DNA from: Polytrichum commune
Taxonomy: Eukaryota; Streptophyta; Polytrichopsida; Polytrichales; Polytrichaceae
Assembly: GCA_950295325.1 (NCBI GenBank)
Contig: OX485804.1
Span: 61,162,533-61,226,532 of the forward strand
Direction of reading: 5' to 3'
Length of the DNA stretch: 64,000 nucleotides
Shown: piece by piece, positions 1 through 64,000 of the stretch
Layout of the letters: each line of letters begins with the position of its first letter
Numbering within the stretch: position 1 is the stretch's first letter
Notes under the pieces: model-generated
The model's input: the letters and a program-made list of their open reading frames with translations, nothing else
The model's database searches: none
What the model was told of the DNA's origin: nothing
Position numbers and translations under genes: made by a program

Positions 1-603
1 TAATTGATGTTGACAACGACACTCGATCTGTTGTGTTTAACGATCTTAGTTTACACGACAGCTGTCACGTGAGGTGACATCGGGGACTAAGTTACGTCAA
101 TTTAGGAGTAAATGGACTCCATTAGGAGTCCATGTGTGTTGGGATGAGTAACGGACTCCATTGGGAGTCCTAGTTAGTTGTTCATCCACTCCATGGATGA
201 ACTCCACATAGGATTGGGGTTGTATGGAGAGGAAGGCCTCTTGACTTGCCATTGTTGTCAAGTCAAGTCTTGTGAGTGTGTTTTGAGAGAGAGAGAGAGC
301 TTGTTGTTGCTTTCTCATGGCTATGGTGTAGTAGATTATGAGTAAAGCCTTTGCATTCTTTCTCCACCACTTGCACTCTTGGATTCTCCCTTCGTGGAGT
401 GAGAGATAGCTTGACTCTTGTGTATGAATTTCAGAGTTTCTTAAACTTTGTAAGAAGACATTTTAGTTTCTTAAGCTTGGAGAGAGAAACCCTCATCTTG
501 AAGAGGTGGTTGTTTAGCATTTTAGTTTGTTATTTTATTTTGCTAATTGATGTTGACAACGACACTCGATCTGTTGTGTTTAACGATCTTAGTTTACACG
601 ACA
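1..603 (+). repeat. LTR-like element with terminal direct repeats
   Basis: Positions 1-60 are repeated almost exactly at 544-603. Both copies end in TTTACACGACA and the left copy runs off the window start. Between them is a non-coding stretch that begins GCTGTCACG. Several blocks in it resemble the reverse strand of 13567-14112: a GTCAAGTCAAGTC..TGTGAGTG block, a GAGAGAGCTTG block and a block around ACTCTTGGATTCT followed by GAGATAG..TTGACTC. I infer an LTR or TRIM-like retroelement fragment of the same family, in opposite orientation to the 13.6 kb copy. No coding capacity is credible. Confidence 0.6.
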
Positions 604-3440
604 CATTGCTTCAGCAACAAGAAAAGATGCCTTAGGCGGGAGATAACTTACAACAACAACCCAACCCATTTGCATACAAGCAATTTATCTTCTCTCACTT
701 TGTGTCTCCTCTTTCAATCCCTAAACCTCCTCCTATTCATCCACAACTATTACAAGTGTGAAATCTAGAATTCAAAATGTATGTGTAGAAGACATGCCCA
801 AAAATGGCGGTTGAAACTTTAATGGTTGAACACTTTGGAGTTCATGACAAAGGGTATAAGCCATCTCCAACTTTAGGTCTTTAGTGGAATTATTTTATAT
901 CAAATCAAATGACAAACTACTGTAAACTTTTTAATATGTGCAAGGAAAGATGGATGAGAGTTGATTGACCTTAGTCCTACAATTATCTTGTGAGCAATGT
1001 ATGTTAATTTGACAAAGTTTTGTCGAGTGGCAATTTCAAATCTTAAAAAATTTGTTCTAGAGTTTATTTACAATTTTTTCCTACGCCAAAATTTTTCCTT
1101 GTTGTTTCTAAATGGTTAAGATATCCTTGACAAAACATAATACTATTGATGTGTATGGATAAATGTTGCACTATATCCAAGTGATGTCATGGACTAGGAT
1201 TCTTACTGTGACGTGAATGCCATGACTTTGACTTCTACAACGAAATGAAAAGCGTACATTGCTTCTAAGGCTAAATTTCCAAAGAGCTCACCAAAGACAA
1301 CTCCCTCATTTATATTTTCTTGGTCATGTCAAATAATTTAAACTAGGTTGTATACCTAATTGACATTGTAGTCGCCTTAGGCCCTCACTGCAGTGCAAGT
1401 TAACTTAGGAGCAACCAATGTTAAGGATTGTTAGGGAAAAGTGTTAGCTTGACTATTGTAAACTTTGATTTGTGCGACCACACTGCCATTTTACTTAACT
1501 AATGCTAAGTTCTACCTTTTTGCTTGAGCTATTCAAAACCCAACCATCCTTAAGTTCAAGCACATAACTAGTCCAACTAACTTTGCAGAATTTTAACCTA
1601 CTTCAAAATTTAAAGTTTGGACACAGAATTAATTTAGTTAAGTTAGGGAGAGGGCTAGAAGACAGGGATTATTATGTTATCTTTACTAGTGCTAGCTTTA
1701 GCTAAACCTGGTGCGGTTGCAAAACTTCAAGTTAACAAAACAAAACTAGTCCTTAACCAGCGGTGCGACCATTAGATGCCCCCATGCCATTTGTCACTTA
1801 AGTAGCAAGTTTGGTGGAGAATATGTTCATTGCTCATAGGTTATGACTTATCTATTCCCGCAGTGAAAGAAAAGAAACTCAGACTAGATGAGGGGTGTGG
1901 CTTTGTGTGAGAGCAGCATTTCTTCATTGGGCTAAAAGCCTTTTTCTTGAAGAAAAAGTTGATGTTCCACCTTTTCTCGTATTGCAGTCATAGCAAAGGC
2001 ACTGAATATTTATGGATTGTATGTGATTTCAGAACTTGATACATTATATTCATGTGTCAAATTATCAAATTGAGCATTTTGGTGATGTTTGCAAAGCTAA
2101 GTATCTCCACGTGTTCAAGTTTTATCCTTCAGACGGACCTTAAGGATGCTCAATTGGAAAGTCATGTGATGAGCTTGAAGGTTGAGATGTATTCAGATCA
2201 CTTTCAGCATGATGTGGTCCTTTGGATGCATTTGTAGAATTTACAGCTTTAATCAAAAGTCAACAATACTAAACCAATACTGTTCTTCACGATCCACATT
2301 ATCTGGACACAATGAAATTCTGAACACATTAATTATCTCAAAGTTGGAATTGATGTTGGCTTCAAATCATTCTGGGCCACACAAATGTCGACAATATGGA
2401 CACACTAAATCATCACTAATTGAAACAAAATTGCCATCAAACATTTTGCCATACAATTGCCATACAATTGCCATTAAACATCTTGTTGTCCATAAAAATC
2501 TCGAGATAGAAATAAATAACCAATCCAAATAATTTATTCCCAACATCCTCCCATTTACACCTTACCACAAGGTAGGTATTTAACCCTCCACTTTACAAGG
2601 AGCCGACACCCTCAACTCACAGATGGCAAACAGACCGATTTCACATCTTTTCATTTCTTTGTCTTTTTTTCCTTTTTCTTGCACACTGGTTGTCTCTCTC
2701 TCTTTTTCCATCTAAATTTTACAACTGAATGGCTGTCTCATGCCCTTACTCTAAGCATTTTACATAATCACAAGTCCAGATTGCAACTCGAAGCATCTGC
2801 AAATATACACCCAAATCTTTTCTGCTACATGTCACCTGGTCTCAACTTGAAAGCTGCTCCCACTTTGTTCACTCAAAAGCATATGATACGATTCAACCCA
2901 TGACAATCTGCAGTACAGCACACATCCGGTGAATTTGCCAACTATCGGGGTTTAATATCATTACAAAGCAAATGATTCATTCAACATAATTCAACTCACA
3001 GTTCATTTTTAAGATCTTTGCAACTATAGAATGTAGAAACAAAAGTACAAATTCACAGCCCTATGTTGGATAGGAAGTGATTCAGTGTTGTTTGATGTGA
3101 TTGAACCAATGTTACATCAATGTCAATATTTGGACCTAGAGGTTTACAATGTGATTTGCACAGCTCGCACAGTTCTGGGCTTTTGACTTGAAGAATTGCT
3201 CTAACTGTGGTTAATAATGTGGGTATGCGATTGAACTCATTTCCACACTAGAAACATGGAGAATTATACTATAATTGCACTCTATTTACCAACCCACAAT
3301 ACTTCACATCAGGGGTCCAAGTTCTAGAGGAGGGAGGTGGGTACATCACAGGGGCATGAAAGTGCAACTACAGTTGCACCCTAATTTCTTGCGTGATGGT
3401 ATATCATGGGCCACACTAGAGGCTGCCCAAGGTAAGTCAC
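604..3440. other. Intergenic, no gene recognised
   Basis: This is AT-rich sequence without a convincing coding frame. The part at about 692-890 is similar to 34358-34628 (shared blocks around ATGTATGTGTA..GACATGCCCAAAA and GGTTGAACACTT), so it is a dispersed repeat fragment. The rest shows short open frames only. CT-rich tracts occur near 2660-2710. I see nothing else I can name. Confidence 0.5.
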
Positions 3441-3479
3441 ACTATACATTTGCCTGCACCATATACCATGTTTAATGTA

Positions 3480-3695
3480 AGGCCTAATTCAGTTACTTGT
3501 CTTGAATGGACACCTATATTTGAGTGGTGCACGGTTAGGTGTGGATCTAAGAAAGGACACCAAAAAGGCATGTTATGTGTTCAAAAGAGATTGGACTACA
3601 TGCTCACAAATTTGTTAACTATTCTAGGCTCAATAGTCAACAGTATTTTTTATTTTCTTTTATTTTTTGTGGGGGTGGGGTGCTATGCGACCATG
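3480..3695 (-). repeat. Dispersed repeat family R1, copy 1
   Basis: The reverse strand of this stretch matches 42660-42850, 46015-46195, 46615-46725, 50395-50560 and 50750-51030. Shared blocks are TAGTCCAATCTCTTTTGAACACAT, seen in pieces, and CACTCAAATATAGGTGTCC. The plus-strand copy at 11515-11665 has the same orientation as this one. It is a non-coding transposable-element fragment; no terminal repeats were defined. Confidence 0.6.
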
Positions 3696-4044
3696 TCATG
3701 GTTCCCTGGCTGTCAGCTTTGGAAATCCATATCAGTTCACAATGGTTCCTGAATTTATGTGCGACTGAAGCTGGCTTATCCATCCACATTCGTGGATCAG
3801 CCAAAAAAATTGGAGTTCATGAATCGGAACTGTCTTTCATGTTTGCCATGAAAAAGCAACCATTTAAGGCCCGTCTACCTTAGATGAAAGAGAAGAGAAG
3901 AGAACTCACCGAGTGTCTTACTGCAGTCTTATCTCCATAAAATTTGCAAGGTTGCTCTGTACAAATTGCCAGTAGAAAGGCACAGCTTGTGTACACGAAG
4001 CGAGAGTTCATCCTACACCTCAAAAAACAACAGCATATCAAGAA

Positions 4045-5302
4045 TCAAAAATACCCTGCTTGCATGGACCCATTGGAAAATTCTTCATCTTCACGGTGAT
4101 CGATAAACATGATCCCATACTCCTTACCCCGACAAAGTGCTTGTGAAAACACTTCATGGGTAACCCTCGGAGGCATCGCTTTGAGGTCACTGGCTTTTTC
4201 ACCAACATCAAGGTACCATTGCTCGACCCCGCCCGGTGCAAACATGAGGACCATCCGTGCAGGTTTCTTCGACTTGTTCTTGAACGAATGTGGTACGAAC
4301 CGCGGCAAATGTATGAATGAGCCTTTTTTACCGTGAAACTCGCGCCCTCCCAAATCCCACATCAGCTCCCCTTCAAGCATGTACCAAGTTTCATCCTCCA
4401 TCGTGTGCACATGTCTGGGTAATCCTTGGCCCGGGTAGATAACTTCTTCAAACAAAGAGTACGATCCACCGGTTTCGTTACCTAACGCCTTAATCGTTAC
4501 CAGTACTCCCAAAACCCACACGCTGATTCCATCACCTGCAAGGAGAAACACAAAGCTACTACTTAAAAAAACAATCATGATGTCAGAAGCATTTGAGGCT
4601 AGGTTGTGGTCTTATCCTTGGGGGGGGATCACTCCTGCACACTAGAATTTTAAGTGCGATTAAGATAGGGTCCATTTTCTGTTTCAAATTATGAATTATA
4701 AAAGACTTGATAACATATACAGAATTGGATACTCATTATCAGAATATACTACATATAGTCTAAGAGTACTCATCAACTATGCAGTATATCCCATCCATTT
4801 GTGCATTACTTCATAGCCCCACTGAAATCTCATGTGTGGACGAATTTCATGAAATGTACATCTTAACAGTTGAATTTTGGCAAACGGTGTTCACTTGTCC
4901 ACTGAAACCACATCCAACCAATTGGAAACTACTGGCAATTTAAGGGTCCTAGAACTTCAATTTATTGTAGATAAAGACACAATCAAAGCTCAGGAGCAAA
5001 CATTCATACTCGAATAGTTTAAAAAAAAAAGACCAAATGTTTTTGTCCACTGATTTCTCCTGACCTGCTGCACCCTTTAAAACATCCATGACGAGCAAGG
5101 AGATACTACCATGATGCCCATATATGGCATTGACCACTTGTTCAGTTTGTGTGCACTCCAAAGATTGAAAATGTCACCAAATGATTCAAATTTTCACTTA
5201 TTGTGCCCAAGTTTGTGTATTCTTGTCTTCCTTGACCATTCTTATCATCCTTGACCAAACCTAGGGCTAATTGCACAGGGAAAATTTACCTGGTGCAAGC
5301 AT
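4045..5302 (-). CDS. Small single-domain cupin protein
   Basis: Two coding exons are proposed: 5302-5290 (ATG CTT GCA CCA G, donor GTAAAT) and 4535-4045 (acceptor TCCTTGCAG), giving 167 residues. The spliced start reads MLAPGDGISVWVLG. Cupin motif 1 is visible as PRHVHTMEDETWYMLEG, supplying the two His and the Glu that bind metal. Motif 2 is GSFIHLPRFVPHSFKN. The length and the GESVWVLG-like opening fit single-domain cupins related to quercetin dioxygenase-like proteins of plants and bacteria. Substrate and reaction cannot be read from sequence. The upstream exon piece 5342-5303 stays open and follows an acceptor (TTTCTTTCAG), so it is 5' UTR or the protein starts further upstream. The intron is 754 bp. 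The gene stands alone; no neighbour suggests a pathway. Confidence 0.8.
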
Positions 5303-5342
5303 GCCAATTTTTGGAGACGTGACAGCAGAAAATTGGCGGGCA

Positions 5343-5786
5343 CTGAAAGAAATCTGGTCCATTCTGCTTGCTACCTTGTCTTCCTCATCATTTTTTTATT
5401 TCCTCTATTTGACCCTGCCGCACAAACCACAACCTTTTTGAATTCCAGAAGCAGGGAGTTAAAGGAACACCATTGCCAAGAGCACAAAGCCATTTGTAAG
5501 GGCTTGCAGCCTCAAGCCTGTAGGCTCGTTTCTATTTCCCGTGCAGGATCCTTAATTCAATGTAGAACTCCGTAGTTGATGGACATTCGGATGTAAGTTC
5601 TACATAGTTCGCTTCTCTCTAGAACAAGAACAAAGACAGGGCATGTAAGTATATCATTACTGGTTATTTACGTCACCTCAAATTAATCCAAGTTATTTAT
5701 AACAAGTGAAATGAAATTGTTCAATGAGAAACATGAAGAATCTAAAGAGTACATTGGATGATGGGTTCCTACACCAGGTCCAAGCA
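5343..5786. other. Upstream of cupin gene
   Basis: No coding frame is recognised. On the minus strand an ATG GAG followed by GTGAGT lies further up near 6475, but its phase does not fit the cupin exon at 5342, so I do not use it as exon 1. The stretch probably holds part of a 5' UTR intron or the promoter. Confidence 0.35.
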
Positions 5787-6340
5787 GTGCCAGATTTCAT
5801 ACCCAAAGAAGATGACCTGGGAATGAGTTCAAAAAGAAGGACGGGTTCCCTCAATCGTAGGCAATTGTAGCCACATATTTACAGTTGTATAAGTTGAGAC
5901 ATGGCTGCATAGAACTCCAATGCTTGTCTCTGAATTTCAGTTTCTTCTAGGGAGTATTTACCCTAAGAAGGGCGGTAGATGGCTATGATGACAAAGGAAA
6001 CGAACAGCTATGGTCTTAGCTCTGAAACATTTAGCTTCCCTCAATCATTCAACCAATCCGGGAGGTGCCAGACTTCATACCCAATGAAGATGACATAGGA
6101 ATGAGTTTGAAAAGGAAAGAGGGGTTACCATCGATCGTAGGTGATTGTAACCACATATTACATTATAATAAGTTGAAACAAGGTCAGATAGAACTCCGAT
6201 GATTGTCTCTAAAGTTTAGTTTCTTCTGTGGAGCATTTACCCTAAGAGGTGTGGTAGATGTCTATGATGACAAAGGAAATCAACAATTATGGTCTTATCT
6301 CAAAAGCACTTAGCTTCCCTCAATTACTCAATCCGCGACC
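5787..6340. repeat. Tandem duplication, unit about 278 bp
   Basis: Two diverged copies lie head to tail, starting GTGCCAGATTTCATACCCAA at 5787 and GTGCCAGACTTCATACCCAA at 6065. They continue through GATGACAAAGGAAA and TTAGCTTCCCTCAAT. They lie upstream of the cupin gene. No protein is evident in either copy. Confidence 0.75.
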
Positions 6341-7450
6341 TATTCGTGTTAGAATGAAGTCGGCAGAGTTAAAGTTTCTGTAAAGAAAGAATTCTCAAAA
6401 CAATTGCACAAGATCAACAAAATCAACTACCCTCAACAAAATAGAAACTCACATGGCAAAGAGACTCACCTCCATTGCCTAGCTCTTACTTCTGCTGACC
6501 GAATTGCATAAAATGTGATGGAAGCAACTCAACAAGTCTTCCTGCAAAAAGGAATGCGGATGTAGAGTCGATTGTTTTCACTGGGTCCAACACACGCTTA
6601 AAATCCTACAGAAATTGGCAGAATTCGATGGAAAACCTTTGAGACGACGTGCGATGAAATACATGATCTCTGAGCAAAGCTTTGATTCAACAGAAACTGT
6701 ACAAACACCAGGAGAGGATCAAAGTGCCTACAATTGTCTTCTTCTTAACCCTAACATTGTAAGAGTATTCAAGTTTCCACAATCTGAATACTCTTGTAAT
6801 CAAATGTTACATACACAGAGATCGTCTTACCTAAGTAGTCTCTAAAGCAAGCCTCCAGCACACCCTGAACTCCAAAATTGCACCAGCTTTCTGCAATCCG
6901 GGGAGAACAAGATGAAAACCGATGTGGATGAACAGAATCGATATTCCCCGACTAATTCCCCAAACAAGCATTTAAAAAATCATTGACCAGCCTCACCTAC
7001 AAGAAAAAAATTGTAATTTTATCAGGGTCTTCACCTTTCAAGTTTCCACATGCTTAAGCAACAAACCTATAAAAAAGATGGAAATACTAATCAACAAACC
7101 CAAGAGATTATAAACCCAGCAATCCAGGCAATAAACCTTCAAAGCAACAAAACCGTGAAAAGATGGCACCATCAAACCTAAAAACAAACTTAATAATGCC
7201 AGGAATCCACGCAAAAAACCTTCACAGACCAAGTCAAAGAAAAGTCCTCGAAAGGCGTAGAGTCACAATCCCAGGGGCTGCTAACGTACTCAACTTTGCC
7301 TACAAGCACCCAACACATCTGAATGACCCACAGCCCACCACCCAAAAATGTGCACTTTAGACCCTGACCCATCCCCCACTAAAGCACATCCTCTCTCAAC
7401 CTCTCAAAATTCCTCAATCGGCCCCACAACAACAAATCCCAGAACAATTC
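6341..7450. other. Intergenic, nothing recognised
   Basis: Only short frames occur here and none resembles a known domain. On the minus strand a pyrimidine-rich stretch and candidate splice sites near 6475 could belong to the 5' end of the cupin transcript, but this is not supported by phase. Confidence 0.35.
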
Positions 7451-8250
7451 AGCCCAGATTCCCAACCCCTCCAATGCTATGTCATCTCTTCCTTATGTGT
7501 CACCGACAACATATTTCCATATGCTAAGGACCCCACCTAACTCTTCCCACTCCCCTACATAAGAGGATATCCTACAACATCTAGTGCGGCCAATTCCACC
7601 ACCCTTCAAATATTTGTCACCTCTTCTTCCTCACCAACTACACCCATAATAAATAAACCTCCAGATTTTGTTTCTTCACTTTGTTTCTCTCCACACCAGC
7701 ATATTCCATAACAGCTCACACCTGAATCCTCACCTTTCAAATGGCTGTCACTTCTTCCTCACATAACTATACCCATACTAAGAACCCCTACAAACATTTT
7801 AAAACTTCGATTTATTTCTCTCCACATCAGGATTTCCTTACAACAGCTCCAACGCCAAAACCACCACCCATGATGCAATGCTAGTCAGCCACGCCTTGCT
7901 TGTTCATTCACAAACTACATCCATGACAAGGATGTATGACCTCCAAACTACAGCCAATTCGACCACCCTCCAAATGCTTGTCATCCCTTCCTCCACATTT
8001 TTGGCATTTCACTTCGGTTCTCTACACATCAGCTTAACCTACGATAGCTTAAACCTAATCCCCCAACCTTTCAAATGGCTGTCACTTCTGCCTCACATAA
8101 CTACAACCATACTAAAGGCCCACTCCAAATATTTTTGTACTTCTGTCCACATTAACATTTCCTCACAACAGCTCCAAAGACAAATACACCACCCATGATT
8201 CAATGTTAGCCAGTTACCTCGTGCTTATAAGTTCAAAAACTACATCCATC
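7450..8250. repeat. Degenerate tandem array, unit about 333 bp
   Basis: The block CACCTTTCAAATGGCTGTCAC near 7731 recurs near 8065, followed in both by TTCTKCCTCACATAACTA, ATACTAA and ACAACAGCTCC. An older third copy is suggested near 7460-7600 by CTGTCA-like and CCTACAACA blocks. The array is non-coding. Confidence 0.6.
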
Positions 8251-9198
8251 ACAAGGACTGGCACACACCGAATTTTCGAGAGGGAGTCCACACACCATGT
8301 AGCTGCCTTGAAAGAATCACAAAAGACGCATGCATTTGTTATACCGTGCTTCAAGGTGAAATTGAAGCACGACCAGAAACACAAGTGCAATGATCCAACC
8401 TGTGCAACTTTGAATGCGAGGGGCCCGGATGGAATGTCAGAGCGAAGGGCTATCTAAAGAGTGAAGAGTTTCCTGAGCGGTGGCCCGGTGGCAGTGAGCA
8501 GTGGCAGTGGCCCATGGGAGATGGCATGCTCACTTTCCTTGTCCGGGTATCCAGGTGGCTTGCCACGTGGTCCCATGCTCGTCTAGTTGATGTGTCGGCA
8601 GAGAGGAAAGTAAGTTAATGAAATATGATATAGGGTGACTTGACTTGACTCCGTATGCATTAACCTAATGTGGAGTGGGTTTTGGCCTACAAGGAGGAAG
8701 TGTGAAAATCCCGATTAGCATGTACGGTATCGTAGAGCTCAAGAAGTGCTATTTTAGGCCAAATCAACACCTAAATTGAGCTCGGAGGCTCTCAATTAGT
8801 TCAACACCATTAAGCATGCATGAATTAGCAATATATAAATATCTGTAGGGGATTTTTTACCATTCCCATGGTGGGTGTTTTAGTCAGCACCTATCAAACT
8901 GGGGGCGGTGGACACTTGCCCCCTACATGTTTGCTAGTTGTTTATCCCAATTTAAGTTTGCCATATTAATTTAATGCTTTGCCCTAATTTTTGATGGTTG
9001 ATTCGGCTCATAATACCAATCCACATGTCCATAGTAGTCGGCATTTTTACCCTCTCCATTGGTAGGTGTTGTGAATGTTGCCCAAGTTTTTGTTCAAAAT
9101 ATTCATGGAAGGGGGCAATAAACCCTTGCCCCTACATGTTTATGGTTCGTCAAGTTCAAACTCACTTGACTAATATAAGGTTTTTGACCTCGCCTTAA
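8251..9198. other. Intergenic, nothing recognised
   Basis: The part at 8440-8600 is GC-richer than its surroundings and contains GGTGGCAGTGAGCAGTGGCAG, but no conserved frame. The rest is AT-rich without recognisable features. Confidence 0.35.
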
Positions 9199-9904
9199 GG
9201 GGTGGACTCTTCATACCATGTATGAACTAATGTGATTGTAAGGGGGGGGGGATTATTTGAGGCATTAGCAGACATAGTATATGTAAGGGAGAGGCATTGT
9301 TTTATTCTAGTGTGTACATTTAAAAGGGTATTCATTTTTTTGAAGTGAAGGTAGATGTACAAAAGGGGGCCATGAGGTTTAGAGAAAATTTGACAAAGAG
9401 ATGTGTTCATTTCATCCTATTCACATTTTCATCCATTTTCGTCATATGGTAATAGCCCTCGATGACTACCCTGCTCTTTTTTTGTTAGGGTTTGCATTTG
9501 GGTTCTAGGTTTCTACAAATTGGAGGCTCCTGGACAGTTGAGGCTCCCATGAGGTTTGCTTGGATTGTGGCTAAATTATTGTGCTCTAGTCTTTGTTTGT
9601 TTGGTGTAATTATCGAGTTACATGCTATGGATGAAAATTTGTTCAATGACTTTCTCATTGGAAAATGAAAGCGGATTTTATATGTAATAAAGGTCTATTT
9701 AAGTAATGATTTATATTTTGTTTATGTGGTGGAGGCATCTATCACATTCAATTGAAAAACTTAGTATACATACATGAATTCATTTTCTAGCCTGTCATTA
9801 GTACGTTTACATTTGTTTTCCTCCATAAATTTCCCGTATACAGGGGGTTTAATCTCACAGTGACCCATGCAAGTCATTTAGGTATCCAATGAAGAGTCGA
9901 CCCC
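9199..9904 (+). mobile_element. TIR element family R2, copy 1
   Basis: The left end GGGGTGGACTCTTCAT and the right end ATGAAGAGTCGACCCC form terminal inverted repeats around about 700 bp of non-coding DNA. Internal blocks recur, inverted, at 54475-54645 and 55393-55745. A target duplication could not be fixed. The element is a non-autonomous DNA transposon by structure; its superfamily is undetermined. Confidence 0.55.
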
Positions 9905-11514
9905 CTAGGGACCTTGCTAGAAGTAGGACCTATTGGCACCTTTTAGGATTATCTTACTTCTAAGGCAGCTTTGAATGTTGTTGTTTCAGTTAGGTCAAGT
10001 CGAGGCCAAACTTCAAACCCACCTCACAATATCCAAGTCTGTGGGCGTCTTTGGAAAAGATGGAATTGTCGCATGCATGCGAGTGTATTCCTAATGCATC
10101 TAACACAAAGCCCAAAAGAGTCTTAGTTCGGATGTTGCTATTTTAAGTTGTTTTGACACCGGAATTCACTTGGAAGACTTCAAGTCAATCTATTCCAAGT
10201 CATTTTGAGATTAACCACTCGCAAATGAGTCGGTCAACCTAAGAAGTCGGATGGATGGATGGATGGATGAGAAGTACGCTTTCATGTGATCATTCCCTCT
10301 CTCTCTATCCAAGAATTTTGAGAACACCATGAGGATATATTTATTTTTCCAAGACTAGGATAAAGGTGAGGTTGTGTGGATCAAATCGGAGGATTTATTT
10401 TATGTTTGTTTGGTGTATAAGATTTCATTGGTTGACGGTTCGAGTTCTCCCATGTAAAGATTCGTGCGTATCTTGCACAGTTGTCTTAGATATTTATCAC
10501 GTATGCACGGTAGGATACGTACAAAAGGTGGGTATTGGAGAACTCCAATACCCACCTTATCCTATCGCACTTTCAACTTGGTCTCCAAAAGACTAAGTAT
10601 TAGAAAAACTTGGGCATCACATGATGGTGAGAGGGAATTGTTACATATTAGTGTATATGTATACTTTTCGTTCAAGAATAGCATATTGGAATAGTATATA
10701 GTTTAAAGGTTGTTTTTTTTTCAATTTGACACCAAAATTAACTTCGTAACATTGTTAAGTGTCATCCTTCTTCATTCTTTCTTAATAAAAGAGATGTCAT
10801 GTGTTCACGGGAACTTGCTGCGGCACTCAAATTTTTAAGTCATTGGTTTTTGAGATTCACAACATGTTGTTCCTAGTCCTTGGTCATTTCATTTGTTGGC
10901 CTAGGGTGAGGGAGCACGAGACTTAGCAATGTCATGGTCGAAGGCCATGAAATTAGTATAGTGAAGCATCGTTGAGATGGAATAAGCACAGTTGTATAGG
11001 GGTCGTGTTTTTATATGGATGGGCATGAGTTGATTGCTCTCATTTGCAACAATTTTCTCTCCCCCATCGAGACATATCAATTCAAAATGTGAAGTACATT
11101 TCAAATCCCAAATTCATATAGGAACCATAAAATGAAGGTTGACAAGCTTGTTTGTATTTTGTGCATTGTTGTGGGAAGGTGTCACCCGTGTAGCATTTAG
11201 TGACTATGAATTAATATCATTTTCATCAAAGCCGCCTAGATAGGAATGTAGTGCAATCCAATGACCGATGATCACTATCTTTAGAGCATTCATTTTGGCA
11301 GTTAAGTTGATAACGTATAATGATGGTCTGGAATGGATTGTGTAAGGTAATGTGCACGAATAAGCATGCTAGCATGTTTAAGTCACTTGACGGAAAAACT
11401 AGCCAAATGGCCCAGCGCCTCTTGTGTTCCAAAAATAAATCAATACATAAATGGGGTCACATCAATTGTTCCTAGCGGGTAGAAGACCACCTATGGTGTG
11501 CGGGCCTTTCAAGG
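9905..11514. other. Intergenic
   Basis: No gene is recognised. It contains a short GGAT microsatellite near 10252-10271 and the perfect hairpin listed separately at 10525-10558. Confidence 0.4.
10525..10558. repeat. Perfect 16-bp hairpin with 2-nt loop
   Basis: AAGGTGGGTATTGGAG is followed by AA and then its exact reverse complement. The flanks (GTAGGAT on one side, ATCCTATC on the other) extend the symmetry imperfectly. It could be the centre of a fold-back element. Confidence 0.85.
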
Positions 11515-11665
11515 TCATTTTTCTACATTGGACAACAATATTTGAGTGGTTTGTGGTTAGGTGTGGATGTAAGAACGCACACCACAAAAGACACATGTTC
11601 AAAAAAATCTTGGACTACATGTTCAAAATATAATAATCATTCTAAACTCAATACTCAACACTTTG
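11515..11665 (-). repeat. Dispersed repeat family R1, copy 2
   Basis: It shares with 3480-3695 the blocks ATATTTGAGTGGT, GGTTAGGTGTGGAT and AAGA..TTGGACTACATGTTC. It is a non-coding fragment. Confidence 0.6.
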
Positions 11666-13176
11666 GGTTGGGGATGGGGGGGACCTATATGACTAGTCAA
11701 TCACACCAAGAATCTTCACTTTGACATAGAATAAGATATTCATATGAGTTTTGAAATTTACATGGCAAATGGCTATGGACATCATTTGGATTTAGCAATG
11801 CTCTCACATACATAGTGTATTTTGCAGCCTACAAAACATGGGTGTAGAAGTGGCCATTCAACACCCGCTTACTTTAAAAGGTTCTGCCAAATTCTTTGAT
11901 AAGAGTCTTTCCTCATTTAATCTAAGTACATTTTGGAAAACTAATGTTGTGGATTTTTGGGATTCCAATTGACCAACATGTTTGTTTGGGAGGTCTAGTT
12001 GGTCATCACGCTAATTAATCTCACACACTAGAGGTCCCGAATTCAAAGCCAAACTCAGATATTTGCAAGAGCTGAATCCTCTAAGAATTATTAATCATCT
12101 TGTTCTTGCCCCCAAACAAATGTGGGAACTTTGATGTATAAGCAGTTCCTGAATCCCATGGAGGCTTTGCATGCACACGATTAACGTGTGTTTTCACCGG
12201 GGCTTAAACACGATGAACTTTGTGTTTGAACTAGGGCTCAATTATGATTGACCTGTGTTCAAACCGGGGCTCAAACATGGCCACAACTCAAAGTCTGGAT
12301 TTATTATTGAGTAGTTGAGCCCACTCAAATACACTCTAGACGACTCTCAAAGCCCTCGTTACATTTTGGGCAACAACTTATCTTTTCACACATTAGCGTG
12401 ATCCATGCCTTGACCGTGATTAGTTTCGAGTGGAGCTTCAACTTCCTTATTAGAGCGGCGGAGGGAGGATCTTGATGTTCAAAATCTCCCCCTTGAATCC
12501 TCAAGTATACAAAGTAGGAGTTACCAAAGTTCATTTATTTTTTTCGGTCGTTGGAGTCCTCTCTACTTTGCGCACCCTTTGTGGATTTTGAGGTCCTTTA
12601 TCAAATCCCCATTCAGGCCGTCATCGAGGTTCCAATAGAGCTATGAGGTTCCAATACGTCTCAATAGAGGTCCCAACTAGATGTCCTCACAATCCATATA
12701 GACACCATTTTGTACATCCATACAATCTTGATAATCTTGTCCATCTTGACTATTAAGGTTTCTCTCGATCGATTGATGCCATCTTCACCAACCCTTGGAT
12801 CAAGTGTTTTTACATATGCCCCATCTAGTCTCTCTTTATCAAGAGAAACCTACCTTGCCCATCCAAACCCATCCCAACCCAACCAAACTAACTCACAACC
12901 CAAACTAACCTTGTTTTTTCTTCCCCAACCATCATCTAAGCTAAACCCTAGTGTAGACCTCAACCACTATTTCCCATCACACAATCCTCACACATAACCC
13001 CCTCATCTCTCCATCCCTTCACCTCACACAACCCTCCACCACACCCCTCCAAGTTGAGGAGAGAGGTTTCTCTCGATAGAGAGAAACTTTCTTTGAGGTT
13101 CATAAAGTTTGGGAGTGGGGGGGGGGGGGTAGGTGAGGTGAGGTGAGGTAAGGGTAAAATGGTTGAGGGTGAAGTA
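11666..13176. other. Intergenic, nothing recognised
   Basis: Only short frames are present. 11985-12070 has weak tRNA-like spacing (a GTTGGTC followed by GGTCCCGAATTC) but is not convincing as a SINE. A GGTGA microsatellite and a G run occur at 13115-13150. Confidence 0.35.
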
Positions 13177-13378
13177 AGGGGTTGTTTACACCATGGACCA
13201 TGAAGTCGTTCTAAGGCCCTGTGATTGGCTGTTGAATTTGTCTCATACCACTTTAGTTTACACCAAAGAAAAATGGTTGGACGGACTATGGAGTTTGAGG
13301 TCTCTAAAAAACATATTTTAAGGCTTGCATTGTCCACTAACACGGTACAACGGGTTTTGTGGTGGTGGGGGGGGGGGG
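13177..13378 (+). repeat. Truncated copy of TIR element R3
   Basis: It matches the first 190 bp of the element at 51371-51918, beginning GTTTACACCATGGACCATGAAG. The right half is missing and the copy breaks at a long G run (about 13366-13379). Confidence 0.65.
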
Positions 13379-13566
13379 GCAAAAAATATGGTATGATAGA
13401 TTAAGATTATTGTAATAAATTCTTTTTTTGGGGGGGGTGTGTATACAATAGTGGCTCCCTTTTATTATATACTAATGTTATACTTTGAAACCATAGTAAA
13501 AAATGTTGTTGTTTCTAGTATTCTCTCATTTATCTTGCATCCTCATTTTGGTATGGTTTGGGTAGT

Positions 13567-14112
13567 TGTCGTGTAAATAGCGATCGTGTGTCACTGCAGC
13601 TCAAATACCAACCACCACTAACAAACAATACTAAAACACAGCAAAGTCACATATAATCAACACACCTCGACAAAGAAAGAAGAGAATCAAACACTCATGA
13701 GCTATAAATCTCTCTTCAAATGCACACAATGAGTCAAACTATCTCTCATTCCACCACGGAAGAATCCAAGAGTGTAAGTAGGGGAAGAAGAACTCAAGAT
13801 TTATTACAAAAACATGCAATCTTCACCTCACACAAGCTCTCTCCACACACTCACTCACAGGACTTGACTTGGCAAGAATGCCAAGCCAAGGAGGAGGCTC
13901 CTCACTTAGGAGCCTTCCTCTCCACATCTAGATTCATCCATCCAAACCTAAATGGATGAAGCCGAACGGATAACGTGCGTCCGCTGACGCCGCATACCGT
14001 GACAGCTATCCTGTAAATAACGATCGTGTGTTACTGCAGCTCGAGTACCAACCACCACTAACAAACAACACTAAAACATAGCAAAATCACACATAATCAA
14101 CACACCTCGACA
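13567..14112 (-). repeat. Putative 3' LTR of the gypsy element
   Basis: On the minus strand the unit starts TGTCGAGG at 14112 and ends ACACGACA at 13567, giving TG...CA ends and a short TGTCG inverted repeat. It directly follows a polypurine tract (TAAGGGGGGGGCA, 14125-14113), as expected for a 3' LTR. Its first 106 bp (14112-14007) are repeated as its last 106 bp (13672-13567), so it could instead be a small LTR-internal-LTR element. The matching 5' LTR was not found beyond 23.5 kb. It is related to 1-603. Confidence 0.6.
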
Positions 14113-14125
14113 TGCCCCCCCCTTA
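14113..14125 (-). other. Polypurine tract
   Basis: The minus strand reads TAAGGGGGGGGCA immediately before the TGTCGAGG start of the putative LTR. This is the usual plus-strand priming site of LTR retroelements. Confidence 0.6.
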
Positions 14126-14442
14126 GTTGACTATGGAGTCCCGCCAAGCAGCTAGGACCAATGTCAATCCAAAGGGCATGGATAATGAAAGATTGCTCCG
14201 CAACTAACTACTGTGGTGATCGTCATTCCAAGGAACTGTAGGCTGGGTGCAATGTGAGCCCCATCTTTAATCGCCTCTGATGTTTGGACATCATATTCCA
14301 AAGAATTAAATCCACCGCCTTATGTTGATTGCATCTTTAAGCCATAACTCCTCATTTTCCATTTGGACAGGTACAAGATGATGAAAACCACACAAGATCA
14401 TTGAGTACGATTGGTGGAAGCACCAAGTACCGAAGATCCTCG

Positions 14443-14577
14443 ACAGCGATGACAACTCTACTGTCCAGATGGTAGAGAAGTCAAGGGTGGCCTCAAGCAT
14501 GCCATGTGCCAACTGCGTTGACATTGATCACACAAGAATATAGTAGCCGTTTTTTTCTTCTCTCCACAAACAAAACA
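14443..14577 (-). pseudogene. PHD finger at the integrase C-terminus
   Basis: The sequence shows the C4HC3 zinc pattern: CFVC, then CDQC, H in RSWH, C in MAC, and finally SCHRC just after a TAG. The TAG occupies the place where the family has Trp two residues before the seventh Cys. PHD fingers usually read histone H3 tails. Many plant Ty3/gypsy elements carry a chromodomain here instead, which directs insertion, so a targeting role is inferred. The domain is in frame with integrase and separated from the integrase core by a basic region rich in Arg. Confidence 0.8.
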
Positions 14578-15786
14578 TGGAAGATTCTCTGGAACGACGG
14601 CCAGTTGAGGATGAATTGTACCATCAATGGGTAGATGACATGGGGCACAATTTTTGGAATGCTCACGATATTCCCTGCCATCTTTGTCTTCCAACAACAA
14701 CAAACGACTCGGCAACACCCCCTTCACCCGAAGGATAGTGCGTCCCGCCCTGACATTCAATGTCGTAGGCGCCTCACGTTGGAGATAAACATAATCCCCC
14801 TGTCGGAATCTCCGCAACTGGGGTCGGTAAGCGCCACAGCGAATGTGCGCATAACGTAATGTGTCACGGTGCTGAGCAATGGACAAATTCTCCATGGCCA
14901 TAGGCATGGCCCTCAGGAATAATTGAGTCCGCTCCTGCAAACACTCTGCCCAAATGTTTGGGTCATCCAAGTCCACAACAGGAACTAACTTTTCCCAAAT
15001 AGAACTTGGGAGTATAGGTTCACGTCCATACAACATCTGATACGGGTTGTAGGACGCCAAAAAGGCCTGCCTACTAAATCGATAGTCCATAGCAATCCAA
15101 AGTAACATAAGGTCCCAATCCCAATGGCTTCTCCGAAGTAATCCATACTTCCTCAAGCCACGCTTGGTTGTCTGAACAACCCGTTCAGCCAAGCCATCCG
15201 CCTCCGGATGATACCGAGAGGTGGTGTGGTGATCTATGAGCGCCTTAGTGCACAACTCCTCAAAAGCACTGAGGAACTCCCTCCTTTGCTCCGTCAACAC
15301 CTCAGCCGGTGCTCCAAAACATGCTAACACACGATCCAAAAAGGCGGTTGCGGCCAACTCTGCAGAGTTTTGGGATAAAGCAACAAGCTCAATCAACTTG
15401 CTAAAATGCTCCACCATCACCAACACGTATTTTGCCCCACGTGGCATGACCGCCAACGGTCCCGCAAAGTCCAACGACCAACGGTAGCCCAATCCCATGA
15501 TAGGTAAGGGTTGTAACTGAGGTGACAAGGTGTTAGAGCTAGACCTGACTCGGTCACAAACTTCACACCTTCCGACATAAGCAGCCACCTGCTGATACAT
15601 GCCAGTCCACCAATATTGGCCACGCAACATCGAATGTGTCCTGCGTATGCCAAAATGGCCAAGTTCCTCGTGCACTTGTCGCACCAAGGAGGCCCTCTGA
15701 TCCGGTCTAGGGACAATACGCCTTGTCCCATCCGACAACAATCGAAATAGCAAACTGTTCTCCCAACGGAACCTTGTTATTTGATG
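14578..15786 (-). pseudogene. Ty3/gypsy integrase (broken)
   Basis: The HHCC zinc-binding domain is seen as HEELGHFGIRRTH...CEVC at the N-terminus, followed by GYRWSLDFAGPL with the first catalytic Asp. The second Asp region reads LTEQRREF where families have TDQG-like sequence, so the catalytic Asp appears replaced by Glu. The third residue lies in ADGLAERVVQTTKRGL. Integrase would join element DNA to the chromosome. A TGA at 15787 separates it from RNase H in the same frame. The open frame from 15753 to 14458 is 431 codons, the longest in the element. Confidence 0.88.
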
Positions 15787-16250
15787 TCAAATCCTATCAT
15801 TTTCCATTGCCGAAATAGACGAAGGAAATGCACCATGTTGAAGCTTATGTAATACGGAAAGATCCTCCCATATATCCGCAATAGCTTGAGGCCGATCAGT
15901 CTCATCATCCGAGCCCTGTATCGAAACCTCCACAGATACACCAGAAAATAAAGTGAGGTAAGTAGTCGCGTGCCAACCGGGAACTGCCTCTCGATCACAA
16001 TCTCCATGCCACTTGGCCCCGGTCAAGTCCTCATCCGAAGGACTTGGATTGCGTGAGAGTCCATCTGCATCCAGGTTGGTAATCCCAGCATGGTGTACCA
16101 CCTCAAAGTCATACTCTTGGAGCAACAAAGCCCACCTGGCAAGCTTGCCAGTAAGCTTATCCGACTCCATGAGCCACCGTAATGGTTGATGGTCAGTCAC
16201 CAAAGTAAAGCGTTGACCATAAAGGTACGGCCGAAAATAGGCAATAGCCC

Positions 16251-18154
16251 TGTGAGGCCAAACCCACCACCCTTAAGCCATTAGTCCGGGTATGGGTTTG
16301 AGAATCACATGTCTTATGTCGAGAATTGTAGAAACATGAAATTCAACTTCAACTCTCCACCAATGCACTAGTCGTGCTAGTCTTTATTAACTTCTTCCAA
16401 GAGTTCACAAGCACCCTTCCTCCTACTCACCCCTTAGAGCGTGTTCCACTCTCCATGTGAGAGTGACTAGCTCACTACTCCTCATTTTTAAAGATTTTCA
16501 TTTATTTCGAAACTTTCTTAGCTTCACACTTTGCTTGAGACAATGATGCCTCGATACCACTAGTATCGTGTATGGTTATTCCCTTAGCGGACTCAAGCTC
16601 CCAAGTCATAGCCTTTGCCACACATGCCCTTGCCGATATTCCTCTTGAGCTTTTGGTCTTAGCAAAACTTTCACTTGTTGAATCCATGAATTAATGGCCA
16701 ACTCCTCAGCTTGATAGCAACCCCACACTTGATGCCTGCTCCGCAACTTAGTGTCAACTCCATGTTTAATGTCAACCCCGTAGCTTAGCACCAACTCTGT
16801 ATCTTAATGCCACCATGTAGCCACACACTTAACCAACAATCTAAGGTAGGGTGTAGCTTGAACTAACCAAAGACTAATTAACTGGGAGGCTAATTAGGCT
16901 AGTAGGCACTAATTAACTAATAAACCCAACTCTTAGCTGCGGCTACTTCTAACTAAATAAACCCAGCTCCTTCATAAACCCAGTTCCTTACTTCTAACTA
17001 AATAAACCCAGCTCCTTCATAAACCTAGCTCCCTACTTCTAACTAAATAAACCCAGCTCCTTCATAAACCCAGCTCCCTACTTCTAACTAAATAAACCCA
17101 GCTCCTTCATAAACCCAGCTCCTTACTTCTAATTAAATAAATCCAGCTCCTTCATAAACCCAGCTCCCTACTTCTAACTAAATAAACGTACCCAGCTCCT
17201 TCATAAACCCAGCTCCCTACTTCTAACTAAATAAACCCAGCTCCTTACTTCTAATTAAATAAATCCAACTCCTTCATAAACCCAGCTCCCTACTTCTAAC
17301 TAAATAAACCCAGCTCCTTCATAAACCCAGCTGCCTACTTCTAACTAAATAAACCCAGCTCCTTCATAAACCCAGCTCCTTACTTCTAATTAAATAATCC
17401 AGCTCCTTCATAAACCCATCTCGCTACTTCTAACTAAATAAACCCAGCTCCTTCATAAACCCAGCTCCCTACTTCTAACTAAATAAACCCAGCTCCTTCA
17501 TAAACCCAGCTCCTTAGCTGCGGCTACTTCTAACTAAGCTTCTCCACCCTCAACCACAAAAACCAGAAAATGAACACAAGAGAGCTTCTCCAAGGCCTCC
17601 CCCTAATTCACCTACCTAATTCCACTAATCCCACTAAGTCCCCTACCTAATTCCACATTTTTTTCCCGAGCTCTAAGAGCTCAACTTCCTAGAGGAGAGA
17701 GAGAGAGAGAGGAGAAGAGAAAAAAAAGTGAAGAGAGGAGGAGGAAGGGGAAGAGAAGAGAGAAATGGAATGAGGGAGAGAGAGGAGGAGGGTGAGAGGA
17801 TAGGAGTGAAGGAAGGTGCACCCAAGACCACAACCTTCTAATCCTCTCCTACTTAGTAGGACCTTATCCTATCCACTAAACCCTCACCCCCTAAACCAAC
17901 AAGAACATGTTCTAATTCAAACATTTAAATCAAAGGCACTTCCCCTTGCCTCATCAAGCACTACTCCTCTAATCAAAACACTCCCTAATGTCACTAAGCT
18001 TCTAATTCACCACACAAAATGGCTTAAGGCCTAAACATAAATCTACACCAAGCCTCACTCTTTTTATACTTTTGATTGTTTTAACACACTCCAAATGCAA
18101 TTCTAAGTAGGATCTAAATATATATAAAATATGAGCACTCATTTTGGGCTCATA
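16251..18154. mobile_element. Nested 1.9 kb insertion with 5-bp TSD
   Basis: AGCCC occurs directly before 16251 and directly after 18154, and removal of the segment restores the RNase H order. The ends are TGTGAGGCCAAAC and the complement of TATGAGCCCAAAA, an imperfect inverted repeat. A 5-bp duplication and a TG start fit an LTR retroelement or a solo LTR; the other end reads TA rather than CA. It contains a 45-bp minisatellite and purine-rich DNA (17690-17800), and no credible protein. Confidence 0.75.
16925..17530. repeat. 45-bp minisatellite, about 12 copies
   Basis: The unit combines TACTTCTAACTAAATAAACC, CAGCTCCTTC and ATAAACCCAGCTCCC. Starts are seen at about 16989, 17034, 17079, 17124 and 17169, then with small indels to 17520. 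It lies wholly inside the nested insertion. Confidence 0.9.
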
Positions 18155-18349
18155 AGCCCATACCGCCGCCAATGCTTCTCCCTCGTAGGACGAATAATTA
18201 GCCTCCGCCGTGTTATTGCTTCGCGACGCGTAAGCAACAACATACTCTCGGCCAAAGTCATCTTTCTGAGTGAGAACTGCTCCCAAACCCAATGAGCTCC
18301 AGTCCATATGCAACTGGAAAGATTTGGAGACATCTAGACGTTGAAGCAC

Positions 18350-19300
18350 TGGAGCCGTACCCAGTTTCTACTTCAATGTCTCAAATGCTTGTTGCTGCTC
18401 ACAACCCTAAGTCCAAGGTTGGTCCTTGCTCGTGAGAATGGTCAGAGGCTTGGCGATCAAGCTAAAGTTCTTGACGAATCGCCGATAGTAATTCGCCAAG
18501 CCCAAGAAAGCACAAAGTCTCGGCACATCGACCGGTGCCGGGATCTTTTGCAAGGCGTTCACCTTAGCTTGCTGCACCCAAGACCTCCTGGAATAATCAT
18601 ATGACCCAGATATGTTTGTCGATCATGGAAAAACTTGCACTTGCCATGGTGCAAGCGCAATCCCCACCGCCGTAATCGCTCAAAAATGGCTTGAAGATGC
18701 CTTACATGATCCTCTGGTGTTTTGCTGAAAATGATCACATCATCAATATAACACCGAGCAAAAGGCAAACTAGAGAGTACTTAGTCCATCACTCTCTGAA
18801 ACTCGGCAGCTGCATTCTTGAGGCCAAATGGAAGAAATTTCCAATGGTAAAGTTGATCATTCCCATCATGATCAACTTTCCATAATGCGGTTTTCACTCG
18901 ATCTCCCGCAAGCAATGGGAGCTAGTGATAGCCGGATCTCAAGTCTAGGGTACTAAAGACTCGAGAAAATCCGATGGCATCGAACAACTCCTCGGGGATT
19001 GGCATGGGATAACGATCCGACTTGGTCTTCCGATTAACTGGACAGTTATCCCCACACATCCGCTTCTTCGTCCAATTACCAAAGATATCCTTCTTCGATG
19101 GCATCAATGTAGCACAAACATACTCCCCGTTGGAAAATTCGAATAGTTTGCCTGCCAAAAGCTCTCGACAACGGGCCTGAACGCTAATCCGCTCGGAAAC
19201 ACTGAGTCTATAAGGTCTCCGAAAAATGGGATGGTCGTCCTTCAACTGAATGTGGATGGGGTTTCCTTTATAACCTTCAAGATCCTGAAGGCTAAAAGCA
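18350..19300 (-). pseudogene. Ty3/gypsy reverse transcriptase (broken)
   Basis: The frame contains PMPIPEELFDAIGFSRVFST and LDLRSGYH, followed by the catalytic YIDD at 18750-18739 in ARCYIDDVIIFSKTPEDH. Further on are LRLHHGKCKFFHD, TYLGHMI, and the connection sequence with GLANYYRRFVKNFS. The YIDD box retains both Asp. Stops interrupt it after SGYH (TAG), before VLSSLPFARC (TAA) and in the connection region. Two compensating indels occur at A and T runs near 19300. The domain copies element RNA into DNA. Confidence 0.9.
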
Positions 19301-19773
19301 AAACACCTACGTTACGAGCGAATAAATGCTCATATTTTCCGTGCCTCAGCACCAGTGAGATGAGGGCCCAATTCCAATGGCCAATCATCAAAATAGGTGG
19401 TCTCCTTCTCCACCAGAAGAGAACCACTTGGTGCAGGCACGGACTCTAACTGCTAATGAGAGGAGGGGCCATTAACCATGCCCCCAACCTCCGTGCTAGC
19501 ACTAGAGTCTGGTCTTTCTTCATCACCACCAATATGTGATGATGATGCCATTACAGGAGGTGAAGAAATCGAAGCAGTGTAAAAATGTTGAGCTCGAAGC
19601 TCCTCCATCACATGCTGCTCGAATCGAGAAATTTGCTCGGCTTCTCCGACCATGGCTTCAATTCCCTCCTCCATGGATGTGGACCGCGGTGCCCCCTGAC
19701 CAGAGTCCTTTGCCCCCAGAGACATCAACTGGTCACCACGATGCCTTTGCAATGCAAGGCATAAACCAAACGT
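19301..19773 (-). pseudogene. Linker between methyltransferase and RT
   Basis: This is the same frame as the methyltransferase and RT. It encodes an acidic, Ser/Gly-rich segment with EEGIEAMVGEAEQISRFEQH (a possible short helix). No family is recognised. It ends at a TAG (19453), after which PLELGPHL..EARK leads into the RT N-terminal region. It may hold the start of the RT polypeptide or a spacer. Confidence 0.5.
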
Positions 19774-20712
19774 TCATACCATAGTATGAAAATCCATGGC
19801 TTGGCCCAACACAAAGCGTCGTTGGCCCTCAGAAAGGCCAGGAGCTGCGGTGGTACCAGTGTGGAATCCCATGGCACGTTCCCGTTCATCAACCAAGGGT
19901 TCGGTGTGGGTTTTGGTGTTAGTATCCCACATCATATCCGGCCCCCGATCGCGGAAGGCGAATGACTGTGGAAACATCATAAAGGTGGGAAAGGCCCTCC
20001 GTGGTAACCCCACTTTGTTGACCAATGCCAACGGGGATAAATCATTTCGAACAACCGGCAAAGAGTTCCGGTTTGGATCCAAGATGTCATCCACCTTCTG
20101 ATCCAAAGGTGGAGGCATTACAGAAAATGCTGCAGCTAAAGTAGATGGCGGTGCGAGGTTGGTCCAAATCCACCGAGGCCGGTGGACATAAGATCCAATT
20201 CTCGCGGCATCCACAAAAATGAAATCTCCAAGGTGTTGACGGACATATTGACCGCCTTCCAGCACCTTGTCCCGAGAGTCTCTCAACAAAGGTACATTCT
20301 CGAAGATATACCCTGGCGGGGAAGGTTGTTGGGAAAACCACCACTGCATGAGGCGGATGAGGTCCTAAAATAGACTAGACCTGGGATCCTCTAGACCTTG
20401 GCCTGCTCTAGCACGGGAATGGCCTTGGCATGGCCAACCCTCAACCACCATATCCACCAGACCCAAGTGTCGTAAGTCGGCCTCACTGATGAGTGTAACA
20501 TTACAAGGGAGACGTGAAAAACACCCACGAATGGCACTCGGGTGTAACTGTTGTGGATACAACACCATCAACTGGTGAAGATGGTGACGAGCCACACGGG
20601 TGGACACCTGAGAATTGTCCACATAGACATACTGTTTGACCGTGAGGCCAACCTCCAATACGGCTGTTAATCCTGTGCCAATGCCCCCAAACAACTCCAC
20701 CAAAGTAATCCC
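19774..20712 (-). pseudogene. Cytosine-5 DNA methyltransferase domain in a retrotransposon
   Basis: Motif I is TLVELFGGIGTGL (AdoMet binding). Motif IV is DMVVEGWPCQGHSRA with the catalytic Cys at codon 20430-20428. Motif VI is IFENVPLL (ENV, Glu at 20301). A motif VIII-like segment is DAARIGSYVHRPRWIWTNL. Motifs IX-X are ERERAMGFHTG and GQRRFVLGQAMDF. The motifs are in linear order I to X, as in DNMT3, DNMT1 and bacterial enzymes, not permuted as in plant DRM. One TAG at 20367-20365 lies between motifs IV and VI, in frame; otherwise the domain is uninterrupted. It sits between protease and RT. The enzyme would methylate cytosine in DNA, perhaps element copies; this is inference. Confidence 0.88.
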
Positions 20713-21065
20713 AGTGTTTGGAGGGCGCCACAAAATAGGACGTGCCAACGTGGATGGAGTATCCGGTATAAATGGTGTGGTAGAACCGAGACAGAGGACA
20801 ATGTCCTCACACCTTCGGAATAAGCCGGCGGAATCACGCCACGGTGGTAAAGGGTCCTTGGGGTGGCGTATCAAGGCATTCCTAGGTGCCATCTCTGGTG
20901 GGTCTTCAACACTCCCCATAAATGCCAATGACTCCTCCAATAATGCGGATCCATAAGGCAATGTATCCACAATAGCACTGCATTCAAAGACCATGGATAA
21001 TGGTGCGATGGTGGCGGCCGCTGCAAATGCCACAGGAATAAGTTCCCTACGGCCGTCTCCAGCCG
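20713..21065 (-). pseudogene. Unassigned segment between protease and methyltransferase
   Basis: About 115 codons in the methyltransferase frame, with SMVFECSAIVDTLPYGSALL and PPWRDSAGLFRRCEDIVLCL. I recognise no domain. It may be an N-terminal extension of the methyltransferase, such as a partner or target-recognition segment, or protein captured with it. Confidence 0.5.
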
Positions 21066-21917
21066 ACCAACCTGGTTGGATCCAAACCTCCTCAGTCCAG
21101 TTGTCTAAACCAAAACCGAGAGGGTAAAGTGCTTGCTGACCAACTAAAATATTATAGTTGGTCGCATCCGTCACCGTACACTTGAGAAGAAAAGGTGCGG
21201 GTGAATCTCCAGGCTTCACTCGGAAGCTAAGTTGTAATGGCTCCTGCGTATAACTTGTGCCTACTCCACGTGACCAATGGACGTGACAATGGTGAATGGA
21301 CAGGGAGCCAAATCCTCGGCCGCCAACCCCAACTCCTGGGCAAGCCTCTTGCCGATCATAACAGGTTGTGCTCCCGAATCCATCATCATACATTGGGGAG
21401 CAACTCGAATAGGGTTGCCCCCAGTCCAACTAATCACCAAAATGCCAGAATCATTCACCATACGTACAACGCCAGGTCCGATGCCTCGACGCTCGCGAGC
21501 AGGTCGAGCAGCGAAATCTGAGAGATAAGCTGCGCTCGCGGAGGCTCGTGAATCATAAGATGTGGTGGGCTCTCAGCCATCCGAGGTGTGTGCGTCAAAA
21601 GACGTAATGGCCTCTGCTGCAAGCCTCGCTCGTCGTCTAGCCGTTTCCTCCGGGTCCTCCGTGGTAGGATGGTCAACGGTGGCTTGAGCCACAGTCAAAG
21701 AAGACAGGGGTGCCTTTCCTTCGAAAATCCTACCGGCTAAGTGAAAAACCTTAGCGGGTTGGATGTCGGATGACGACCACTCCATAGCTGTGAACAAAGG
21801 GGTGTGCAACACTTTGGATGCCAAAGTGTGCACCAAGTCAGTCGCCATATTCGAAGCCTCTAAGCTCGAATGACGACTACTGATAGATTGGACAGCATCC
21901 GCCAATCCAAAAGACAA
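21066..21917 (-). pseudogene. Retroviral-type aspartic protease
   Basis: The active-site loop is MMMDSGAQPVMIG (DSG at about 21400), followed by KRLAQELGL. The second half, after a frameshift near 21265, has NYNILVGQQALYPLGF, the ILG-like second signature. The upstream 21917-21573 frame (FGLADAVQSISSRHSS and following) links it to Gag. A TGA (21573) and a TAG (21261) interrupt it. The protease would cut the Gag-Pol polyprotein. Confidence 0.8.
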
Positions 21918-21929
21918 TGGCAGGCGGGC

Positions 21930-23450
21930 CTAGCCAATCTGATCTGCGGGACCATTGTCCCAGGCTCGTAGGCTATTCACAGACTCCCCTTTGGTCGAAG
22001 GCATGGCTCGTGACACGGATTGAGCACGTGTCACCGCTGCGGAGCTCATCACCTCCCCCGAGGCTCCGAACATATAATAATCCGGAATGGAGGAACTAGC
22101 CTGAGCTCCGGAGGAAGACGGTGAGGGCAAGACTTGGCCGGATGACACCAAACTTTTGAACCTCTCCTCCAAGGCTCCAATCTTTGCCTCCAACGTCTTC
22201 TCCCGATCGGAAGCAGGACGTTTCTCTCGATGGAGAGCGAAGCAGTTCTCCACCGCATGATTGTTCTGCCTACAATGGGAATACTTCAACTGCTTGGGTA
22301 AATGTTTACCCGCCCCCTTCGTCAAGACCTTAGCGGGAACAAATGGTTTCCGCTTCGGATTACCTACGGTCTGGGCTGGCCTTTGCTTTGAAGGACAATC
22401 CTTCTTAGCATGGCCCGCTTGCCCACAAGACCAACAATACATGGTCTTATCCACCTCTGCCTCCGCCAATCCTGCAGCTGCAACCGCAACCTTCCGGGAT
22501 TAGCTAGAATCCACTAGCAAGGACACCAAATCGGTGGCGTCGTGCTGACACAAGGCACGATCACATTGCTCAACAATAGCGAAAGCCTCTGCAAGTGTCG
22601 CACGGCTACCATAATCCATGATGATCATGGGCAGCGCTAAGTCAATGAGGCGTTTGTCAATCTTGGACAAAAAAACCTTCACCAACTGGCTCTCTGCAAA
22701 AACACCTCCAGATTCTCTAGCAAACCTCGCCAACCTCGTGTACATGGTACGAGGTGTGTCCTCTTTCTCTCGTCGAAAGTCTTGGATCCGCTACATTTGA
22801 TCTCGGCGGAAACCTTCATATTCCTCCTCTACATGGAGTTGGAATTCTTGCAGAGGATCAAAATCAGGCGGAGCACCTAAAGAGGCTAATGCCGCCTGGG
22901 TAGCCTGGGCATATCGAGAGAGTGGAAGACTCGGACTCGACGTACTCGCAGATGCGGACGCGGAAGCCTGATCTTTAGGCCCACAGGGAAAACTTCCCTC
23001 CACATCCACCACAACGATGCCCTCGGCTTGCTCCGGATTCACCACAGGAGCGGCTAATAAAGTAGAAGTTGCGCCGTCCTTTAATGCGGAAACCAACTCC
23101 ACCCGAGTCTCCCAATATCGCTCCACCTGACGCAACACCATCCAATGAGCATCCATCCATTGCTCATAAGTCTGGAGCGCCTCGTGCTCCAAATATTGGG
23201 GTAGTAGCTCGAACGCATACTAGTCATTGAAACTGGTATTGCGTTGACGCTTCTCCTTCATCCATGTCCTGAACCGAATTTTCCAATTTTGTAGGGATGG
23301 TCCTTGCTCGACCGGAAAATCGGTCTCGGATGCCGCCTCACGTCTTCTCCTCCATCTCGTCAAAGGATCCCACCTAAAGGACGTGAGACCGAGTGTCAGT
23401 CCTCCATGCCAAAGTAGGCTGAAAAGCCTCGTCGGATGCTACCACTGGTT
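21930..23450 (-). pseudogene. Gag with CCHC zinc knuckle (broken)
   Basis: The capsid-like part includes QNWKIRFRTWMKEKRQRN, YAFELLPQYLEHEALQTYEQ and DFRREKEDTPRTMYTRLARF, the last typical of Ty3 Gag C-terminal capsid. The nucleocapsid knuckle CWSCGQAGHAKKDC fits C-X2-C-X4-H-X4-C. A second knuckle, HCRQNNHAVENC, has Tyr where the first Cys is expected. All is in one frame, interrupted by TAG at about 23220, TAG at 22791, TAA at 22500 and TAG at 21930. The start codon is not identified. Confidence 0.82.
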
Positions 23451-23530
23451 CAACGTCCAAGACGTCCGAGGATCGACCTTCCGATGATGCCGGAGACGGA
23501 GTACGATAATGTTGGCTCCACGTTGTAATC

Positions 23531-24760
23531 ATAAACCCGCAATGGGTTTGGTCACTAGAGCCAACTATCTAAACTAATGTAGTGTCAAGGTAAAGGATCA
23601 AAATGTGAAAGGCAACCTGCACCTGCAAACACCACCAAACTTATGGTCTACTGATCATCAATCCAGCCTCACCATAAGGGAATACAAGCACCGTCCACTT
23701 GGTGCACATACAAGGGTCCCGTCGGTCATTACTCCGACTTCACCCCCACAATACCTTATTACAATCTATGACAACACAAAATGAGGCAATACCGACAACT
23801 GCCAGCAATACAACCCACCACGGGGGAAGATACCAAAATAAAAAACAATAAACAATGCAATTTTCAGCACTGGATCCTCTTCCCCAAAACAACACTCAAG
23901 CAGAAATAGAAATTTACCGCAGCCAACCGGCACCCGCCTACGGTTGGTGGTCAAAAATGAGGGTTGTTTGTTGCCATGAAAAGAAAATGCACATCTCTCA
24001 TCTTCCGCTACAACATAAAATATTTTCCTCCCTGAAATCCCTGGAATATGTGTTTCTAAACACAATTCGCCCTTAACAATTATCTTGTTAAGTCGAATGA
24101 TGATTCCATGTGCCAATGCGCTCCACCCCTCGGCAATTCCTCAACAATATAATAAACCTATCCCAAAATAAATCCTACACCTATCCCCAAATAAATTCCA
24201 ACAACAATATAATAAACTTATCCCCAATAAAATCCCAATGCCCTTATTTGCCTTCTAATAAAAAAAGAATGAAAACCCCCGCTTTTAACAAGTACCTCTA
24301 TCAAGTCGTTGCGGAAGAAAAAAAAGTTAACCTTAAATTCGCCGAGATCCCACGTCCTCCACGTGTTGCCGGATGCTCCCGCGAACCTTTCCCGCAATGC
24401 TCCACCTTTCTCAACAAAATGATTTTGGTACCAAACCTCCCACAGCCCCCAAGGAAGTCGAAAAGGTGCTCTTAATCTTTTCGCCGAAGTTTGTTATTCA
24501 AAAATCCAAGAATGGCACGTTCTTGAAAAATTTGAATACCCCCAACTTTCGTTTTTAATTAATGAAACACCCATAGAGAAGGTCTCCGTCAAGATACATC
24601 TCTCTTAGATCCAAGGAATTTGTATCTCAGTTTTTTTTTAATTCAAAAATACAAATAAAGAATATAAGGTGATTGTATTTTTGTATAAAAAAATACAAAT
24701 AAAAAAATAGATAAAAACAATAATATGTTTTTTGTTTTAAAATTTAAAAAAAAAACCCCT
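23531..24760. other. Region upstream of Gag, no LTR found
   Basis: If the element were complete, its 5' LTR would lie here. I looked for the 13567-14112 blocks (TGTAAATAGCGATCG, CACACCTCGACA) and did not find them. The part from 24560 on is very AT-rich. The element is either truncated at its 5' end or interrupted further out. Confidence 0.45.
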
Positions 24761-24761
24761 G

Positions 24762-24860
24762 CCCCCCCCCCCCCCCCGCGGCAGCAGAGGAGGAGAGGGC
24801 TTAGACTTAGGGGGGAGGGGCTGAGGCGTAGGGGGAAGGGGGGGAGGAAGGTGAGGGGGG
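24762..24860. repeat. C run followed by G-rich tract
   Basis: There are 16 C in a row at about 24762-24777, followed by a purine-rich, G-dominated stretch to about 24860. It is low-complexity DNA adjoining the broken gene. Confidence 0.8.
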
Positions 24861-26576
24861 CGGGGAGACTCCTTCTCCTCCAACTTTGGTACCCACGTTG
24901 CAGACTGCTTCTCCTCCTATTGACTCAATTCCGCTATCAACTTCAGAGATTGTGTCTGGTTTGTCTACAATTGGCCTTGAGATAGACTATGTGGATGAAG
25001 ATTTGACAGAGTTGGAAAGATTAGTAATTACTTGGGAGGAAAAGTGTCTACTCTCGAAAGGGGGGAGTAGATCTTTTCCTCCATACCCTTGTCCTATGGG
25101 CATGGGATTGGAGGTGGATCGAACAGACACTTAATTCACGTCAGTCTCCTCCGGAGACCAAAGTTTTTTATTATACTTGGGAGGATTGTCACATTGCTTA
25201 CTATGAATCTATGGACTTTAAAGATAAAATTGACACAAGGGAGGCTTCAGCACGTACTTCCCAAGTTTTCTGGTCTGCATTTGAGGATTTATGCAAGGAT
25301 ATACTTCAGAGTTCAAACGGCAGTGGAAAGGTCTTTGATGTCTGTATGAACCTGCAGAAGCGAAGACAACTAAGGCGTGGGATATCAATGTCTGAAACAA
25401 CTCTTTTAAAACTTACTCAACACAGTTCAATATCAATGTACAGTGATACGGATTTCAAAATTGAGTTTGAACTTCAAGCAAGAAGATTTTGGATGGACTG
25501 GGATTTGCTAGAGGCAGCTATTGAAAGATGCTCATCTAGTCGTGAGAAAGAGCATGCGAAGGCTTTTGCTGAAATTTACGGTGGACCAGAGTTCAGGAAG
25601 ACTAAAGCTCCAACTGATGCATGCATTGAGAGCTTCATACATAATGAAGCATTCTCTGCATTTACATTTCAACAGCTCCGGAGAATGTGTTATCATGGTA
25701 TAGATGGCCCTGAAGAGAGATTGAGCTACTTGAGCAGAGGGAAAATGTGGATAAAGCTCTCCTTGCATATCAACAACTCTACATCTCATCACAGATTTTT
25801 AAACCAATTCAACATGCCTTAGGAAGCAGAAAAGCTACACCCATTGAGGTAATGGTTTATTTTATTTTATTTTTGGATGAATTCCAACTTTAAAATCCAA
25901 AACTTTTCTATACCATGACTTCATCAATCTTATTTGTGGCATGTGTAGGTTACACAAGGTAAAGAACTTCAAGCATTTACAAGACATTGGGATTGGATTT
26001 CAAGCACAAGGGAATATTTCTACAAGCCATCAGTGGATTGAATCCATACTTTGGGATTTTAAAGAAACTGCAGTTGACCTTTATGGGTTGACAAATTCAT
26101 GGTTGAGCAACTGCTGGAAGCAATTTTGGGGGAGCTCCTTCAACTACAATGTTGTTTTCGAGTATCCAGATGACATGGCAGGGAAGATCCTTCACCCCAA
26201 GGTCGATGTTGCCATTGTCAGACCAGACATTCAGCTTGATTTACCTGCTCACATTACATGGCATTGAAGTGAGCAGACCATTTTCATTTGCAATGAAGTG
26301 CCTACATCAACAAATTTATCATCTTCAGTTTGCCCAGATACCCGCCAAGCATTGGAGAGGGACTTCCGCCTAGGTTGGGGAGCAACATGGTCCCTTCTAG
26401 TTCCTCTAAGGACTAGCTTTGAATTTGCTACAAACTTGATCAAGAAATTACAGAATAATCAGCTAGGAGACCTTGGGTGGACATTTAGTGGATTTACACT
26501 TGAAGAGGCAACTTGGGAACAACAAGTGGAAGACAAGTTGGGAAGCATTATTTTCAGTCAACAACAAAATTGGTGA
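24861..26576 (+). pseudogene. Broken gene of unrecognised family
   Basis: Protein-like frames run through this stretch with breaks: EIDYVDEDLTELERLVITWE (to 25134), FYYTWEDCHIAYYESMDFKD to GPEERLSYL (about 25160-25740), VDKALLAYQQLYISSQIFK (25750-25847), then after a likely intron 25848-25948 (GTAATG...GTGTAG) VTQGKELQAFTRHWDWISST, WDFKETAVDLYGLTNSW, VVFEYPDDMAGKILHPKVDV and, after one in-frame TGA at 26265, DTRQALERDFRLGWGATWS to DLGWTFSGFTLEEATWEQQV. Frameshifts occur near 25130, 25740 and 26035. The retained intron argues against a processed copy. I do not recognise the family; it could be a cellular gene remnant or part of a large DNA transposon. Confidence 0.6.
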
Positions 26577-29500
26577 ATTTGATGATAAAAAAAAGAAGAC
26601 ATGGCAAGAATGAAGCGACAAGATTTTAAAGTGAATCACTTAATTATTATACGAGGCAAGATGGATGTAAAATTTGCAAAAACACAATTTTTTTTCAAAA
26701 TGTGAGTCTATTTATTTATTTATTGTAAATAAAAAGTGAATGCGATGAATGCGGTTTTATGTGGGCCATATGATGAGGCCATAGGAGGCCTTAGAAAACT
26801 TGTTGAGTACCCCATATCCCCGCAAGAAAACTTAGGTTTTGTTTCTAGATGCTATATGGCAATTGTCAACAATTGAATGTTGCCATGGAGAATGCCTAAG
26901 ACATTTTTCAAGGGAGAAATTCCTCACTTTGCGTACAAAGTTCAATGGTCGCTTGACTTAGATGAGACATAGCAACTGCATCCATGCTCATGACCAAGTT
27001 CATCAACCACTTGGTGATGGTTCAAATGCCCCACATCGTATAGGTGCAATATATGTTTGAGAATGTGGCGTGAGATTTTGTTGTTTCAAATATGAACCAT
27101 TCTGAAATTATGGCATGGTAACTACAACATGGAAAGGATTCGGGTGACAACATTGCAAGCAATTGCTACTTTAAAATAACTTCTTCAAGATAAGGCAGAC
27201 ATGATACCTCACAAATCTTGCATACTTTGCAATGACGAGAAAATCATGGAGATGGTCTTTCTTCATGGGACAAAGTGGAAAAGTATTTTGAAAATCATTA
27301 ACCAAGTGAACATTTTTCTATTTGTTGATTGTATTGAGCATATGTTTTTATGTAATCCAGAGAAAATCATGCTATGTATTTTCATAATGCATGTCGTTTG
27401 TACTAGGTGAATGAATAATGCAGGATTAAAACCATCTCTCTCTCCAAATTGAATGACATTCAAATATATTATTTCAATCAATATGTGATTAAAAAATGAT
27501 AAATCCTAAACCTTAAAACAAGCAATGGAATGATTGAATTGCCCTTTCAAACTCCTACTTACAATGAGTGAGTGTGCAAATCGAAATCTGCAAGTGCCTG
27601 CTCCCAAAGGCAAGCATTTAGTCTAAACCTGTAAGTGGCAAACCCAATGATGGCAATAATCTTCATCTCAACAACTTCATATTTAGATGTGCTACAGACT
27701 CGACTAACCTACCAAAGGGTCTAACATGTCAAATCACCGTATTTAAAAAAACCTTGATAATAATAATAATAATAATAATAATTCATGTGTCAATATGGAT
27801 TCCTTATCAACTGCATGTCTCATCCAAACCAAACCTATTATACTGCAGATATTAAACATGATTATCATCATATATGTATCATCCTCTTCTAGTTGACTAC
27901 TCATTCACACAAGAGTTCACTTAATGAGATCCATCATTGACCAAGGTCATCTCGGTTAGTGCCGTTGCCACCACATGCATTTCTTTCCAAAACAATTGGT
28001 ACAATCCACTATGCAAAGAGAGCAAGTCTTAATTATTATTAGTCAAACACAACCTCCTTGATATTAAACCAATGCTATAACAAATCAAGCTCTGGATATG
28101 GGCATGTGACAAACAACTTTTACTTTAGTAAAACTGTAAATGTTGAAGAACCCTACACTGTTTAATGTAAGACTTACACATGAGACTGCAATAAAAAGCA
28201 AGAAAGATGAATTATATCCCCCTGACCCTTAAGACCAGACTGGGAGCCATATGAATCTAGCGACCACAAATACTAACCGGGTTTAGGTGGCAAAATTATA
28301 TCAAAAATTGGTCAAGAGATATGCTCAAGGTCTTTATGACCATCTCGATTCTCCATGTAACAAAGAGCTTAAACTCTTGTGACACCCTTGCAATAAGTCC
28401 AAAGCATAAATGAGGGTTTAGAGTTTCATTCAACTCTCTTGTCGTTCTCCAATGCATAATTGAGCCTTGACCACATTTTCTCTTTAAACCCTTACACAAT
28501 GATTGATATTCATAGAAAAGAAAGACAATTTTTTTTTTAGATTACCTCAAGAAAAGAACACTGACCTTGGCTCATAAACTGCATATCAATCGGAAGGTGA
28601 TGAAGACAGAGGGGATGATGAGGGTGCCAAATGATGAAGATGTTTATGGTCGATACCGCACATGTCTTTGCCAGTCCGCCCCAAATTTTTCTAAAAAATA
28701 TCGCCCAACTCCAACACGATCATCAAAAATATTTTGTTGGGGGGGGGGGGGGGCGCACTAGCGGTATTTTAGAAACGGTGTGCGATAAATTATAAGATTA
28801 ATTCGTTTGAGGTAAAATTTTGAAGAATTCAATATAAAATATAGGGGGTGAATCAATGTTGGAAATCAATTATAAAAAAAATACCATGCAATACAACATG
28901 TGTAATGGACCATATTTTGCTTCATCAAAGAAGATAAGGTAGGGGTGCCAATTTCCGTGCGGGTCCTAAAGTTGACCCCTAGGGTTGGAAGCACCTATCT
29001 AGGTGCTTTTACTTGGGTTTACAAAAGCACCTATCAAGGTGTTTTTACCATTCACAACACTGCCAACATTTCATTGGCTGTCAGCGGTCGGTTTTAGAAA
29101 TCCGCCCTGTGGATTTACCACGTACCCTATGTGCGAGTGTTGGTCACTCTACAAGGTTTCCTTTAAAAATTTGTAGGAAATCATAGACATGCTGGAAAAT
29201 TTCGATTTCTTCATAGTTGCTCTTGCACCAGCTTTGTGGAGCGCTCAAAATTTATAAAAAAATAATTTTAGCATCCCAACTAGGCACATCTGAAATTTGG
29301 ACGGAAATTGGCACCGCTACCTTAGAGGGCTCAATTTTATTCCATGAAGGTTTCTCTTCATTAATGATACTATGAACTTCATAAAATTTAAACATTGACA
29401 CAAAGGGGTATATTTGAGACAATATTTGATGTTAAAAATTCTTTTGCAAATATTGTACAAACTCTTACTATCTTACAAATCTTGGACAATTATGTTTCTT

Positions 29501-29900
29501 GAGACACTAAATTTTAAGGTTGGACTTTACTTGCATTCTTCATTACAATCTTGTTGGTGTAATTAATTTCTATTGTGTGTTCTTCTTGCCATAGCACAAA
29601 AATAAAATCCCGTTATTAAAATGCCAATTCACAATGCACCTCCTCCCTTGGCTAAAAATTAAAGTTTTTTTTTTTAAAAGTATTTAATGCATTCTAGATT
29701 TCTAATTGCCAATAGGGTATTAAAATTTTAAGCTTCGTAGATTTCTTAATTTCTTATTTTTACTTTGAGATCTCCTAATATTCGAATTCTTAAAGATAAT
29801 ACCCCCTTGAAAATAAGTGATTGTCGTAGGTGTTTTTCAAAAATTCACTATGAGTGCCCCTCCCCATCACATTTGCTTGGGCCAAAATTCACAACCATCA
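26577..29900. other. AT-rich intergenic region
   Basis: No gene is recognised. It includes an ATA microsatellite at about 27756-27782 and a G run at about 28739-28754. 28970-29110 contains a local duplication of AAGCACCTATC(TA/AA)GGTG. Confidence 0.4.
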
Positions 29901-31780
29901 CCTCTGGTTAACAATATCGGTTAACAAGCCCTTGCTTCTCGAAGTTGACGTTTTAATTTTTTGTCGCTGCAACCAATTGTATGCTAGGCCAAAGTCAATG
30001 TAACACGAATACGAATGGGAGGCACAACATTATTTGCAATGCCTTGCATTACAACTTCTAAGTATTCTAGACTAACGCTAAAAGCTTGAATTAAGTGTAA
30101 TATTCTTATAAATATTTTATCAAAATTTTCTTTCAACATATTTTCAATTCCTTGCACACGTAAAAAATCTAATTTGTTGCATATTTAATAAGTTGCTTGC
30201 ACCGTGTTCACATGCTACATAATCACCTCCCATCCAATTCCTCTAATTTCCTCATCACGTGTTATTAAATCCATTTGCTTTTTCTTTTGAAACAACATTC
30301 ATAATTGACAAGCTCCAGTATAAATTATATACATTGTCCTTGGCATGTCATCTAGATAATCACTTGCAATGACTGATAGCAACACATGGATTAACTCTTG
30401 ATATATTTTGATTTGTCTGATGTCTTTCAAATTCATCAACCTAAAAGATAATGAGCCAAATTTTGATTGGTTATACATCTTGTGCACCCTTTCGTTGCAA
30501 AATTTTGGTGCTAGGCTTCGCTCAATACTAATGAAAAAACTCTATAATATATGTAGGAGTTACAATCCCAATATCAAATATACTCTTATTATGTAAAATT
30601 TGAGCTTCTAATTTTGGCGTTAAAGTTTCTAAGTGACATTGAACAAAATTGGTTATAATGGGTTCAACTATACTTATTGACATCTTCACTCCCCAAAATC
30701 CCACTTTGCATATCTTGACATCACTAACATAAAAACTTTTGTCATGCCAATGGTAGAATCATTCACTTGATTTCTAGACAATATCAAATCATTCGAATTT
30801 CTAGTAAATATGATGTCAAAAATAATTTTAAGGGCATCAAAGATTTTTGTCTTGGTTATCTCCCGATCAATAGCAATTTCACTAGCAAAGACCTTGACGT
30901 CAATAAGATCATAAACCCGGGAAGGGCACTCATACATGTATTTAATAACCCATCTGCGACGGAAGGGTATTTATCATGGGGCTATTTATCTAAGAAATTG
31001 GAATTCTTTACACCCTATTAGTACAGATAAATCTAAATTTTGTCATTTTAGATGACCCTATTTGTATTTATAAAGTCGCAACTCAACTAGTTTCTAGTAC
31101 CCTATGTTCCTTATAATTTTTATATTTGACCCCATGAATGACAACGCATAGGACTCTTGTGCAGAGTGTCTCTCGTCTGGTACAGTATCGTGAGAAACTT
31201 CGGCGTCGGTTGCCCACAGAGAAACAATCAAATGATTCTACTACTAGAACTCCGAAAACCACAAGCATACCACTAGAACTCAGAAAACCGCACACAACCA
31301 CAAAATGCACGTCAAGAACTTCAACACCAAATCCTGCCTCACAAACAGCGTTGCATTGGTGCAAGCAACCCTAGGCAACGCACAAAGCAAAGAACACCAA
31401 AACCCTCGTCATCCAAATTTTTCATTCGGGAATTTGGATTCAAAATGGATAGTTTTTCATCCATTGACCACCATAAAATGCATTGTATACCTCTGCCTCA
31501 ACATTTTTTTCTCTACCTACTATTCCCAACCCTATTTTAGATTGAAAGAATTAGATAAATTGATGCATTATATGGTACCCTTATTTATTTATACACACAA
31601 CTTTGTATTTGTAGAGGTGCTTCATTATATCGAAGAATTGTATAAATTTTATCACAAATGAATAAAAAGTACCCTACATTCTTTCGCACATGGTTTAATA
31701 AATTTTCGCGAGTGCCCTCCCCGGGATCATAAATTACATAAAACCTATCATTAAAATCCTCAAAATGTCTAAGCCTCACT
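29900..31780 (-). pseudogene. Possible decayed coding remnant
   Basis: On the minus strand, open segments share one frame over 30937-30299 (EIAIDREITKTKIFDALKII, MTKVFMLVMSRYAKW, SIERSLAPKFC, LIHVLLSVIASDYLDDMPRT). A further piece at about 30150-30000 reads LHLIQAFSVSLEYLEVVMQG, and one at 31779-31585 reads MRLRHFEDFNDRFYVIYDPG. The periodic hydrophobic pattern looks protein-like but stops are frequent. I do not recognise the family. Chance open frames in AT-rich DNA remain possible. Confidence 0.3.
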
Positions 31781-32349
31781 AAGATTGCCTGATCGTAGTA
31801 CGACTCCCAACAACAAAGACATATTTTGGGTTAGCATCATGAAGCAAGCTACATCAATATTCATATATTAAAGATTATTTATTTATCCCAATTCCCTATC
31901 ATTTGCGAATTGACCCACAATTAGACGAAACGATAGCAAATGATTACAAGGTCTGGAAATAATTTTGCACTAGTAAAAAATAAAATTCCTTTCAAGCAAT
32001 TATTGCAACTCATGCTTTTCAAGTTGGCGATCCATATTGGTTTTTCAAAACAATTCTAAACACATCTCGCCCAACACGAGGTTGTACGTTATTTTTTATC
32101 GGTGCATGCAGTGCATCTTCATTCTCCAATTTGAGAAAAATATTTGTCATTATTCACGATAAAATGGACCATATGAAGACCGCATTTTTGTGTTTTGCTT
32201 TCAAGAACAAAGACACCAACATGTTCATGAAGTTTTCTTTATCTATGACGAGCATGATTGCAACATGAGATTTATAATGAAAATGCAATTGGGAGTACTC
32301 AACTCCTAATTGACAATCATTTGATTATATAATGGCCGCATGGCCTCCT

Positions 32350-32940
32350 AGCCCCTTGGGTACGCAACTTCCATATCACATGGCCCTAATTATAATAACT
32401 TATAATGCATTTAAATCAAATCTCAAGTGATATAAATTGTTTTCATGTATGAAGTTCTTGTAGCCCTTCTAACAAAGAATCCAAAACTATATTTATATAT
32501 AGGAATTGAATATTCCTTGAAACATATAATTGCATTAAAAAATAATACGAATATCATAGGCCAAAACATCCAACTTTTTGGATATTTTTAATAGAATTTT
32601 AATATTTTAAATCATAAATAAAGCATTTCCAATGACTTATAATGTTAATTGGAGGCAACTACTCATTTGGATTTAAAAAAATTGGACACTCTACAAGGCT
32701 TTTTCCAAAGAAAGAAGGTGTTTCAAAATTTTATATACGTTGTAGAGTTTTTCTTTTTAAAAAAAAATGGAAATTTGTAACTGAACTTTTCCTACATCTC
32801 ATTTCATTTAATTTGGTCTTCACCCAACTTTTTGGTTCTTTTATTTTTGTCTAATTTGATATAATTTTTACAAAAGCCATTCTCTAAGCCGTTTTAATGC
32901 CGATGCCTCCTATGTATAATATGCGAGTTGCATACCCATG
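32350..32940 (-). mobile_element. Mutator-like MITE, copy 1
   Basis: The ends are GGGTACGCAACTTCCATAT at the left and ATATGCGAGTTGCATACCC at the right, inverted repeats of each other. The interior matches the reverse strand of the elements at 44604-46003 (blocks GAGGCAACTACTCATTTGG, ATTTGGTCTTCACCCAAC, AAGCCGTTTTAATGCCGATG). It is non-coding; no clear target duplication was found. Confidence 0.65.
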
Positions 32941-33470
32941 CAAAGATTGTACGTGGTGAATGATCTGGTAATCATGTATATATATACATATCTTCACACA
33001 TATGTAGTACTTTGCATGCTCAGATGAACTTCGAGTAACGAAGCAGACTCCAACTTCCTCTTGAGCACAACGCCGCTGATCTCATATTCTTCAATAGATG
33101 TACCTAAGTAGTGTGGACTCAACCAAACCAAACCTATGTAGTGGTCATAGTATGATCAGTGGAAGTGAAACTATATCATATTGCCCCATACACTGAGGGC
33201 GGATTAACCTGAGAAGCAGCGAGCTACATAAGCTCTTTTGAGCTGCTTGAAGAATCACAGAGGTTGGGTGCTCAGCACTGAACGAACTACTTTTTTTTGC
33301 CTGTTACTGAAGAATACCATGCATTAGGTACACCCACTGGCATATCCTTCTGTATGGGTTGTATGTTCATGAGGCCCACCCAATTCAACTCCAACCAGGC
33401 GTGTGCAATGTAACTTGAGTTTTATAGACGAAATTATAGCACATGTATGTGGTGGAGAGCACTGTGACTA

Positions 33471-33891
33471 AGGTAGAAATACCATAACCCGTGAAAATAA
33501 GGCGATTCACATTGAAGATCTGGTCTGACAATCATGAGATCGTTTCCCAACATAGACGAGAAGGATTCATGAAGAATGCAAGTTGTTTCATATGTTTCTG
33601 CCCTGTACAAAAAATGCTACAATTTTTCAAAGTGGAAAGTTGTCCAAACCCCTACTCGTTCACTAGATTCTCCCTACACCGAACGTGGTAATTTGCATTT
33701 CCGTATAGAACATCGCTTAAATCAGGTACCTCATGAGTACGTTAACACTTGACTCGCATTGGCTACACTAAGTGTACAAGCATTGAAGTTGCCGCCGAGC
33801 CATGATCTGTTTTAGAAATGGCACTTCACCATTATGACGGCGGTCTAGTGCATGGCTAGAGGGTGGTTAACGGGTTATGGTATTTCTACCT
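33471..33891 (+). mobile_element. MITE with TA target site, copy 1
   Basis: The termini are AGGTAGAAATACCATAACC and its reverse complement GGTTATGGTATTTCTACCT, flanked by TA on both sides. The 421-bp non-coding body recurs inverted at 58808-59239. A TA duplication points to Tc1/mariner-type (Stowaway-like) mobilisation. Confidence 0.85.
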
Positions 33892-34357
33892 TAATCGGGG
33901 GCTTTAGACATTGGAGCCCGTGTAAGATATGTGGGCATTATATTGTATGATTCGTTTTTTATGTTCTTCAACTTCTATGGGTTGTATTTACACAATTACA
34001 AAGCTTGGGTTGCATTAGCAAATCTACAATGAAGCATCAACAAAAATAAAAGAAAATGGACTTATCATGATGGTAGAGCAATCCTATTCCCAACTAACAA
34101 ACTTCTTGAGTATTTTGTTTCTCATAAATTTCATATGAACAAGAAGAAATCAAGCTTGGTGACTACAAAGACTCTGTGAATTTATTTTGCACTAAATGCG
34201 CATGGGAGAAAGGGGAACCACATACAGGTGAAGGCAATTATCTTGCATTTTGGACTTCACACCTCTTGCAATCACCCCATCCCCTCCCCTCGTCTCTTTC
34301 TTGCATAGACACCGAATTTGAAGCCAAGCCATAGCCATAGCCGACCCATCCTCCTCC

Positions 34358-34628
34358 TCACTTTATGTTTCCTCTTTCTATCGTTACACCTCTGCCTATT
34401 CCGTCACGAGCACTTGAAATGTGAAGAACATATTTAGTTCAACTCTAGTGTTGAAATCTATGTACATAGAATATGCCCAAGATGAAATGTATGTGTATAG
34501 AACATTTCCAAAATAAGATGTATGTGTATAGGACATGCCCAAAACGGTGGTTGAAACTGGAATGGTTGAGCACTTCAGAGTTTATCACAAAGGTCATAAA
34601 CCATCTCTGACTTTAGATCGCCAATGGA
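34358..34628. repeat. Dispersed repeat related to 692-890
   Basis: It shares with 692-890 the blocks ATGTATGTGTA, GGACATGCCCAAAA and GGTTGAGCACTT. An internal 35-bp segment (ATGTATGTGTATAGAACAT-like) is present about three times at 34467-34547. Confidence 0.6.
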
Positions 34629-34800
34629 ATTAATTTCGGTGTTAAATCAATTAAAAGAAACCTCTGGATTGCATGCTATTTTAGGACTTTTATGTTGGAT
34701 GAATGAAAGGTACTCATATACGATAATTTGCTCTCTCTCCTCTGCTACCTCTACAATAATGTTGGAGGGAGATTGGGTGGCAATGGTGGTGATACTCTTA

Positions 34801-35291
34801 GGGCCACTTCACACACGAGACCGAGGACCCATGACCATTAGAACTTCAAGCATTCTCATTGGTGGATCCAGTCCAAGTTCACTTCACACTACACTTGAGG
34901 GACCAACAGAGTAAGTGAATGCAAGATGGATGTAAAGTCTACATGGATTCCTACATGACATCAAATGGGTCATGTTTCATGGTCATTTGGATTATTTTCA
35001 AAAACCACCTCTTGGAGGTAGGCCTGACACAAAACCGGGAGACCATGACACTCCAAAATCTCACAACCATCGATTTATTATATATTTATCATGTGTGAGA
35101 ACTCCACATGAATATAAATTCATTGAAATAAAATTTGGTTGAGGGCCCGGTCACATATGGCTTCACATTACACCAAAGGGCCCGTGATCACATACATGAT
35201 TTTGGAAGTGTCTTGGGACGGTGTTTGGAAATTTCTTTTAGGATCTCACAATTTCATGGTCATGGCTCTTGGCTTGTGTGCGAAGTGGTCC
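34801..35291 (+). mobile_element. Tourist/Harbinger-like MITE, copy 1
   Basis: The ends GGGCCACTTCACACACGAGA and its inverted partner CGAAGTGGTCC flank 491 bp, with TTA on both sides. A TWA duplication and G-rich terminus fit PIF/Harbinger. The inverted homology extends about 40 bp at each end. The body recurs in the same orientation at 58217-58723. It ends only about 150 bp upstream of the eS26 promoter elements. Confidence 0.85.
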
Positions 35292-35440
35292 TTAGTTAAA
35301 TCCTGGCCCTCTTAACAGATATCGAATCCAGAGACCCACTCAAACTTAGATTCCAAGATCTACAAATATCCGCTCTAAGTAAGGTGAAGTTGAACTACCG
35401 CCCCTGTACATTCTGGATATTCAATCTGTAGATTTCAGAA

Positions 35441-35465
35441 TTAGGGTTTGAGGTTAGGGTTTAGG
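35441..35465 (+). promoter_or_regulatory. Two telo-box motifs upstream of eS26
   Basis: TTAGGGTTT at 35441 and TTAGGGTTTA at 35454 are the reverse of the AAACCCTAA telo-box. This motif is known in plant ribosomal-protein promoters, often near the transcription start, where it supports expression in dividing cells. They lie about 90-115 bp before the ATG. Confidence 0.7.
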
Positions 35466-35554
35466 GCTTTACAGCTTCGGTCTCGCACTTCGGTGTTCCT
35501 CTTTTGCTTCATCGCCATCGCAGCCAAGCACCTGACGCTGCCCTACCCGCAACC

Positions 35555-37592
35555 ATGGTGCGTCCTCGTCCATTTACGTGTTTCAGTACATGGTGTTATT
35601 CCTGTTTTCTAAACCTTTGAAAAATTCTCACTTCAAATTCAATCAAGTGTGCTCTCTCATTCCCTCTTGGCACATTACTCTTGTGCAGCCATGGCTGTAC
35701 TAAGTTTCTCGGCGTTTGCGAGTTTGGGACAATTTTACTGATATTGTTGCACTGTCATCTTGGTTGTGGTTGCAGACAGTTAAGAGGCGCAGTGGAGGCC
35801 GCAACAAGCATGGCCGCGGCCATGTTAACCCCATCCGTTGCTCCAACTGTGGGCGTTGCGTTCCCAAGGTAATGAGAATTTTTTGTGACCTATGAGAGCT
35901 GTCTTCACAAATTCTCTAGCACGTCAGTTTATGTCTGAAAGACATTGTATGCAAAAGTTTAATCAAATCATTCTGCTCCCTGGAGTAAGAACATCATTCT
36001 AGTGCACCAGTATTTTTTTTTAAAATTACACATGCAATGTCCATTCTGTTTGATCAATGTAACTTTCCTTTTGGAAATTATGATCTGTCTCCTGAATTGG
36101 GAGGTGACCTCAATTTCTGAACGTTTTTGTGATAAGTTGGTGAGCCTTGAGCTGAGTACTGGAAGAAACTTTCAAGACCGGCACTGAATCTTTTATTTCG
36201 TGTTGAAGTAATGACGACACCTAATCTTCTGACAAATTTTATCCAGTAATCAAGCAAACATGTGCATAGAAGACTGGAAAGTTGATGAATTTAAGCTTTA
36301 GGGTTATTTTGGTATTTATGTATATATATATGTATATGGAAATCAAGTCTGATTATTAGTGCTGGGATTGGCATGCTATTGCAGGACAAGGCTGTAAAGC
36401 GTTTCCTCGTACGAAATATTGTGGAGCAGGCTGCTGTCCGTGATGTGCAAGAGGCTTGCGTGTATGACGGTATGTTGTGTTTTAGACTTGGTCAGATTCT
36501 ATATAAATGCCTTTGCTCCTATGAGGTCTAGTATATATTCTACGGAAGAAAGAAAATGTATGAAAACTAATACCCAGTCCACTGGACAATTCTTGGTTCC
36601 CTCAGTGCACCTTTCTTAATATTTTTCCCATATAATGTGTGGAAGTCCTTCCTTGAAATTATTGGCAAACTGGTACTCTATTCTGGAAGCTAGCTTGTGG
36701 TTAGATGCATGTGCATGGTGAATATGCACATCTCAGAAGACTGTTTCTTCAGTCATTTATTCTCTGTATAGGATGTGCCTTTGTGCCAATACCAGGTCCT
36801 GCTGAATTTCTCTAGGATATAGTTTTCATCATTTAGTTTATTATCTTACTTCAGAGTGCTATGGGATGGGGTGTGTTGTTTCAAACTTAACAGTCCAGTT
36901 GTGAACTTCTTTGCAGGTTACATCCTCCCAAAGCTGTACGCCAAGATGCAATACTGCATTTCATGTGCCATCCACTCACATGTGGTGCGTGTCCGATCTC
37001 GGGAGGCACGAAGAATCCGTGAACCTCCTCAGAGATTCCGTCGCAAGGTAAGACCACTTTTGATTGAAATATAAAATTTTGAGGTTGTTCTATGCATTTC
37101 TCCTCCATTGAGTGGACTGTCTGCCGTTCTAATCATCTATAACATGCACAGATGTAATGGTCTTTTCCTTCCACTCAAACAAAACGCATAAGAAATCATG
37201 AAGCACATCTATGCTATGTCCTCAATTCTGGAATACATTGGCGTCCACAAATTCAGTACATTGAAACCCATCAGAATTAGAGCTCATGTTTTAGGTTTGG
37301 GTTTTGGTTTGGAATTCTTGGTAGCAAGCAGATATTGTGTCAACATGGCACAAAAGAGATAACTTAGCTTTTCCAGGCAATAGTGCTCAGAAATCCTTGA
37401 TTTCAGGGTCAGGAACTTCTGTCCTAGTTTCCCCAGCAGTAGAGTATTGGAGAAAATAGGTCATATTTTGAGGCGTTTGTGTAGTGTCTCCTCAATAACG
37501 ATCTGGTTGTCATATTTGAGCAGGAGGATGGTCCCCCACGCCCTGCTGGTGCTCCAGGTGCCCGCCCCACTGGTAACCAAGCAAAGCCTTGA
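35555..37592 (+). CDS. RPS26: 40S ribosomal protein eS26
   Basis: The five coding exons are 35555-35557, 35776-35868, 36385-36469, 36917-37047 and 37524-37592, all with GT-AG introns, giving 126 residues. The protein reads [71 protein letters not shown] and a Pro/Gly-rich tail ending NQAKP. The CSNC and CISC pairs are the zinc-binding cysteines of S26. It sits in the small subunit near the mRNA exit site. Exon 1 encodes only the initiator Met, with the donor GTGCGT straight after ATG. Two telo-boxes precede it. Length and sequence are typical of plants; no defect is seen. Confidence 0.96.
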
Positions 37593-39150
37593 ATATCCCA
37601 AGTGTGAGCTCTGTTTCAACTCGGCCTTCAGGGATAATTGAAGAGTACATGTGTTATTCTTTCCTTCTGCACGCTTCTTGAGTGCAATGAGTTAATTTTG
37701 AAACTTGTGATCTACACAGCACCAGGAACATCCTCGTGTCTATTAATTATGCTGTTTTTGGAGCAATGAGTCTTGAGGTATTCAATTCATGGGAGTTGTG
37801 TAATTGTGACTCTCAAGGCCATGTATACCCTACTTTTGGAACAAGCCTATAATCACCCACTTGGTTGTGCTTAACATGTATATGCCATACTTCTCATGCA
37901 TTTTTATTTCACAGAGGTCACATGCGGACAATAACAAACTGGTCAGATTTGCAATTTAATCTTGAATATTGTAGTGGATTGTTAGTTTTCTTAAAAAGAA
38001 CCCCAGGTTAGAAGTTGAGAGGTGGGTACTTCTTGTTTAGCAATGTAAAGTTCATCCAAATCCATTAAATGGGAAGCTCATGTTTTGTGTTCGGGTTTAG
38101 GTTCAGAATTTTATGTGGCATTAGGTAGTGTGCTAACATGGAAAATAGAGATAACCCTAGCACTGCCAGGCAATAGTGCCCACAAATCTTCGATTTTGGT
38201 GACTGGGAAACAATCTTTTGGGGATAATTACTCTTTCATGCTACAAAAAGATGGCACCTTGTGGGATTGCTTCGCCCGGAGCTGTTGGTCTTCTTTTGGT
38301 TGTATGAAAAGGCCATGAGCAGAGCTATCCCACCCAGCAGGAAGACCTGTTACAATTGAAATGTATTTCATATTCACCTACAGTTTATGCATGTGCTAGT
38401 AGTGCATGTACTTTGGCAAGTTCAACAACTAAATTCATCTATCATTTTAGTGTCCTTTGATGGAATATGAAAGGATGTTGTGCATTTTATAAGTATGCCA
38501 AATTGAAAGGACTCTGCAAGTTTAGGGGAATCAACTGATTGCGTAGTTTTAAAATTCCCAAATTATCACCACTAGCATAGAGATTTCGCGACAGGTGTAT
38601 GGTAGTTTTATTCTAGGTATAAAGGCCAAGGATGCATGGCGCTCATGTAAGTTGAAGATGAAAACACAGGTAATTCACTTCATTAGATCCCGGAATTAGA
38701 CCAAGGGACCCCAAAATTAGTGAGCGAGATGAAGTTGTGGATGACTCAACCGTGAGTTGTTGGGGTTTTAAAGTTGTCGGGCTTCTCAAGTTGTTGTGCC
38801 GTGAATTTTAAGCTCTACAACAATAGGGTATGCACTTGGAGGAGTGCCACCAATTGGTGGGGGGATTCATGTCCAAAGCCAGGGGTAACTGGATATGAAT
38901 ATGGTTGTGAAGCTTTGCCTCAATGACTACTTGGCAATGTGGTAATGCACTTTATTTCTAGATAAGAAGGGTATAAAGTACCACATCTTTATTTCCTAGC
39001 TCATAGCTTGCAAGAACTTTACACCTGTAAGTGTGGAAGGACATTGTAAAGGTTTTGAAGTTTATTTTCACGCCATGGAAATATGGCTTGTTTTCCCATG
39101 GTTAGGCCCACCTATCATTCCACAACTACGCAATGAAAAATAGGTGCCAC
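37593..39150. other. Downstream of eS26, partial intron-4 duplication
   Basis: 37593-37850 presumably holds the 3' UTR. 38060-38215 resembles intron 4 of the gene (about 37285-37415), sharing AGCTCATGTTTT, GTCAACATGG / GCTAACATGG and CCAGGCAATAGTGC. No further gene is recognised. Confidence 0.5.
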
Positions 39151-39785
39151 TGTCTGGTGGGCCTATTTTTGACTCTTGCAAGTTCTTGTCATCTGCTTTC
39201 CATCGATTCATCATGCTCCCTTCTGCGGTGGATGCTAAAGAGTAACTCCTATGAACTTGTAGGGGAGGCAGATATGGGCTGGGGAAGCCTCCCAGAACTT
39301 TTTTGAGATTTTCTGAACCCGACTCAAAGCTGTTGTACGTTCCGCCCAACTTCGAAAAAAATATTGCCCATGCATTCTAGAAGGTCACTTGCTCATAAAT
39401 CCCACATTGAGTGCACTTCACCTTCAAGGTCTGAAATCCAATATACATGTGCACTTTCAAACATGTGTCATTGTCTAGTGGGCCTATTTTTGACTCTTGC
39501 AACTTCTTGTCATGTGCTTTCCACCGATTCATCACACTCCATATGGCGGCGGACGTTAACGAGTAACCCTTATGAACTTGTAGGGGGTAGGTAGATATGG
39601 GTTGGGGAAGCGTCCCATAATTTTTTTGAGGTTTTTTGAACCCAACTTAAAACTGTTGTCCTCCCTGCCCAACTTTGAAAAAAACATTGCCCATGCATTC
39701 TTGAAGGTCGTTTGTCCACAAATTCCATATTGAGTGCACTTCACCTTCAAGGTCTAAAATCCAATATATATGTGCACTTTCAATT
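39151..39785. repeat. Tandem duplication, period about 321 bp
   Basis: TGTCTGGTGGGCCTATTTTT at 39151 recurs as TGTCTAGTGGGCCTATTTTT at 39472. The copies continue through GACTCTTGCAA, TGAACTTGTAGGG and AAGGTCTGAAATCCAATATA and are only moderately diverged. It is non-coding as far as I can tell. Confidence 0.85.
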
Positions 39786-40068
39786 AGTAAATAAACAAGT
39801 GATTGGGATTTCATTCTGAAAGTGAAACCATCAATAAGGCATGAAATTAACTTGGAGGTCAAAAGCATAACAAAATCCTGATTTTGAGATGCCAAATGAG
39901 TACTTTAGTGTCCGCCCCATTCGGCATCCTTGCTCCTACGAATGCAAGTATGGGCACACGCAATGGGCAAGAGTGCAGAAGACACGTGTTAAAGTATGTG
40001 GCTAGAATTTCTCCCTTTGCTTAAAGAGACTTTGGAGGCTCCGTTGCTCCTTGCTTCATATTGAGAAC

Positions 40069-40455
40069 TCAGCAGATAGTTCTCTGAACTTTATTTCCAA
40101 CCCAAGTGGTTTCATTAATTTTTAGAAACGTTGGAGTTGATAAGAGTAGTCTGGTTTTGACAACACATGCTTCAAAGGGCACTGGATCAGGGCTCAGGGA
40201 GTAACACATGAAACGGTCGAGTTTGACAAATAACCGGTTGAAGTTTGAGACTTCAGGAGGATTATGGATCATCTTAGAGGAATCTATACAAGAATATACC
40301 TCAAATGAATGAAAGCAAAAACCGAAAGATGATGTCAACATGTAACCAGCTGGATTTAGAATCACTAGGATCTTGACCAACTCTACATGCCCAAATAACT
40401 TCCAGGGCACTGTATTGGATGTGTTCTTAGATCCTTGTAAGACAATGCAGTTCAA
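40069..40455 (-). other. 128-codon open frame, unrecognised
   Basis: The frame is longer than its surroundings and contains VKLDRFMCYSLSPDPVPFEA and STPTFLKINETTWVG. I recognise no domain, no signal and no splice context. It may be a chance frame or a gene fragment. Confidence 0.2.
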
Positions 40456-42600
40456 CTGTTAGGCTACCTGGTGACTGAGGCAAAATCTTACAACTAGAAT
40501 GAACCTGATCACAGTATAACATTCTTCAGCCCATGTCTAGTAACGTTTGGTGTGGCCTGACCCATAGATTAACATTTTAGGATCAAGCTATACGTAGTCC
40601 GCATCTTGCAGGGACTTTCAGTTTGAATTTAACGCTACATGGGGAAGTTGCGACCGGGCATGTGAGACATATGATTTATGAAGGCCAGTGTTTTTGTTTG
40701 ATCTGATGGCTCTGACAATTCAGAAATCGTGATTCATAGAAAACCAGTGAATGATTGCTTCACTTGGAGGAATGTTCTGAAATAAGTTATTACAGGGTGA
40801 AGCATAACTTTGACTTTAAATTTCCATGAATGGAGGTACATCCTGAATATGAAAATTTATGATTATATTTAGGGGATTGGTAAATCGATCATACACTGGT
40901 TAAAACGACTACATAGATGCATCTAGAAGTGTTGGTCAAGTTTATTAGTTTTGACCCAATTGTTGATATCCTGCTCCTTTGCATGTGTGCTATGAAAAAT
41001 CAAATTTTAATAAGTCGCATGACCATGCAACTCATCTTTGTGGTCATTTTTACAAGCTACGTAGTTGGTTGAACACTCCCCTATATTTAATTGTTGTTGT
41101 TGGACATCGTTGTATCTTCCACTTCCACTTTGGCACAATAGGTCATGCTCAATATATTTTCAAGCCCATACATAAAATATGAAGTCAAGGAATGACCTAG
41201 GATACACTAGGTCTACACCAAACTACCTCTTCCCGATCAGGTCCCCATTGGGAATCTATAGGGTATTGTAATTTCGATCAAGCTGGGATTGATTTTGGTT
41301 ATTTCTTTTCATGAGTGGTTAAAATAGGGTTTCTTGTTTCACGGCTTGGGCTTTTGTGCATAGCAGGACATGATTGCACGTTGTCATGTTAATTAGTGCA
41401 TGAGTTAGTGAGAATGTTGACGTTTTCATAACTAATCAAATGCATATATTTCTAGAAAGCCGAGGTCTGTAGGTCACAATCTAGACCCTAGGAAGGTATT
41501 TATTTTCATTTCTACGAAAGTTTTTAACATATGCTTACAATCCAAAAAAAACTCCAAAAGAGTGTTTAGAACTTAAAAGTCTTTTAGGCTCAACTCCAAA
41601 ATTCCAAATAGTTGTGGGTGCTATAGAGAGGAAGAAGGATTGCATGCAATTTCTAGGGTTAAAGACAAAAGCTAACAATCCAGTGACAATGGAAGAATTT
41701 TTTGATGATGATCAACAACAATGCACACCTTTCCAGCTAACTTGTACACCAATAGTTCTTGGATTCTAAGTCTTCTATTTCGGTTATGGTGTCACCAAGA
41801 ATTGATATTGCCATGACACATGTCCCTGGTTTTGAATGCTAAATTGAGGAGGACTTCGTCTCAAAATGAGCGGTTATGATAGACGCTCTAGACATTGGTA
41901 ATGTGTTCAGGCCAACTCTTGGCTTAAAAAATTCACAGTATTTTCAATTCAAGGAACAAAGTTACCGAAAAATTTACAATCCTCCTAATTATTAACTTCG
42001 AACATGAGAAAAATTTGCACCACCTTTTACTTCTCCAAATTCGACGTAGAATCTCTTCAGTCATGGGCAACTCTACCTTATCTATTCCAAGGCTAGCTAT
42101 GCTCCAAGGTGTTGCATTTTAATGTTTATGACATTTGTCATGTGTTGTGCCTACGACCTCCATGTCTTCCACAATAATCTCCCAAGATAGAACCCACTAC
42201 AAAAACCCTGGTGATCCGTGCTTGCATTCCAACCTTGACATACATATAAGTATCTTAATTCATTCCTTGGCATTCGCTAGTTGGTCTTCTGTCTCAATCC
42301 AAAAAAATTACAAAAAGAAGAAATTCAAACAAAAAGTTTCAACAAGCAAACCTGCAGGTACTCACTGATGCTTGTAAGCTGTAAATACCTCGTCTGCAAG
42401 TGGAGCGTGTTGCAAAGTGAGAACTTCTCAGCATTGCTTGTACAAACACAAAAGCATTCATGTGTCAAGCATAAGCCTAAGCATACAAACATACAAACTA
42501 TTACTGTTCTTACGTATGATGTATATGTGAAAGGGAGATCAATCAGATGAACTTTTTTTACGACACTAGCAAATCTGAATCGAAGCCGTAGTCACTTTCA
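40456..42600. other. Intergenic, nothing recognised
   Basis: AT-rich DNA with short frames only. No repeat ends or domains were identified. Confidence 0.4.
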
Positions 42601-42850
42601 TAATTTTCGGGGCTCATATGGACATTTAATCCACCATCGAAGTGGGGATCCTCATGTTCATTAAATGGTCATACAAGTCCCCTCAATTATGTTGAATATT
42701 AAACCTAGAATGGTTAACATGTTTTGAGGATGTAGTCCAATCTCTTTTGAACACATTTCTTCTTGGTGTTTGTACCTAGATCTATATTTAACAACACATC
42801 ACTCAAATATAGGTGTCCAAATTATTGTTGTGTTGGAAATAGACACAACT
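42601..42850 (+). repeat. Dispersed repeat family R1, copy 3
   Basis: It contains GGTCATACAAGTCCCCTCAA, TAGTCCAATCTCTTTTGAAC and CACTCAAATATAGGTGTCC. It aligns with 3480-3695 in reverse and 50330-50560 in direct orientation. Confidence 0.65.
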
Positions 42851-44603
42851 ACCTTACATTAGAACTCAAGCTGAAAACTCAAACTCACAACATAACATTA
42901 CTAAGCATTATGTCCTCTCACCCAATCTAAATATAAGAGATGCCATATTCCATGAAGACCTTGCTGCAACAGTGAGGCTAAAACTATCATTTAATTTGAG
43001 AATCACAACATGTTTATTCTTGGCATGCAGATATTCAACAAGAATTATTCCTTTGCCTAGGGTAAGTGGCAAGTGGAGCTAGAGAATACTACACACTTCA
43101 TGAAGTTTTGTAAATCCTTGGATTTGACAAGCCTTCATTCAAAGCTCATTCAACTATTACATGTTTGACCAGCTCTTTATTGGTTTCGACTCGATTTGAG
43201 CAGACGTAACTTGACCGTGAGATAAGAAAGGAGCATTGCACTACAAGGAAAGTGGTCCTCTTTGGCATGTGGCCCATGACATGAAAAACTTTCATGTTGG
43301 AGTTTTGAGCTCCGCGCTTGAGTTTTGAGCTCCGTGACATATTTCTTGCATGTGTGGGAGTTATGTCACTTTCATGTCATGCAAAAAGTCCATGAAGAAA
43401 TGTTCTATCTTTATTTAGTTTTATAAATCTTCTAGGTAGATCTAGACTTAGATGTGAGCCACCTTCTTCATTAATTATTAAGGTAAGAGAGAGGCAATTA
43501 CCGCATACAAGTGTATCTTTCATTCATCCAACAATAAAGCATTGTAATAATAGATCGTAAATAATAAATTCTATATATTTCATAATACATATTTCATAAT
43601 ATATTATAAATATTAAATTAACAATAACATACCATAAATAGTAAATAAGATGCTTTAAAAAAGAAAAAGAAAAAGAAATTAAATAATAATAATAGAAAGT
43701 AAATAGTAAATGATATACTATAAAAGTAAATAATAATAGCATACCGTAAATATTAGACAATAAATATTAGGTAGTATGATTTTCAATTAATTAATTATAT
43801 ATATAAAGTTAAATTAAATTACCTCTGAACTTTACCCATAATCATAATGTACTGTTGCAGTAAAAATTACTTGCTAAAATCACGACATGGTTCTGACATC
43901 CCCTTTGTGTTAGATAATAGGACTGTTCCAGGATGACAACATGTCCACAGTGGCTGCAACCTTCATGCCACATGTCTTGGTTGCAGAAAAGTGTTGATTT
44001 TACTGTCCTTGTGGTCTGGAAAAGGACCCCCTTCCTAGTACAGTAGTGTTGGTATTAAACAAATAGAGAATTCGTGACAAGTTAAAGTACACTTGAATTT
44101 GTATTGGCATCTTTGTTGGGGACCTTTGAAATAGAAGCTCGAACTTTTGACATTCCTAAGTGATCATCAGGAGGGCAAATGATAACGCGTTGAGCTTCAA
44201 TCCATACCCGGAGCTCTAAAGAAATGACACAGACCTCATCATAGTCATTCCACAAGAAGGCTCCAGCAAGGTCTCATCTGACGCAAGTTTAACATCACTA
44301 AAGTTCTATGCTTTCGAATGGAAAGTGTGCCGTGCACTGTGAGTGAACAACATCATTAAGAAGCTCCCCACCACTGAGAGAAGGCTCCTTTGTTCAAGCT
44401 TTCACACTTGGAGCTCTCAACGTCTGCAAAGTTACCAGACCTTAAATGGACACTCTTAGTTCTGCATCAAATTCTCGTAAGTTGCAAAACATGCAATTAG
44501 TGCGAGATGATTGCCAATTCCATGAGTTTTGTCTGCAACCATTCCCCTCATAACTTTTAGAGTTCAAATGACTAATATCTTATTCGTTATCAAAATGCAG
44601 ACT
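42851..44603. other. Intergenic, very AT-rich in part
   Basis: 43530-43810 is almost pure A/T and low in complexity. A GAGCTCCG(C/T)G..GAGTTTT duplication is seen near 43305-43335. There is no gene. Confidence 0.4.
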
Positions 44604-45088
44604 CCCTGGGTACAAAACTCCCATATATATACGCAAGGGGCATCGGCATTAAAACGGTTAAGAGGATGGTTTTGTAAATATCATATCAAATTATAAAAAA
44701 ACTTAAAGGACCGTAAAGTTGGGTGAAGATCAAATTAAATAGAATGAGATGCAGAAAATGTTGGGTTGCATATCTTTTTCTTTTTTATTTAAAAAAATCC
44801 ACAAAGTGTGTAAAGAATTGAAACACCTATTTTTTTAAACCTATGCCTATGCATAATTTCAAAAGATCCACACAAGTAGTTGCCTCCAATTAAAATTAAA
44901 ACTCATTGGCAATGTTTTATTTGTAAAAAATATATTTTATTATTATTAAATAGCCCAAAAATTTGGGTAGTTTGGCCTATGGTACATGTATTAAAAAAAC
45001 TCATGTAATTAATTTTTAATAAAATTATGTGAAATATTCATTTCCTATATAAAATTGCATTTTTGGATTCCTTGTTAATGGCCTTATC

Positions 45089-45641
45089 CCGGGTACGCAA
45101 CTCCCATATTATACGCAGGGGGCATCGTACTTGAAACGGCTTAGAGGACGGCTTTTGTAAAAATTATATCAAATTATATCAAATTAAAATGATCAAAAAG
45201 TTGGGTGAAGACCAAATTAAATAAAATGAGATGAAATATTTTTTGAGTAAAGACTAAATAAATAAAATGAGATGAAAAAAAAGTTGGGTTGCATATTTAT
45301 TAAGCCTCCCATTAAAATTATAAGCCATGAATAGTTGCCTCCCATTAAAATTATAATTCATTCACAATGTTAAATTTTTATTGAAAAATCCAAAAAGTTG
45401 GGTAGTTTGACCTATGGTACCACCGTACCTGTATTAAAAAATCATATAATTAGGTTTTTAATGCAATTATATGCTTCAAAATATATTCATTTCCTATATA
45501 TAATTACATTTTTGGATTCCTTGTTAGAAGGGCTACAAGGGTTTCCTACATTAAAACAAATTGTATCACTCAATATTGGACTAAAATGCATTATAAGTGA
45601 TTATAATCAGGACCATATAATACGGGAGTTGCGTACCCGGG
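45089..45641 (+). mobile_element. Inner Mutator-like MITE, 9-bp TSD
   Basis: The ends CCGGGTACGCAACTCCCATA and TACGGGAGTTGCGTACCCGG are inverted repeats. GGCCTTATC is present on both sides (45080-45088 and 45642-45650). A 9-bp duplication is the hallmark of Mutator-like elements. It is the same family as the outer element and 32350-32940, and non-coding. Confidence 0.8.
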
Positions 45642-45892
45642 GGCCTTATCAACTAAAATGAGCCAATTGGGCCATTATGAGACAATCCGTACCATCATAA
45701 TTGATGAGATCTTCCATATTATAATTGATTATTTGTATGGTTTTATAAACATGTGTGGGTGTATTGGAATGATTGAGTTGTATTTTAAGAACCCTCAACG
45801 GGTATTCTCTCGTACCAATTAGCAATCATTATGTTCCCATCATGTTCCCTACATTAAATTGAGTGGACCAATTGGCTAATTTTAGTTGATAA
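45642..45892. mobile_element. Small TIR element in the nest
   Basis: The left end GGCCTTATCAACTAAAATGA and the right end TTTTAGTTGATAAGACC are inverted repeats of about 32 bp, around about 250 bp of non-coding DNA. Flanking TTGTTAAT / ATGTTAGA may be a degraded 8-bp duplication. The inner Mutator-like MITE landed at its left end and duplicated its first nine bases. Confidence 0.6.
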
Positions 45893-46014
45893 GACCATGT
45901 TAGAAGTACTACAAGAGTTTCCTACATTAAAACAAAGCGATTATACTAAAATGCATTATAAGTGATTATAATCAAGGCCATATAATACGGGAGTTGCGTA
46001 TCCGAGGCGGACTC

Positions 46015-46195
46015 TCATGGAGATTATATGGTCATGTAGGTGGCCCCCAATTATGTTGACTATTGAACATAGAATGCTTAACATATTTTTGAACACGTAC
46101 TCCAATCTCTCTTCAACACATTTTCTTTGGAGTGTTTGTTCTTACATCCACACTCAACCGTGACACCACTTGAATACAATTGACTGATTGCAAAA
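46015..46195 (+). repeat. Dispersed repeat family R1, copy 4
   Basis: It contains CCCAATTATGTTGACTATTG, ACTCCAATCTCTCTTCAAC and CACACTCAACCGTGACACCA, aligned with the other R1 copies. Confidence 0.6.
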
Positions 46196-47774
46196 AGCGA
46201 ACATGAACGGCCCAATTAGCTTTAGTTTATAAAGGCGGCCTCACTTATAGTCACCTATTGTTGTTGCTGATGCACTGGTGACTCACTAGAACTCTCTTCT
46301 CTTGTTTTCCTTTGCACATGATAATGTGTGCTGTGTCATTATGGTGGGGGCTATACCTATGCATGTGTTACCATTCAGGTTTTAATTCTCTGCAATCTAC
46401 TTCCTACACACTAACCTCTCCAATGCTGATCCAAACAAGTTTAGTTTTACACAACAGAACTTGTGTTGCATTAGCAAATCTACGATGTCGCATCTGATTT
46501 AGCTATGGTTATTGGATAGCATAATTTGGTCATGGTTTTCAAAACTGCATGTTTCTTGATTCCTTAACTAAAAACACAAGTCTTTCCAATTGTTTTGTTA
46601 TTGATCGTAGAGAACTTAGTAAAATTTGAAGACATAGTCCAATATGTTTTTGAATATTGCGTGTCTTTATGGTGTTTGTTCTTTGATCCTCACCTAACCA
46701 CACACCAATCAAATATAGCAGGGTCCATTGAAGAAAAGTGGATGAATAACACCCGGATACTTTAGAAATCCATCCTCATGCTCTTTGTAAGCTATGCAAC
46801 ATTACTAAAGAATTTGTGACGTTAATCACGTGTATCCTACATTGAAAGCCACCCAACTGATGTTGTTTTGTAGGCATGCTAATATTTAGAGTGCATCACT
46901 CATCATAGCCAATCGTTCATCCAAGAACAAAAGTATTATCGAAACTCTTCATCGCAATGGATCATCCATGGAGACACGATATCATCCATAATTCTCAAAT
47001 TTTGTGCATGAGTTGATCCATTATACTCCCCTCTCGCTGGCTGTCAAGTCCATAAACACTCAAAGAGTAGTTGCTGATCATATATTCACAAATGAAAGAC
47101 TTACTCCTGATAATCACACGTCGACCGCATTTGATATTTGCTCACTAATCAGCTCGGCTAATCTTTGCAAGGCGGCTTATACTCGATCGTGAAGGAATTG
47201 CAGCATAGAGTATCCGATGGTTGGTATAGATTACATTGCATGCATTACAAGGAGCGGCAAATAGCACTGCTCATGGATCACTATGTTAACAAGCTTGACA
47301 TGATCTTGAGGCCTGTAAATGACAGACAACTTCTAAGGAAGCAGTGAGGATGGCGCGACTGCTATATATATATATCTACGTTGTCGACACGCCAACAAAT
47401 ATTAAATGTCGTGCATTTTGGGAAACTTGTTCTTGTCGATCTTCTTTTCTGCTTTCTTGTAGCCTTCTAATCAAAGTGTAGCTGGATGTCGACATTGAGC
47501 AAACGTGGTGGTAAGGAAAACTGTCCATGATCTTTAGAAACGTTAGCTCGTTTTTTGACAAGCACCTTCGAGAGATTGGGAAGAAAAATGGTGCACTGCT
47601 CTTCCATTCAAGCTCTCCCAAGACGCCGATCATCTTTGTGGAAGATATTTGCGGCAGACTCAACCTCAAAGTCACATAGAATGCAGTGAGATTTGCCAAC
47701 TACAGAGTTCTCTTCAACTCAGCTGGGCGCCACATACTTCAGTATAATTGCTGAGCAGATTTCGGGCTGATGAT
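46196..47774. other. Intergenic before gulonolactone oxidase
   Basis: 46615-46725 is a further partial R1 copy (blocks CATAGTCCAATATGTTTTTG and ACACACCAATCAAATATA). A TA-rich stretch (TATATATATATATC) lies at 47361-47377, about 400 bp before the first ATG, and could be a TATA region; this is speculative. No other gene is recognised. Confidence 0.4.
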
Positions 47775-50700
47775 ATGTGTAGAATGCAGGCACAAATGGA
47801 GATGGTCGGACATAGGCTCTGGGCATCGACAATCTTATGTTGCTTGTTACTAGGTCAGGCGGGGGCTGACATTGCTCCTCCGGTGGAACAGTGTGATGCA
47901 ACAGGATGTAACCTCAGTAATGCTTACGGGACATGGCCAGACAGAATTCCTTGCGAGGTAAACCTTTTAGACCTGTTAGTGTGGGTAGAGGTTAGAGATC
48001 TACTGTGAATAGTTTTCTTGTTCAGAATTGCCGTTACTCAGGTGAGTATACCTCCTTATTATCTGAGCATTTGGAAGGAATACTTCTGAAGTAGGTAGAA
48101 ACTCCAGAGTCCACACCCCTGCTCTGAACTTTCTCATGAAATTTCAAGCACATCTATCAGTAATTAGGGAGTGACCTGAGATGTTTTCTTTTATCGTTCA
48201 AAGATGAGGACATGTAAAAAAATTTACTTCACTCGGTTGTGTGGTGATTCATTCCGCCCCACGCAGCAACACATGAACTCAATGACGTAGTCTGCAGTAA
48301 AAGGTTTCAAGTTGCCGGACTCCTTTCCTGGTGAAATTGCAAAAACAATTGGAGATAGAATTGGGTGAGATGCTTATAAGCTAATCAGTTGACACGCTCC
48401 TAATGAAATGTTGAGAATCTAGAAATGTCTGGCATTCAGACCGCCTAATTCATGCCATCGCAAAACCATGACTTTGGGTCTGAGGCTTCCAACATGCCGC
48501 ACAACAGTTGTAATGCAGATTACAGTGGGTTTAGACATGATTCTGCAAATGTAGGCTGTCTGGGTCAGGAATTCGCATTTGTAATATTCGTGCACTAAAG
48601 TCTGGACCTAGTGTAGCTTTGACATAGTGTAGATTTGACATCCGTTTATGGCGCTACACATGATCATCACCTCTCAGCTGATGATGGATCGCCCTACCAT
48701 ATTTTATTTCTGTTCAGAATTGTGACCATAATCCTGATCGAACGATGATAATGTTTTCTCCTTCACAACATGATGGTTTTGGATGATTGAAATGCGCCAG
48801 GAGGCTCTATTTGTGGTTCCTACAACCTACTGTCTGCAAGTGTAGGCTGTCTGAGTCGAGGATTCTCCTCTGTAATGTACATGCATAATATCCGGATCTA
48901 TCCCGCGACATAAATAGTTTAATGGCGCTGCACTTTATCATCATCTCTCATCTGATGATCCCCCTGGCATAAGTACTTTGTGCACAGAATTGTAATCATA
49001 GGCCTGATGTCCTATGAAATGGAGATGTCTCCTCATTCATAACATGATGACTTTGGGTGATTGAATTGCACCAGTAAACTCTAGTTTGTGGTTTACACAT
49101 CCTATTGTCTGCAAGTGTTGGCTGGCTAGGGTCAGGAGTTCTCGTCTATAATGTTCATGCACTAGAATCTGGATCTAGTATACCTCCGACATAAAGTTTA
49201 TGGTGCTGCACATGATCATCATCTCTCAGATGATGATCCCCCTACCATAATCTCATTGTATCCAAACTATTTGTAACCCTAGGCCTGATCACACATCAAA
49301 TGATGATGTGTCCTCATTCACAACATGATGGTTTTGGATATTTCTTGAATTGCACCTGCAGGCAGCTCTGGTGGTGCATCCGACCACCGAGGAAGAGATC
49401 GTCCACGCCGTTGCCACAGCGGTGGAAAACAAGCAGAAAATCAAGGTGTCTACCAAATCTGGTCACACCATCCCCAAGTTGGCATGCCCAGGGACGACTA
49501 ACTCCACCTCCGGATCCAGTCACGGTGTCATCATAAGCACCACAGACTACGCATCCATAGTGCAATTCGACATACCAGCAATGACTGTAACTGCACAGAG
49601 CGGAATCTTAATGCATGACCTAATTGAAGCCATCGGGAAACAAAACCTTGCACTTCCATTCACACCCTACTGGAACGCTGTGACACTGGGAGGCAGTCTA
49701 GCGACCGCGTCACATGGGAGCTCCCACTTTGGCAAAGGAGGCGCAGTTCACGAATATGTGATAGGATTGCGCTTGGTCATCCCTGCAACAGACTCTGAAG
49801 GCTTTGCGAAGGTTGTAGCCTTAACCCTTGAAGATGGAGATTTGATGAATGCAGCGAAGGTGTCGCTGGGAGTGCTCGGAGTTGTGTCGACGGTGACACT
49901 GCAATTGCAGGCTTTGTTCAAGCGCAACCTGACTTTGGAATATGCAGACACAGATGTTGGATTGGAGGACAAGATCTTCCAAGTGGCGGAGACTGTGGAG
50001 TTTGGTGATGTCACTTGGTTTCCTTCCTCACATCAGGTTGTGTACAGGATCGATCAGAGAGCTTCGGAGAGTGCACCTGGAGATGGTCTCAACCAATTCT
50101 ATGGGTTCCAGCCCAAGCTCGGTGTGGAGGTTGAGGTTGCGAGAGCCCTTGGTCAGTCTCCGATCCTGCAAACCCAGCACTAATTGAGGTGGATGTGTCT
50201 TGAATGGTTACTTTTTCCTACTAGCCCACTTGTCGTCTCATGTGCAACATGCGATTAGTACGCAATTAGTGCGATTAGTACGAGATGGTTGGCAAATCCG
50301 ATTGCGGGATCCACTTTCCTCATGTTAATTTTTCGGAGCTCATATGAATGTCTTGTTCATTGTTAGAAGTGAAGATTCTTATGCTCATTAAATGGTCATA
50401 TAGGTCCTCCCAATTATGTTGATTATGGAGTTGGGAATGGTCATCAAATTTGGAACATGTAGTGTCCAATTTTTTCAATAATGTGTCTTTCTGGTACCTA
50501 TTCTTGGAAAGTTCTTTCCTAACCGAATACCAATCCAATATAATTATTCGATTGAGATAAGTAACCAAATTAAGCACGTCTACCTTAAGGTAGATGTGTG
50601 TTGTTTGGATACTTTTCTCCCTACGTGCATTTGTTGTAGGATATGAAACACACAATTAGTGTGAGATGGTTTAGTAAATTAAATTGTGCTTGTAGTATTT

Positions 50701-52900
50701 GCATAATCATTTTTGGAGTTCATATGATTATCTTATCCTTATCAAAGTGAATATTCTCGTTGTCATACAAGTCTCCATCAATAATGTTTAGTATTGAGCC
50801 TAGAATCATTAGCACATTTTGAGCACGTAGTCCAATCTCTTGGTCACATATCCCCCCCCTCCCCCAACCCACTCTTTTCCAATTATGTTGATTATTGAGT
50901 CTACAATTGTTGAGAAGATTTAACACACAACCCAATCTATCTAAAGTGATCGCAATTTCTTTTGGTGTATGTCCTTAGATCATGACGTAACTAGCCCCCA
51001 CTTGAATATAGGTGTCCGATTATGATAAACAACTGAATTAGGCCCCCTTACTTTAGTACGAATTGTGTAACCGTTTCAGTGGAATTTGATACGGCTTGTA
51101 CTCACGATGACCTCATTTGGTATCTATCAGAGGTGACTTAGTCTTTTATATCTACCGAAGGGTCTGATAAGTGACTGCATAAGGATTTGGGCGAACCAAC
51201 CCATACACTCGTTCCTTGTTGGATGTCTAAACCCTTGCCTCCAAGGATCCAATGTACGGGTTGGTTCACCCCAACCATGCATAGGGCCCCCATACCTTAG
51301 GTCACAAATGACCTTTCTCGAGAACAACATAATGATAGAGAGATGAGACCCATATGGAGCATTCTAACTTAGGGATTGTTTACACCATGGACCATGAAGT
51401 CGTCCCAAGGCCCTAGAACTCGTCCCGGGACCACTTTGATTTACACCAAAGGAAAAAATGACCGAATGACTATAAAGTTTGAAGTCCCCAAAAGATATAT
51501 TTAAGGCCTACATTATCCATTGAAAAGGTCCAAAGGGTTTTACGGTGGGAGAGGCAAAAGAGGTGCTCTAGTAAGAAAAAGACCTCAAAAGCTCATGGTA
51601 GAGAATATTATTATAATCAATTCTGAATGAAATTATTTTTTTGGAGAAGAGAAGAAGAAGAGAAGAGAAGACAGAAGACCAATCAACCTTGATTTCTATT
51701 TTCCAAAACTGCCCTTTCTGAGCATTTTTTTTAAAAAATCAACAAATTCACTTTTTGGTGGAAGGTCATTCTTCTTGATCCACATTCGGTTTACACCTAG
51801 TGAGAGACCCAAAGGCTTTGTAAATTGATTTTTTAGAAATCGGACCATAGAAGTCAGACCATGGAAAAAGGCCATCTTTCATGGTCCGACTTCATGATCC
51901 ATGGTGTAAATCAGCCCTTTAGTGCCCCTTGAGAATTCACATAAAGACTGGAAGCCATTTGTGTAAAAAGTTTCTCATGTGATCTCTGTGCCAGCTCAAA
52001 TCTGCGTTAATTATTAACCGCAATCTGTTGTTTGTAGAGGAAAGCGGAGAGATACTAAAGGACCGCGACGCCAAATGCTTGCTTGCCAAAGTAACTTTAC
52101 TGGGACAAGTCGCGGTTGGGTTTGGGTATGAAAAAGTCGCCGGCCATGGTTTCGAAGGCTTCCCGGTGATCGGGCATCAGCACCACATGCAATCTTCAAG
52201 CGGCTGTGAGAGGAGCACCCGTTCCGATTACTATTGCCCTTGGGACCGACGGATCAAAGGGCTCCGGTTTTTTGAAGAGTCGGCCGCAGTCCCGATGCGG
52301 AATTTGAGAGAGTTCATCAGGGACATCAAGTCCCTCCGGGACGCAGCTCACCCACTCGGCTTCTGCGGGTTGGACATTTACACCGGGTTTCTCATCCGCT
52401 TCGTGAAGGCTTCGAGCGGTGCATTTCTGGGTGCCCAAGAGGACGTGGCCATGGTGGACTTCACGTTCTACCGAGCTGGGGACGCAAAGACACCCCGGCT
52501 AGATATGGATCTATTTGACGAGATTGAACAGATTGCGTTCTACAAGTACGGGGCGAAGCCACACTGGGGGAAGAACCGAAACTACCCGTTCTATGGAGTT
52601 GGCAGGAGCTACCGTGACATCGATAAGTTCCTTGCTGTCCGGGATAGGTTTGATCCTGAAGGCTTCTTCTCCAGTGAATGGTCCGATGAAATTCTTGGCG
52701 TTTCTGATGATGTAGCCTCCGAATCGCGGCAACCTTATTGTGCACTTGAAGGGTTGTGTGTGTGCAGCGAAGACGTACATTGTGCTCCTGAGAAGGAGTA
52801 TTATTGTCGGCCGGGAAGGATATACTCTGACGCAAAAGTTTGTCGCTTCGAGGACATCTCCACTCGCAAATCTCTTATAAAAATGAGCGTAGATAGTTAG
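47775..52900 (+). CDS. L-gulonolactone oxidase-like FAD oxidoreductase
   Basis: Exons are 47775-47957, 49362-50151 and 52038-52900 (introns with GTAAAC...TGCAG and GTCAGT...TTGTAG), giving about 611 residues from the first in-frame ATG. ATG at 47796 is an alternative. The N-terminus has a hydrophobic signal peptide (STILCCLLLGQAGA) and the plant-type GCNLSNAYGTWPDRIPC. The FAD-binding part shows KVSTKSGHTIPKLACPG, ALPFTPYWNAVTLGGSLATA and SHGSSHFGKGGAVHEYV. The C-terminal ALO part has PHWGKNRN (HWxK motif) and the Cys-rich tail ALEGLCVCSEDVHCAPE. Family members oxidise L-gulono-1,4-lactone or similar lactones toward ascorbate and are probably secreted in plants. The exon 2-3 junction reads ARALEESGEILKD, matching the family. 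Both introns carry repeats. Confidence 0.92.
48465..49361 (+). repeat. Tandem repeats in intron 1 of the oxidase gene
   Basis: Units of about 272-280 bp begin near 48769, 49041 and 49322 with AACATGATG(G/A)(T/C)TTTGG, and an older one begins near 48465. Shared blocks are CTGCAAGTGTAGGCTGTCTG, GACATAAA and ATCATCATCTCTCA. Each unit ends with a GAATTGCACC(A/T)G-like segment that in the last copy is the true splice acceptor of exon 2. Confidence 0.8.
50330..51030 (+). repeat. Two R1 copies in intron 2
   Basis: 50330-50560 and 50700-51030 each carry the R1 blocks (GTCATA..AGGTC / CAAGTCTCC, GAGCACGTAGTCCAATCTCT, CTTGAATATAGGTGTCC). Both lie inside intron 2 of the oxidase gene and are oriented like copy 3. 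Confidence 0.65.
51371..51918 (+). mobile_element. TIR element R3, full-length copy
   Basis: The left end AGGGATTGTTTACACCATGG and the right end CCATGGTGTAAATCAGCCCT are inverted repeats that extend through GACCATGAAGTCG. The 548-bp non-coding element lies in intron 2, shortly before exon 3. A truncated relative is at 13177-13378. The target duplication is not clear. Confidence 0.7.
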
Positions 52901-54474
52901 GGGCTTGCCTAAGCGAGCGACACATGGTGGTCGAGCAAGTGGCCTGTGGCAACCTCTTGTCACATTGCAAATCCAACTGCACAGTCAAAGTAGATAATGA
53001 ATCTTGCCAATTCGTAATTCATATGTACGGGGTGTCATGTGCCAGATGACACATGAAGAACTAGTTCAGCACAAATTAGAAGGTGGAGAAGTGCGTTTGG
53101 AGGGTATGAATGTTTCACCAGCCTAAAACCGGGCATCATTTGACAATCTCAATTTCCGCAAATTCTTGAGATGGAGAAACCACTGTAACCCAGATTGAAC
53201 TCAATAAACAGTCTGCCATGTTTCAGATCTCCAATCAAAGTCCACTCATGATGTGAAGAGAGCTCACGGCCATTTGGTCAAATATCGACATGAAATTCCA
53301 CTAATTTGTTTTGTGTTTATTGTCCCCATTATAGTTGGTCGATCATCCGACTTCTGGACAACAACTCCCTTCTGCTCTTGTATTCATCCACAAAGCATAC
53401 CATCCATTACCTCCAGTTGATGTCTATGAGCACATGGATGTGCCCCATTAACGCCTTGAGTACGAGGGTGCATAACATTATTCAACGACGTGAGCCCTCA
53501 AAATATAACACTAAGATGTTGTGAGTTCAATTTGAATATGAGTCTCTTGGTGTAACTTTTCGAGCATCTCACTCGTATATACTAAGCTCCCTGTAACGAG
53601 AGCTGAACACTAAGTAATGTTCTAGTGTCCTACTACACAGAGAGGGAATTATCATATATGAGAGTACGTACCTCTCATTCATCCAACATTAAAGCCTTGA
53701 AATAGTATGTAGCTCAGAAGTTACTTGAATTGATTTGACAGTGGAATTAGCTTCAGAGACACCATGTTAGTATACTTGAGAACATTTGAGATAAATCAAC
53801 CACAAGCCTATGAAGGTCAAGTTTTTATGTTGGATGGATAAAAGGTACGCTCATATATGATAATTCCCGCTTTCCTTCTGCTACTATTGCAGCTTGGAAG
53901 TTGGCACTCCTCCCCCCAACAACAACAAAAGTTATTTCTCCTTGAAAAATAAAGAAAGGTTACACCCCACTTCATACTCTTCTGAATTGTTACTGTCAAC
54001 ATGCAATTCCATGGGCCATGGATGTTGGCTTTCTTGGTATCGGTTACCAATCTTACTCACTACATTGCAATAGCCTTCAAAGGATGCAACATTGTTTATG
54101 GTATTCGAGTTCATAAGCATCGTATCAAAAGGCCCTTTATTACTTAGAAAATCCAATTTTTCAATGAGAAAGTCATGGATTTTTTTTTAAAAAAAAATAA
54201 AAAATCATCCATAGCATGTAATTCATTGTTTGTATCAAACAAACAAAGAAAGACAAGAACATGATAACTTAGTCACAATCCAAAGGGAAAACTTAAGGGA
54301 GTCCATGAGTGCTTCAAGAACTTTCAGTTTATAAAACCTAGAACTCAAATACAAACCCTAACAAGAATGGATAAGGTAGTCGTTGAGGACTATTATCATA
54401 TGACAACAATGAATGAAAATGTGAATTGGACAAGACTAACACATCTATTATAAAATCAATTTTTAGGCTTAGGG
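52901..54474. other. Downstream of oxidase gene
   Basis: The 3' UTR probably lies in the first few hundred bases. The rest is AT-rich and has no recognised feature. A weak tRNA-like B-box (GAGTTCAATTT) near 53523 is not convincing. Confidence 0.4.
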
Positions 54475-54645
54475 CCCCCTTTTGTACATTTACCTTTACT
54501 TCAAAATTCTTATTGGCCTTTCTAAATGTACATGCAGGGGGAAAAAAATACCTCTCCCTTATGTATACTATGTAACTCAATGCCTAAATCAATACCCTTT
54601 CTTACACTCATTAGTTCGTACATTGTATGAAGAGTCCAACCCCTG
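54475..54645 (-). repeat. R2 fragment, copy 2
   Basis: The reverse strand matches the left end and first 160 bp of the element at 9199-9904: GGACTCTTCATAC, ACGAACTAATG, GGGAGAGGTATT and AATGTACAAAAGGGGG. The inner break is near 54475. Confidence 0.6.
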
Positions 54646-55392
54646 GGGTTCTTTCAGCAAATAGTACCTAGGCCATTATTATGTTTAAACTATGTATCAC
54701 AACAACCTTCACATGAACAAAGAAATGTAGCTTTGCCACAAGAGGCTCTTGTGTAAAATGACATTTTGATTGTTTGGAATAATCAATGTTTATATGAATG
54801 AAGATGTTGATGGTTTGTTGTTAGATATTGGAAGAGTATTTGGGAGTTTAAATACAATCGACAAGAGAAATCTGAAAATGGAAAATATTCTTATGTTGGT
54901 ATAAAAAAGAAACCAACAACAAGTGAACATGTGATTAAACTAATCATTTGATGGTAGACTTAGAAGCAATAATTGCATTAGCTTCTATGACATATATTGT
55001 AAACTTAGGTTCTTATGAGTGTCATCAAGAAATGAAAAGAGTCTTCAACGATTTTATTGTTGTATGCTAGGTTTTTACATTATACATATGATAGGGGTTG
55101 ATTGTTATTCAGAATTTATTTGTATATTTATGTTAATGATCATATATGAATGTAAAGTTCTATGTATACATATTGTCACTTGTATTTTTACATTGAAATT
55201 GTATGTGTATTGCAAGATTTTACCCAAAAAAAAAACTTGTAGATAAGTGGTTTTATAGTATGTTCCAAACACATGTGATTCTTGGTTTTACTGAAACGTG
55301 CACCCCCCGGGATTTTAGAATATAGGTTGGAAGAAGATTCAATGAAGTTGATGTTTGGGCCTTATAGATGTGGTAGTTAGAGACTACACACC
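54646..55392. other. Intergenic, nothing recognised
   Basis: AT-rich DNA between two R2 fragments, with no frame or repeat that I can name. Confidence 0.4.
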
Positions 55393-55745
55393 CGGGGGGT
55401 GGACTCTTCATTGGAAACCTAATTGATGTACACGGTGACTCTGAAATAAAATCTCCCTATATACATGAACGTTTATAAAGAAAGAAAGAAATATATGTAC
55501 TAACAATAGGCTAGAAAATGCACTCATGTATTTACACTAACCTTGTCATTTTAATGATGAATGCCTACACTACGTACACAAAATATAAATTATGAGATTA
55601 ACGGGATATAACTCATAGTAAAATAATCCTAATTTGGATGAAATAAGGTAAATTAGATGAAACTAGCACATTTTATGTCAATTTTGCTATGTATGCTAAT
55701 GCCTCAAATAATACCCCCTTCCTACACTCATGTTCGTTAGTATGT
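55393..55745 (-). repeat. R2 fragment, copy 3
   Basis: It starts with the R2 terminus GGGGTGGACTCTTCATTGG and ends near the TTCGTTAGTATGTGG block that lies inside the other R2 end. It is an internally deleted and truncated copy relative to 9199-9904. Confidence 0.55.
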
Positions 55746-56456
55746 GGTTATTTATTCAGCTGAGTGACTAGGTTGGATGGGGTCAGGAATATGTCATGTA
55801 AGGTGCTAGAATTAAATCTTACGGATGCTTGTCAGTAAGAAATTCAACCTGAAAAACAAGTGAGATTCGAGTGACGCACTATCATTAATTTTTTTGTTAG
55901 AAGGCGAGAACGACAAATAGCAGGTGAATTGACTTCATTGTTTTTCATGGATTCCTAAAGAAGGTCCACAGCGATATTGTGTATTTTGACAAATCACACA
56001 TCAAATTTGACATTGTTGCAAAGATATGGGGGATCTCTTCATGTTTTCAATACAAATGCTTGAAAAACACTACAATGTTCTTTCTAATCCTTGCAATGAC
56101 GTTAGCAAAAATCATGTTATTTCAGACCCAAAAAGTGAAGCAATTTTTCCTGCACTCAAACTTTAAAAAATAAAAATGCAACCGCTTGATGTTGATTGAT
56201 TGCATATCAAAACCTACTCTCCTAAAATTAAAACGAACTGACAACATTTGCTACTAAATCATGTGATCTACAACCATTTCAGATTGATTTTTTTTTTCAA
56301 ATTTTAATCCCACCGACTAGATTTTGCCTTGAAAGATGCTGGGACACTTCAAAAAATGGGGCTCGTGCCTAATCCGGGCTTGGGTACCCCTGCATTACCA
56401 TCATTTTCCTATCCAATTACGATAAGGATGCCATCCTAATCATCTACCACTCCTTC
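55746..56456. other. Intergenic, nothing recognised
   Basis: No frame or repeat end was identified. Confidence 0.4.
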
Positions 56457-56791
56457 CACTAGTACAAAACATTGTGGAAAAAGAATCGCAATCGTTTTCC
56501 ATTGCGGTTCTTTTGACCAGCCTGCTTTGCAGTCATGAAATGACTGCACCTTTATTCTTTTGGTATATCAATTGAAATTTTAGGAATTTGGGGGCTTGTA
56601 GTATACCGTTGGAAAGGTATTTTCAATACCTATCCAGCAATGTATGACACGCCGTGAAAATTTTAATGTTACAGTCGCGAAACAAAAAGAAAAATTTGTA
56701 GTCATTTAGCAACAACATATCAAGGTGGTCAAAAGAACCACGATGAGAAAATGACTACGGTTCTTTTTTTTTGCATAGTTTTCTATTAGGG
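56457..56791. mobile_element. CACTA-like miniature element
   Basis: The left end CACTAGTACAAAACATTG and the right end (reverse strand CCCTAATAGAAAACTATG) begin an inverted repeat of about 60 bp that includes GGTTCTTTTGACCA on both arms. TTC flanks both ends, fitting the 3-bp duplication of CACTA elements. The 335-bp interior is non-coding. Confidence 0.65.
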
Positions 56792-58216
56792 TTCCATGTT
56801 ACTTCATGGCTGGTGCCAAATTCTATTACCTCTACAAGAAACCAAAAGATGTGATGATGTCCCCACTTGTGCGTGCGTCCCGCATGTGTACAAGACTCCC
56901 AAGCGCTCCTCACATTCGGTCCACCACATCCACACCTCGCATGTTTGCAGTGTGCTCCAAATGCATGGGAGATGTATCGATCTACACTTGTAACACTTTT
57001 CCATTAATTTACATAATAATGAATCACGTTGAATAATCATGCCACAACCTTAAGGACCTTATTTTTATTACTAGTGAGAAATGTATCAAGTTGATATCCA
57101 CATGAGACTTTGAAACCATATGATCATTGAGGTATTGTGACCTTCCCACCCTCTAACATGAATGGTAGTGAGTGTGGGGACAACATACCTATTTCTCATC
57201 CATACAACTCACTGCACATATTTTACATTTCTCATGCATATGCCATAAAAGAAGTCTCTTGTGGGTTTTTGGAAAGTACTTGTACGATTCACCAAACAAC
57301 ATCCTTTGAACAATTACATACCATCGTAATCATACCTTAGTACATCATACCATACCATTCTAAAGTTACGTTTGTTCAGTGTCATTATGTGAAAACTTAT
57401 ACACATCAAGTTGTTATTTATGGCCAAAAATAGCACCAGGTTGGCAATGTTGGTAAAAACTCATATAATCATTTATTTTATTTTACTTTTTTGTTTGTCA
57501 ACACTTTTGACAACCCAACTCTACCCGGGCTCTATCCTTGCATATTGTTTACATGGTATGAATCAAGAAAACAGTAGAACTGTGAGGCTCTATCCTTTAC
57601 TATGAAAGACTACAATTATAGTTGTCCACTTTGCTCATGCCAATCCATGGTTATTTACTATACCAAACTTTTCTTGGATTTTGTGCACCTTCTTCTCAAA
57701 TGCAGGTCAAGGATTTTGATATCACCCGAAATTTTTAGAATAAATAATCAAGAACTGCCAAAATAACTATAGTTAACTAGATTTCTTTCAATGCATTTTA
57801 GGGAGCAATTATAGTTCTATATATACACATATACATATATAATTATAGTTAACATCCACATTAAATAAAGTGGACCAAAAATAACAAGAACAAGTAACGT
57901 CCAAGTGTGAACGCAAAGTGGTTAGGAAATTTGCTCTTGAAACGAAGAAGTTGATGCATAGTCTCTGTCCTACAGACAGAGCCAAAAATATACACCATGA
58001 TTCCTATACATTAGTCACGGGCATACATACTTGCATAAAAAATTGGAATTATCATTAGCATGTTCAACCCCGTGACCTCCCATGCAAGAATGAAGGCCAC
58101 ATGACCCCGAAACATGCAGAGAGGTCCAGACACTGGGTCGTAATGGAAATCACGAGGGAGGCGCTTCATGTGCTCTGTCATTGAACCGCTTTTTATGAGA
58201 GTCGGGTGCACCATAA
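56792..58216. other. Intergenic, nothing recognised
   Basis: Short frames only. A TATATATACACATATACATATATA stretch near 57820 is low complexity. Confidence 0.4.
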
Positions 58217-58723
58217 GGGCCACTTCACACATGAGACTGAGAGCCCGTGACCATTACACTTCAAGCACTCTCATTGGTGGAAAAGGTGGAGCCGGTGCCA
58301 AGTTCGTTGCTTCACACTACGCTCGAGGGACCAACGGAGTGTATAAGTGAATGCAAGATGGATTTAGAGTCTACATGGATTCCTGCATGGCATTGAATGG
58401 ATCATGTTTCGTGGTCACTTGGATTGTTTTCAAAACCCACCTCTTGGAGGTAGGCCTAACACAAAAACAGGAGACCATGGCACTCCGAATGTTCACAACT
58501 GTTGATTTATTCTATTTTATCATGTGTGAGGACCCTCGTGAATAGAAATTCATTGGAATAGCATTTAGTTTGGGGTCCGGTCACATATGACTTCACATTA
58601 CACTTGACGGTTCGTGACCACATTGCATGATGTTGGAGGTGTCTTGAGACGGCCTTTGAACACTTTCTTTTGGGCTCTCACAATTTCATGGTCACGCCTC
58701 TTGGCTAGTGTGTGAAGTGGCCC
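58217..58723 (+). mobile_element. Tourist/Harbinger-like MITE, copy 2
   Basis: The ends GGGCCACTTCACACATGAGA and TGTGTGAAGTGGCCC are inverted repeats, flanked by TAA on both sides. It is closely similar to 34801-35291 in the same orientation. Confidence 0.85.
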
Positions 58724-58807
58724 TAAGCACTGAGCCAAGCGATAGGCTAACCCACAAACTCAACGTAATTAATCTCTTGGCGTGTGGGGGGGGATTTGCT
58801 GGACCTA

Positions 58808-59239
58808 AGGTAGAAATACCATAACCCGTTAACCACCCTTTAGCTGTGCACTAGACCGCCGTCATAATGGTGAAGTGCCATTTCTAAAACCGATCATGGC
58901 TCAGCGGCAACTTCAATGCGTGTACACTTAGTGTAGCCAATGGGAGTCAAGTGTTAATGTACTCATGAGATAACCGATTTAGGCGATGTTTTGTATGGAA
59001 ATGCGGATTATCGTGTTCGGTGTAGGGAGAATCTAGTGAACGAGTAGGGGTTTGGACAACTTTCCACTTTGAAAAATTGTCGCATTTTTTGTATAGGACA
59101 AAAAAACATGAAACAACTTGCATCATTCTTCATGAATTAATCCTTCTCGTCAGTCTATCTTGGAAAATGATCTCATGATTGTCAGACCAGATCTTCAAAG
59201 CGAAACACCTTATTTTCACAGGTTATGGTATTTCTACCT
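58808..59239 (-). mobile_element. MITE with TA target site, copy 2
   Basis: It has the same termini as 33471-33891 (AGGTAGAAATACCATAACC and its complement), flanked by TA on both sides, with the body inverted relative to copy 1. It is 432 bp long. Confidence 0.85.
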
Positions 59240-60247
59240 TACCTCCACGTGCTGTAGCCGTTGCGGGTGGGTGGTCTATACATCCAGAGGACAGGACGCT
59301 TCTCAGCAGTGGGTAAGAATTGATTGAAGAATGAGGGCAGAGTGAGCAGGCGAATTCCTAACAGACAGAGTTGTTGTTGGTTAGGTGTTAGAAATTCATC
59401 ACCTCACCGATTGTTCGGGCTGCCATCATGGTGGAATTCGACGCAGATTCGGTTAGTTTCGGTTAGTTTCGGTGGATTGCTTGCTCAAGTTGCGATCCAC
59501 CGTACTCAAATGCATGTGCATTTCGGCCATAAGTTGTTGATCTGTTGTTGTTGTTGATTCAATCACTGCAGCAGGGGGAGTCAATGGAGCAGGTTGCTGA
59601 TATATAATTTGGACGATGCGCAACAAGTGCCCGGACAAACATGGTACACTGTCGATGGTGTTTAGTGTCGCATGCGTAATAAATTTCACTTACCCTCTTT
59701 TGAGACATATGCAAGGTTATACCTTAGATTAACAACTTCATCATAAGTGTCACCTCGTGACACTTGGCGTTCAAGTGCGCTTATTAATATCTTGGCATAA
59801 GTATGATCAAAAGAATTAACTTATGAGGTGCATGTCTATGTTGCATAATGGTCTACAAGTTGACCAAAGTGTACAGAAAAGACACTTGTTGTAAGTATGC
59901 TCAAGAATATCTTCCTCTTGCATACTAAAATGTAAACACACGACACTTGCCATTAGTACACTCAAAAACATCTTCCCCTTGCATACTAAAACGCAAGACT
60001 ATAATCATCTAAAGCATCCCAATGTGCTACTCTAAATGTCATAATATAGATATTTTTTTCACTTCAAAAAGTTACTTATGTTGACAAGTGCAATCATATT
60101 GACAATTAACGGGCATGACACTTTGAGATTTTTAGGCCCTTCGCAAATTGTGTACGTGATACTAAATACCACAAGCGTGTAGTACCCAAATGAAGGGACT
60201 GGTCAACCACAACAAAAATTCCCTACAACAAAGAGTTTAATAGAATT
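59240..60247. other. Intergenic, nothing recognised
   Basis: 59300-59700 has a few short frames and a GGTTAGTTTC doublet, but no domain. 59870-60000 has a duplicated GACACTTG..TACTCAA(A/G)AA(C/T)ATCTTCC segment. Confidence 0.4.
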
Positions 60248-60458
60248 GGTCCGAGATGATCCCTAAACTACCGGATGATGGTAGAGAGATACCCCAATCT
60301 CAAGGAAGAGGTTGGCAGTTCGAATCCCGACTGTGAAATATGCTCTCTACATGACAGAAAACTTGCCAGGTGGTCAACTGCTTCTTGTGCTTTAGCGCTG
60401 GCCTGTCCACCTTCTGTCTAAAAAATCTTTTTTTTTTTTTTTTTTTTTAAAAAAAAAA
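60248..60458 (+). mobile_element. tRNA-derived SINE
   Basis: It is flanked by GTTTAATAGAATT (60235-60247) and GTTTCATAGAATT (60459-60471), a 13-bp duplication with one mismatch. The head has a tRNA D-arm-like GATGGTAGAGAG and a B-box-like GCAGTTCGAATCCCGAC spaced as in tRNA genes. The tail is a T run followed by an A run. Such elements move with LINE proteins and are transcribed by RNA polymerase III. Confidence 0.8.
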
Positions 60459-61590
60459 GTTTCATAGAATTCAAATTTTTTTGGGGGGGGGGGTGCAGAG
60501 TATGCTTACGTGGCATGGCTAACTTTTTGTGACAAATTTGGCAAAGAAAAAGGGGATAAAATTAGGACCCCTATACGAAAGATCCCGTGGAATTTGGGGT
60601 CATATATGATCCACAAATTATTTTAGGGCTTAAGTTTAGTGTGAGTTCGCTCGCAGTTTGCAGGCTGGGAAGGAGATTAGATAATCTTGTGATCATCGGT
60701 GGATCTTCCAAACTTGAGATGACAACTCACCAGAATGTTTGTTATCTCGATCCCACCGTCGTGCCAGTCGGACCAAAGAATTCTTTTGAAATATCAAGGT
60801 AAATCTTAGGACCGGGGGGGTCAGTAATTGTGCAGGAAAATCCAAATCTAAATGCTCTGCACGGCCTCTGGAGTCCTCAGATAAAGAGGAAGGAAGGAAT
60901 CATCGTTTGTCCTCTGTTTCCCATATGCTTCGTGCTTCCCGCACCAGCTCCGATTGCGGTTGAAAATTCGAGGTTCACACAAACAAGGCGAGTTTCTGAA
61001 TGCACAGGTGGTGGAGGTCGTTAGCACTTGTGAGAATCGGTTTTGGGTTTCTGCTGAATTGCCATTCTGATTTTGGGTTATGTGATTTAGTGTAGGTAAG
61101 TAGATAGGTTGGAGGTCAATCCCACTTGTGACCAAGTACTCTCTTCGCATAAAGCCTATGTGGATTGGTGAAGGGTTAGTTGGACATGGTTGAGGAAGAA
61201 GTTTGTTGTAAGTTGGGAAATTTTTGGGCATTTGGAGGATTTGAGTTTGAATATCTATCTATGTAGAGGTACTTTGTAAATCAGATTCCTGGTGATCTGT
61301 TCTTGTTGGTAACGTCATATGTTGTGGCATGGGCCAATTCCATCGTGACCGATTGGCAGTTATTTATGCAGCCAATTGGATTTTTGAGCAATGTGATTGC
61401 TATTGCTCAATTCTAATTTCCTTGGGATCAACTCCCGGAGACTCAAGAATTTTGAAGTACCAGTGACAGGCAGTCTAGTGCATTGATGAGTTTCGGTGAC
61501 CGATTGACAAAGAGTGTCTGTACCATTTATTTTGTGTGTTTAACATTCACAGGTACAGGTTAAGAGAAGGCTAACTTTTTGTGAGAAGCT
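60459..61590. other. Region upstream of xylose isomerase
   Basis: Probably promoter and 5' UTR, with one or more 5' introns suggested by an acceptor-like CATTCACAG at about 61544-61552. A G run occurs at about 60482-60491. No upstream coding exon is recognised. Confidence 0.4.
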
Positions 61591-63490
61591 ATGAAGACCA
61601 TTGTCAGCATCCTTTACGCAGTTGTGCTGCTTTCACTTCTCTTGGGCTACAGCACCTCCCAGAAGGTGAGATGGTGGAAGAGGGGTTAAGCTGATTCTTC
61701 ACTTAGAGTGCAAGAAAATTTGGTGCTTCCGGCTCTCAAGAATATATTTATATTTCAACCAAGTACTGATAACGTGGAAATTTCTGTTCATGGGGCATGG
61801 GTTTTGTAAGTACATGGTCTTGTGATGAACACATAGAAATATTATGATTTGCACTGACATGTGGTGAAGCAGGTTGCGGACATCACATGCGCGTGGGATG
61901 CCAATTCTGGAGGCAACAACCAAGAATGGGAGGGAGAATTCTTCCCAAACATATCATACATCAAATATGAGGTACGCAGTCAAGAATTTTGAGATGGATA
62001 CCTAACCCACTTTGTGCAACTGTCCTCACCTGCGGAGCTAATTCAAGTGGAAAGTAATGATTGGGAGCATGATGTGCAGGGACCTTCAAGCCATAATCCT
62101 CTCGCATACAAGTACTACAATGCCGAAGAGCTAATTCTTGGCAAAAAAATGAAGGTGAGATGTTTACCACTGGTGACAATATGCTTGGTTAGGTGGATGT
62201 ACACCCTTGTTTTTTTATCATGAGTGGTTCAATTTGAGGGATTACTACTAAGTGGGCAATTGTAAATATATAAAAATTTAGATGAGGGAATCATTTCTGT
62301 ATTTGTTTCCTCAGATTTGAAGTGGCCACCGCAAGATTCCTGTTTTTTTTACTAGAGGGCTGAGATGTATTGCAGGATTGGTTGCGATTCAGTGTTGCAT
62401 TTTGGCACACATTCCGTGGCGATGGCGGTGATCCGTTTGGATCACCCACGAAGTCTTGGCCTTGGGAGGATGGTACTAATTCACTCGCCATGGCTGCGAA
62501 AAGAAGTAAGCCTAGTCCTGTGGAAATTCCCCGCTACTTTTTTGGATTAGAATATCAGTAACTAGTTGATTGGTAATGCAAAAATAACTTCTTAGAACAC
62601 ATGGATGTAAGTTGTGTTGAAGAGAACAGCCTCTGGATATTTGCAATGCTGTGGGATGTTGATGTCCTTTAGATACCTTTCAATCTAATTGGTTATTATG
62701 CCTTCTTCCCCTCTCTTTCTCCATGTCTTCTATTTTCACAAGGTGATATGGTTTTCAATTCATGTTTTTCTTGTTAATTCTGCAGTGAGAGCCAATTTTG
62801 AGTTCATTAAGAAACTTGGAGTCGAGAAATGGTGCTTCCATGATCGTGATATTGCACCTGAGGGGTCCACACTTGAGGTTAGGATCCTGCTTATCTTACA
62901 TTTTCTGATTTTTCCTTATAATCAAAATTAACCCAGTGTCTTGTAATGACTTCTTGGTGGATGAAGAATTTTAGGATATCCTCACATGCGGCACATAAAA
63001 GTTCCATATGAGAATTTAAATATTTGTGCCAACAAGCGCACAGTAACTTAGTGTGTTTGTATGATACTTAGCATGGGTTGCAAGTACTGTAGTGAGCCCT
63101 TTAAGCTAAGTTACTTCGACAGATTGTGGAGGTGGTTGCTTAACACTGGATTTTTGTTTTCTTTGTATTTCCTCATTAAGTGTAGTGTGTACACTTGCAC
63201 GTATATGGCAGGAATCGAATGCAAACCTCGATTACATTGCTTCCCTAGCAAAGGATTTGCAGGTAAGTCATTGAACCCGTAGTTAGTATAAGTGGTATTA
63301 CATTCTTGCAATCAGAACCGCACACATAAGCTCCTGAAATGGATTTCAACAACATGAACATCCTATAATGTTTTGTGAAAATTAACACATTGTCATTCTC
63401 TGTAATATAGGAGGGCACAAATATCCGACCACTTTGGGGGACAGCCCAGCTGTTCAAGCACCCACGATTCATGCATGGAGCTGCTACAAG
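61591..63490 (+). CDS. Xylose isomerase, 5' part (continues past window)
   Basis: Seven exons are read: 61591-61665, 61873-61971, 62080-62154, 62376-62505, 62786-62877, 63212-63262 and 63411-63490, all GT-AG, covering about 200 residues. The N-terminus [20 protein letters not shown] looks like an ER signal peptide, as in other plant xylose isomerases. Catalytic regions seen are [17 protein letters not shown] (active-site His), [14 protein letters not shown] and [20 protein letters not shown]. The enzyme interconverts D-xylose and D-xylulose using divalent metal. The metal-binding C-terminal half is not in the window; the 510 bp after exon 7 hold no recognised exon, so an intron continues to the edge. 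No defect is seen. Confidence 0.94.
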
Positions 63491-64000
63491 GTACTAATCA
63501 CTTCCTTATATGAGTGTCTTAACCCCTAAGGGACCAGGTTTGTGTTTATGCAGGATATGTGACAATTTATATGAACCCAACAAGTAATGTTTTATTTGTT
63601 CTGTGATATTGAATCCATGTTTAGCACAAACCTTTAAAATGAGGAAATGAAAATTAAGTCATATGTGACAACGGTGATGAAATATATGTGGTATGTATTT
63701 GAGTTTTAGGTCACTTATACGAGCTTGAATCTCCCTAGATAATTCAATCAACATACATGAATGTTTTGATTGGAATAATGCATATGATACATAGGGTAAT
63801 GTTAGATAGGACCTCTTTTGACACTCTTAGTGAAAAATATTAAGAATCTTTAACTGCTCCATATGACATCTTCAGGCCTTAAATGGGCCTCTTGGACCTT
63901 TAAGGGTTAAAGGGCCACTAATGGCAGGTTAATCTTGTACTCGTTTGGTCGAAGTATTGTGCAAAGCTTACATTTAGGAACAGTGATTTAAAGAAATAGG
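63491..64000. other. Intron 7 of xylose isomerase
   Basis: It begins with the donor GTACTAATC after exon 7 and no following exon is recognised before the window end. Confidence 0.7.

What the first reader, a model, noticed from the sequence alone, without database searches (positions are those of the whole stretch)
19774..20712. A cytosine-5 DNA methyltransferase built into a Ty3/gypsy pol
Motifs I, IV (with catalytic Cys), VI, VIII and IX-X are all readable between the protease and RT, in the RT frame. Ordinary plant Ty3/gypsy elements lack this domain. I recall reports of retrotransposon-borne cytosine methyltransferases in dinoflagellates and a charophyte alga, so the concept is known, but a land-plant gypsy element with this layout could be new. 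A mobile element that methylates DNA could mark its own copies, hide from defence, or buffer the cost of insertion.
Basis: partly seen in the sequence, partly recalled or inferred. Interest (0 to 1): 0.95.

Follow-up and report, generated by a model that had tools for sequence, protein, structure and literature searches.

The report
Moss jumping genes carrying DNA methyltransferase
A moss genome holds a large, recently active family of retrotransposons that carry their own DNA-methylating enzyme, the very kind of enzyme that plants use to silence such elements, and relatives occur in liverworts and green algae.

Summary
Confirmed and extended. Window 19774-20712 (minus strand) holds a DNMT3-type cytosine-5 DNA methyltransferase (MT) in a decayed Ty3/gypsy-type element. 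It is no chance neighbour: the MT-to-RT junction was found in 44 of 45 genomic elements examined. Many copies are intact; terminal repeats are 98.8-100% identical in ten copies. The host is a moss (plastid PsaB). New points: (1) MT is part of ORF1 (gag-PR-MT), which ends in one UAG; RT-RH-INT-PHD follows in frame. UAG is followed by the leaky signal CARYYA in 43 of 44 junctions, so MT should be made at Gag-like, not Pol-like, levels. (2) The integrase ends in a PHD finger. (3) Termini are A1-ORFs-B1-GC-A2-B2 split repeats as in DIRS/PAT elements, yet with a DDE integrase and exact 4-bp target duplications (10 of 10). Relatives are labelled Marchantia, Sphagnum and chlorophytes; MT sits at two different places, matching two RT clades (100/100). 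The kind is known: KnitGypsy-Dnmt3 of the charophyte Klebsormidium (2018). Best-supported function, inferred: particle-borne MT methylates the element's own cDNA before integration. A new variant of a known kind, now in genetically tractable land plants.

The parts
13567..24632 (-). Decayed retroelement copy, 5' end on the right; interrupted by a nested insert; no 5' repeat A1 found (only 251 bp of A1 were in the query used)
   Evidence: blastn of window to genomic copies L018, L020, L027
21930..23532 (-). gag part of ORF1, CCHC zinc knuckle at 22395-22436
   Evidence: frames; Pfam zf-CCHC E 3.1e-4
21264..21572 (-). Aspartic protease region, catalytic MDSGAQP at 21348-21392
   Evidence: copy L002 matches Asp_protease_2 E 1.9e-4, 22.5 of 24.3 bits
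19774..20712 (-). DNMT3-type cytosine-5 methyltransferase domain, motifs I-X, catalytic Cys in PCQ; interrupted by in-frame stops in this copy
19447..19455 (-). UAG stop plus CAGUUA (CARYYA) leaky-stop signal between ORF1 (gag-PR-MT) and ORF2
18005..19311 (-). Reverse transcriptase (YIDD at 18739-18750) and start of RNase H, broken frames
   Evidence: RT-RH of copy L009 best matches Ty3 (4ol8, E 5.5e-78)
16251..18154 (.). Nested insert of 1,904 bp inside the RNase H region, flanked by 5-bp duplication AGCCC, with internal tandem repeats
15790..16250 (-). Rest of RNase H and connection
14461..15786 (-). DDE integrase (H2C2 zinc finger and rve core) ending in a PHD finger at 14461-14577 (cut by a stop)
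   Evidence: Pfam Integrase_H2C2 E 1.6e-17, rve E 4e-12, PHD E 1.8e-7
14012..14112 (-). Repeat B1
13673..14011 (-). Repeat A2 (13675-13922 matched directly; the rest by its place between B1 and B2)
13567..13672 (-). Repeat B2, 3' end of the element

Best explanation
This is a decayed copy of an autonomous Ty3/gypsy-type retrotransposon family of a moss that encodes its own DNMT3-type DNA methyltransferase. Shown: the anatomy A1-[gag-PR-MT]-UAG-[RT-RH-INT-PHD]-B1-GC-A2-B2, intact recent copies, selection on the MT, exact 4-bp target duplications. Inferred, with my odds: the ribosome makes mainly Gag-PR-MT and reads through UAG-CARYYA to add RT-RH-INT-PHD (0.9); the MT is therefore packed into the particle in large amount (0.75); there it methylates the element's own double-stranded cDNA, linear or circular, before integration (0.5); integrase cuts at the palindromic B-GC-A end junction and inserts (0.6); the PHD finger, most like readers of unmodified histone H3, steers insertion to chromatin without active marks (0.5). 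Arriving already methylated would shield the cDNA, or lower the cost of each insertion so that host and element persist.
Against: No activity or expression data. KnitGypsy-Dnmt3, the nearest tested element in kind, gave no methylation in yeast (called inconclusive by its authors). The window copy shows no CG-biased C-to-T decay against young copy L018: CG 0.101, CHG 0.132, CHH 0.093. Between very young copies MT dN/dS is 0.35-0.51. de Mendoza et al. note that elements without DNMT transpose too, so it is not strictly needed.
Confidence: 0.5

Rival explanations
1. The MT acts in trans on the host genome or on other elements: Gag-level MT spreads methylation, so that the element's own DNA is no longer told apart, or rivals are silenced.
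For: MT sits on the high-yield side of the leaky stop; 123 scored genomic matches (45 of them read). In Symbiodinium the methylome is unusual where such elements abound (PMC5890265).
Against: The K. nitens methylome is plant-like in spite of its elements (PMC5890265). Fusion to Gag should confine MT to particles (inference). No CG-biased decay in the window copy.
Confidence: 0.15
2. Self-restraint: the MT marks new copies for silencing, lowering copy number and host cost; selected by persistence of the family.
For: Purifying selection on MT; spread over deep plant lineages.
Against: Recent copies (repeat identity 98.8-100% in ten) show that the family is not tightly restrained; selection must act between lineages.
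Confidence: 0.15
3. The MT methylates RNA (genomic RNA or primer tRNA), or serves as a non-catalytic nucleic-acid binding part of Gag.
For: Position at the end of a Gag polyprotein; DNMT-like folds can act on RNA (recalled, DNMT2). de Mendoza et al. raise RNA methylation for the LINE-borne DNMT.
Against: Best matches are DNMT3; none of the 49 sequences listed is named DNMT2. Catalytic Cys kept in 80 of 81 and ENV Glu in 81 of 81 aligned rows, so a non-catalytic role is unlikely.
Confidence: 0.12
4. Host DNMT gene lying next to a gypsy element by chance, or an assembly chimera.
For: None found.
Against: The MT-UAG-RT junction in 44 of 45 elements spread over the seven large contigs; relatives labelled Marchantia on contigs of 21-27 Mb, and environmental polyproteins that join MT and RT in one ORF. 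A host DRM-like gene is elsewhere and different.
Confidence: 0.01

Closest known systems
KnitGypsy-Dnmt3 of Klebsormidium nitens (de Mendoza et al. 2018, PMC5890265)
   Same: Dnmt3-class MT in a Gypsy-type element, conserved key residues, purifying selection, repeats arranged as in DIRS (A-coding-B-A-B)
   Different: There the MT is reported in the Pol polyprotein ORF; here it is in the gag-PR ORF before a leaky UAG, with PHD on the integrase. A term search of the main text found no PHD, no read-through and no chlorophyte, and one bryophyte mention, of a host gene.
SymbioDIRS-Dnmt3 of Symbiodinium (same paper)
   Same: Dnmt3-class MT in the polyprotein, A-coding-B-A-B repeats; MT active on CG in yeast
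   Different: Tyrosine recombinase in place of DDE integrase; another RT class
Ty3/gypsy elements, Ty3 as solved representative
   Same: PR-RT-RH-INT order; RT-RH nearest Ty3 in the PDB, integrase nearest PFV and then Ty3; short target duplication
   Different: MT and PHD added; split repeats in place of two LTRs; stop between MT and RT
DIRS/PAT elements
   Same: Split direct repeats; some carry (adenine) DNA methylases
   Different: DDE integrase and 4-bp target duplications; no tyrosine recombinase among the Pfam hits
Host DRM / DNMT3
   Same: Same MT class
   Different: DRM has rearranged motifs (my reading of the host gene in L062); retro-MTs keep the order I-X. The host DNMT3 gene itself was not found, as the search did not complete.

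Membership tests
Gypsy elements encoding Dnmt3 (KnitGypsy-Dnmt3 kind) | Dnmt3-class MT inside the polyprotein of a Gypsy-type element | tested here: met
Gypsy elements encoding Dnmt3 (KnitGypsy-Dnmt3 kind) | A-coding-B-A-B repeats | tested here: met
Gypsy elements encoding Dnmt3 (KnitGypsy-Dnmt3 kind) | MT in the same ORF as RT (Pol ORF) | tested here: not met
   MT separated from RT by UAG in 44 of 44 junctions; relatives such as P0031 have both in one ORF
Gypsy elements encoding Dnmt3 (KnitGypsy-Dnmt3 kind) | Sequence kinship to the K. nitens element | not testable with these tools
Ty3/gypsy (Metaviridae) | PR-RT-RH-INT order, RT nearest Ty3 | tested here: met
Ty3/gypsy (Metaviridae) | Two identical LTRs at the ends | tested here: not met
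   A1 ... B1-GC-A2-B2
Ty3/gypsy (Metaviridae) | Short target-site duplication from DDE integrase | tested here: met
   4 bp in 10 of 10 copies
Ty3/gypsy (Metaviridae) | tRNA primer site (TGG, recalled) right after the 5' LTR | tested here: inconclusive
   A1 is followed by ACTTG in all three subfamilies, not TGG; tRNAs were not compared
Chromovirus | Chromodomain at the integrase end | tested here: not met
   PHD finger there; no chromodomain among Pfam hits of window:14458-15753
DIRS/PAT retroelements | Tyrosine recombinase | tested here: not met
   DDE integrase (rve) and no tyrosine recombinase among Pfam hits of the ORFs scanned
DNMT3 methyltransferases | Canonical order of motifs I-X and DNMT3-type fold | tested here: met
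DNMT3 methyltransferases | De novo DNA methylation activity | not testable with these tools
   needs bench work
Leaky stop of the UAG-CARYYA type | UAG followed by CARYYA with an in-frame ORF beyond | tested here: met
   43 of 44 junctions; read-through itself not tested

The most novel reading that the evidence does not exclude
An ancient green-lineage branch of gypsy elements has a replication cycle unlike LTR elements: the cDNA is regenerated through split repeats, and the DDE integrase cuts an internal palindromic end junction (CACGACA-GC-TGTCA), perhaps in a circle. A DNMT made in Gag amounts methylates this intermediate in the particle, and the PHD finger then lands the pre-methylated DNA in unmarked chromatin: a retroelement that brings its own heterochromatin mark.
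Probability: 0.3. Interest if true: 0.92.

Novelty: new variant of a known kind. Interest (0 to 1): 0.8.

Why it matters
Plants use DNA methylation to silence transposons, so a transposon that makes a de novo methyltransferase is a paradox open since 2018. [quoted passage not shown] Here they are numerous, often intact and recent in a moss, and present under the name of Marchantia, a genetic model, so the question of what the enzyme does becomes testable. The two MT positions in two RT clades, the leaky stop and the split repeats give concrete handles.

Tried and rejected
Chance neighbour or chimera: rejected. DRM as source: the host DRM-like gene has rearranged motifs and falls outside the retro-MT group (only two outgroup rows, each under half filled, on long branches). 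ORF2 by re-initiation: in subfamily A an ATG lies at the 14th codon of ORF2 (L009), but in subfamily B (L018, L020) the first Met is inside RT. One capture or two: RT splits cleanly by MT position (100/100); MT splits too, less firmly (63/97 for position 1; position 2 as a clade is not rejected, AU p 0.388). This fits one capture and a move, or two captures: not resolved. CG-decay footprint: not seen. Viral contigs: no relative. Second methylase-like domain in relatives: no convincing PDB profile match (best E 0.18), one weak Pfam hit. Host DNMT3 gene: not found because the genome search did not complete. MT-less relatives in the moss: not searched, for the same reason. Papers: 10 searches; seven bore on methylase-carrying elements, the others on moss genomes, read-through and split repeats. 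Judged by titles and abstract starts, none listed a land-plant element of this kind; the library is open-access only and holds no preprint server.

Full report
1. Observation. On the minus strand the MT motifs lie from 20709 down to 19786 in the expected order, with the catalytic Cys in GWPCQGHS at 20416-20439. Upstream are a CCHC zinc knuckle and an aspartic protease; downstream RT, RNase H, integrase and a PHD finger. The window copy is a relic: its frame shifts, stops interrupt MT and PHD, and a 1,904-bp insert with a 5-bp duplication AGCCC splits RNase H. Its own MT score is below the Pfam cut-off (20.7 of 22 bits), so other copies were needed.

2. The family in the host genome. The window lies in a 408-Mb genome of 64 contigs; the seven contigs named hold about 406 Mb. 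PF00145 gave 353 first-look candidates; 123 were scored and all 123 passed the cut-off. I read 45 of these 123 places: 44, and one more, the host's own DRM-like gene (C2:4703606). The other 78 were not read, so the copy number is not settled. Twenty 10-kb stretches show an ORF1 frame of 1356-1386 aa (stop to stop) in 17 of 20; in 11 of 20 an undivided ORF2 of 1045-1048 aa follows in the same frame right after one stop codon. MT is in one frame in 22 of 28 loci, which are 21 of 26 distinct places; one of these, L004, lacks one of the four motif patterns asked for. The host is a moss: its plastid PsaB matches best the sequences of 8htu, 6l35 and 7ksq (1705, 1702, 1701 bits; Physcomitrium photosystem I, recalled), then 9lut (1667) and 7wfd (1630). 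Seven chromosomes would fit Polytrichaceae (recalled, not tested).

4. The leaky stop. In 45 different elements (44 loci and the window) the MT-RT junction was found in 44 (L029, a degraded P0011-like relic, gave no match); all 44 have TAG, and 43 have CARYYA after it (18 CAATTA, 16 CAATCA, 7 CAGTTA, 1 CAACCA, 1 CAGCCA; exception L032 CACTTA). These are 26 B-type, 17 A-type and one C-type element, so related copies are counted many times; the independent weight lies in three subfamilies that keep the pattern with different hexamers. Among B-type copies only the R position varies in the nine bases, while flanks average 7% minor bases. The hexamer pattern is kept although the residues it would code differ (QL, QS, QP). 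L026 has a frame change before the site but keeps the site. CARYYA is a known read-through signal (PMC3441728, passages read). So ORF2 most likely needs read-through and the MT belongs to the abundant Gag product. In the environmental relatives P0031 and P0032 MT and RT are in one ORF. Most bryophyte-clade relatives end before RT (class MT alone; C-termini); P0029, P0036 and P0037, Marchantia gene models that look internally deleted, do not.

5. Termini. Each of 10 copies with both flanks shows A1 (about 440 bp in A-type, 333-336 in B-type, 300 in L028), then ORFs, then B1 (105-107 bp; 233 in L028), GC, A2, B2. The element starts TGTCA and ends CACGACA; the inner junction GACA-GC-TGTC is a perfect palindrome, found in 14 of the 20 loci (the other six are L011, L017, L019, L024, L025, L027). 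The 10 have exact 4-bp duplications, against 3 chance matches in 350 shifted comparisons. A G-rich tract (GGGGGCA or GGGGGCG) precedes B1; ACTTG follows A1 in the three subfamilies. A1/A2 identity is 98.8-100%. Reading: a cDNA of the form [B-GC-A]-internal-[B-GC-A], or a circle from it, opened by integrase at GC, would give this layout. This is inference. de Mendoza et al. describe A-coding-B-A-B for SymbioDIRS-Dnmt3 and say that the K. nitens repeats are structured as in DIRS (abstract, sections 6, 10, 11 and passages read).

6. Relatives. A first search gave 17 proteins. With P0011's MT region 79 proteins passed: ten named Marchantia polymorpha, one Sphagnum fallax, three Cymbomonas, the rest without organism names. 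With P0054's MT region 193 passed, 120 listed, among them Haematococcus lacustris, Monoraphidium neglectum and a Chromochloris-labelled entry. By domain order, of 194 P proteins and four moss ORF2s: RT-MT-INT 107, RT<MT 11, MT<INT 33, PR-MT-RT 7, MT<RT 4, MT alone 29, no MT 7. An RT tree of 42 rows (12 PR-MT-RT; 30 of the 96 usable of the other type, 24 of them drawn at random) splits by MT position with 100/100 support. In the MT tree of 51 rows (49 of the 80 retro-MTs, chosen by me) these stand apart from DNMT3A and moss DRM (99/97), and moss L028 pairs with the Marchantia group (95/79); an earlier quick tree of 66 rows gives the same pairing (88). A P0011-like subfamily survives as a relic in the moss (L063; by eye).

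7. PHD. PHD-bearing PDB matches to the window's integrase ORF are PHF12, UHRF1, ATXR5, KDM5/Lid, WSTF, DPF3, AIRE and others, mostly readers of unmodified H3 (recalled). 122 of 151 proteins with an integrase match show the PHD pattern.

8. Mechanism. I commit to particle-borne self-methylation of cDNA. Against it stand the absence of activity data, the negative K. nitens yeast test and the lack of CG-biased decay in this copy; the last is weak, since host methylation and lineage differences mix in. Rivals are listed.

9. Novelty. The kind is known since 2018. New here, as far as my searches reach: land-plant hosts, MT on the Gag side of a leaky stop, PHD, two MT positions with two RT clades, and 4-bp duplications with split repeats. 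[quoted passage not shown] the passages seen name no bryophyte element.

Noticed in passing
P0045, P0054, P0040, P0079, P0075, P0053, P0056 (environmental relatives of the RT-MT-INT type), after the PHD: A further C-terminal domain with DPWAG ... TSPW-like motifs, perhaps a second, amino-methyltransferase-like enzyme; only a weak Pfam hit (MethyltransfD12 E 0.013 in 1 of 7) and no convincing PDB profile match. A strict motif pair was found in 4 of 67 proteins with 200 or more residues after the PHD.
   Followed up: partly
window 16251-18154: Nested insert of 1.9 kb with 5-bp duplication AGCCC and internal tandem repeats of about 45 bp (16943-17516).
   Followed up: partly
L028 (G000:C7:3958800-3968799): Divergent moss subfamily with 99.7% identical A repeats yet a stop inside its MT; grouped with Marchantia elements.
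   Followed up: partly
14 of 81 aligned MT rows (e.g. P0031, P0032, P0042, P0043): Glu stands in place of the usual Pro before the catalytic Cys (WEC instead of WPC).
   Followed up: no
window 49350-52900 (+) and 4045-4578 (-): Ordinary host genes: L-gulonolactone oxidase-like exons and a cupin.
   Followed up: no
L062 (G000:C2:4702600-4705000): Host DRM-like methyltransferase gene, motifs in rearranged order by my reading.
   Followed up: partly
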